Source: Kiritimatiellia bacterium (GTDB lineage: Bacteria > Verrucomicrobiota > Kiritimatiellia > RFP12 > UBA1067). From it: DNA of 40,553 nt. The translations under genes and the position numbers were made by a program. How positions within the stretch are numbered: the first letter of the stretch is position 1; each line of letters begins with the position of its first letter. Positions 1 through 40,553 of this stretch are shown here, piece after piece. The stretch spans positions 1-40,553 of the forward strand of contig JAFXIL010000019.1 of NCBI GenBank assembly GCA_017563185.1, given 5' to 3'. The notes under the pieces are model-generated. The model saw only the letters and a program-made list of their open reading frames with translations. It did no database searches and had not been told where the DNA came from.

Positions 1-3
1 AAG

Positions 4-1110
4 ATGCTCATGACAAGAAAGGAACTCGCGGCCGTATGCAGTCTGCTGGTTGCAGGTGTTGTTTTCGGCGCGTCTGAGGTGGTCAAGGAGTCGTTTGAAC
101 AGAAGGAGGCGGGTGCGCTTGTCACCACTCTGGGCGAGACGTGGACAGGTTCCGCGTCCGTGCAGGCGGCGACGTACGAGTTCGGCGGAGCCGCCGGATT
201 CTCCATCCCCGGAGATCACACGAAGATCCTCTCGATCGACGATGCAGTGAAGTACGCGCCCGCGCAGGCGACCGAGGCAGGCAAGCCCGTGCTGGTCGAC
301 ATGATGGTGCAGGCGATGGTTCCCGAAGAGCCGCTCGTGGCTCCCGAGGGCGACGACGTGCAGATCGCCGTTGGCGTTGACAAGTCCGAGACAGGGGGCA
401 AGGGCATCCTCAAGGTGTTCTGCATTCCGAAAGGCGCCTCCGCTGCCGCGTGGTGCGCGCTCAAGGAAGTGGAAGCCTCCTCATGGCACCGTGTCACTTT
501 CGTGTTCAATTACGCCGCCGGATTTGCTCAGGTGCGCATCGACGGCGAGCCCGTGATGACCGGCAGCGGCTACCTCACCGCCGACGCTTCACAGGAGAAG
601 ACGGGCGCGTGGTACAAGCTTGCCGTGACGAAGAACCAGCTCGCCTCCGTCGAGGTGGTTGGCACGACGGGTCTTGACGACCTCCTCATCACCGCTGGCG
701 ACAACGCCCAGGCGGATGCGAACGTGGAGGGCTCTACGACGATCGACGGCGTGGCGATTCCCAATGCATGGTTCGACATGAACGGTCTCGCGTGGGTTGC
801 GGGAGCGTATGACGATTCCGGGCTCACGATTGCGCAGAAGTACGAGTCGGGTCTCTCTCCCTTCGACGGCGCCAAGTTCGTGATCACCGACATGACGATG
901 TCCGGCGAGAATGCCGAGCTCACAATCCCCGTTGTCAATCCGCCCACTGGCTACACGGTGATTCTCGAGTGCAGCTCGGATCCTGAGTTCAAGACCGAGG
1001 TCACGTCTGTGCCTGTCACTGTGGACGCCAATGGAAAGGTGACAGTTCCTGTCCCGGCCGACAAGGACGTGGTCTACTACCGCCTCACTTCCAAGAAGAG
1101 CTTGGACTGA
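4..1110 (+). CDS. Exported LamG-like protein (possibly 5'-incomplete)
   Basis: The protein is 368 residues long and starts with a signal peptide (a few charged residues, then a hydrophobic stretch ending near VVFGAS, about residue 23). Residues about 30-230 read like a beta-sandwich of the LamG/concanavalin type: alternating beta strands, an SSWHRVTFVF element, a VRIDGEPV element and a closing LDDLLI strand. Residues about 235-290 resemble a linker used by PVC surface proteins, and the last 75 residues look like an Ig-like strand domain. LamG-type folds usually bind glycans or other surface ligands; the ligand here is unknown. The start is either ATG 4 or ATG 10. The frame is open to the window edge and no ribosome-binding site can be seen, but the signal peptide argues that the true start is one of these. 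It is the first of four exported genes in a row. Confidence 0.7.
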   Translation: MLMTRKELAAVCSLLVAGVVFGASEVVKESFEQKEAGALVTTLGETWTGSASVQAATYEFGGAAGFSIPGDHTKILSIDDAVKYAPAQATEAGKPVLVDMMVQAMVPEEPLVAPEGDDVQIAVGVDKSETGGKGILKVFCIPKGASAAAWCALKEVEASSWHRVTFVFNYAAGFAQVRIDGEPVMTGSGYLTADASQEKTGAWYKLAVTKNQLASVEVVGTTGLDDLLITAGDNAQADANVEGSTTIDGVAIPNAWFDMNGLAWVAGAYDDSGLTIAQKYESGLSPFDGAKFVITDMTMSGENAELTIPVVNPPTGYTVILECSSDPEFKTEVTSVPVTVDANGKVTVPVPADKDVVYYRLTSKKSLD

Positions 1111-1132
1111 TTTAAAGCCACTGCAGTTTTAC

Positions 1133-1141
1133 TAAGGAGAT
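1133..1141 (+). promoter_or_regulatory. Strong ribosome-binding site
   Basis: TAAGGAGAT lies 7 bases before ATG 1149, a near-perfect Shine-Dalgarno match. It contrasts with the leaderless starts elsewhere in the window and suggests strong translation of the small exported protein. Confidence 0.8.
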
Positions 1142-1148
1142 AAAAGAA

Positions 1149-1883
1149 ATGAAGAAAGTGTTTCTGATGGTTGCCGCGATGGGACTTGCTGCTGCGAGCT
1201 TCGCGGATATGAACGACGCGCTGCTTTCGTTCGCGACGCATGGCCCCGACAAGTATGCCGACGGCACTACCGTGATCGACGGCGAGTGCTATGCGCTCGT
1301 GTGGACAGCGGCGGGAGCCGAGTTCGGCGGCTTCAAGGCCGATGGCACGCTCGCTTCCGCCACTGACCGTCTCGTTCTGGCCGCTCCGCTCGCGAAGGGC
1401 GGCAAGTGCCCGCAGACGCTCTTCCAGATCAACGCCGCCGTTGCCGACGAGCTCAAGGACGGCACCTACGCCGTCTATCTGCTCGACACGCGCGTGAAGG
1501 CCGAAGATGGCACCACCCAGCTCGCCGGCTTCAAGGACGGCAAGGCCAAGGTGGTCAACGCGCAGGCCGCGGTCGGCGATTCCACCGCCGCAGCCGCCAC
1601 GACGCAGACCAAGGTCGCCCTTGCGGCCACTGCGGTCGGCGGAGCCGCGATCACTGCCGAGACGATCATCGACGCCCCGCAGATCACGGGCATCAAGGTT
1701 GAAGGCGCCACTGTGAAGGTGACCGTTGCGGGCATGTCGCCTGCAGCCACCTACAAGGTTGTGACCTGCACCAAGCCTGGCGATGTCGGCAAGGCCCTCG
1801 ACGCCAAGGCCAAGGACGGAACGTTCGAGTTCAAGAAGCCCGAAGGCACCTTCTTCAAGGTCATCGGCACGCGCAACTTCTAA
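1149..1883 (+). CDS. Small exported protein of unknown function
   Basis: The 244-residue protein has a clear signal peptide, MKKVFLMVAAMGLAAASFA, with cleavage expected after SFA. The mature part is rich in Ala, Lys, Asp and Gly and has many short beta-prone stretches. No catalytic motif is visible. Two mature cysteines sit in the first third (ECYALVW, GGKCPQTLF) and a third in a late VVTCTKPGD element. The ending, FFKVIGTRNF, resembles the C-terminal strand found in many PVC exported proteins (an xFYRVxx-like close). It lies 38 bases after the LamG-like gene and 30 bases before the next exported gene, so the four genes are probably co-transcribed. I do not recognise the family. Confidence 0.75.
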   Translation: MKKVFLMVAAMGLAAASFADMNDALLSFATHGPDKYADGTTVIDGECYALVWTAAGAEFGGFKADGTLASATDRLVLAAPLAKGGKCPQTLFQINAAVADELKDGTYAVYLLDTRVKAEDGTTQLAGFKDGKAKVVNAQAAVGDSTAAAATTQTKVALAATAVGGAAITAETIIDAPQITGIKVEGATVKVTVAGMSPAATYKVVTCTKPGDVGKALDAKAKDGTFEFKKPEGTFFKVIGTRNF

Positions 1884-1913
1884 TAATCCACGCGCAAGAA
1901 AGGGACAACAAAG

Positions 1914-2657
1914 ATGAAGATCAGAAGTGTTCTCTGCGCGCTTGCGGCAGCTGCCGCGGCGACGGTCTTCGCGGACGTCACAAGCAACGTCTGCGGTCTG
2001 CTCAAGATCACGAGCGACCTCAACAACACCATCATCGGCGTGCCGTGGGTTGAAGTTGGCACCGGCGCCGACGTGAAGGTCGCCAAGCTCGTCAAGACGG
2101 ACAATCTCACGCCAGGGGATATGCTCTACTACTATCAGAACGGTACGTGGAATGCATGGACGCTCGGCGCGCAGGGCTGGGAGCGAAACACCACGGTCAA
2201 GGTTGACGGCATCACAGTTGCCGCCCCGCAGGAGGCCCAGGGAGTAGCGCGCGGCAAGGCGCTAATCCTTGAGCGCAAAGGCGACGTGACGAAGCCGTTC
2301 TACCTCTACGGCCAGTTCACTTCCGATGCCGCAGCTGCTCAGACCATCACGGTCGGCACGGCTTCCGCGCCGAGCTACACGCTCCTTGCGAGCCCCAAGG
2401 TCGAGGCGTTCGACTTCAATGCCGAGGGCAAGATCGTCAATCCCGGCGTCAATGACCAGATTATTATCCCGAAGAACGGTGGCGACAACACCATCCTCAC
2501 GCTTCAGGACGGCAAGTGGGGCTACAGGAAGGCGACCACGGCTAAGAAATTCGGCAAGACTGTGACGACCTACACCTGGACTCAGGCCGATGCGCTTGCG
2601 GCCGGCACGGGCTTTTGGTATGTCTCCAAGGGCGGTACGCCCACCTTCAACTGGTAA
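1914..2657 (+). CDS. Small exported protein with an internal repeat
   Basis: The 247-residue protein starts with the signal peptide MKIRSVLCALAAAAAATVFA. The mature part seems to be two related halves. Each has a beta strand ending in an aromatic-rich turn (YYYQNGTWNAW in the first half, LQDGKWGYRK in the second) followed by a segment ending in a GKALILERK or GTGFWYVSKGG element. This pattern recalls Verrucomicrobial exported proteins that carry repeated 'NGxW...GxxxW' units; that link is from memory and unverified. The ribosome-binding site AGAAAGGGA lies 8 bases before ATG 1914. The gene is 27 bases from the PEP-CTERM gene and probably shares its transcript. No enzyme motif is visible; a structural or surface role is inferred. 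Confidence 0.72.
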   Translation: MKIRSVLCALAAAAAATVFADVTSNVCGLLKITSDLNNTIIGVPWVEVGTGADVKVAKLVKTDNLTPGDMLYYYQNGTWNAWTLGAQGWERNTTVKVDGITVAAPQEAQGVARGKALILERKGDVTKPFYLYGQFTSDAAAAQTITVGTASAPSYTLLASPKVEAFDFNAEGKIVNPGVNDQIIIPKNGGDNTILTLQDGKWGYRKATTAKKFGKTVTTYTWTQADALAAGTGFWYVSKGGTPTFNW

Positions 2658-2684
2658 CAACGACTTCTAAAAAGGAAAACGGAA

Positions 2685-3206
2685 ATGAAGAAGATTGTTT
2701 TTGCTGGAATGGTTGTGCTTGCGGCGGCTTTTGCACATGCGGACTTCCTCTATTGGCAGATTGCCGATCAGGGAGAGTTCACAACGGCAAGCCTCTGGGT
2801 GAAGAACACTGGTTCGAGCGCTGGCATTGAGGCGCTTGACGTTATCGTGGCCGAGGGTGTGGACATTGACAATGGCACGGTTCTCACGGGAACGACCACT
2901 GGACTCGTCTCGACAGACATTTCTGCCTATGCAGCCGATCAGTATTCCTTCTTTGTGGAGCTTGCGACTTATGCGAGCCTTGAAGACGAGAATCCTACCA
3001 GCCAGAAGTGGCTCAACTCCTACAGTTATAAGGATCTCGTCTCGAATGGTTATATTTCGACTGGCGATGTGGGCACTCCTGGTGCGGCGTCGTCCGGCGG
3101 CGCGCCGATGAGTGGCGGCGGAAATGCCATTCCCGAGCCTACGAGCGGCATGCTGATGCTTCTCGGCGGTGCGCTGATGGCGCTGCGTCGCCGTCGCAGG
3201 GCGTAG
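2685..3206 (+). CDS. PEP-CTERM surface-sorted protein
   Basis: The 173-residue protein has an N-terminal signal peptide (MKKIVFAGMVVLAAAFAHA) and a C-terminal PEP-CTERM sorting signal. The tail reads IPEPTSG, then a hydrophobic stretch (MLMLLGGALMAL), then a run of arginines, which is the classical tripartite signal. In characterised systems such tails are recognised by an exosortase at the inner membrane. No exosortase gene is in this window, so the processing enzyme must be elsewhere. The mature domain (about residues 20-140) is acidic and beta-rich, with a Gly/Ser-rich linker just before the PEP motif. It is the last of four adjacent exported genes. The ribosome-binding site AAAGGA lies 8 bases before the ATG. 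Confidence 0.85.
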   Translation: MKKIVFAGMVVLAAAFAHADFLYWQIADQGEFTTASLWVKNTGSSAGIEALDVIVAEGVDIDNGTVLTGTTTGLVSTDISAYAADQYSFFVELATYASLEDENPTSQKWLNSYSYKDLVSNGYISTGDVGTPGAASSGGAPMSGGGNAIPEPTSGMLMLLGGALMALRRRRRA

Positions 3207-3233
3207 TCGCGTTCTTGAGAGAACCGGAAAACA

Positions 3234-3263
3234 GCGGGGCGGACCGGCAACGGCCTGCCTCGC
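3234..3263 (+). terminator. GC-rich hairpin with GCAA tetraloop
   Basis: Bases 3234-3246 pair with 3251-3263 (13 positions, one A-C mismatch and two G-T pairs) and enclose a GCAA loop of the stable GNRA class at 3247-3250. The hairpin stands 27 bases after the PEP-CTERM stop codon and ends 19 bases before the next ATG. It lacks a real T-tract (only CTTGCTTA follows). It could be a weak terminator or an mRNA-stabilising element separating the exported-protein genes from the next operon. Confidence 0.45.
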
Positions 3264-3282
3264 TTGCTTAGAGGGAGCGGAT

Positions 3283-5664
3283 ATGCAGGAAGAAAATCAG
3301 GTGGGCGAGGCCGAGGCGGCGCAGGTCTCGTATCAGATTCCAAGTCTGGCGCTTTTCGACTGGATTCTGGCGGCTCTTGCGGCAGTGCTTGTTTTCGCGG
3401 GGCTTTCGGCGTTTTCGTTCCCGGGGCTGCATCCCGATGCGTGGAGGGACGCAGCCGTGGCCGCGGGGCTGCGTCCGCCCGCAGAGCTTTTCCCGGGGCT
3501 CTGGCGCGTCGTCGTGGCGGCGTTCTATTCCTGCGGCGCGAAGGCGGGCACGGGTCTTGTGGTTCTAGCCGGCAGAATCTGCGCGGGTCTGACAGCGGGC
3601 TTTGCGTTTCTGCTCTTCCGCGTGCTAGTGGCCGAGCTTGCCCGTTTCCGTCTGCGCTATGCCGAGAGCCGCCATTCTGTTCAGAGAATAGCCGCGTTCT
3701 GCGGAGCGATCTTCTTCGCCTGCTCCGATCCAATGTGGCGCGCGGGCCAGGCCTTCATTCCGGCAGGGCTGCTCACGCTCATAACCGTCGTATCCGTGTT
3801 CCTGTTCGTCCAGTTCCTTCTGAGCGGACGCTTTCTGCTTGCCCTGGGCGGCATCTTCCTTTCGGGCCTTCTCGCGGCGGAGACGCCGTTCGGCTTCATT
3901 CTTCTCGCCATTTGCTGGCGCGGCTACATGATTGCGTACAGGCGCGGGGCGTGCAACGACAACAACCCGCTTCTTGACCGCGGAGCCGGTCAGTCCGCCC
4001 GCTGGCTGCTCTCCTTCGTCTGGATCGTCGGCCTTGTGGGAGGCATCGGCCTCAACTGCATCTCGTTCATCAAGATGGGGGCGCTGCCCGCCCTTGAGAA
4101 GACGGCGGGCGACATTCCGCTCATGTATGCTGTCGCCTGGTGGCGCACTTTGATCGGAGGCGCGAACCATCTGGGATGGCTGATTTCGCTTTTGGTGTGC
4201 GTCCTTCCCGCTGGGCTGATGCTATTCATGCTGCCGAGGGCCGTTGACGAGGAGCGTCTTCTTCCCTACCACACGGGAACGGTGGCCTTTTTCACGGGTG
4301 GCGTGGCGTTCTGCCAGCTTGCGATGCTGAGTCCGCTCTGGTTCTGGAACTGGACTTCTTCCATCCGCGTCAATTCGCCGTTCCTTCTCCAGCTGCTTGT
4401 CCTGTGCGCTGCCTGCACCGTCGTGTGCTCGCTTGCGGTGTTCGGCGTGGAGGCGTGCTGCCGCGACCATTCTCGCCTCCAGAAACGAGAGTTCGCGCGT
4501 CTCGGCCCTGCGGGACGTTTTGTTCTGTTCGTGGCGGCCGCAGCTCTTCTCGCCGCCGCGGTTCTGCCCGGTCGCGCGCTGCGCCGCACCCGCCAGATGC
4601 TTTCGGTGATCAACGACTACGCAAACGAGGTCGTCGAAGAGTGCGGCCCCGCCGGCAAGGTGTTCACTAACGGCTCCTTCGATCCTTTCCTGGAGCTGCT
4701 TGCGGCGGCCAGAGGCAAGAAGCTGCACGCGCTTTCCATAATGGCGGGCAGCACGGCCTACGAAAGAAGCCTGCGCATGCGCGGCATGCCGGACGCGGAG
4801 GACCGGGCCGCTCTCTCCGCGAGCGCCGGCGCCGCGCTGAGGGTGTGGATGCGCGAGAAGCCTGAGCGCCTCAAGGACTGCGCGATTCAGCTTGGGTTTG
4901 AGCTGTGGAAGCATGAAGGGCGGGAGCTCCCGGTGTGCTCCGGCGTTCTGGCGCGTCCATCGGGCATGGACGCCGCGGAATGCGCAAAGGGCGTCGCGAA
5001 TGCGCGCGCGCTTGCGAAGAGAATCCTCGACATATACTCCTACGGCACCCTCGACAAGGCCGTCGGACAGTTCGCGACCGAGCTTTTCCGCCATGTCCAG
5101 TGGCGCATTGCCCGCATCGCGCGCATGAGGGCAGAGCGTGCGGATCGTGCGGGAGACGCCGCGACGGCCGAGGCGGACATGAAGCTCTCGCAGGATCTTG
5201 ACGACTGCAACGCCTCCCTTCAGAAGATTCTTGGCGACATAGAGCGTTCCCGCGCCACGTCGCTTCATCAGGTGACGCCGCGCGAAGGTTTGCAGCTCGC
5301 CCTCGCGCGCGGAAACTTCTTCCTCGCCGAAGGTTACGCCCGCACGATACTCAAGGCGGTCAAGGACGATCCCGACGCGCATTTCGCGATGGCGATGTAC
5401 TATGTGAAGCAGTCCCAGTGGACACGTGCCGAGGAGCATCTGAAGGCGTATGTCGCCAAGCGGCCCAAGCAGCCTGTGGCGTGGAACAACCTCGCCATGG
5501 TGTGCTTGAAGATGAACAGGTTCAACGAGGCCGAACAGCATGCCAGGAAGGCTCTCGAGCTGATTCCGGAATCGGCAGAAGTGAAGGACACAATCAAGCA
5601 GATCGAGGAGGCGAAGAAGGCCGCTGCGGCCGCGCCGAAGACGTCTGCAAAGGACGGCAAATGA
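3283..5664 (+). CDS. Multi-pass membrane protein with C-terminal TPR repeats
   Basis: The 793-residue protein has a short polar N-terminus, about ten hydrophobic segments over residues 25-435, and a long soluble C-terminal part. The membrane half, with an early acidic loop (FPGLHPDAWRDA), resembles in layout the GT-C-like DUF2723/TMEM260 proteins of PVC and Bacteroidota. I did not find a decisive signature, so a protein O-glycosyltransferase role is only a possibility. Residues about 670-775 form two to three TPR units, with repeats around YYVKQSQWTRAEEHLKAY and NNLAMVCLKMNRFNEAEQHA, which would mediate protein contacts. The tail ends in a charged KKAAAAAPK stretch. The site AGGGAG lies 5 bases before ATG 3283. 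The stop overlaps the next start (ATGA at 5661), so the two proteins are probably made together. Confidence 0.7.
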   Translation: MQEENQVGEAEAAQVSYQIPSLALFDWILAALAAVLVFAGLSAFSFPGLHPDAWRDAAVAAGLRPPAELFPGLWRVVVAAFYSCGAKAGTGLVVLAGRICAGLTAGFAFLLFRVLVAELARFRLRYAESRHSVQRIAAFCGAIFFACSDPMWRAGQAFIPAGLLTLITVVSVFLFVQFLLSGRFLLALGGIFLSGLLAAETPFGFILLAICWRGYMIAYRRGACNDNNPLLDRGAGQSARWLLSFVWIVGLVGGIGLNCISFIKMGALPALEKTAGDIPLMYAVAWWRTLIGGANHLGWLISLLVCVLPAGLMLFMLPRAVDEERLLPYHTGTVAFFTGGVAFCQLAMLSPLWFWNWTSSIRVNSPFLLQLLVLCAACTVVCSLAVFGVEACCRDHSRLQKREFARLGPAGRFVLFVAAAALLAAAVLPGRALRRTRQMLSVINDYANEVVEECGPAGKVFTNGSFDPFLELLAAARGKKLHALSIMAGSTAYERSLRMRGMPDAEDRAALSASAGAALRVWMREKPERLKDCAIQLGFELWKHEGRELPVCSGVLARPSGMDAAECAKGVANARALAKRILDIYSYGTLDKAVGQFATELFRHVQWRIARIARMRAERADRAGDAATAEADMKLSQDLDDCNASLQKILGDIERSRATSLHQVTPREGLQLALARGNFFLAEGYARTILKAVKDDPDAHFAMAMYYVKQSQWTRAEEHLKAYVAKRPKQPVAWNNLAMVCLKMNRFNEAEQHARKALELIPESAEVKDTIKQIEEAKKAAAAAPKTSAKDGK

Positions 5665-6455
5665 CATTGACCAGAACGATGTTGATCTTCTCGGCGTTTG
5701 CGGCGCTAGTCGCGGCCGCTGAGTCCGCGCCTGAGTTCGAGAAGGTTCCGGCGCAGGCCATGAAGGAGCTCAAAGGCGCCGTGGGCAAGCCGCTCGACAG
5801 CGGCCTCGTGTTCGTGAACGGACGCTATGTCCGCCCGCCATATCGCGTGGCGCGTCTGGGCACTGCGATATTCATCAACGACGTGCAGGTGACGGGCCAG
5901 ATCAACTCCTGGCGCAAGTTCCTTGCAACGCAGCCGGGCTATGCCGGCCAGATCCCTGCCAGGCCTCAGGCTCCGGCCGTGATGAAGGCAAAGGACATTG
6001 ACGACCTATTTGCGGACGACGATCCGCCCGCCCCCGCTCCTGCCGCCAAGCCAGAGGCTCCTTCATCGGAGCCTGCGGTCAGCTTTTCCGCGAACGCGCG
6101 CAGCAATGACCTCCTTCGCGAGATCGACATGTTCCGCGCCGGCGTTCAGCGTCGTCTGCGCGAGGGCAACGCCTGTTTCTTCGGGTCGCGCTATGCTCGC
6201 ATGGAGGTGCCGCCAGGCCTCGTTAAGAAGCTTCTAGACGTCTTGCCCGACGCCATGCGCGAGGCGGACGACGGTGTGGACCTCGAATCGCGCATCCGCG
6301 CGCGCGGCATAGTGTTTCTCAACCGCACCATCTGCACCGAGCTCATCGAGAATCGTCCCGACTACCTGAAGCTGATCGAGAGGAAGAAGGCACTGCTCGA
6401 GCAGGAGCGCATGGAGGCGATGTCACGCCGCAACATGCAGGAGCGCGGCAGGTGA
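5661..6455 (+). CDS. Exported protein coupled to the TPR membrane protein
   Basis: From ATG 5661 the protein has 264 residues. This start was chosen because it begins a good signal peptide (MTLTRTMLIFSAFAALVAAA) and overlaps the upstream stop as ATGA; the reading frame is open further upstream, but that part only shadows the TPR gene. The mature protein has a conserved-looking segment at about residues 38-85 (LVFVNGRYVRPPYRVARLG, then an AIFINDVQVTG element), a Pro/Ala-rich linker near 110-135, and a charged helical C-terminus ending in a likely coiled coil. FVNGRYV and INDVQVTG suggest a small beta domain. No enzyme motif is visible. An accessory role for the membrane partner is inferred from the overlap. 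Confidence 0.65.
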   Translation: MTLTRTMLIFSAFAALVAAAESAPEFEKVPAQAMKELKGAVGKPLDSGLVFVNGRYVRPPYRVARLGTAIFINDVQVTGQINSWRKFLATQPGYAGQIPARPQAPAVMKAKDIDDLFADDDPPAPAPAAKPEAPSSEPAVSFSANARSNDLLREIDMFRAGVQRRLREGNACFFGSRYARMEVPPGLVKKLLDVLPDAMREADDGVDLESRIRARGIVFLNRTICTELIENRPDYLKLIERKKALLEQERMEAMSRRNMQERGR

Positions 6456-6484
6456 GGATTTGTGCTTGACACGGGGGAGGGCGC

Positions 6485-7342
6485 ATGGAGCTGACGTCGC
6501 CGGCAAATCCTAGAATCAAATACGTTGTGCGTCTTCGCAGCTGCTCAGCCAGGGAGGAGACGGGCGAGATGATCGTGGAGGGGTTCCGCGAATGCAGGCG
6601 CGCGCTGGACAACGGGTATCGCCCGCACATGATCTTCCATTGCCCCGATCTCTACCTCAAGAACGAGAACGAGGCTGGGATAGTGTCCGACAGCGTTGCG
6701 CGCGGCGCCGAGGAGTATGTATGCTCGAAGGCCGCCTTTCTCAAGATGGCTTATAGAGACCGTCCTGACGGTCTTCTGATGGTTGGGCCGCACGTTGCGA
6801 AGCGCCTTGAGGACCTCGCGCTTCCGCCGCGCGCGCTCGTCATCGTGACCGAGGCCATTGAGAAGCCCGGCAACCTTGGCACGATACTTCGCAGCGCCGA
6901 CGCGGCAAACGTGAGCGCGGTGATAGTGTGCGACCGCGCCACCGACATCCACAACCCCAACGTGGTGCGTGCCTCCACGGGCACGATGTTCTCTGTGCCG
7001 ATCGTGGAGGCTTCGTCCGAAGAGGCGCTCGCCTGGCTCAAGGAGCGCGGCTTCAAGATCCTCGCCGCCACGCCGCACGCCGAGAAACTGCACTTCGAGG
7101 TGGACCTCACCGGCAACGTCGCGCTCGCCGTGGGCGCTGAGCAGTACGGCCTCACCGTGAAGTGGATGGACAGCGCCGATCTCCGCGTGCGCATTCCGAT
7201 GCTCGGCCTTGCCGACTCGCTCAACGTGAGCGCGGCCACCACGATCCTCGTCTACGAGGCGGTGCGCCAGCGCATTGCGGCCGGCGTGGACAAGGTGCCT
7301 GACTTCGTTCCGTGGCACGGCGAAGGCGCGCACGACCACTAG
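6485..7342 (+). CDS. SpoU/TrmH-family RNA 2'-O-methyltransferase
   Basis: The 285-residue protein should transfer a methyl group from S-adenosylmethionine to a ribose 2'-OH of rRNA or tRNA. The N-terminal part (residues 1-110) fits the substrate-binding L30e-like domain, opening with LTSPANPRIKYVVRLR. The C-terminal SPOUT domain shows the three family motifs: EKPGNLGTILRSADA (motif 1), AVGAEQYGL (motif 2) and IPMLGLADSLNVSAATTILVYEA (motif 3, the knot). The asparagine and arginine in GNLGTILR are the expected catalytic-region residues. The site GGGGGAGGG lies just before ATG 6485. The exact target cannot be read from the sequence. The 23S rRNA enzymes RlmB and the TsnR-like group are the nearest types. 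Confidence 0.88.
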   Translation: MELTSPANPRIKYVVRLRSCSAREETGEMIVEGFRECRRALDNGYRPHMIFHCPDLYLKNENEAGIVSDSVARGAEEYVCSKAAFLKMAYRDRPDGLLMVGPHVAKRLEDLALPPRALVIVTEAIEKPGNLGTILRSADAANVSAVIVCDRATDIHNPNVVRASTGTMFSVPIVEASSEEALAWLKERGFKILAATPHAEKLHFEVDLTGNVALAVGAEQYGLTVKWMDSADLRVRIPMLGLADSLNVSAATTILVYEAVRQRIAAGVDKVPDFVPWHGEGAHDH

Positions 7343-7371
7343 CCAAAACTCTCGCCACCATTCACCAAAAA

Positions 7372-7380
7372 TGCTATAAT
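7372..7380 (+). promoter_or_regulatory. Extended -10 promoter at a leaderless start
   Basis: TGCTATAAT is a perfect extended -10 element (TG-N-TATAAT). No convincing -35 hexamer lies 16-18 bases upstream. The -10 hexamer ends at 7380 and the ThyX ATG begins at 7387, exactly where transcription would start, so the mRNA would have no 5' leader and no ribosome-binding site. Confidence 0.7.
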
Positions 7381-7386
7381 GTCGGC

Positions 7387-7956
7387 ATGAACGCGAAGCC
7401 ATCATTGAAGTTCCTCAAGATTCTCGGCACCTGGCGCGACGTCGCCGACGCCGCGCGCACGACGATCCGCATGCCCGAAGGCAGCAAAGAGCCTTCGCCA
7501 AAGTGGAAGAAGCGCATACTCCTTGCGGAGCATTCACCCATCAGGAAGCTGCTTGTTGGATGGAAGTGGATTGACCTTCCGTATTGGGTGAGCGTGCACT
7601 TCGTGCGCCACAAGTACGGCATCGAACACTTCGTCTCGACGCAGCGCACCGACCGCACGGGCGAAGACCGCACGTCGAAGCCGCAGGACGCTACGGTGGA
7701 GCACGAATGCTTCGCGAACGCGGCGGAGATCATGTTCATCAGCCGCCGTCGTCTATGCTCTCAGGCGAGCCCAGAGACGCGCAGCGCGTGGAAGCTTGTG
7801 GTGGACGCAATTGCCGAGAAGGAGCCGGAGCTCGCGGAGTGCTGCGTGCCGGACTGCGTATACCGCGGCTTTTGCCCCGAGTTCAAGAGCTGCGGCTTTG
7901 TGGACACTCCTGCCTACGCCGAGGCGGTGAAGCGCTACCGCAGCGTGGAAGGCTGA
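7387..7956 (+). CDS. thyX: Atypical flavin-dependent thymidylate synthase (ThyX)
   Basis: The 189-residue protein fits the ThyX fold, which makes dTMP from dUMP with FAD and methylene-tetrahydrofolate. The family signature RHR-x7-S appears as R74-H75-K76, then seven residues, then S84 (VRHKYGIEHFVSTQRTDR), so the third signature residue is Lys instead of Arg. The preceding AEHSPIRKLLVGWKW matches the ThyX helix before the signature. RRRLCSQASPETR (about 119-131) sits where ThyX has its second substrate-binding arginines. It is shorter than most ThyX proteins (about 210-250), and the C-terminus is cysteine-rich (five cysteines in CCVPDCVYRGFCPEFKSC). The frame extends upstream to 7312, but the promoter position favours ATG 7387. 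Another flavoprotein of the same fold is a possible alternative. Confidence 0.72.
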   Translation: MNAKPSLKFLKILGTWRDVADAARTTIRMPEGSKEPSPKWKKRILLAEHSPIRKLLVGWKWIDLPYWVSVHFVRHKYGIEHFVSTQRTDRTGEDRTSKPQDATVEHECFANAAEIMFISRRRLCSQASPETRSAWKLVVDAIAEKEPELAECCVPDCVYRGFCPEFKSCGFVDTPAYAEAVKRYRSVEG

Positions 7957-7977
7957 TCAAGGGCGCATAACTTAAAG

Positions 7978-8006
7978 TGGACGGTTGGCGGGAATCGTGA
8001 TATAAT
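7978..8006 (+). promoter_or_regulatory. Promoter of the kinase-symporter operon
   Basis: TGGACG (7978-7983), a 17-base spacer and TATAAT (8001-8006) form a good sigma-70-type promoter. TG at 7998-7999 makes the -10 an extended type. Transcription should start near 8013, giving a leader of about 25 bases before ATG 8038. Confidence 0.7.
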
Positions 8007-8037
8007 AAAAAGAAACCAGATGGGGAAGGCAAGTCCA

Positions 8038-10758
8038 ATGAACGACAAAAACACGGAACAGTTGATAGCCACGCCTGCGGTGTTCGGGCACTTCGAGCTT
8101 GAAAAGGAGCTTGGGCACGGCGGCATGGGCGGCGTGTATCTTGCGCGCGACAAGATGCTTGACCGCAAGGTTGGCATCAAGGTGATGCTCAAGTCGCTGG
8201 GCGACGACCCCGCGTTCGTGGAGCGCTTTCAGCGCGAGGCGCAGGCGGCTGCACGCCTGAACCATCCAAACATCGCGCAGATATACTCTTTTGGCACCGA
8301 GCAGGGCATGCCCTACATCGCGATGGAGCTTGTGAGCGGGGGCTCGCTTGACAGGGATATGGAGGCGAACCCAGGCACGCTCGACCCGGTGCGCGTTATG
8401 AAGATCGGCCTGCAGATGGCCGAGGCGCTCGCCACCGCATCAGACCAGGGGCTTGTGCACGGCGATGTGAAGCCGGAGAACGTGCTGTTCGACGCCGAGG
8501 GCAACGCGAAGCTCGTGGACTTCGGTCTCGCCGCCATGCAGGGCGACTCCGACGAGATCTGGGGCACGCCGTACTACATCTCCCCCGAAAAGGTGCGGCG
8601 CCAGAAGATCGACTATCGCGCCGACATCTACTCACTCGGCGGCACGCTTTACCACGCGCTCACGGGCGTGGCGCCGTTCGAGGGCGAAGACGCTACGGCC
8701 GTGGTGAAGGCGCGCTTCGACGGGCCGCCCACGCCGCCCAGCGAGATGCGCCCCGATCTGCCCAAGGACCTCGATCCGATCATCATGCGCATGCTCGAGC
8801 TTGAGCCCTCGATGCGCTATCCAACCTACCAGTCGCTAATCGGCGACATCAAGCGCTTCCTCGCGAAGGCGGGACCGGTGAAGACTTCGCGTCTGGCTAG
8901 CGGAAAGCTCAAGATAAAGGGCCTGAGGCCGACGGTCAAGCCGCCGTCCGCAGAGGGTGGGGCTGAGGACAAGCCTGGCGGAGGACTGCGTCCGCTCGTA
9001 GATCCCGCCCCCGAGAAGCAGACGAACGTGGGGCGCATGGTGGGCCTTGCGGTGCTAGGCGTGGTACTTGCCATAGTGGGCACCGTGGGGGGCCTTGTGT
9101 GGTACGTCAAGGCCAACAAGGAGGGCAAGCAGCGCGCCGAGCAGGCGCAGGCCGTGGCGAAGGTGGCCGAGGCGCGAGAGGCGATCGCGAACACCGTTAA
9201 GAACACGGATGAATACGGGGCGAACTTCCATGAGCTCATGATGCGGGGCGACCGTCTCATGGCCGACGCAACGCGCAGAATCAAGGCCGGGCTTCCCACG
9301 GACATGCGCTTGGTGGCGGAGCCGATGCTGGATTTGATGCTTAAGAAAAACAAGCTCGTCGAAGAGGCCGTGGCGTACACGAACAAGCTGCTCTCGGCGG
9401 ACCAGAAGCAGAAGCCGGCAGATGGGGAAAAGAAGGCCGAGGGCGAGAAGGCGTCCGACGCCAAGAAGGCGGAAGCGGCGAAGCCCGACGAGAAGAAGCC
9501 AGACGAGGCTAAGGCCGAGGTGAAGAAGACTGTCAAGCGCGAGCTTACGGGCGAGGAGGCCGAGGAGGCCGCAGCCGCGCGGGCCATGGCCGAGCAGGAA
9601 GCCCGCGTGCAGGGCAAGCAGCTTCCGAAGGAAGTGCAGGAGGCCGTCGCGAAGGGCGCGGCGAAGGTCGTGGTGAAGCAGGTGGCCGTGGAGTCGAAGG
9701 GCGCGGATCCGGCGGCGGTCGCCGCGGACGCGGCGTCGAAGGCCGGTGTTGCGCTGCCTCAGGCTGTTGTGAAATTCGCCGAGCTGTGGAACGACGTGAT
9801 GATCTGCCGTGCGGCCGACATCCGCGTGCAGGGACACGTGCAGCTGATACACAAGATCGCCGCCAAGGCCGATGAGATCAAAGGCGAGACGTGGGAGGCC
9901 GCGCAGGCGCTTGCGCAGATATCGAAGGACGTACTTGACGAGCACGACAAGATGAAGTCTCTCAAGTGCGTGGAGCAGGCCCAGCGCAGAGCCAGCGTCA
10001 TACGCACGAATTCGCAGTCCCTCGTGAATACAGCCACCATCCAGATCAACAACGCCAAGGCAGCCGAGAGGGCCAAGGCCGAGCGCGAGGCCGAGAGGAA
10101 GGCCCGCGAGGAGAAGGCGAAGGCCGAGAAGGAGGAGCGCGAGCGCCTTAAGGAGGAGGAGCCGAAGGCGGCGAACGCCAAGTTCGAGGAGCTTGCCGGC
10201 TCGCTGCTGAAGACACTTGAATGGGATCGCGCTCTCAAGCAGCTAAAGGCCATGGCTGAGACGTGCAAGACCCCTGAAGGACGCGATGAGGTGCGTTCGC
10301 AGATAGACAAGGTGGAGTGCATGCAGGGAATGCACGAGCACTTCATCAAGTTTGCGAAGGGATTCAAGTTCAAGGACGGCAGCGTGGTGCTGGCCGTGGA
10401 CGCGAAGCGGATCACGATACAGAAGCTGAAGTCCGTGCGAGGCCGCATGGAGCCGGACAGGGTGATCAAGATGGAGTGGACGCGCTTCTACGGCAAGACC
10501 GAGTATGCTCCCTACATGAACGATCTCATCAACGCCCTTGTGATAAAGGGCCGCGAAACCACGAAGATAGGTCCGCTCCCCTGGTCTCGGTACATGCTCG
10601 GCGGAGCTCTCACGCTCAAATATCTCTACACCGAGGTGAGTGGCGCGGACAAGATGGCGCCCGTGCTGGTGAAGACGGCTGTAAAGGAATTCAGCGACTC
10701 CGCCAAGTGGGCGGCTAAGTGGTTCCCCGACGTAGAACTGGAGGTTAACGAACAATGA
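8038..10758 (+). CDS. Membrane-anchored Ser/Thr protein kinase, PknB-like
   Basis: From ATG 8038 the protein has 906 residues. ATG 8020, six codons upstream, would leave almost no leader, while GGAAGG lies about 9 bases before 8038. Residues 17-280 are a Hanks-type kinase: Gly loop G26-H-G-G-M-G-G32, ATP lysine K48, helix-C glutamate E67, catalytic loop H141-G142-D143-V-K145-P-E-N148, metal site D161-F-G and SPE at 182-184. The usual HRD arginine is glycine (HGD), so activation may not depend on activation-loop phosphorylation. One membrane segment lies near residues 333-357. Beyond it is a long Ala/Lys/Glu-rich helical region (about 370-700, with likely coiled coils) and a folded C-terminal domain of unknown type. 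The stop overlaps the symporter start, so the kinase may regulate transport; this is inferred only from position. Confidence 0.88.
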   Translation: MNDKNTEQLIATPAVFGHFELEKELGHGGMGGVYLARDKMLDRKVGIKVMLKSLGDDPAFVERFQREAQAAARLNHPNIAQIYSFGTEQGMPYIAMELVSGGSLDRDMEANPGTLDPVRVMKIGLQMAEALATASDQGLVHGDVKPENVLFDAEGNAKLVDFGLAAMQGDSDEIWGTPYYISPEKVRRQKIDYRADIYSLGGTLYHALTGVAPFEGEDATAVVKARFDGPPTPPSEMRPDLPKDLDPIIMRMLELEPSMRYPTYQSLIGDIKRFLAKAGPVKTSRLASGKLKIKGLRPTVKPPSAEGGAEDKPGGGLRPLVDPAPEKQTNVGRMVGLAVLGVVLAIVGTVGGLVWYVKANKEGKQRAEQAQAVAKVAEAREAIANTVKNTDEYGANFHELMMRGDRLMADATRRIKAGLPTDMRLVAEPMLDLMLKKNKLVEEAVAYTNKLLSADQKQKPADGEKKAEGEKASDAKKAEAAKPDEKKPDEAKAEVKKTVKRELTGEEAEEAAAARAMAEQEARVQGKQLPKEVQEAVAKGAAKVVVKQVAVESKGADPAAVAADAASKAGVALPQAVVKFAELWNDVMICRAADIRVQGHVQLIHKIAAKADEIKGETWEAAQALAQISKDVLDEHDKMKSLKCVEQAQRRASVIRTNSQSLVNTATIQINNAKAAERAKAEREAERKAREEKAKAEKEERERLKEEEPKAANAKFEELAGSLLKTLEWDRALKQLKAMAETCKTPEGRDEVRSQIDKVECMQGMHEHFIKFAKGFKFKDGSVVLAVDAKRITIQKLKSVRGRMEPDRVIKMEWTRFYGKTEYAPYMNDLINALVIKGRETTKIGPLPWSRYMLGGALTLKYLYTEVSGADKMAPVLVKTAVKEFSDSAKWAAKWFPDVELEVNEQ

Positions 10759-12548
10759 GCAAACTCACAACACTAGACATCGGAATCATCATAGGATTTC
10801 TGATAAGCGTAATCGTGATCGGCGCCTGGGCCGCGAAGCGTGCCTCGAAGAGCGCGGAGGACTTCTTCCTCTCCGGCCGCTCCATGCCATGGTGGCTTCT
10901 GGGCGTGTCGATGGTGGCATGCACGTTCTCGTGCGACACGCCGAACCTCGTGACGGACATCGTCCGCACCCAGGGCGTGGCCGGCAACTGGGCGTGGTGG
11001 GCGTTTCTCCTCACCGGCATGCTGACGGTGTTCGTGTACGCTAAGCTGTGGCGGCGCAGCAATCTCTCCACTGACCTCGGGTTCTACGAAATCCGCTACG
11101 CGGGCACCCCCGCGAAGGCGCTGCGCGGCTTCCGCGCGGTGTATCTCGGCCTCGTCTTCAACATCATCGTGATGGGCACGGTGTCGCTAGCGGCGATCAA
11201 GATCGGGGCGACCATATTCGGCATATCGCCGGAGGCGACTCTGGCGATAGCGCTCGTCTCCGTTGGCATATATGCCACCCTCGGCGGTCTCACGGGATCC
11301 ATCTGGGCCGACTTCTACCAGTACACCGTGGCGATGGTCGGCGCGGTGGCGGCCGCCTACTTCGCCGTCAAGATGTGCGGCGACGGCGGCACTGGGGGCA
11401 CGCTCGCCGGGCTCTTCAACAATCCCGCCGTAGCCGCCAAGATGTCGATGTTCCCCGCAACGACGGGCGAGGGCTGGCGTTCCAACCTGATGACGATACT
11501 GATCATACCCGTTGCCGTGCAGTGGTGGGCCACATGGTATCCGGGCGCCGAGCCCGGCGGCGGCGGCTACATCGCGCAGCGCATGCTCTCCGCCAAGGAC
11601 GAGAAGAACGCCGTGGGCGCCGTGATGCTCTTCAACTTCCTGCACTACGCCCTGCGCAGCTGGCCGTGGCTGATAGTGGCCCTCGCCTCGCTCGTCGTGT
11701 TCCCGGACCTCGCGTCGCTCAAGGAGGCGTTCCCCGGCGCGGCCGAGCAGTTCATCAAGCACGACATGGCCTATCCTGCCATGATCTCCAAGCTGCCGCC
11801 CGGATGGCTCGGCCTTGTGGCGGCTTCGCTCATCGCCGCCTACATGTCCACGATCGCCACGCACCTCAACTGGGGATCCTCCTATCTGGTGCAGGACTTC
11901 TACGTGCGCTTCATCAATCCCAAGGCCGAGCCGAAGAAGCAGGTGCTCATGGGCCGCCTGTTCATGCTCGTTCTGCTCGTCGGCTGCGCCGTGATGGCGC
12001 TTGTGCTGCAGAGCGCGAAGGGCGGCTTCGACCTGATGCTGCAGGTGGGCGCGGGCACCGGCCTCATATACATCCTGCGCTGGTTCTGGCACCGCCTGAA
12101 CGCATGGAGCGAGATTTCCGCGATGATCATCTCCTTCCTCGTCGCCTGCTTCTTCCAGTGGGGCGCGCCCGCGTGCGGCCTAGAGGCGTGGCTGCAGGAG
12201 GGCTGGCGCGCCGAATGGTTCACTCTCGGCGCCTGGAAGCTCATCCTCGGCGTTGTGATCACCACCATGGGATGGCTTGCAGTGACCTTTGCGACTCCTG
12301 CGGAGCCCAAGGAGACTCTCGATGCGTTCGACAGGCTCATCCACGCCGATCTGCGCGAGCTGCCGATGGGCGTCGTGTGCATGGTGTTTGGTTGCCTTGC
12401 GGTGTGGACGTGCCTCTTCGGTTGCGGCTACCTGATCTACGCTGCCGGCGGCGCCGGATGCTGGTGCCTGGGAGGCGGGCTTCTCGCCGCCTCGGTGGCG
12501 TCCACCGTCGTGCTGATGAAGCTGGTGGGCCGCACGAAGCTCTCGTAG
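10755..12548 (+). CDS. Sodium:solute symporter (SSS/SLC5 family)
   Basis: The 597-residue, multi-pass membrane protein should import a solute with sodium. The opening (LDIGIIIGFLISVIVIGAWA, then SAEDFFLSGRSMPWWLLG) is the typical first helix, loop and re-entrant start of the family. GNWAWWAFLLTG, GGLTGSIWADFYQYT and NWGSSYLVQDFYVRF (the family's late signature region) follow in the expected order. The C-terminus has two extra hydrophobic segments (about residues 535-590), making the protein longer than minimal members. The substrate cannot be read from the sequence. The downstream SIS-domain and PfkB kinase genes favour a sugar, amino sugar or nucleoside. ATG 10755 overlaps the kinase stop by four bases. 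Confidence 0.9.
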   Translation: MSKLTTLDIGIIIGFLISVIVIGAWAAKRASKSAEDFFLSGRSMPWWLLGVSMVACTFSCDTPNLVTDIVRTQGVAGNWAWWAFLLTGMLTVFVYAKLWRRSNLSTDLGFYEIRYAGTPAKALRGFRAVYLGLVFNIIVMGTVSLAAIKIGATIFGISPEATLAIALVSVGIYATLGGLTGSIWADFYQYTVAMVGAVAAAYFAVKMCGDGGTGGTLAGLFNNPAVAAKMSMFPATTGEGWRSNLMTILIIPVAVQWWATWYPGAEPGGGGYIAQRMLSAKDEKNAVGAVMLFNFLHYALRSWPWLIVALASLVVFPDLASLKEAFPGAAEQFIKHDMAYPAMISKLPPGWLGLVAASLIAAYMSTIATHLNWGSSYLVQDFYVRFINPKAEPKKQVLMGRLFMLVLLVGCAVMALVLQSAKGGFDLMLQVGAGTGLIYILRWFWHRLNAWSEISAMIISFLVACFFQWGAPACGLEAWLQEGWRAEWFTLGAWKLILGVVITTMGWLAVTFATPAEPKETLDAFDRLIHADLRELPMGVVCMVFGCLAVWTCLFGCGYLIYAAGGAGCWCLGGGLLAASVASTVVLMKLVGRTKLS

Positions 12549-12561
12549 CCATGCGCCTGGC

Positions 12562-13263
12562 ATGAGCGAATATCTGAAGAGGATTGAGGAGCTTCTCGAG
12601 CGCATCGAGCGGGAGGAGGCTGATGCGCTCGGGCGTCTGTCGCAGGCGGTTGCAGACGTCATCTGCGGCGACGGGATCGTGCACGTGTTCGGATGCGGGC
12701 ACTCCCATCTAGCCGCGCTCGACGCGTTCTACCGCGCCGGCGGGCTCGCGTGCGTCTCGCCGGTCCTGGACGTCGATCTCATGCTCCACGACGGCGCGGC
12801 GAAGTCGAGCCGCATGGAGAAGATGCCAGGAATCGCCGCCGAGGTGTTCCGCCGCCACGGCGTGAACAATGGCGATCTCTTCGTGGTGATATCGGCAAGC
12901 GGCAAGAACGCGGCTCCAGTCGAGATGCTGCGCGCGGCAAAGGCCGCGGGCGTGACGACTGCGACCGTGGCGTCGTCCGCCTACAGGCCGCATGGCGGCG
13001 TGTTGCTCGACGAGGCCGACATCCCCGTGGACTGCAAAGTGCCCCACGGCGACGCCGTGATCGACGTTGGCGACGCGAAGATGGGCGGACTTTCCACCTA
13101 CGCCTCTCTCTTCATTCTCAACTCCGCGCTCATCGAAGGCGCCAAGAAGGCTCTCGCGCGTGGCGTTACGCCGCCCATCTACACGAGCGGCAACGTGGAG
13201 GGCGGCACGGCGAGGAACGCGGCCCTCGAAGAGCGCTACTTCGGCAGGGTGAAGCACCTATGA
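12562..13263 (+). CDS. UPF0309-type SIS-domain sugar-phosphate protein
   Basis: The 233-residue protein matches the layout of the UPF0309 SIS proteins. FGCGHSHLAALDAFYRAGGL (about 49-68) is the typical SIS phosphosugar-binding entry. DVDLMLHDGA, ISASGKNAAPVEMLRAAKAAG, the HGDAVIDVG element and the ending PPIYTSGNVEGGTARN follow in family order. SIS domains bind phosphorylated sugars as isomerases or regulators; the reaction of UPF0309 members is not established as far as I know. It lies 13 bases after the symporter gene with no clear ribosome-binding site, which suggests coupling. Its stop overlaps the PfkB kinase start, and the two together suggest a phosphosugar route fed by the symporter. 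Confidence 0.85.
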   Translation: MSEYLKRIEELLERIEREEADALGRLSQAVADVICGDGIVHVFGCGHSHLAALDAFYRAGGLACVSPVLDVDLMLHDGAAKSSRMEKMPGIAAEVFRRHGVNNGDLFVVISASGKNAAPVEMLRAAKAAGVTTATVASSAYRPHGGVLLDEADIPVDCKVPHGDAVIDVGDAKMGGLSTYASLFILNSALIEGAKKALARGVTPPIYTSGNVEGGTARNAALEERYFGRVKHL

Positions 13264-14120
13264 AGGGCAGAGCCAAGATCGCGGCTCTCGGGCTTGTCGG
13301 CAGGTCGATGTTCTTCAAAGTGCCTCGTTTCCATTCCGGCGGAGAGACCGTGCATGCGACTGGCTTCCACGAGGAATGGGGCGGCAAGGGCTTCAACCAG
13401 GCTGTGGCGGCCGCGAGGCAGAGTGCGCACGTGGCGTTTCTGGGCAAGGTCGGAAGCGAGGCCGATTCGCGCGCCGTGCGCGAGTTCTGCGATAAGGAGG
13501 GCATTGTGCCCAGCATCTACCACGCAGAGCAGTCCGTTGAACCAACTGCGTGCGCTGCAATTCTCACGGACGCAACGGGCGAGACTCGTGTGACGGTGGC
13601 GCGCGGCGCGGAGCTGCACGAGACGGACGTTGACCGCGGATTCGCGGACGAAATCGCGAATGCGGACATTCTGCTCTTGAACAACGAAGTTCCAGAAGAG
13701 GTGAATCTTCACGCATCCGAGATTGCCGAGGCACATGGCGTGCGCATAATGATGAACCCTGCGCCGGCGCGCCCGATCCCAGATGAATTGAAGCGCCGCG
13801 TCTTTCTCTGGACTCCCAACGAGTTCGAGGAGGCCGCCCTTGGCGACGTCGCGGGCGAGGTGGTTACGACGCTCGGCGCGCGCGGATGCCGCATCCGTTC
13901 GACTGGCTTGATCGTGCCCGCCGCGAACTGCGGGAAGGCGGTGGACACGACCGGAGCGGGCGACGTGTTCACTGCGACGCTGTGCGTGCGCCTTGCCGAG
14001 GGCATGGCGCTTGCCGACGCCTGCCGTGCGGCGAACATCGCGGCCGCAATCAGCGTGACGAAGCGCTATGTTATGCCTTCGATTCCGTATCGCGACAAAG
14101 TGGAGGCGTGTCATCGATGA
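13260..14120 (+). CDS. PfkB/ribokinase-family sugar kinase
   Basis: From ATG 13260 the protein has 286 residues. The open frame runs further upstream, but only inside the SIS gene; the ATGA overlap with the SIS stop fixes this start. The first PfkB signature region is GGKGFNQAVAAAR (about residues 41-53), where the glycines contact the sugar. The C-terminal signature DTTGAGDVFTATL contains the anion-hole GAGD and the catalytic aspartate. LGKVGSEADS and MNPAPARPIPDE are also ribokinase-like. The substrate is probably a sugar or nucleoside; ribokinase is the nearest well-known relative (GGKGxNQA), but the N-terminus is unusual, with GRSMFFKVPRFHSGGE where ribokinase has a short strand and DLV-like motif. 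It would phosphorylate sugar supplied by the symporter. Confidence 0.87.
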   Translation: MKGRAKIAALGLVGRSMFFKVPRFHSGGETVHATGFHEEWGGKGFNQAVAAARQSAHVAFLGKVGSEADSRAVREFCDKEGIVPSIYHAEQSVEPTACAAILTDATGETRVTVARGAELHETDVDRGFADEIANADILLLNNEVPEEVNLHASEIAEAHGVRIMMNPAPARPIPDELKRRVFLWTPNEFEEAALGDVAGEVVTTLGARGCRIRSTGLIVPAANCGKAVDTTGAGDVFTATLCVRLAEGMALADACRAANIAAAISVTKRYVMPSIPYRDKVEACHR

Positions 14121-16162
14121 AGGCAGGCGCGGCGGAAGGCGAACGGCTGTTCAAGCTCGTTTCGGACTACAATCCGACGGGCGACCAGCCCGAGGCGATA
14201 GACGCGCTCGTGAAGGGACTCGAACGCGGCGAGCGCCGTCTCGTGCTTCAGGGCGTCACCGGCAGCGGCAAGACGTTCACGATGGCGAACCTCATCCAGC
14301 GATGGAACCGCCCAACTCTCATCCTCTCGCACAACAAGACGCTTGCGGCCCAGCTCTTTGCGGAGTTGCGCGGGTTCTTCCCCGAGAACGCCGTGGAGTA
14401 CTTCATCTCGTACTACGACTACTACCAGCCAGAGGCGTACATCCCGCAGACCGACACCTACATCGAGAAGGACGCCTCGGTGAACGAGGAGATCGAGCGC
14501 TACCGCCTCGCCGCCACAAACGCGCTCATTGCGCGCAGGGACGTGGTGGTGGTGGCGTCTGTGAGCTGCATCTACGGCCTCGGCGAGTCCACAGAGTACC
14601 GCGACCTCGCGGTGAAGTTCTCCGTCGGCGACTCGTGCGGACGCGGCGATCTCGTGGAGCGGCTCATAGCCGCGCAGTACGTGCGCAACGACATGGACTA
14701 CTCGCCCGGCACCTTCCGCGTGCGCGGCGACACGGTGGACATCTTCCCCGCGTATGCCACCGACGGCATCCGCGTTGACTTCTTCGGCGACGAGATCGAC
14801 TCCATCCGCCAGCTTTCCGTGCCCGACTTCCACATGGGCGTCTCCATGCCCGCCGCAGTGGTCACTCCCGCCAAGCAGTTCGTGATGCCGCGCGACAAGA
14901 TGGAGGCCGCGTACGTCCGCATCGAGAACGAGCTCAGGGACCGTCTCAAGTACTTCGAGGGCGCGAAGAAGTTCCTCGAGGCGCAGCGGCTCAGGGAGCG
15001 CACCGAGTACGACATCGAGATGATGAAGGAGCTCGGGTACTGCAATGGAATCGAGAACTATTCGCGCCCGCTCACCGGCCGCGCGCCCGGCGAGCCGCCC
15101 GAATGCCTGCTCGACTACTTTCCTGACGACTTCCTCACCATCATCGACGAGAGCCACGTGGCTGTGCCGCAGCTGCGGGCGATGTACAACGGCGACCAGG
15201 CGCGCAAGCAGAAGCTCGTCGATTTCGGCTTCCGCCTGCCGAGCGCAAAGGACAATCGTCCTCTAAAGTTCCCCGAGTTCGAGAAGAAGGTGCATCAGAT
15301 CGTGTTCACGAGCGCGACGCCGGGCGACTACGAGTACGAGGTGTCGAAGACCGTGGCGGAGCAGGTGATAAGGCCTACGGGGCTTCTGGATCCTGAGATC
15401 GAGCTGCGTCCGCTCAAAGGCCAGATAGACGACCTCATGGAGGAGATCCGCAAGACGGCGGAGAAGGGCGACCGCGTGCTCGTGACCACGCTCACGAAGC
15501 GCAGCGCCGAAGACCTCACGGCCTATCTCCACGAGACCGGCCTGCGCGTCGAATATCTCCACAGCGGCATAGACGCCCTCGAGCGCGTGGCGATTCTCGG
15601 CCGGCTTAGGAAGGGCGAGTTCGACTGTCTCATCGGCATCAACCTCCTGCGCGAGGGCCTCGACTTCCCCGAGGTGGCGCTTGTGGCGATACTCGACGCC
15701 GACAAGGAGGGCTTCCTGCGCTCGACCACCTCCCTCGTCCAGACGGCGGGCCGCTGCGCCCGTCACGTGAAGGGGCGCGTGATCCTCTACTGCGACCATC
15801 AGACCGACGCGATCAAGGACCTTCTGCGCATCACGAAGAGCCACCGCGACAGGCAGATCGCCTACAACAAGGCGCACCACATCACCCCAAAAAGCGTGAA
15901 GCGGGCGATCAACGAGGCCGTCTACGTCTATTCCGAGGCGAAGAAGGCGGAGCGCGCCGCCGTGGCGGAGAAGACGCCCGAGGCGGGCGACCTGCGCGAG
16001 ACGATCGCCGCGCTCCAGGAGGAGATGATGCAGGCGGCCGACGCGCTCGAATTCGAGCGCGCCGCCTATCTGCGCGACCAGATCAACGCGCTGAAGAAGG
16101 AGAAGGGTACTCCTGGTCCACGAACGGAGGCTTGCCGAGGCGCTTCGCATCGACGGGCCTGA
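14117..16162 (+). CDS. uvrB: UvrB, excision-repair helicase subunit
   Basis: From ATG 14117 (overlapping the PfkB stop as ATGA) the protein has 681 residues, near the usual 660-680. UvrB verifies DNA damage with UvrA and recruits UvrC. Visible elements: Walker A GVTGSGKT (46-53), the tyrosine-rich beta-hairpin (YYDYYQPEAYIPQTDTYIEK), the IDESH box, helicase motif GINLLREGLDFPEV, motif VI as QTAGRCARH (commonly QTIGRAARN), and a C-terminal UVR domain ending DALEFERAAYLRDQINALKKE. The last 19 residues after the UVR domain look unrelated to the family and are encoded where the gene overlaps the 3' end of the convergent beta-helix gene. A repair gene at the end of a sugar operon is unusual. Confidence 0.96.
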   Translation: MKAGAAEGERLFKLVSDYNPTGDQPEAIDALVKGLERGERRLVLQGVTGSGKTFTMANLIQRWNRPTLILSHNKTLAAQLFAELRGFFPENAVEYFISYYDYYQPEAYIPQTDTYIEKDASVNEEIERYRLAATNALIARRDVVVVASVSCIYGLGESTEYRDLAVKFSVGDSCGRGDLVERLIAAQYVRNDMDYSPGTFRVRGDTVDIFPAYATDGIRVDFFGDEIDSIRQLSVPDFHMGVSMPAAVVTPAKQFVMPRDKMEAAYVRIENELRDRLKYFEGAKKFLEAQRLRERTEYDIEMMKELGYCNGIENYSRPLTGRAPGEPPECLLDYFPDDFLTIIDESHVAVPQLRAMYNGDQARKQKLVDFGFRLPSAKDNRPLKFPEFEKKVHQIVFTSATPGDYEYEVSKTVAEQVIRPTGLLDPEIELRPLKGQIDDLMEEIRKTAEKGDRVLVTTLTKRSAEDLTAYLHETGLRVEYLHSGIDALERVAILGRLRKGEFDCLIGINLLREGLDFPEVALVAILDADKEGFLRSTTSLVQTAGRCARHVKGRVILYCDHQTDAIKDLLRITKSHRDRQIAYNKAHHITPKSVKRAINEAVYVYSEAKKAERAAVAEKTPEAGDLRETIAALQEEMMQAADALEFERAAYLRDQINALKKEKGTPGPRTEACRGASHRRA

Positions 16163-18143
16163 ATTCGGGCTTCTTCGAATCGGCCGGCGGGGCGATGGTG
16201 CATTCGCCCGTTGCCTCGTCCACCTTCCAGCACGCCTCCGGGACCATCCAGTTGTCCTCGTAGCGGCTCTTGTGGGCCTCCTTCGCGAAGCGCGGGTCGT
16301 TTCCAAGGACGTTGTTGATGAACACGAACGCGCCCTGGCCGCACTCGACCTCGTCGAGCGAGTCTATCGTGACGGAATGCGGCTTGAAGATCGGAGTGCG
16401 GCGCTTGTCGTTGTGGTAGTGGTACTTTCCGCGCATGCGGTTGCCCACGAACGCCGCGCCCTGCGAATATGCCATGAGCGCCATGTCGGAGAGCAGGTCG
16501 TTGCCCTCCACGAGGATCGGGCCGTGGTCAACCTCGAAGAACAGGTCGCGCTTGTTCGCCCACATCCTGTTGCCGACCACGCGCGCGCCCTGCGCCATCC
16601 AGTCGAGCCAGATGCCGCCGATGTCGCCGCAGTGGTGGATGCGGCAGTTGGAGATCGTGAAGTCGACGGCCGCGTGGATCTTGATGCCGGCCATCTCCGC
16701 GCCGCCGTAGGGCTTCTTCCAGTGGCAGTAGGAGATGTCGCAGTCGTCGATGGTGGAAAAGACGGCGCCGAGCGAGCCGCAGATTCCGGCCTGGCCGCAG
16801 TCCGTGACGCGGCAGCGGCGCACCAGGTGCCGTCCAACGCGGTCGAGGCCGTTGGAGACGCAGCGCATGATGGTGTTGTGGTAGTTCTGCGCGGTGGGGC
16901 CCACGTTGTCGAACTCGTCGCCGTACTTGCCGAGCGTGATGCCGCTGCACTCCGTGCCGTACACTTCGCAGTCCTCGATCGTCCAGCCCCTGCTCCAGTT
17001 CGTGCCCACGATGGCCGTCTGCTCGCTCGTGGGCGGCGCCCAGTTCGGCCCGGCGTTGGCGAACGCGATGCCGCGAAGGGTGATGTGGTCGCGGTGCTCG
17101 ACGACGGGGTAGAAGCATGCGGGGCGCACGATCAGCTCGGGGATGGACACGTTGGGATCCTTTTCGAACGCGGCCACGATGGTGCCGTACACCATGCCCT
17201 GGATCATGACGGCGTTGCCGGGCTTGACCAGCCCGGCGAGGCCGAGGGGCCGCCCCACCACGTCGGCGTCGCGCACGCGGAGAAGCAGGTCCTTCACGCC
17301 GGCAGCGGAGTCGGGCAGCGTCACCTCGACGGTGGAGTACTTCCTCCAGTCTCCCGTGAGCGGCGGCCTGACCGTCGCGAGCGGCTTTTCGGGGCTTGCC
17401 GCGTCGCAGATTTCGATCAGCGCCAGGAACATCATGCTCGAGAAATGTATCTTGAGCCGACGGGCAGCGGGCGTGGAGAGGTCGAAGCCCTTGTAGAGGA
17501 TCGTCGATTTGTCGTAGATCCACCCCAGCTCCATGCCCCACTGGGTGGGATGGCCGGGCTTGACGTTGGGGCTCTTCGCGGCGGCGGAGTCGCCGGGCAC
17601 GGTGCGCGCGCCGGAGGTGATGCCGGCGATGTTCACGAGCGCGCGGTTGGCGGCGCCGCCGTGGCCGAGGATGAGGTCGCGGGTATGGAGCTCGAGAGGC
17701 CTGCCGTCCTGGATGAGGCGGGTGCGGAAGCGCTTTCTGCCGCCGTCGCCGAACCAGTCGCCGGAGATGATGTCGGTGAAGGGGTTCATGCCGCCGAAGG
17801 AGTCGTAGTTCACACGCGCAGTCCAGAGCCCGTCGTGGCGCTTCTTCCATCCTCTGACGGGATCGGCGCCGGTAACGAGCACCTTCTCGCCCTTCGCCGC
17901 CCGATAGACGATCGGCGCGCCCTCGCGCCCCGCGTTCGCGGGCTTCACCCATTCGCGGTAGGTGCCGCCGCGTATCGTCACCACGTCGCCCGCCACGGCG
18001 ACGTCCGCCGCGCGCTGGATGGTGCGCCACGGCTTCGCGGCGGAGCCGTCGCCGTCATCGCGGCCGTCGGTCGCCACGAAGTATTCGGCTGCGTTTGCGC
18101 CAGCGCAGCACAGTGCCGCCGCGAGAATCGAGACTGCCTTCAT
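16083..18143 (-). CDS. Exported right-handed beta-helix protein
   Basis: The 686-residue protein starts at the ATG ending at 18143. A GTG start at 18170 is possible, but the ATG is preceded at good distance by AAAGGAA and opens a signal peptide (MKAVSILAAALCCAGANA). The segment GDGSAAKPWRTIQRAADVA (mature start) and GDVVTIRGGTYREWVKPANA are the classical opening of PL/GH-type parallel beta-helix proteins. Residues about 180-310 form an inserted beta-rich domain. Residues about 330-590 are beta-helix rungs (IEDCEVYGTECSGITLG, VRRCRVTDCGQAGICG, ISNCRIHHCGDIGGIWLDW). Such proteins often cleave or bind polysaccharides. No catalytic residue can be assigned. It is the only - strand gene and shares a divergent promoter region with the glycoside hydrolase. 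Its 3' end overlaps uvrB by 80 bases. Confidence 0.87.
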   Translation of the reverse strand: MKAVSILAAALCCAGANAAEYFVATDGRDDGDGSAAKPWRTIQRAADVAVAGDVVTIRGGTYREWVKPANAGREGAPIVYRAAKGEKVLVTGADPVRGWKKRHDGLWTARVNYDSFGGMNPFTDIISGDWFGDGGRKRFRTRLIQDGRPLELHTRDLILGHGGAANRALVNIAGITSGARTVPGDSAAAKSPNVKPGHPTQWGMELGWIYDKSTILYKGFDLSTPAARRLKIHFSSMMFLALIEICDAASPEKPLATVRPPLTGDWRKYSTVEVTLPDSAAGVKDLLLRVRDADVVGRPLGLAGLVKPGNAVMIQGMVYGTIVAAFEKDPNVSIPELIVRPACFYPVVEHRDHITLRGIAFANAGPNWAPPTSEQTAIVGTNWSRGWTIEDCEVYGTECSGITLGKYGDEFDNVGPTAQNYHNTIMRCVSNGLDRVGRHLVRRCRVTDCGQAGICGSLGAVFSTIDDCDISYCHWKKPYGGAEMAGIKIHAAVDFTISNCRIHHCGDIGGIWLDWMAQGARVVGNRMWANKRDLFFEVDHGPILVEGNDLLSDMALMAYSQGAAFVGNRMRGKYHYHNDKRRTPIFKPHSVTIDSLDEVECGQGAFVFINNVLGNDPRFAKEAHKSRYEDNWMVPEACWKVDEATGECTIAPPADSKKPEFRPVDAKRLGKPPFVDQEYPSPSSAR

Positions 18144-18176
18144 CTTGATGTTCCTTTCATTGTTCCCCACGCCATG

Positions 18177-18206
18177 ATTATATCATGATTCTGCCGTCTG
18201 GTGCAA
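18177..18206 (-). promoter_or_regulatory. Promoter of the beta-helix gene
   Basis: On the - strand, TTGCAC (18206-18201), an 18-base spacer and TATAAT (18182-18177) form a near-consensus sigma-70 promoter, with TG one base before the -10 (extended type). Transcription should start near 18170, giving a 27-base leader that carries AAAGGAA. Confidence 0.8.
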
Positions 18207-18247
18207 CATGCTGAGTGGAATCTTGCGCGTTCACGTGGCGCTTGGAG

Positions 18248-18276
18248 TTGCCTGCGACCGAATAAAGATGTATAAT
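18248..18276 (+). promoter_or_regulatory. Promoter of the glycoside hydrolase gene
   Basis: TTGCCT (18248-18253), a 17-base spacer and TATAAT (18271-18276) match sigma-70 spacing exactly. The start point is expected near 18283, giving a leader of about 64 bases. It diverges from the beta-helix promoter 42 bases away, so one regulator could act on both. Confidence 0.78.
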
Positions 18277-18317
18277 CTACGGCGGACGCAACGGAAGAAT
18301 GGTGCGGTGTGCCTTCA

Positions 18318-18350
18318 ATGCCTGATGAAACGCGAGGAGAAATCCCATGA
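18318..18350 (+). other. Possible leader peptide (uORF)
   Basis: A 10-codon frame (MPDETRGEIP) in the leader of the glycoside hydrolase gene ends with a TGA that overlaps the hydrolase ATG as ATGA, the same overlap used between full genes here. It has no clear ribosome-binding site of its own, so it may be chance. Confidence 0.2.
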
Positions 18351-21300
18351 AGAAACTCAAAATCATTGCAGCGGCGATTATGGCCGCGGCTGCGGTCGCG
18401 GCCGCGGGGAACGACCGGGCGGACATGCCGGGCGTGGCGCCGGAGCCGGCCGGCGGATGGAAGAGCAGGGGAATCGCGATAGCCGCGCCCTCGCCGGCAG
18501 ACGTTGGGCGCTTCTGCGCGTTCGTCAAGAACACGCTCAAGCCGGCCGGTGTGGACACCCTGGTGCTGCTCGTTCGGTACCGCTACCAGTTCAAGTCCCA
18601 CCCTGAGTGCAGAAGCGGCGACCCAATCTCCCTTGCCGACGCGAGAGCCATCAGGGCCGCATGCGATGCTGCGGGAATACGCCTCGTCCCTAAGATGAAC
18701 CTGCTTGGGCATCAGAGCGGAAACGAGATACACGACGGGCTTCTCAAAGGACATCCTGAACTTGACGAATCGCCTGAGAAGAAGACCGTGTCGCACAACT
18801 ACTGCCGCAGCATCTGCCCAACCCATCCCGATTCCAGGCGCATCGTGCTGGAGCTCGTCGACGAGATTGTTGATGCGTTCGGTGCGGACGCCGTGCACAT
18901 CGGATGCGACGAGGTGTTCGAGATCGGAAACTGTCCGCGCTGCCGCGGCGTTCCAACGTCGAAGCTCTTCGCCGACTGGGTGAACGGCATCGCGCGCCAC
19001 CTGAGGGCGCGCGGGGTCTCCACGCTGATGTGGGGCGACCGCCTGCTCGACGCGAAGACGACCGGATACGGCGAGTGGGAGGCCAGCGCCAACGGCACCA
19101 GCGCGGCCCTGGGCATGGTGGACAAGGACGTCGCGATCTGCGATTGGCACTACGAGAACCGCAAGGCCTACAAGAGCGTGGAGGTGTTCGCCGACGCGGG
19201 CTACAAGATGTATCTATGCCCGTGGCGCTTTGCCGAGAACGCGCAGAAGTTCCTTTCGTACGCCGTCGCGCACGACAAGGGACAGTACCTTGGCCTCCTG
19301 TTCACCACTTGGTGCGGCTGCGCCGATTTCATGGACGCCGTCGAAGGCAAGAGCCTACGCCACAAGCCCGGCAGCAAAACGGCGCAGACGCTTGCGGCGC
19401 TTCGCAGGAACTTCCGCTACCTCTTCCCTGCCGCGAAGAGCCTGCCCGGCTGCGGCGGAGAGCTCGTCCTCAACGGCGGATTCGAGGATGTGGTGGACGG
19501 CAAGACCGTTGGCTGGAACGCCGTGGGCAGAAAGTTCGTGTACCGCGACGGCGAAGGCCGCAACGGCACGCGCGCGCTCTGCTACGAGAACGACGACCCC
19601 AGTTTCTACTCGTTCCCCGGGCAGAGGATACCGCTTAAGGCCGGACACGCATACGAGTACCAGGTGTGGGTGAAGACGGAGAACCTCTCCGGAGAGGAAA
19701 GCGGCGCGACGATATGCATCGAGTGGTGCAACTCGGACGGCAAGTGGCTGGGCGGCGCGTACGTGAACGGCGTGAAGGGCACGAAGGACTGGACGCTCGT
19801 CAAGGGCGTTACGGACAAGGTGCCGCAGGAGGCCGTGACGGCAAAGGTGAGTCCATACGTGCGAAAGGGAATGAAAGGCAGGGCGTGGTTTGACGACGTG
19901 TCGGTGCGCGAATACGTGCTGCCGCCCGTGGCGGGCGTGTATTCGACGGCGTACCGCAACATGGCGGCGGAGGGCGAAGTGACGTTCCGCGCCGCGCTTG
20001 ACGTGCCGGAAGACCATGCAGGCCCGGACCTCGCCACGTGGTTCACGTATCAGAACGCGAAGGGCGATGTGTGCAGAACGCGCGCCACGAATGCATTGGG
20101 CGACAGCGTGACGCTGAGCGTGGCCGAATTGAAGATGGGCGCGCAGCGCGTCGCGGCCGAGCTCTTAGACGGGAAGGTGCGCCTGGGAGGCGCGGAGACG
20201 ACGTTCACCCGCCTGGAGAGGATGCCGAAGATGTCCACGTGGTTCGACGGCCACGGCCGCGCGATTGTGGACGGCAAGCCGTTCTTTCCGCTTGGCATGT
20301 ACTGGAGCGCCGTCACCACGAACAAGATCGAGATGTACGCGAAGGGTCCGTTCAACTGCCTCATGCCGTACCATGCGCCGGATTCGACGGATATCATGGA
20401 TCTCTGCCACGCAAAGGGCCTGAAGGTGATATACAGCGTAAAGGACATCTACAGCGGCACGCGCTGGGCGCCAAAGGGAATCAAGACGGAGGCAGACGAG
20501 GTGCGCTACGTCACAGACCGCGTGAACCGCTTCAAGAACCATCCCGCTCTTCTCGCATGGTATCTCAACGACGAGCTGCCGCTCAGCATGCTGCCCCGCC
20601 TTGCCGCGCGCCGCGACCTGATGGAGAAGCTTGATCCCGGGCATCCCGGTTGGTCGGTGCTGTACCAGTACAACTCGATCCGCGAGTACATGCCCTCGTT
20701 CGACGTGGTGGGCACCGATCCCTATCCGATTCCGTCTAAGCCGGCGGCAATGGCCACGGAGTGGACTAAGAAAACCATGCGCGGCACTCTCGGGTGCAAG
20801 CCAGTCTGGCAGGTGCCGCAGGCGTTCAACTGGGCCGCTTACAGGAAGACGCCCGAGGAGAAGGCGAAATGCCGCGCGCCGACCGAGGCGGAGCTGCGCT
20901 CGATGTGCTGGCAGTGCATCGCCAACGGCGCGAACGGACTTGTCATGTACTCGTTCTTCGACCTGGAGAAGCGTCCCAACGGCGAGGAGTTCGAACGGAG
21001 GTGGGCGGAGTGCTGCCGAGTTGGCGCGGAGATACGCGCGCAGTTCCCCGTGCTGCTCTCGGACGAGGGCGCGGGCCGTCGGATTGCGGTTGGACTCGGC
21101 TATGGTTCGCCGGACAAGGACTGGAAGGGGCCAAAATACCCGATGTCAGTGCGCGCGTGGGTGAAGGACGGTTGCACATACGTGCTGGTGGTGAACGGAT
21201 ACGACAAGGCGAGGCACATCTGCGTTTCGCTTTCTGACAGACGCTACGACGAGGCGACAAGCGTGTTCGGTCCGGACCCGAAACTGGAGCACGGCGAGAG

Positions 21301-21370
21301 ATTCGACCGTCTGAAGCTCGCTCTTGGGCCTCTCGAGCCCGCCCTCGTGCGTCTTCCCCGCTCAAAATAA
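18347..21370 (+). CDS. Exported two-domain glycoside hydrolase (GH20-like plus GH-A-like)
   Basis: The 1007-residue protein has a signal peptide (about 1-20). Residues 38-340 resemble the GH20 beta-hexosaminidase barrel: H184-I-G-C-D188-E189 matches the HxGGDE catalytic motif (Cys for the second Gly), preceded by RLVPKMNLLGHQSG. Residues about 371-523 form a beta-sandwich of the CBM4/9-like type (LVLNGGFEDV near its start, RAWFDDVSV at its end). Residues about 625-900 form a second barrel opening IVDGKPFFPLGMYW, with WYLNDELP (N741-D742-E743) where clan GH-A enzymes have the Asn-Glu acid/base, and a DVVGTDPYP element. Two catalytic modules suggest stepwise cleavage of an amino-sugar-containing glycan; this is inferred. 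GAGGAG at 18334-18339 is the ribosome-binding site. The beta-helix gene diverges from it. Confidence 0.8.
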   Translation: MKKLKIIAAAIMAAAAVAAAGNDRADMPGVAPEPAGGWKSRGIAIAAPSPADVGRFCAFVKNTLKPAGVDTLVLLVRYRYQFKSHPECRSGDPISLADARAIRAACDAAGIRLVPKMNLLGHQSGNEIHDGLLKGHPELDESPEKKTVSHNYCRSICPTHPDSRRIVLELVDEIVDAFGADAVHIGCDEVFEIGNCPRCRGVPTSKLFADWVNGIARHLRARGVSTLMWGDRLLDAKTTGYGEWEASANGTSAALGMVDKDVAICDWHYENRKAYKSVEVFADAGYKMYLCPWRFAENAQKFLSYAVAHDKGQYLGLLFTTWCGCADFMDAVEGKSLRHKPGSKTAQTLAALRRNFRYLFPAAKSLPGCGGELVLNGGFEDVVDGKTVGWNAVGRKFVYRDGEGRNGTRALCYENDDPSFYSFPGQRIPLKAGHAYEYQVWVKTENLSGEESGATICIEWCNSDGKWLGGAYVNGVKGTKDWTLVKGVTDKVPQEAVTAKVSPYVRKGMKGRAWFDDVSVREYVLPPVAGVYSTAYRNMAAEGEVTFRAALDVPEDHAGPDLATWFTYQNAKGDVCRTRATNALGDSVTLSVAELKMGAQRVAAELLDGKVRLGGAETTFTRLERMPKMSTWFDGHGRAIVDGKPFFPLGMYWSAVTTNKIEMYAKGPFNCLMPYHAPDSTDIMDLCHAKGLKVIYSVKDIYSGTRWAPKGIKTEADEVRYVTDRVNRFKNHPALLAWYLNDELPLSMLPRLAARRDLMEKLDPGHPGWSVLYQYNSIREYMPSFDVVGTDPYPIPSKPAAMATEWTKKTMRGTLGCKPVWQVPQAFNWAAYRKTPEEKAKCRAPTEAELRSMCWQCIANGANGLVMYSFFDLEKRPNGEEFERRWAECCRVGAEIRAQFPVLLSDEGAGRRIAVGLGYGSPDKDWKGPKYPMSVRAWVKDGCTYVLVVNGYDKARHICVSLSDRRYDEATSVFGPDPKLEHGERFDRLKLALGPLEPALVRLPRSK

Positions 21371-21381
21371 TGAGGTGCCTA

Positions 21382-21410
21382 TGGACGCGGAAGGGCGTTT
21401 TTGATATACT
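21382..21410 (+). promoter_or_regulatory. Promoter at a probable leaderless start (lysA)
   Basis: TGGACG (21382-21387), a 17-base spacer and TATACT (21405-21410) form the promoter, with TG at 21402-21403 extending the -10. The -35 hexamer is the same as in the kinase promoter. ATG 21418 falls at +1 or +2, so the transcript would have essentially no leader. Confidence 0.65.
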
Positions 21411-21417
21411 TCAGCTC

Positions 21418-22701
21418 ATGAAGAAATTGCCGTTCACATGCGACCAGCTGGAGGAGCTGGCCAAGACATATCCTACGCCTTTTCACGTGTATGACGAGGC
21501 CGCCATCCGCGCGAACGCGCGCCGTCTCAAGGCCGCATTCGCGTGGAATGCCGGTTTTCACGAATATTTCGCCGTCAAGGCGACTCCCAATCCGCACCTG
21601 ATGAAGATCCTGCGCGAAGAGGGATTCGGCAGCGACTGCTCTTCCTTGGCGGAGCTTGTGCTCGCCGAGAAGGTGGGAAACACGGGCGAGGACGTGATGT
21701 TCACTTCGAACGACACGCCCGACGAGGAGTTCCGCCGCGCGATGGAGATGGGCGCAATCATCAACCTCGACGACATCACCCACATCGCCGCGGTGGAGCG
21801 TGCGTGCGGATCGTTGCCAGAGCTTGTGTGCTGCCGCTGGAATCCTGGTCCGCTCAAGGGCGGCAATGCGATCATCGGCAAGCCCGAGGAGGCGAAATAC
21901 GGCTTCACGACCGACCAGCTCTTCGAGGCGTACGCCATCCTCAAGGCGAAGGGCGTGAAGCGCTTCGGCCTCCACACCATGGTGGCCTCGAACGAGCTTG
22001 ACCCCCAGTACATCATCGACACCGCGACGCTCCTCTTCGACCTGGCGGTGCAGATTTCCCAGCGTGTGGGCGTCACGTTCGAGTTCGTGAACATCGGCGG
22101 CGGCGTTGGCATTCCATACAAGCCCGACCAGGTGGAGCAGCCGCTCGGGAAGATCGGCGCAGGCATCGAGGAGGCGTACCGCACGCACCTCATTGCAAAG
22201 GGACACCCGGACCTGCGCCTCTACATGGAGTGCGGCCGCTGCATCACGGGGCCGTACGGCTACCTCGTCTCGCGCGTGCGCCACGTGAAGCGCACGTACA
22301 AGACGTACGTGGGGCTCGACGCGTGCATGGCCAACCTGATGCGCCCCGCCCTCTATGGCGCATACCACCACATCTCCGTGCCGAAGTACGGCGAGGCCGG
22401 AACCACGTACAACTTTCCGGGCCTGGAGCCGGGCGTGCCGCTTATGAAGTGCGACGTCACGGGCTCTCTATGCGAGAACAACGACAAGTTCGCGATCGAC
22501 CGCGAGATTCCGCGCGTCGAGCCCGGCGACCTCGTGGTGCTGCACGACGCCGGCGCCCACGGGCACGCCATGGGCTTCCAGTACAACGGCAAACTGCGCA
22601 GCGCTGAGCTGCTGATGCAGGAGGATGGTTCGTTCCGCATGATCCGCAGGGCCGAGACGCTTTCGGACTACTTCGCCACGCTAGATTTTCCAGGCCTCTG
22701 A
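21418..22701 (+). CDS. lysA: Diaminopimelate decarboxylase-like PLP enzyme
   Basis: From ATG 21418 the protein has 427 residues; a start at 21370 would add 16 residues unlike the family. Diaminopimelate decarboxylase makes lysine from meso-diaminopimelate. Motifs: PLP lysine K54 in HEYFAVKATPNP, the phosphate-binding GGGVGIPY (227-234), ECGR (271-274, commonly EPGR), NLMRPALYGAYH, and the active-site C352-E353 in GSLCENNDK. The Cys-Glu pair and LMRPALYGAYH point to LysA rather than ornithine or arginine decarboxylases. The related carboxynorspermidine enzymes are less likely but not excluded. The upstream gene is a glycoside hydrolase, so lysA has its own promoter. Fmt follows 25 bases later. 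Confidence 0.85.
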   Translation: MKKLPFTCDQLEELAKTYPTPFHVYDEAAIRANARRLKAAFAWNAGFHEYFAVKATPNPHLMKILREEGFGSDCSSLAELVLAEKVGNTGEDVMFTSNDTPDEEFRRAMEMGAIINLDDITHIAAVERACGSLPELVCCRWNPGPLKGGNAIIGKPEEAKYGFTTDQLFEAYAILKAKGVKRFGLHTMVASNELDPQYIIDTATLLFDLAVQISQRVGVTFEFVNIGGGVGIPYKPDQVEQPLGKIGAGIEEAYRTHLIAKGHPDLRLYMECGRCITGPYGYLVSRVRHVKRTYKTYVGLDACMANLMRPALYGAYHHISVPKYGEAGTTYNFPGLEPGVPLMKCDVTGSLCENNDKFAIDREIPRVEPGDLVVLHDAGAHGHAMGFQYNGKLRSAELLMQEDGSFRMIRRAETLSDYFATLDFPGL

Positions 22702-22726
22702 CTGAAGCATGAGGAGGACTTCGCAC

Positions 22727-23716
22727 ATGAGAATAGTGTTCATGGGATCATCACAGGCGTCGGCCACGTGCCTTCACGCCATACTGCGCCTGCCCGGCCT
22801 GCAGGTGGTGGGGCTCGTCACGCAGCCAGACCGCCCTGCAGGACGAGGACGCGACCTGACGCCGTGCGCCTGCCGCCGCTATGCGAAGGAGCGCGGCATC
22901 GTCGACTGCATAACACCCGAGAACGTCAACGCCCCGGATTCCGTCGCCTGGATCCGGGAACGCCGCCCCGACGTGATCGCCGTCGTCGCCTTCGGCCAGT
23001 TCCTCAAGGAGGAGATACTCACGCTCCCCCGCCACGGCTGCGTGAACTGCCACTTCTCGCTTCTGCCCAAGTACCGAGGCGCCGCTCCCGTGACTGCGGC
23101 CCTGCTCGCCGGCGACGAGCTCACCGGAGTGTCGATCATCCGCATGGGGATGGGCATGGACGACGGGCCGATCCTGCGCAAGGCGGTTGAGCCCATCTAC
23201 TCCGACGACACCGGCGATTCGCTGATGGACCGCCTTGCCATCGCCGGCGGCGTCACGCTCGCGAAGACGCTCAAGCTGCTCGACGCCGGCACGCTGCCCG
23301 TGCCCCTCGAGCAGGAGGACGCCAAGGCCACCTTCGCGCACAAGATCAAGAAGACCGACGGCCTCATCGACTGGCGCCGCCGCTCCAGCGACATCGAGCG
23401 CCTTCTGCGCGCATACACTCCATGGCCCGGATGCTACACCTTCCTCCCCTCGCGCTTCCGCCGCAAGGGCAACACCGGCCGCGTGGTGGTGACGGGCCTA
23501 GAGTTTCTCAAGACAAATCAGATCAATCCCGCCTGGCGCGCCGAGCTGCCGGGAACTGTGGTCTCCGTAACGGAGCGCGGCCCCGTGGTGCGCACAGGCG
23601 ACGGCGTGCTGCGGTTGACGGCACTCAAGGCAGACGGCGCGCGCGAGCTCGCAGGCGGCGAGTTTCTGCGGGGGCGTCCGCTCACGCCGAAGATGGACAT
23701 GCTGCTCGAAAGCTGA
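22727..23716 (+). CDS. fmt: Methionyl-tRNA formyltransferase
   Basis: From ATG 22727 the protein has 329 residues; this start opens MRIVFMGSS and follows GAGGAGGAC at proper distance, whereas ATG 22709 has none. Fmt formylates initiator methionyl-tRNA with 10-formyl-tetrahydrofolate. The hallmark HFSLLPKYRGAAPVTAALLAG contains the SLLP loop, and GVSIIRMGMGMDDGPIL matches the family's GVTIMxMxxGxDxGxxL block. The asparagine, histidine and aspartate of the formyltransferase site are visible in VNCHFS and MDDGP. The C-terminal domain (about residues 205-329) is the OB-like tRNA-binding part (FAHKIKKTDGLIDW, then TPWPGCYTF). Confidence 0.94.
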   Translation: MRIVFMGSSQASATCLHAILRLPGLQVVGLVTQPDRPAGRGRDLTPCACRRYAKERGIVDCITPENVNAPDSVAWIRERRPDVIAVVAFGQFLKEEILTLPRHGCVNCHFSLLPKYRGAAPVTAALLAGDELTGVSIIRMGMGMDDGPILRKAVEPIYSDDTGDSLMDRLAIAGGVTLAKTLKLLDAGTLPVPLEQEDAKATFAHKIKKTDGLIDWRRRSSDIERLLRAYTPWPGCYTFLPSRFRRKGNTGRVVVTGLEFLKTNQINPAWRAELPGTVVSVTERGPVVRTGDGVLRLTALKADGARELAGGEFLRGRPLTPKMDMLLES

Positions 23717-23734
23717 CGGCGGTCTGCTCCGCCG
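23717..23734 (+). other. Small intergenic hairpin
   Basis: CGGCGG (23717-23722) and CCGCCG (23729-23734) form a perfect 6-base stem with a 6-base loop directly after the fmt stop. No T-tract follows, so it is unlikely to stop transcription; it may stabilise the fmt mRNA end. Confidence 0.35.
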
Positions 23735-23755
23735 CGGAAAGGAAGGTAGGTTTCC

Positions 23756-25060
23756 ATGACAGTTAAGCTTCTCCTGGACCGCAAGCGCGAGGGGCGCGAG
23801 CTCGCCCCGGACGAGATACGCGAGCTGGTGCGCGAATACACGGCAGGCGGCGTACCTGACTATCAGATGGCGGCGTTCGCGATGGCGGTGTGCTGTCGCG
23901 GCATGACGGGCGCGGAAACGCAGGCGCTCACTGAGGCGATGCGCGACTCCGGAACATGTCTTGAATGGCCGGCGGGCGAATACCCGCCTTCGGCCGACAA
24001 GCATTCCACTGGCGGCGTGGGCGACAAGATATCGCTTGTGGCGCAGCCCCTGGCGGCTGCGTGCGGTCTTGCGGTGCCGTCCCTCACGGGAAGGGGCCTC
24101 GGCCTCACCGGCGGAACTGCCGACAAGATGGAGTCCATACCCGGCTATGTCGCGGCGCTGCCTCTTTCCGGCTACCGCCGCGTCGTGCGCGACTGCGGCT
24201 GCACGCTCACCGTGCAGACGGCCGAGATCGCCCCGGCGGACAAGAAGCTCTACGCCCTGCGCGACGTCACGGGCACCGTTCCGTCGATCCCACTCATCGT
24301 CGCGTCGATCCTTTCGAAGAAGCTCGCCGAGGGCGCTGGAACGCTCGTCTTCGACGTGAAGTGCGGCTCTGGCGCGTTCATGAAGACGCGCGAGGAGGCG
24401 GCGGCGCTAGCCCGAGCCCTTGTCGACGGCGCGAAGGGCGCGGGACGCAAGGCGTGTGCGCTTGTGACCATGATGGACGAACCGCTTGGATTTGCGGTGG
24501 GCAACGCCAACGAGGTGCAGGAGGCGATCGACGTGCTGAAGTGCGAAAGCCGCGCTTCCGACGTCGAGACGCTCTCTGTGGAGCTTGCGGCGCGCATGGT
24601 GTCGCTTGCCATGGGCACGCCGCTGGAAGAGGCGAGGGCCGAATGCCGCAGAAAACTTGAGTGCGGCGATGCGTACCGTCGCTTCGTTCGGATGGTCGAA
24701 CTGCACGGCGGAAGCCTGGAGGCGTTCGCCAAGTCGCGCCTCGCGGACGCGACGGCCGCGGACGTCGCGGCGGCGGAGAGCGGATTTGTGCAATCGATAG
24801 ACGCGCGCGGCGTGGCGGAGGCTGCGTTCCTGCTGGGCGCCGGGCGCGCGCGGTCCGGCGAGGCGGTTGACTTCCTCGCGGGTGTCGAGCTGCGAGTCTC
24901 GCGAGGCGACCGCGTGGATGCGGGCTCGCCAGTCGCGCGCCTTGCAACGGCCACGCGCGGCGAAGTGCTCGAAGAAGCGGCCCGGCTTGTCCGCAATGCC
25001 ATCGTAATCGGATCCGACATGCCCGCCCCCCGCGACCTGGTTCTCGAAGTGGTGGAATGA
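23756..25060 (+). CDS. Thymidine/pyrimidine-nucleoside phosphorylase
   Basis: The 434-residue protein should cleave thymidine, uridine or both with phosphate, releasing the base and (deoxy)ribose 1-phosphate. The opening PDYQMAAFAMAVCCRGM, the phosphate-binding D81-K-H-S-T-G-G-V-G-D-K block, and the signature TGRGLGLTGGTADKMESIPG (111-130) are all as in DeoA and Pdp. FDVKCGSGAFMKT and a C-terminal LRVSRGDRVDAGSPVA element follow in the usual order. DeoA and Pdp cannot be separated confidently by eye, so I give no symbol. AAAGGAAGG precedes ATG 23756. Together with the ThyX gene it points to active deoxynucleotide salvage and synthesis. Confidence 0.93.
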   Translation: MTVKLLLDRKREGRELAPDEIRELVREYTAGGVPDYQMAAFAMAVCCRGMTGAETQALTEAMRDSGTCLEWPAGEYPPSADKHSTGGVGDKISLVAQPLAAACGLAVPSLTGRGLGLTGGTADKMESIPGYVAALPLSGYRRVVRDCGCTLTVQTAEIAPADKKLYALRDVTGTVPSIPLIVASILSKKLAEGAGTLVFDVKCGSGAFMKTREEAAALARALVDGAKGAGRKACALVTMMDEPLGFAVGNANEVQEAIDVLKCESRASDVETLSVELAARMVSLAMGTPLEEARAECRRKLECGDAYRRFVRMVELHGGSLEAFAKSRLADATAADVAAAESGFVQSIDARGVAEAAFLLGAGRARSGEAVDFLAGVELRVSRGDRVDAGSPVARLATATRGEVLEEAARLVRNAIVIGSDMPAPRDLVLEVVE

Positions 25061-25073
25061 TTTCCTTTTGCGA

Positions 25074-25117
25074 GCTAGGCACTATGCGCTAGGCACTAAA
25101 AAATGCGTCAAGCACTT
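25074..25117 (+). repeat. Short direct repeat upstream of ychJ
   Basis: GCTAGGCACTA occurs at 25074-25084 and again at 25088-25098 (14-base period), with a degenerate third copy, TGCGTCAAGCACTT, at 25104-25117. It lies directly upstream of the ychJ promoter, so it could be a regulator-binding array. Confidence 0.5.
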
Positions 25118-25135
25118 TTCTGCGGGGAGATTTTT

Positions 25136-25144
25136 TGGTAAAAT
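25136..25144 (+). promoter_or_regulatory. Extended -10 promoter at a leaderless start (ychJ)
   Basis: TGGTAAAAT is an extended -10 element ending at 25144, and ATG 25151 begins seven bases later, at the expected transcription start. No ribosome-binding site can fit. No convincing -35 is seen. Confidence 0.6.
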
Positions 25145-25150
25145 AGGGGC

Positions 25151-25650
<500 letters not shown>

Positions 25651-25654
<4 letters not shown>

Positions 25655-26385
25655 AGCCGGCGGCGTTTCTTTTCGACCTCGACGGCACGCTTATGGACAC
25701 GGAGCGCGCCTGGACTGTGGCGATCGTGGACTGGCTGGCCGACCGCGGCCAGAAGGCGGCCTACGACGACGTGCTCAAGCTGGTTTACGGCCGCAGCTGG
25801 CCCGACATCGCCGCCGCGCTCCACGCTGCATATCCCGGACTCGGCAATTCCAGCCCGACTGAGGACGCGAAGACGCTGCGCCCGTACAACAGGGCGCTTA
25901 CGGAGAATCCGGAGTCGCAGGTCATTCCGGGCGCCGTGGCGTTCCTGCGCAAGGTTGCGAAGTTCGCGCCGTGCGTCATAGTGTCCGGCTCGCCCCATGC
26001 GGACGTGGTGAAGGCTGCTTCCACGTGCGGAGTCTCCGGCCTTGTGAGATTCGTGCTCGGCGCTGAGGATTACGCGCGCGGCAAGCCTGCGCCGGACGGC
26101 TTCCTCAAGGCCGCGACCATGCTTGACGTCGATGCCAGCGAATGCGTGGTGGTGGAGGATTCCACCGCCGGCGTTGCCGCCGGGCGCGCGGCTGGCATGC
26201 ACATAATCGGCGTGGACCGCCAGAGCTCGTGCCAGCAGGACTTCTCTGGCTGCGACTGGCTGGTGCACGACCTCTCCGAGCTTGACGTCAAGGTGGAGTT
26301 CGGCGAGGACGTGGGCCTGAAGGACCAGGCGAAGCGGCATGCGCGCACGCTCATCGACAGAATCGTGCTGCGCGGCCCGAAATGA
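25651..26385 (+). CDS. HAD-superfamily phosphatase (phosphoglycolate-phosphatase-like)
   Basis: The 244-residue protein starts at ATG 25651, overlapping the ychJ stop as ATGA. HAD motif I is F-D9-L-D11-G-T (the nucleophile and the acid/base), motif II is VSGS ([11 protein letters not shown]), motif III is the Lys in GKPAPDGFL, and motif IV is [14 protein letters not shown] helical cap (about residues 15-90) gives subclass I, as in phosphoglycolate phosphatase and beta-phosphoglucomutase; the mutases usually have a KPxPD(I/V)F loop similar to this one, so the substrate is uncertain. The C-terminal 30 residues are charged and not typical. Hydrolysis of a small phosphorylated metabolite is the safest call. 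Confidence 0.88.
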
Positions 26386-26400
26386 TGCGCGTGGCGCGCA
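26386..26400 (+). other. Short perfect hairpin after the HAD gene
   Basis: TGCGCG (26386-26391) pairs with CGCGCA (26395-26400) around a 3-base loop, directly after the HAD stop. No T-tract follows. It may be an mRNA-end structure rather than a terminator. Confidence 0.35.
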
Positions 26401-26451
26401 ATGCAGTTGGTGGATGTTTGAAGATGATTGAGACTAGGAGGATGTCATAAG

Positions 26452-27267
26452 ATGCTTACTGTTGTCCTGACGGCCCTGTTCGGCATGCTGACCGGCGTGG
26501 GCCTTTGGCTTGGGGACGTGTTCGGCTATGGCTGGAGCGCGTTCTTCGGCGTTCTGGCGTTCGTTGTGTCGAACGCAGTGGTCGGCATGATGCTGCAGAG
26601 GCGCGTGAAGGCGCAGATGATGCGCGTGCAGGGCGTGCTTGCCGCCGGCCAGAAGCAGATACAGTCGAAGGTCGCGCGCTGGCAGATGCAGATGCGCGGA
26701 CCAGGCTCGGTGCAGCAGGCGCAGGCGGAGATCGCGCGCGACACGAAGGGCGTGGTGGCGGACGCGCTTGTCGAGTGCGACAAGCTGCACGCGTTCGACC
26801 TCTGGGTGCCTCTCATGAAGAAGCAGATCGCCACCGCCAAGCTGCAGCTGTACTGGATGGTCAAGGACTTCTCGCACGTCGACGAGCTCATGCCGCAGGC
26901 GCTCTTCCTCGACCCCACAATGCGCGCCATGCGCATCGCCCGCATGTACATGCGCGGCGCGCCCACTGACGAGATCGCCAAGGTGTACGAGAAGTCCTGC
27001 ACGCGCCTCCGGTACAACCAGAACGTGCTGATCGCCGCCGCGTGGTCGTGGATTCTGGTGAAGCGCGGCGACGCCGATGCCGCATTCAAGGTGCTTGTGC
27101 GCGCCCTGGAGAAGAGCGACAACGCCACGCTCAAGGCCAACCGCGACCAGCTCGCGAACAACCGCGTGGCCCATTTCACCAACACGGCGCTCGGCGACCA
27201 GTGGTTCGCCCTGCAGCTGGAGGAGCCGAAGATGCATGGGCCGAGGCAGCGCATGCAGTGGCGCTAG
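26452..27267 (+). CDS. Small membrane protein with helical repeats
   Basis: From ATG 26452 the protein has 271 residues. AGGAGG at 26436-26441 is the ribosome-binding site; the frame also opens from a TTG at 26428, which the site would not serve. Residues 1-50 form two transmembrane segments with a short acidic loop (LGDVFGYG). The rest is a helical cytoplasmic domain: a Gln/Arg-rich helix (about 55-85), then what look like TPR-like helix pairs (residues about 110-240), including RGAPTDEIAKVYEKSCTRLR and KRGDADAAFKVLVRALEKSD. No enzyme motif is visible. Similar proteins probably occur in related PVC genomes, but I do not recognise a family. It is 66 bases after the HAD gene and 30 bases before folB. 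Confidence 0.6.
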   Translation: MLTVVLTALFGMLTGVGLWLGDVFGYGWSAFFGVLAFVVSNAVVGMMLQRRVKAQMMRVQGVLAAGQKQIQSKVARWQMQMRGPGSVQQAQAEIARDTKGVVADALVECDKLHAFDLWVPLMKKQIATAKLQLYWMVKDFSHVDELMPQALFLDPTMRAMRIARMYMRGAPTDEIAKVYEKSCTRLRYNQNVLIAAAWSWILVKRGDADAAFKVLVRALEKSDNATLKANRDQLANNRVAHFTNTALGDQWFALQLEEPKMHGPRQRMQWR

Positions 27268-27297
27268 CGCGGAGCATGAAGCGGAAGGAGGCGAGTC

Positions 27298-27648
27298 ATG
27301 GACGTTCTGAGACTGAACGCGATCGAAGTGGACTGCATCCTCGGGGACCTTCCCGAGGAGCGCGTCACCGAGCAGAAGGTACGCGTGGACGTGGCGCTTG
27401 AGATCGACCTGCAGGACGCCGCCCTCTCCGACAGCCTCGACGATACCGTGGACTACGCCATACTCGTCGGCGACATACGCGAGGCCCTCGAAGAGGCGAA
27501 ATGCCGCCTCCTCGAGCGTGCGGCTGACGTGGTTGCGGACGTGTGCCTCGCCGACCCGCGCGTGGAGCGCGTCACCGTGTGCGTGCGCAAGTTCGGAACC
27601 GTCAAAGGGCTCGGCAGCGCCGAGGTCAAGATCGTGAGGCCCGCATGA
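27298..27648 (+). CDS. folB: Dihydroneopterin aldolase
   Basis: The 116-residue protein has the length and layout of FolB, which cleaves dihydroneopterin to the hydroxymethyl-dihydropterin used in folate synthesis. LNAIEVDCILGDLPEERV matches the family's N-terminal strand (commonly GxxxxGxxxxER), and the DTVDYAILVGDIREALE element carries the conserved Tyr that faces the active site (here Y58). LLERAADVVADVCL and the closing VTVCVRKFGTVKGLG follow as usual. The epimerase FolX is a close homologue that cannot be fully excluded. GGAAGGAGG precedes ATG 27298, and its stop overlaps the MurU-AmgK gene start. Confidence 0.85.
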   Translation: MDVLRLNAIEVDCILGDLPEERVTEQKVRVDVALEIDLQDAALSDSLDDTVDYAILVGDIREALEEAKCRLLERAADVVADVCLADPRVERVTVCVRKFGTVKGLGSAEVKIVRPA

Positions 27649-29489
27649 ACGCGCGCGACGTAAAGAAGGCCGTGGTGCTCGCGGCGGGATTCGGCACGCG
27701 CCTGCGGCCGCTCACGCTCGTGGAGCCCAAGCCGCTCCTGCCGATGTGGGGCGTTCCGATGCTGGAGCGCATCATCCTCATGCTCGAGAGCTGGGGCGTG
27801 GAGGAGATCGCCGTGAACGCCCACTGGCAGGCCGAGAAGATCCGCGAGTACGTGTTCAAGCGCCGCGGCACGGCGAAGGTGACTGTTGCCGACGAGCCCG
27901 AGATCCTCGGCACTGGTGGTGTGCTCAATCCGCTGCGCGGCTTCCTTGGCGCGGAGCCGTTCTGGCTGGTGAACGGCGACATTGTTGTTGACGGACTCGA
28001 TCCTCAGTCCGTTGCGGACGCCTATTCCCTGAGCGGCGGCTTCGCCGGCTGCTGGATCAGCGAGGCGTTCGGCCCGCGCACCGTGGAGGCCGACTACGCC
28101 GGAAGGATTTGCAACTGGAAGAGCGACTTCCCTGGCGACGGCGGAACGTACACGTACTGTGGCCTCGCGCTTTTGGGTCCGCAGGTGCTCGACTTTGTGG
28201 CGCCTCAAGGCTTCTCCACGATCGTCCAGGCGTACGAAAGGGCAATGATGGAGCAGGGCCGGTTTGTGGTGGGCGCTGATCCCGACGGTGCATATTGGGC
28301 GGACTGCGGCACGCTCGAAAGCTATCTCGAAGCGCACTCGGCCCTAGATTCCGCCCGTTTCGAGGAGAACCCGAATGTACTTTTCCCCGGCGTGAAGCTT
28401 CTCGACAGCGCCGACCTCGCCGGATGCGTGGTGACGGGCGGGCTTGTGGGCGGCGCGTTCGAGCGCGCTGCACTTGTGGGCGTGGGCCAGATTGGCAACG
28501 CACGTCTTGCCGCGCTCGCCGAGGCGATAGGATGGAATCCTGAGGACGTTGCGGCGGAGTTCATGGGCGCGCGCGGAAGCGACCGCGAGTTCTGGCGCTT
28601 CGTGCACGGCGACGACCGGGCGATAGCGATACTCTACGACGACGAGAAGCGCCCCGAAAACGCGCGCTATGCGCACCATGCGCGACTTCTCGAGAAGGCC
28701 GGCGTGCCGGTGCCGCGCGTCCTCGCCGATCTCCCCGGGGAGAAGGCGCTCGCACTGGAGGACCTTGGAGGCGAATCGCTGGAGGAACGCGCGTCCGCCA
28801 AGGGCGCGAACATCGCGAAGCTCTACGCACCCGTCGTTTCCGCTCTGCGCACCTTCCACGAAAGGGGAGTGGAGCTGGCGCTCGAGGAGAGCGCTGACGC
28901 GCTGGAGCCGGCGTTCGGTCCTGACCTCTACGCATGGGAGCGCGACCTCTTCGAGACTTACTGCGTGAAGGGGCGCTACGGCTATGATGCGATGCCGGAG
29001 GCCGTTCGCGCCGACCTTGAGGCGGTGGCTGCGGAGCTCATGCGCCAGCGTCCCGTATTGGTGCACCGCGACTTCCAGAGCTCGAACGTCCTCTTCCGCC
29101 CTGGCGGGTCGTTCGCCTTCATCGACTTCCAGGGCATGCGCCTTGGCGCGGCCGCGTACGATCTCGCCTCGCTTCTCTACGATCCGTACGTGCCGATGGA
29201 CGAGAAGACGCGCCTTGCGCTCGCCCGCGCGTATCCCGTGCCCGCTTTCGCCTTCGGCGCCGTGCAGCGCCTCGTGCAGGCGCTTGGCGCCTTCGGGCGC
29301 CTTGAGGCGGCCGGCCAGCCGCAGTTCGCGCGCCACGTGCCGCGCGCCCTAGAGAACCTTCTCGCGGCGGCGGACGAGGCCGGGCTGGACGCGCTCGGCG
29401 GATTTGCGGAGGATCTGATCGCCAAGGAGCAGATAAGGCTCGGGCGGATGCACCATGCCCACCACCACGAGGACGACGAGGAGGCATGA
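27645..29489 (+). CDS. MurU-AmgK-like bifunctional nucleotidyltransferase/sugar kinase
   Basis: The 614-residue protein joins two enzymes. Residues 1-235 are a sugar-1-phosphate nucleotidyltransferase: LAAGFGTRLRPLT (12-24), PKPLLP (28-33), LGTGG (88-92) and VNGD112, the metal site. Residues about 255-300 look like a left-handed beta-helix remnant. Residues about 307-600 are an aminoglycoside-phosphotransferase-like kinase: the entry GSDREFWRF, LALEDLGGESL, the catalytic H474-R-D476-F-Q-S-S-N481, and D494-F-Q, with AAYDLASLLYD. These match AmgK (MurNAc/GlcNAc anomeric kinase) and MurU (uridylyltransferase), the cell-wall recycling pair of Pseudomonas. This order, MurU first, would make UDP-MurNAc from recycled MurNAc; the exact sugar is inferred. 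The tail is His-rich (HHAHHHEDDEEA). Confidence 0.83.
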   Translation: MNARDVKKAVVLAAGFGTRLRPLTLVEPKPLLPMWGVPMLERIILMLESWGVEEIAVNAHWQAEKIREYVFKRRGTAKVTVADEPEILGTGGVLNPLRGFLGAEPFWLVNGDIVVDGLDPQSVADAYSLSGGFAGCWISEAFGPRTVEADYAGRICNWKSDFPGDGGTYTYCGLALLGPQVLDFVAPQGFSTIVQAYERAMMEQGRFVVGADPDGAYWADCGTLESYLEAHSALDSARFEENPNVLFPGVKLLDSADLAGCVVTGGLVGGAFERAALVGVGQIGNARLAALAEAIGWNPEDVAAEFMGARGSDREFWRFVHGDDRAIAILYDDEKRPENARYAHHARLLEKAGVPVPRVLADLPGEKALALEDLGGESLEERASAKGANIAKLYAPVVSALRTFHERGVELALEESADALEPAFGPDLYAWERDLFETYCVKGRYGYDAMPEAVRADLEAVAAELMRQRPVLVHRDFQSSNVLFRPGGSFAFIDFQGMRLGAAAYDLASLLYDPYVPMDEKTRLALARAYPVPAFAFGAVQRLVQALGAFGRLEAAGQPQFARHVPRALENLLAAADEAGLDALGGFAEDLIAKEQIRLGRMHHAHHHEDDEEA

Positions 29490-31696
29490 AGGCGAGCGTG
29501 AAACAGTTCCTCCGCGAGATACGGAAGAACGCCTCGCGGCGTCCTGGCGTGGTGGCCACCCGCGCCATGGGCCGTCGCCGTCTTTTCCACGCCTACGACG
29601 CGGGTGACGACACGTTCATATTCGAAAAGGGCGTATGGCGCAATCTCGACGAGCACGCATCGGTTATCATGGCCATGAAGCGCGACCTGCGCGCCGCCGC
29701 GCGCCGTGGGCATGTTATGGTGGTGACCACGGGCAACCACTCCGTCGGCGCGCTGCCGCTTCTTCAGGGACAGTTCTGGGACCTCTGCCGCCTCGACGTG
29801 AAGAAGCGCGGCGAGGTGATGATGCACGGGGTGCTGTGCGCGAACGTGGTGAACGGGAAGCTCGAGATATCCCAGCGCGACGTGCCGTTTGCGCGCCTCG
29901 CGACGATCGACGAATGGCTCACAGGCGCGCTGCGCTTCGCGAACTCTGACGTGGTGATGGTGGAGCGCAACGAGCAGACGCTAGAGCATTTCAGAAGAAG
30001 GGGGCAGGAGTGGCGGGTGAAGCCGCTCGCCTGGACGGAGCGCGAGATGTCCGTGGCGCTCGCCGCCAGCCGCAAGCGCATCTCCACCACGCTCAGCTAC
30101 TACCATGGCACGCGCGGCGTACACTTCCTCTCCTATTCCGAGTTCCACCGCCTCTCGGAGCTCGCAAAGACCGACTTTCAGCAGTTCGTCGGCTGCCTCC
30201 ACGAGCTTGTGAGCGTGTTCGAGGGGCACGATTGCTCGTTCCTGCGCGAGAACAAGTACCACGGCCACCACGAGGTGGAGCTCTTCGGGCTGCGCAGGGG
30301 CGTGGCGATGGAACGGCTCGTGCCCGGGCTCGAGATGCTGATGCAGGGCATCGTGACGCACAGGCTCTCCGCCGACGAGGCCAGGGCGCGCATCGCCGAG
30401 ACGGACGCGATCTACAAGTCGCTTCTCACGCGCCCCGAGCTTGCAGACGAGACCTCGAAGGCTTTCATCGAGACTCTCTACATGTACATCACGGGCGAGA
30501 TATACTCCGTGATGGGCGAAGGCGCCACGCCGGCGTTCGACGACCGGCGCACCGCGCTGCCGGGCGCGACGTTCAAGAACGGCATGTGCGTGCGCGACCC
30601 GCTCTGCGACGCGCGCAGCGAGCTGCTGCTGACTAACCTCAGGGCACTTGCGAGCCGCGACGAGAACGTGGAGTACGCGAACGTCTACGAGCTGAGAACG
30701 AACGACGCCGAGGCGGATCTTCCCATCGGCGAGGGCTCGACGCGCGAGGTGGTGTACAAGACGAACCGCAGGCCGCTGGTGACGTCGCTCGTGGAGAAGC
30801 GCCTGGCGCGTCCTGGAAGGGGATACGGCAGCTACGTCATAGCGCGCGCGCAGGCGTTCAAGTCGCTTGGCGTGGAGCTGCCCGACTACAGGCTGCTGCG
30901 GCGATGGGGGCGCGGGCGGCAGAATCTGCGCTACGACTACTTCATCCGCACCCGCTGCGAGGGCGAGCCGCTCGTGGACATTCCCGCCAACTACTTCCAG
31001 CTCGCCGGCGAGTTCGGCGGCGCAGACGCGGGCGAAGATCCGCAGGTGGTGCTGGCGCTCGCCTTCCTGATGGGCGACGCCGCCGCGCAGAACCTCGCGA
31101 TGAAGAAGTACGATCCCGCCACCAAGACGCCGCTCTACGGCGTGGGCAAGGAGATATACCGCTTCGGTTACGACATCAAGGCCGGGCGCCTGATGCCGCA
31201 GGGCGTATCCTACTGTTCGGTGCGCGGTTCGCTTGGCTGGCCCGACCTCTCGCGCACCGACCGCAATCTCGACGCGATCGGCGCTTTCTACCTCGCCGTG
31301 TTCGCCAAGACGCTCGCCGACTTCGCGGAGAAGCACCCCGTATGCACCATCGCCGAGCTCGGCGAGCGCTTCTCCGCCGGCTTCGAGTTCCGTCTGCGCG
31401 CCATGGAATGGGCCTTCACCGTGCGCCGCGACGACTTCGAGGACTTCAACCCCGAGCTCAAGCCGCGCTACGGCTTCCTGCCGAAATGGCACTTCGCGCT
31501 CTGGGCCCTCGAGCGCCACGTGCGGCGAATGGAGGGGCTGCGCGACCGCCTGCAGGGCTTCATCGAGCACTCCGATTCCGTGGAGGTGGCCGTGCCGCCA
31601 GACGACGTGCGCGTGATGGAGGACGCCAATGCCGCCAACGTCCTGAGCGCGCTCTCCGACATCGAAATCCATTTCATAGGCGAAAACGACGCCTGA
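29486..31696 (+). CDS. Large protein of unknown function, coupled to MurU-AmgK
   Basis: The 736-residue protein overlaps the MurU-AmgK stop as ATGA. I do not recognise the family. It lacks a signal peptide and membrane segments, so it is cytoplasmic. The N-terminal half (about 1-390) is mixed alpha/beta with a GRRRLFHAYDAGD opening and a HGTRGVHFLSYSEFHRL element. Residues about 415-580 have faint protein-kinase-like marks: a Lys in EVVYKTNRRP (K426), a YDYFIRTRCEGEPLVD stretch like a hinge, and GD531-x4-N536 with the D-x4-N spacing of a kinase catalytic loop, followed by YRFGYD (D563). These are suggestive only; a nucleotide-handling or kinase-like role is inferred. The position points to cell-wall precursor or sugar metabolism. 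Confidence 0.55.
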   Translation: MKASVKQFLREIRKNASRRPGVVATRAMGRRRLFHAYDAGDDTFIFEKGVWRNLDEHASVIMAMKRDLRAAARRGHVMVVTTGNHSVGALPLLQGQFWDLCRLDVKKRGEVMMHGVLCANVVNGKLEISQRDVPFARLATIDEWLTGALRFANSDVVMVERNEQTLEHFRRRGQEWRVKPLAWTEREMSVALAASRKRISTTLSYYHGTRGVHFLSYSEFHRLSELAKTDFQQFVGCLHELVSVFEGHDCSFLRENKYHGHHEVELFGLRRGVAMERLVPGLEMLMQGIVTHRLSADEARARIAETDAIYKSLLTRPELADETSKAFIETLYMYITGEIYSVMGEGATPAFDDRRTALPGATFKNGMCVRDPLCDARSELLLTNLRALASRDENVEYANVYELRTNDAEADLPIGEGSTREVVYKTNRRPLVTSLVEKRLARPGRGYGSYVIARAQAFKSLGVELPDYRLLRRWGRGRQNLRYDYFIRTRCEGEPLVDIPANYFQLAGEFGGADAGEDPQVVLALAFLMGDAAAQNLAMKKYDPATKTPLYGVGKEIYRFGYDIKAGRLMPQGVSYCSVRGSLGWPDLSRTDRNLDAIGAFYLAVFAKTLADFAEKHPVCTIAELGERFSAGFEFRLRAMEWAFTVRRDDFEDFNPELKPRYGFLPKWHFALWALERHVRRMEGLRDRLQGFIEHSDSVEVAVPPDDVRVMEDANAANVLSALSDIEIHFIGENDA

Positions 31697-31709
31697 TCGC
31701 ATTTGAAAG

Positions 31710-32561
31710 ATGAAAGACGAACTGATACAGATACTTGACCCCGCAACGAAGATTTCGGTGATCGCGGCCGACTGCACCGCCGCCGCATGCGAGCTCTCTC
31801 GCGCGCACCTTTCAGGTCCCACCGCCGCCGTATATCTAGGCGAGGCGCTGGCGGGCGTGGCGCTGCTCGGCTCTGAGGCGTCTCAGGACGACGAGACGGT
31901 CACCTTTCGCCTGGAATGTCCGGGCCCGCTGGAGGGATTTCTCGTGGAGTGCACCGCCGCAGGCACGCTGCGCGGCTACACGAAGAAGAAGATCCTGGAC
32001 GAATTCGACGGGATGGGCGCGCCGAAGGACGCGAAGGTGCTGGGGGAGACGGGAACATTCGAGTTCATAAGGTCCATACCGGGAAGCATACTCTCTAGCG
32101 GAACGGTGGCTACGGCGTGGAAGAAGTATGCCGTGGCGTCCGGGCTTGACGCGTATTTCGACCAGTCCCTTCAGCGGCGCGTGCGCACGGCCGTGGCGTG
32201 CGCCGCAGGCGACGACGCGGCGCCAGTGTACGCGCGCGGGCTTCTCGCTGAGTGTCCGCCCGACGGCGACGCTGCCGCGTTCGCAAAGGTGGCCGAGGTC
32301 TTCGAAGGCGGCGCTGCGGCGAAGGCGCTCGCATCCGGCTCGGCCGCGCCGCGCACGCTTCTCGCGAAGCTGGGATTGCCGCATGCCGAGATCAGGCGCA
32401 CGTCGCCTCTCTCCTTCGCATGCCGCTGCAGCGCCGAGCGCGCCGCCGCGGTGCTCGCCTCCATTCCTCCGGCAGAACGAGCCTCCCTGCCGCCTTCGCT
32501 CGACGTCACGTGCCACATGTGCGGGCGCACGTGGACGGTCAAGACTGGAGCGGGGGCATGA
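31710..32561 (+). CDS. hslO: Hsp33, redox-regulated chaperone
   Basis: The 283-residue protein is a complete Hsp33. It is activated by oxidation and holds unfolded proteins in the cytoplasm. The N-terminal domain has the ALLGSEASQDDETVTFRLE region, and the C-terminal redox switch shows C238-R-C240 and, 27 residues on, C268-x2-C271, the canonical CXC-x27-32-CXXC zinc site. The gene lies 13 bases after the unknown 736-residue protein, with no clear ribosome-binding site, and its stop overlaps the helicase start. The first residues (MKDELIQILDPATKISVIAA) fit the family opening. Confidence 0.93.
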   Translation: MKDELIQILDPATKISVIAADCTAAACELSRAHLSGPTAAVYLGEALAGVALLGSEASQDDETVTFRLECPGPLEGFLVECTAAGTLRGYTKKKILDEFDGMGAPKDAKVLGETGTFEFIRSIPGSILSSGTVATAWKKYAVASGLDAYFDQSLQRRVRTAVACAAGDDAAPVYARGLLAECPPDGDAAAFAKVAEVFEGGAAAKALASGSAAPRTLLAKLGLPHAEIRRTSPLSFACRCSAERAAAVLASIPPAERASLPPSLDVTCHMCGRTWTVKTGAGA

Positions 32562-34669
32562 TCGACTTCGCGAGAGTGCTGAACCGCGAGCAGTGCGCGG
32601 CCGCCACCGCGACTGACGGGCCGATGCTCGTTCTGGCGGCAGCCGGAACAGGCAAGACGCGCACGCTCGTCCACCGCGTGGCGTATCTCGTGGAGAAGGG
32701 CGTGCCGCCGGAGCGCATCCTGCTGCTCACGTTCACCAACCGCGCCGCTCGCGAGATGATGGAGCGCGCCGAGCGCCTTGTGCCTGGAATGGCCGGCGTG
32801 TGGAGCGGCACATTCCACCACGTGTGCGCAAGGCTGCTGCGCCAGCACGGCTCGTGCCTCGGGTTCAAGCCTGGCTTCGCGATCCTCGACGAGGAAGACC
32901 AGAAGAAGATCATGGGCGAGTGCATCAAGGCGAACGTGAAGCAGGTGAAGGACTTCCCGAAGAAGGAGGTGGTGCTGAAGCTCGTGAGCGACGCCGCAAA
33001 CAGCGAGCGCAGCATCGATGCCGTTGTGCAGAGCTACCAGACGAAGGCCGCGATCGAGCCTGAAGAGGTGCTGAAGGTGTGCCGTGCCTACGCCGCGAAG
33101 AAGCAGGAGCTTGGTGCGATGGACTTCGACGACCTGCTCGTGAACGGGCTTCGCCTTCTGCGCGAGAACGAGCGCGTGCGCTCGTTCCTGCAGGAGAGGT
33201 TCCTGCACGTTCTGGTGGACGAGTATCAGGACACCAACACTCTCCAGGCCGAGTTCACCGACCTCCTCGCCGCCCGCCACCGCAACATCATGGTCGTGGG
33301 CGACGACTTCCAGTGCATCTACACGTGGCGCGGCGCGAAGTTCGAGAACATCATGAACTTCCCCTCCCGCTGGGAGGGATGCCGCATCGTCAAGCTCGAG
33401 CGCAACTACCGCTCGATGGCGCCGATTCTCGACGTCGCGAACTGCGTGATGAAGGACGTTCCGCACCAGTTCGAGAAGACGCTGCGTCCGTTCCGCGCCG
33501 GCGACGCTCCGCGTCCACGCCTCTACCACGTCTTCGACGGCCGCGCCCAGGCGGAGGTTGTGCTGCGCCTCATCACGGCGCTCCACGACCAGCGCGGAAT
33601 AGCCTACCGCGACATCGCCGTTCTCTACCGCTCGCACTACAGCTCCATCGACATCCAGCTCGCCCTCACCCGGGCGCATGTGCCGTTCCGCATAACGAGC
33701 GGAGTGGGCGTGTTCGAGCAGCTGCACGTGAAGGACGTGCTGGCCTTCGTGCGGCTTTGCGTGGATCCGGCGAGCGAGCTCAGCTTCATGCGTCTCATCA
33801 TGCTTCTCCCCGGCGTCGGCGAGGGATCGGCGCGCAAGTACTGGAAGGCGCTTGGCGGCGCGTTCGACGGCTCGAACGCGTTGGACCGCATGAACCTTTC
33901 GTCCATGATGTGCGCCAAGGGCAAGCCCGGATGGGAGAAGATCGCCGAGGCGTTCTCGCTCGCGCCCGGGCACCTCAAGGCCGGCGAGGACCGTCTCATA
34001 GTCGACGACTTCTGCAGGCTCTTCTACGCCGAACATCTTCACCTCTCGTTCGACGCCGAAGAGGCCGACTCGCGCCTCGACGACATCGGCGAGATCACCG
34101 CGCAGATCGCCACGCTCCAGGGCGGCGTGCGCCAGTTCCTCGACGAGGTGGCGCTTATGACCAACCTCGACGCCAAGGCGAAGAGCAGTCTTCCTGCTGA
34201 CCACGCCACGCTCACGACGGTGCACCAGGCCAAGGGCATGGAGTGGCCCGTCGTGATCCTGCCATGGCTGTCGGACACGATCTTCCCGAGCGCGCGCGCG
34301 ATCGAAGAAGGCACCCTCGACGAGGAGCGGCGCCTCTTCTACGTGGCCGTGACGCGCGCGAAGGACTGCCTCTACATGTGTTCGCCCAAGTCGAAGAAGA
34401 CTTCGGATGGCGGATTGTACCCCGTGGACATGTCGGTATTCGTGCGCGAGATACCGAAGGAGCTTCTCGAGGAGCAGACGTTGTACTCCTCCGACCATGG
34501 CTGGGGCGGAGACTCGGGCTATGGAGACGACGACGACGATGCCGGCTGCGGCGGCGGTTCGCGCGGCTACCGAGGTGGCTCGCGCGGCGGCGGCTGGGGC
34601 GGCGGTTCGCGCGGCGGCTACGGCGGAAGGCCTGCCAAGCCGAAGTACAAGACGAGCTGGAGAAGATGA
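32558..34669 (+). CDS. UvrD/PcrA-type helicase with an RGG-like tail
   Basis: From ATG 32558 the protein has 703 residues. It is a superfamily 1A 3'-5' DNA helicase: motif I A27-A-A-G-T-G-K-T34, the Q-like RVLNREQCAAA before it, the walker-B-type VDEYQDTN, GDDFQCIYTWRGA (motif III), the motif IV NYRS, the GMEW region (VHQAKGMEWPVVILPWL), and VTRAKD at motif VI. The usual TT/QGLE order is slightly altered but complete. The last 60 residues (about 644-703) are unusual: an acidic GDDDDDAG stretch followed by glycine-rich RGG-like repeats (GSRGYRGGSRGGGWGGG and more) and a basic tail KPKYKTSWRR. ATG overlaps the hslO stop. Confidence 0.9.
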   Translation: MIDFARVLNREQCAAATATDGPMLVLAAAGTGKTRTLVHRVAYLVEKGVPPERILLLTFTNRAAREMMERAERLVPGMAGVWSGTFHHVCARLLRQHGSCLGFKPGFAILDEEDQKKIMGECIKANVKQVKDFPKKEVVLKLVSDAANSERSIDAVVQSYQTKAAIEPEEVLKVCRAYAAKKQELGAMDFDDLLVNGLRLLRENERVRSFLQERFLHVLVDEYQDTNTLQAEFTDLLAARHRNIMVVGDDFQCIYTWRGAKFENIMNFPSRWEGCRIVKLERNYRSMAPILDVANCVMKDVPHQFEKTLRPFRAGDAPRPRLYHVFDGRAQAEVVLRLITALHDQRGIAYRDIAVLYRSHYSSIDIQLALTRAHVPFRITSGVGVFEQLHVKDVLAFVRLCVDPASELSFMRLIMLLPGVGEGSARKYWKALGGAFDGSNALDRMNLSSMMCAKGKPGWEKIAEAFSLAPGHLKAGEDRLIVDDFCRLFYAEHLHLSFDAEEADSRLDDIGEITAQIATLQGGVRQFLDEVALMTNLDAKAKSSLPADHATLTTVHQAKGMEWPVVILPWLSDTIFPSARAIEEGTLDEERRLFYVAVTRAKDCLYMCSPKSKKTSDGGLYPVDMSVFVREIPKELLEEQTLYSSDHGWGGDSGYGDDDDDAGCGGGSRGYRGGSRGGGWGGGSRGGYGGRPAKPKYKTSWRR

Positions 34670-36609
34670 TGAGACGCTTTGCGGAATTGCTGCGGCGGCC
34701 AGGCATGGTTGCGTTCCTCGCGTTCACAGGCGTGTATGCGCTTGCGCTGGCCTTCATTTTCTGGGGTGCGTGGTCGATGGACGCTGCGCCCGTGGCGCCG
34801 GACTGCGCGACTGTGCATCCCGTGAACGACGCATCTGCGTGGCTTGCGCGCGTGTGGGCTGGTTGCGACTTCGTTCCGTCAGACCTAATGCACGTCGCGG
34901 GCGGGATGTACTTCTGGCAGGAGCTTCAGTTCGCGCTCGCGGCGTGGCTGGCCGCGCTCGGAGTTGCGTACTACTTGCGCGGACGCGGCCTTTCGCTCGT
35001 CGCGGCCTACGGTGGCGGCGGCGCGTTCGGCCTGATGGGGTACAGCTTCACGCTCTTCTCGGCGGGGCATCTTGGGTGGTTCATCTGGCTCATGTACGGT
35101 CCGTTCGCGTTTGGCCTTGCCGACCGCTGCGTGCGCGAGGGAGGCTGGGTTCGGTGGGCGCTTCTCGGCGCGGTGCTCGCCTGGGGAAGCGCGCGCCAGC
35201 CTGACCTCTGGCTTCTGTTCACGCTGCTCACGTTCGCGTACGGCGTGTGGTGCATAGTGCGCGAGCGGCGTGCGCTCTTCGGCGAAGGCGGATGCTGGCG
35301 CGCGCGGCTTGCCGGAGTGGGCGTGTGCGCGGCGGTGGCGCTCGTGGTTGGCGCGCCGCAGTTCGGCCATGCGATATTCCACGACCTCGCGGGGCGCGAG
35401 GCGCAGATCGACGCGTCGTCCTCTTCCTCGTCCGCCTCGGCGGAAGACGCCGCCGCGAAGGCGAAGAAGGCCGAAGAGCGCTGGCTGTTCTGCACAAGCT
35501 GGTCGCTGCCGCCCGAGGACACTCTCGAGTTCGCGTTCGCGGAGATCCACGGCGGATCCAACGACCCGCGCATCTACCAGAAGCCCGGCAACGCCCAGTA
35601 CAAGGGCCGCCTCGGCCAGCACGGCATCGTTCCCGACGGCGCGGGCGGAATGCATCCCGTCACCGGCGAGCGTCTCAAGCCGGGCGACGAGTTCTGGATT
35701 CCGTACCGCCAGCATTCTCTCTACTTCGGGCTTCTCACGGTCTTGTTCGCGATCGCGGGTGCTGTCGGTGCAGTTCTCATGCGCCGCAGATCCTCCGCGC
35801 CAGGGGCGAAGGAGGCGTGCGGGGCTGATTTCGCAGACGCCCCGTTCTGGATCGTCGCGGGGGCGGTGTCGTATCTCTGCGCGCTCGGCGCGTTCACGCC
35901 GTTCTACAGGCTAGTGTACGCGCTTCCGTTCGGCGACACGATGCGCTGCCCCGTGAAGTTCGTGCATCTTGTGGAGTTCTGCGCGGCGGCGCTTGCGGGA
36001 TACGGAATCGAGTTTCTGCGCGTGCGCTTCGGCTCGCGCTTGGCGTGGGCGGCGCCAGTGCTCGCCGCTTTGGCGGCGGCGAACGTGCTGGATCTTGCCA
36101 GGGTGGACGCCAAGTACCTTGCCGTGCAGGACGTCTCCTTCGCTCGCGCGGCGAACGACGCGGCGGAGGATGTGGCGAAGCTGGGCGGCGGAAGCGTGTT
36201 CGTGGCGCTTGCCCCGCAGGAAGGCGCGCGGCAGATAGACGAGTCGCTCACGTGCCATCTCGCGAAGACGGTGCGAAGCGGGGAGGGCGCGCGCTTTCTC
36301 CTTGCGGGAGGTTCGGCTTTCCGCGCGGACCCGTCGCTCGATGCGCGGATGCGCTCTGGCGAGCTGAAGCTTGCGGGGGCGTATTCGGTTTCGCGGGAGA
36401 AGGGCGTGCGCCGCGCGGACGTGAAGGGGGCCGCGCTCCTCCTGCTGCAGGATGCGTCCGTGCCTGCCCCCGCGCCGGAGGAGGCGCCGGCGGGCGGAGC
36501 GAACCGCTTCTTGGGACTTTTGTCGCTATTCGCCACGATTGCGGTGGCGTCGTGCGGCGCAGGATGCGCAGTGCGCAGATGTCTAAATCAGCGCAAGGAG
36601 GGAAAATGA
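34666..36609 (+). CDS. YfhO-like multi-pass membrane protein
   Basis: From ATG 34666 the protein has 647 residues; a second ATG follows at once (34669) and either may be used. It has about ten hydrophobic segments over residues 15-330 and 360-470, with a large outside loop between them (about 245-350), including a Ser-rich stretch (SSSSSSASAEDAAAKAKKAEE begins here) and a GGSNDPRIYQKPGN segment. YfhO-like proteins share the order of membrane bundle, loop and a YALPFGDTMRCPVKF element, seen here near residue 420. They are thought to be GT-C-like and to act on surface or cell-wall polymers; the exact reaction is not known to me. Residues about 470-620 form a soluble domain, and a last hydrophobic segment ends the protein. 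It overlaps both neighbours by 4 bases. Confidence 0.65.
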   Translation: MMRRFAELLRRPGMVAFLAFTGVYALALAFIFWGAWSMDAAPVAPDCATVHPVNDASAWLARVWAGCDFVPSDLMHVAGGMYFWQELQFALAAWLAALGVAYYLRGRGLSLVAAYGGGGAFGLMGYSFTLFSAGHLGWFIWLMYGPFAFGLADRCVREGGWVRWALLGAVLAWGSARQPDLWLLFTLLTFAYGVWCIVRERRALFGEGGCWRARLAGVGVCAAVALVVGAPQFGHAIFHDLAGREAQIDASSSSSSASAEDAAAKAKKAEERWLFCTSWSLPPEDTLEFAFAEIHGGSNDPRIYQKPGNAQYKGRLGQHGIVPDGAGGMHPVTGERLKPGDEFWIPYRQHSLYFGLLTVLFAIAGAVGAVLMRRRSSAPGAKEACGADFADAPFWIVAGAVSYLCALGAFTPFYRLVYALPFGDTMRCPVKFVHLVEFCAAALAGYGIEFLRVRFGSRLAWAAPVLAALAAANVLDLARVDAKYLAVQDVSFARAANDAAEDVAKLGGGSVFVALAPQEGARQIDESLTCHLAKTVRSGEGARFLLAGGSAFRADPSLDARMRSGELKLAGAYSVSREKGVRRADVKGAALLLLQDASVPAPAPEEAPAGGANRFLGLLSLFATIAVASCGAGCAVRRCLNQRKEGK

Positions 36610-38015
36610 AAAGAAGAAGTTTCATCAAGGCTGCAGGAGGCGCGGCGGCGTTCAGCGTGCTGCCGCGCAGGCTGATCGCGGGAAGCGGCGCAACCCCTCC
36701 CAGCGAGACGGTGTGCGTGGCGGCGATAGGCGCGGGCGGGCGCGCCGCGTCCGACATAGAGGGCCTTGCCCGCGCCGGCGCGCGGATCGTCGCGCTCTGC
36801 GACGTGGACCTGCGCCGCAGCGCGAACCAGCGCGCCAAGCGCAGTAAAACGCCCTACTACACGTTCTACAAGGAGATGCTCGACAGGCACGACAAGGAGA
36901 TCGACGCCGTTCTCGTTGGCGTGCCGGACCATTGGCACGCGACGATGGCCATCGAGTGCCTGAAGCGCGGCAAGCACGTGCAGTGCGAGAAGCCGCTCGC
37001 GCAGAGCTTCCACGAGATGGACGCGATGCTGGCCGAGGCGAAGCGGCATCCGAAGCTCGTCACGCAGGCGATGAACCAGGGCCACGCGTACGACACGATC
37101 CGCGACTTCCGCGAATGGGTGGAGGCGGGCCTGATCGGCGAAGTCACCGAGGCGCACATCTGGTGTCCCGCGAAGTACAGCTTCATGGACGCCCTCGACG
37201 AGATGAAGAAGACATGGGAGGTGCCTAAGGAGCTCAACTGGGAGCAGTGGCAGGGGCCCGTGCCGCATCGCCCCTACTTCCCCAGGTTCCTCCCCGGTTC
37301 ATGGCGCTTCTGGACGATGTACGGCACGAACACGCTGGGCGACTGGAGCTGCCACCTGATGGACCCGCTCTTCTGGACGTTCGGGCTGGGGCTTCCCAAG
37401 ACGGTGAAGGCGGAGGTCGTGGGCGACTGGACGCCCGAGCGGCATGGCCTCACGTTCCCGAAGGGCGTCAAGACGACGTTCGAGTACGTCAAGCGCGACG
37501 GCAGGCCGTTCAAGCTCGTGTGGTTCGACGGCGAGGCTTGCAGGTCGGTGCCGGTGCCTTCCGGCTACAAGGACGACATGAAGTTCTATCCGCCGTACAA
37601 TTCCGCTGAGGCGCGCGGCAAGCGCGACGGTATGACGAACGGCGCGTTCGTGTACGGCACGCGCGGCGTGATAGAGTACGGCCACCATGGCGCCAACTAC
37701 CTGCGCATGCTGCCCGACGTGACTCTCGCGAAGATGCGTGCGGAAGGCGGCTGCCCCAAGGAGAAGTACCGCCGCCTCCCCGGCAGCAATCCGGACGGCA
37801 AGCCGTTCGCCGAGTTCATAACTGCGGTGAAGGGCGGCGCGAAAGTCGGCAGCGACTTCGCATACGCTGGCGCGATGACGCAGTGTTCCCTCACGGGCGT
37901 CGCGGCGCTCTTCGACGCCGGGCGCACGCTTGTGTGGGACGAGGCGAGGCGCATGTTCGCCAACAGCTCGGCCGCAAACGCCCAGCTTCGCCAGAAGCGT
38001 CTTCCCGGATGGTGA
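36606..38015 (+). CDS. Tat-exported Gfo/Idh/MocA-family oxidoreductase
   Basis: From ATG 36606 the protein has 469 residues, preceded by AAGGAGG. The N-terminus MKRRSFIKAAGGAAAF is a Tat signal (twin Arg then SFIK), so folded enzyme with bound cofactor is exported. The Rossmann fold shows G42-A-G-G-R (AAIGAGGRAASD), VALCDVDLR, VGVPDHWHA and the family E128-K-P (CEKPLAQ). The C-terminal half (from about residue 160) has the beta-sheet substrate domain with GDWSCHLMDPLFWTF, whose His-Asp region fits the family's catalytic place. Such exported enzymes are abundant in Verrucomicrobiota and are thought to act on sugars or their derivatives. The substrate is not readable. Confidence 0.9.
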   Translation: MKRRSFIKAAGGAAAFSVLPRRLIAGSGATPPSETVCVAAIGAGGRAASDIEGLARAGARIVALCDVDLRRSANQRAKRSKTPYYTFYKEMLDRHDKEIDAVLVGVPDHWHATMAIECLKRGKHVQCEKPLAQSFHEMDAMLAEAKRHPKLVTQAMNQGHAYDTIRDFREWVEAGLIGEVTEAHIWCPAKYSFMDALDEMKKTWEVPKELNWEQWQGPVPHRPYFPRFLPGSWRFWTMYGTNTLGDWSCHLMDPLFWTFGLGLPKTVKAEVVGDWTPERHGLTFPKGVKTTFEYVKRDGRPFKLVWFDGEACRSVPVPSGYKDDMKFYPPYNSAEARGKRDGMTNGAFVYGTRGVIEYGHHGANYLRMLPDVTLAKMRAEGGCPKEKYRRLPGSNPDGKPFAEFITAVKGGAKVGSDFAYAGAMTQCSLTGVAALFDAGRTLVWDEARRMFANSSAANAQLRQKRLPGW

Positions 38016-38047
38016 TCCTGCGCCTCGCTCGCGGAAACTTTTTGCGC

Positions 38048-38076
38048 TTGATTTGGCGGATGGAGTATGGCATAAT
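38048..38076 (+). promoter_or_regulatory. Promoter of the large surface protein
   Basis: TTGATT (38048-38053), a 17-base spacer and CATAAT (38071-38076) form the promoter, with TG at 38068-38069 extending the -10. Transcription should start near 38083, so the gene has its own leader of about 63 bases. Confidence 0.75.
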
Positions 38077-38082
38077 GTTGTC

Positions 38083-38098
38083 TTGCTCTGTAGAGCGA
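38083..38098 (+). other. Small hairpin at the 5' end of the leader
   Basis: TTGCTC (38083-38088) pairs with GAGCGA (38093-38098) around a TGTA loop, with one T-G pair. It would sit at the very start of the transcript and may stabilise it. It is too short for a riboswitch. Confidence 0.3.
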
Positions 38099-38145
38099 TT
38101 TGTATGTCGAAGTCGTTTCACGTCAGAAATCAAGGAGTTTCCGCC

Positions 38146-40553
38146 ATGGATAAGGTTGGCTCGTTTTGGAAGGGCGCGCTTGCGGGCGCGGCCGTGCTTC
38201 TCTGCATTCACGCATCGCATGGTGAAATGCCGCCGCGCTACGTCCCTCTCGACTGGGTGGAGGCATCTGGCGCGCAGTGGGTGATGACGGACTATGTGCC
38301 GCAGTGCACAGACCGCATGGAGATGACGCTCCGGTTCAAGCCCTCTACGGCCACGCAGTGCCTGTTCTGCTCGCGGAGCACCAACTCGTCCGCTCTCACG
38401 ATGACCAGCTTCCTGCTGAACGGCACCACGTTCCGCTTCGACCGCAAGACGATCGGAGGCGACTCGTTCAAGCCGGAAATGGACACGGATCTCACCGTGA
38501 CGGTGGACTTCAAGACGCGCGAGTGCTTCGTGAACGGCGAGCTCGTGAACACCATGCCGAATGCGGACTCCTTCATTGCGGGCAGTCCGCTGACGCTTTT
38601 CGCGTCGCACGCGGCGGGAATGTCGCTTTCCGAGACGAGCACCGTGAGCAACTGGGCGCACTATCGCTTCTATTCGTTCCGCGTGTACAACGCCGCCGGA
38701 AAGCTCGTGCGCGAGTACGTGCCGGCGCTCGACTCTGGGGTCACGGACGCGATTTCGCAGTGCGGCGTATTCGAAACGCAGACAGGCGTATTCCGTCCGA
38801 ACCTCGGCACGCAGCCGTTCAAGTCCGTGGGAAGGGCCAATTCCACCATCACGCTCGAGAGCGACGAGGATTGGAGCTCGCTCGGCGCGGAGCGCTACGG
38901 CAAGACGATCGACCTCAACGGGCACAACCTGCGCCTTGGCGCGATAGACGCGCCGGCGGTGGTCACAAACTCCGCGGTGACCGTTGGCGAGCTGCGCCTT
39001 GACCTCGCGCAGTCCGTTACGAACAGCATCATGCAAGTGCAGGGCAACGTGAAGCTGGTGAAGAGCGGCGTAGGCGCATACGCGGCCGCGCTAGACAATC
39101 AGCTCTACACCGGAGGCCTTGACATTCGCGAAGGCATGGTGATGTCCATGGCCAACGGCACTGCCTCGCGCATGGGCGCGGCGGGCGGCGAGATCGCCGT
39201 GGGCGCGGGGGCCGTCCTCGACATGGCCGGAACGTACGACCACGCGCAACACCGCTTCGTCCTCAACGGCGGGGCGCTGGCAAACTCCACATCCCCTGCA
39301 AGCGCATGGGGCAAGGCGATGATTGCGGACGTGCGCCTTGGCGCGGACTCCGTGATCGAACATGCCGGAACCTACGGCGTCATCAGCAACGGCTACGGCT
39401 CGGCGTCGCTTGATCTCGCCGGCCACGCGCTCACGATCCGCGGCCACAAGGTTTTCTATTTCGCGAACGTCACCTCGACCGCGGGCACGCTCGTGCTGGA
39501 CGGGCCTTCGTATGAGTTCTATCGCGCGCCGAGCGACCTCCGCGCAAGCGACGTGATCGTCAACGGGCATCTTCACGTGAACTCGAACGCCGGAACCCTC
39601 CTGCTCGGGAACTGCGTGTTCAACACGCCTGAGCCAGATGTCTCCGTCAGCTACCCCGGCCCCATCCACGTCTTTGGTTCGCTCAGGCCGAACACGGACT
39701 ACTTCCACGGGTGCGAGATGCAGGACGGCTCCACGCTCGACCTGCGCGGACGCACCGCGCCGTTCCTCACCAGGGGCAGGAACGCCGGCGACACCAACAC
39801 GCTGACCACGATAACGTTTGCGACCAACGCGACGGTGACGATCGACGTGCGCGGGCGCGAACTCGTCGAGGGCATGTGCCTCGTCAAGTGGAACGAGCGG
39901 CCGGACGCCACGACGACCTTCGCGTTCGACGCGGAAACCGCCGCGGGCGGCGTTGCGCCGTTCGTGGCGGATGACGGCCTCTACTACGGCGGCGACGCTT
40001 CTACGGCCTATCCGGCAAAGGCCACATGGACGGGGGCGGCCGGAGACGGCAGGCTCGCCAATCCCGCGAACTGGTCCTGCGTCAACGCGTCCGGCGCCGC
40101 TCTCCCCGGCGCGCTTCCCGCGGCGACGACGGAGCTGGAGATCTCGGGCGACGTCGCGCTTAGCGCGCCCCCCGGCTCCGGCGCTTTTTCGTACGCGAGA
40201 ATCGCCTTCGACAACGCGCGCCTCTCGGCGGACAGCGACCTGCGCGGACTCGGCATGCTGACCATGGCCGGCACGCTCGACCTCAACGGCAAAACGCTGC
40301 GCGTGGCGGGGCTTGCGGGGGGCGGCACCATCATGTCCTCGTTCGACCTCACCGTTCCTGATCCGGAGCGCGCCTCAACCTCCACGGAGCTGCTCAGGGA
40401 CACCAAGCCTGAAAACCTCTTCACCAACAACTTCATACGCGTGATGGACGCCTACCACCGTCTCATCTGCACGGAGGCGAACCTGCCGTGCGTGATAGAC
40501 TACGACTTCGGCGAGCAGACGCTTGTCACCGCCTACAAGATTCACATCGGGAC
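38146..40553 (+). CDS. Large exported surface protein, 3'-incomplete
   Basis: ATG 38146, preceded by AAGGAG, opens a frame that runs without a stop to the window edge (802 complete codons). A signal peptide (about 1-26, GALAGAAVLLCIHASHG near its end) is followed by a LamG-like domain (about 30-235; LDWVEASGAQWVMTDY at its start, FKTRECFVNGEL in the middle). From about residue 240 there is a long array of beta-strand repeats with Gly- and Asn-rich turns (GKTIDLNGHNLRLGAID, GSASLDLAGHALTIRG), like the passenger of an autotransporter-type or PVC adhesin-like protein. One ATWTGAAGDGRLANPANW segment (about residue 626) has the layout of repeated cell-surface modules. The rest, including any membrane anchor or sorting tail, lies outside the window. 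A glycan-facing role is inferred. Confidence 0.8.
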   Translation, partial: MDKVGSFWKGALAGAAVLLCIHASHGEMPPRYVPLDWVEASGAQWVMTDYVPQCTDRMEMTLRFKPSTATQCLFCSRSTNSSALTMTSFLLNGTTFRFDRKTIGGDSFKPEMDTDLTVTVDFKTRECFVNGELVNTMPNADSFIAGSPLTLFASHAAGMSLSETSTVSNWAHYRFYSFRVYNAAGKLVREYVPALDSGVTDAISQCGVFETQTGVFRPNLGTQPFKSVGRANSTITLESDEDWSSLGAERYGKTIDLNGHNLRLGAIDAPAVVTNSAVTVGELRLDLAQSVTNSIMQVQGNVKLVKSGVGAYAAALDNQLYTGGLDIREGMVMSMANGTASRMGAAGGEIAVGAGAVLDMAGTYDHAQHRFVLNGGALANSTSPASAWGKAMIADVRLGADSVIEHAGTYGVISNGYGSASLDLAGHALTIRGHKVFYFANVTSTAGTLVLDGPSYEFYRAPSDLRASDVIVNGHLHVNSNAGTLLLGNCVFNTPEPDVSVSYPGPIHVFGSLRPNTDYFHGCEMQDGSTLDLRGRTAPFLTRGRNAGDTNTLTTITFATNATVTIDVRGRELVEGMCLVKWNERPDATTTFAFDAETAAGGVAPFVADDGLYYGGDASTAYPAKATWTGAAGDGRLANPANWSCVNASGAALPGALPAATTELEISGDVALSAPPGSGAFSYARIAFDNARLSADSDLRGLGMLTMAGTLDLNGKTLRVAGLAGGGTIMSSFDLTVPDPERASTSTELLRDTKPENLFTNNFIRVMDAYHRLICTEANLPCVIDYDFGEQTLVTAYKIHIG

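Follow-up and report, generated by a model that had tools for sequence, protein, structure and literature searches.

The second of two barrels in one exported protein appears, from its family alignment, to belong to a large family in which an Asp-Glu pair is invariant and strand beta-7 carries no nucleophile, a finding that goes beyond an earlier sequence-only reading of the same DNA and is in our view the most interesting part of this analysis. The gene lies in the window, i.e. the whole stretch of 40,553 nucleotides from a Kiritimatiellia bacterium that was analysed, and its product joins this barrel to a GH20 barrel (Table 1).

Two barrels in one exported protein

The ORF was open over its 1007 codons without a break and, together with the signal peptide, the Pfam GH20 match and a modelled (beta/alpha)8 fold, it bears out the earlier proposal of two barrels in one exported protein. 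In the translation, H184, D188-E189 and N741-D742-E743 were located at the residues named beforehand. A carbohydrate-binding beta-sandwich had also been proposed between the barrels, and a jelly-roll resembling CBM4/9, with beta strands in the model, does sit there; PF02018 (CBM4/9) scored 21.4 bits in the window protein, below the cut-off of 25.9, and matched 15 of the 37 relatives of the second half (best 2.9e-7). Two modules were absent from the first reading: residues from about 528 to 625 form an Ig-like domain, and the chain ends in a beta domain at about 910-1005. Domain borders in the 1007-aa protein are approximate, being taken from predicted models, and our view of active-site geometry is based on alignments and on where the strands lie.

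Table 1. Features of the two-barrel gene and its product, in window coordinates
Feature	Position	Strand	Basis
Whole ORF, exported two-barrel protein, 1007 aa	18347..21370	+	95% identical fused copy in L007/L056
Ribosome-binding site GAGGAG	18334..18339	+	sequence, before ORF start
Signal peptide, residues 1-21	18347..18409	+	sequence MKKLKIIAAAIMAAAAVAAAG; helix 2-21 in model
GH20 catalytic barrel, residues 38-365, without GH20b domain	18458..19441	+	PF00728; 8bal match
HIGCDE motif, H184 to catalytic D188-E189	18896..18913	+	D188/E189 invariant in 16 GH20 rows
Fusion junction, residues 360-372	19424..19462	+	ends of stand-alone homologies
CBM4/9-like jelly-roll, residues 371-525	19457..19921	+	PF02018 below cut-off; beta strands in model
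Ig-like beta domain, residues 528-625	19928..20221	+	secondary structure of model m37aa0971e75a
Clan GH-A-like (beta/alpha)8 barrel, residues 630-905	20234..21061	+	pLDDT, VIA Z, GH158 sequence match
D742-E743, end of strand beta-4; E743 acid/base candidate	20570..20575	+	58/58 family members
P824-Q825, end of strand beta-7, where the nucleophile would be expected	20816..20821	+	58-sequence alignment
C-terminal beta domain, residues 910-1005	21074..21361	+	models

The GH20 half has a complete active site

Pfam GH20 (PF00728) matched residues 96-292 with 36.6 bits, above the cut-off of 22.3. By sequence and by fold, the nearest solved structures of this half were 8bal (E 5.6e-63; VIA Z 34.6, rmsd 2.3 A, 307 residues aligned) and 9fyl/9fym (E about 1e-54; VIA Z about 31), which according to their PDB titles are Niako3494 and a lacto-N-biosidase from Treponema denticola, respectively; a search for literature on 8bal, 9fyl and the Niako3494 work found none. 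Both belong to the same GH20 branch as the window protein (30-35% structural identity) and share with it a single barrel without a GH20b domain, the D-E pair and the DWHYE and WGDRL segments, whereas they consist of one domain, have no second barrel and read HVGLDE where the window protein has HIGCDE. A GH20 barrel without the GH20b domain corresponds to the ‘Model B’ architecture (PMC4449183).

Nine residues (H122, D188, E189, W229, D231, W267, Y269, W293 and W322) were invariant in an alignment of 16 GH20 rows, the farthest of which are near 25% identity. From general knowledge of GH20 enzymes, we assign W229, W267, Y269, W293 and W322 to the acetamido pocket. The H-x-G-x-D-E pair was found at the end of beta-4 as H184-I-G-C-D188-E189. 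In the GH20 half both the GH20 fold and the active site are complete, and the GH20-like barrel first recognised by H184-x3-D188-E189 stands, with the Pfam match above cut-off and the full set of N-acetylhexosamine pocket residues. Its activity and specificity, as a beta-N-acetylhexosaminidase or lacto-N-biosidase, are predicted from the family.

The cysteine that had been singled out as replacing a motif glycine is real but ordinary. Cys is found at position 187 in nearly all 16 rows, including the GH20 paralogues of the window's genome, and Leu takes its place in 8bal and 9fyl; as Cys is the norm among the close relatives in this GH20 branch, we rejected Cys187 as either a defect or a novelty.

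A clan GH-A-like barrel with an Asp-Glu pair and no beta-7 nucleophile

The second barrel was modelled with confidence as a (beta/alpha)8 fold (mean pLDDT 94.7), and its fold neighbours were clan GH-A enzymes, with VIA Z values of 27 for GH164, 26 for GH42 and 25 for GH140, more than 310 residues aligned in these comparisons, and Z values of 21-27 for many members of the clan. The closest fold is that of the GH164 beta-mannosidase Bs164 (6t5o; Z 27), which aligns over 337 residues, the C-terminal part among them, but is only 13-14% identical; the window sequence gives no support for treating the beta-7 residue as catalytically equivalent. The barrel is not named by any Pfam or NCBIfam model.

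Conservation was assessed in 58 sequences, reaching down to 21% identity. Asp742 and Glu743 were present in 58/58, and in the model strand beta-4 spans 735-742, with Glu743 at the strand end. Asp786 and Tyr793 were likewise found in all 58, Asp763 was invariant, and Asp791 and Gln825 (57/58 each) and Glu849 (53/58) were nearly so; Asp791, at the strand end, and Tyr793 lie on beta-6 and Gln825 on beta-7. None of the 58 sequences has an Asp or Glu at the beta-7 columns 817-827, and profile alignment to a GH42 enzyme sets the nucleophile Glu of that enzyme opposite P824 and its next residue, a Gln, opposite Gln825. The Asn that precedes the acid/base as a hallmark of clan GH-A was not found either, Asp742 standing there in 58/58. 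The alignment thus indicates that all members of the family lack the canonical nucleophile but retain an acid/base, and the other conserved acids, Glu849 at a helix start and Asp791 with its GH42 counterpart, likely have structural or ancestral roles.

These observations refine what had been claimed for this barrel. The fold and the invariant Glu743 speak for a second glycosidase barrel, but with the canonical nucleophile missing an ordinary glycosidase cannot be assumed. Similarly, the acid/base candidate proposed at Asn-Asp-Glu 741-743 is in place and Glu743 is fully conserved, but the clan GH-A Asn is replaced by Asp742. Structure prediction, which had been suggested as a check, gave a clan GH-A-like barrel, but one whose beta-7 nucleophile place carries no acid.

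Two named families were considered for the second barrel. The best PDB sequence match was the GH158 structure 9oro (E about 1e-9 to 6e-15), and its acid/base Glu aligns with E743. The GH158 endo-beta-1,3-glucanase BuGH158 has Asn136-Glu137 and a nucleophile, Glu220, on beta-7 (PMC7157763), whereas the window protein has Asp742-Glu743 and no acid at beta-7; lacking both the Asn-Glu and the nucleophile Glu, the barrel was rejected as a GH158 member. GH42 beta-galactosidases resemble it in fold (Z about 26), in a D-x-YP segment at beta-6 and in the Gln past the nucleophile place, but have their nucleophile Glu where the window protein has Pro824. With this Glu missing and PF02449 (GH42) at 19.8 bits, below the cut-off of 21, membership of GH42 was rejected as well.

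Matches to the second barrel were obtained in 138 of the 288 genomes sampled from the phylum, many with several copies, although some of the weaker matches may be other GH-A enzymes. The barrel is thereby placed by sequence in a large, unnamed Verrucomicrobiota family, for which no characterised member was found.

A recent and rare fusion of two secreted proteins

In a set of 346 genomes from the same class, the second half (about 369-1007) had its strong matches mostly in proteins of ~640-700 aa that carry signal peptides of their own. Those of the GH20 half were in proteins of ~400 aa or in other fusions. Both halves occurred in one frame only in the window and in one sister MAG (G192, contig CAMIVJ010000303.1), where the fused protein is 95% identical across 872 residues and the fused frame has 93.5% DNA identity (17911 to 20962). 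An assembly chimera is unlikely, since the same fused frame is present in this independent MAG. The other fusions of the GH20 half in relatives were with an alpha-L-rhamnosidase (GH78-GH20; L037), with SGNH esterases (L038, L040) and with an SGNH esterase plus an apiosidase-like domain (L039). A further, odd pairing was noted in L025 (G247), where the frame 1450-3120 of the reverse complement combines a GH20 of the same branch with a dual-specificity (tyrosine) phosphatase, behind a signal peptide.

Stand-alone GH20 homology stops near 19439 and stand-alone C-half homology begins near 19460. In one genome (G184) the two halves are separate genes on two contigs, with 93% and 77% identity, the 93% being in the second half. 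Two others (G193, L009; G187, L021) have unfused C-half genes in which the signal peptide of the window protein runs straight into a window-like AAKSLP/KSLP segment, with the GH20 codons absent; the difference from the window is in frame, 1044 bp (348 codons), and falls at a short GCCGC-like repeat. The C-half tree is compatible with loss of GH20 in G193/G187 or with its gain in the window lineage. Comparison of the two fused genes gave a dN/dS of 0.115 for the GH20 and 0.111 for the second barrel, so purifying selection is maintaining both halves.

Rather than the new multi-step enzyme that had been envisaged, the comparisons point to a recent, rare fusion, seen in two MAGs, of two normally separate secreted proteins, and not to a settled multi-step enzyme family. 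We found no description of this combination that would assign the whole protein to an already described multi-domain family. Dual-barrel GH20 proteins as such are already known, as EndoE of Enterococcus faecalis is a secreted GH18-GH20 protein whose two barrels act in concert on one glycan (PMC8894350). EndoE and the window protein both carry two glycosidase barrels, one of them GH20, in one secreted protein, whereas the partner in EndoE is a GH18 connected via helical bundles and that in the window protein is a GH-A-like barrel reached through a CBM/Ig linker.

Genomic context and habitat

The neighbours of the fusion gene in the window include a PLP-dependent decarboxylase, a methionyl-tRNA formyltransferase and a pyrimidine phosphorylase after a beta-helix protein, which indicates that there is no dedicated polysaccharide locus around it. 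Ruminant MAGs (roe deer omasum, yak and cattle rumen) account for most of the named second-half relatives and of the close relatives of the GH20; one came from horse feces. The window's genome gave matches, some of them weak, to 8 GH20, 12 GH78-type, 6 GH28-type, 4 fucosidase-type, 6 sulfatase-type and 3 sialidase-type proteins, a content that, as judged from these matches, fits a glycan generalist without specific support for host glycans. The suggested targeting of host glycans has no direct support: the GH20 relatives carry fused GH78, SGNH esterase and apiosidase-like domains, and the GH78-type matches in the genome stand at 12 versus 3 of sialidase type.

Three other genes or gene pairs in the window deserve mention. 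At 16083-18170 (-), a divergently transcribed gene encodes an exported beta-helix protein that has a CBM6-type region and an insertion domain of GH120 type. At 8020-12548 (+), a Ser/Thr protein kinase gene is followed, with an overlap of a few bases, by a sodium:solute symporter gene, and a single frame at 27543-29489 (+) has nucleotidyltransferase and APH-type phosphotransferase matches, perhaps representing a choline or sugar kinase/nucleotidyltransferase fusion.

Discussion

We consider it rather probable that the window protein is an exported bifunctional enzyme, formed by recent fusion in uncultured Kiritimatiellae (mostly from the rumen), in which a substrate-assisted GH20 is combined with a nucleophile-free second barrel. 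In the GH20 half, Glu189 would protonate the leaving group and Asp188 would hold the 2-acetamido group of the substrate, which would attack C1 to give an oxazoline intermediate, and a terminal beta-HexNAc or a HexNAc-ending disaccharide, e.g. lacto-N-biose, would be released. In the second barrel, Glu743 would be the general acid and there would be no usual protein nucleophile; the reaction could be substrate-assisted, with Asp742 steering the 2-substituent, or inverting, with Asp742 or Asp791 as the base. The CBM4/9-like module would keep both active sites on one glycan, where one half may expose the substrate of the other. Adjacent Asp and Glu residues at the end of beta-4, with no nucleophile supplied by the enzyme, are the layout of substrate-assisted enzymes, e.g. 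GH20, and we regard the same layout in the second barrel as a lead towards substrate assistance, not a demonstration of it.

The loss of the nucleophile could also mean that the second barrel is a non-hydrolytic one, a pseudo-glycosidase that only binds glycans and extends the CBM while the GH20 half performs all catalysis. The acid-free nucleophile place of all 58 sequences and the replacement of Asn by Asp before the acid/base would suit this, yet we think it unlikely, as simple decay would hardly leave the D-E pair invariant. A protein that only binds has no evident need to retain an acid pair at the catalytic place down to 21% identity, together with nearly invariant Asp791, Tyr793 and Gln825, nor does purifying selection (dN/dS 0.11) favour it. 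It seems quite improbable to us that another acid, e.g. Asp791 on beta-6 or Glu849 after beta-7, has become the nucleophile and that the barrel is thus an ordinary retaining enzyme of clan GH-A. Both are conserved and Asp791 is positioned at the end of its strand, but GH42 enzymes have an Asp aligned with Asp791 beside a separate Glu nucleophile, so that this residue need not be new, and Glu849 is three residues past Thr846 at the start of helix alpha-7, presumably the usual place for helix capping.

As the fusion is young and was seen in two genomes, the two activities may be coupled only incidentally. That the fusion is an accident and the halves work independently, as they do in species with separate genes, is a serious possibility, although on balance not the outcome we would expect. 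The separate halves of G184, the direct joining of the signal peptide to the C-half across the 1044-bp in-frame difference in G193/G187 and the several unrelated domains fused to the GH20 half elsewhere are all in line with it; on the other hand, two species-level MAGs have kept the fused frame intact, and purifying selection acts on both halves.

The second barrel raises a further idea, which we put forward with little confidence: the family would be a clan GH-A lineage that dropped its nucleophile and acts on 2-acetamido sugars with a substrate-assisted Asp-Glu pair, having converged on the chemistry of GH20, GH84 and GH123. Our literature search found no relevant paper on nucleophile-free clan GH-A enzymes. 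If the idea were true, two unrelated barrels with the same chemistry would have been joined in one protein of the window. More generally, the fusion ties a large, unnamed Verrucomicrobiota family of glycosidase-like proteins to the well-understood GH20 and thereby offers a hint about its substrate, and the invariant Asp-Glu pair without a beta-7 nucleophile poses a testable question for clan GH-A, namely how such a barrel cleaves, if it cleaves at all.
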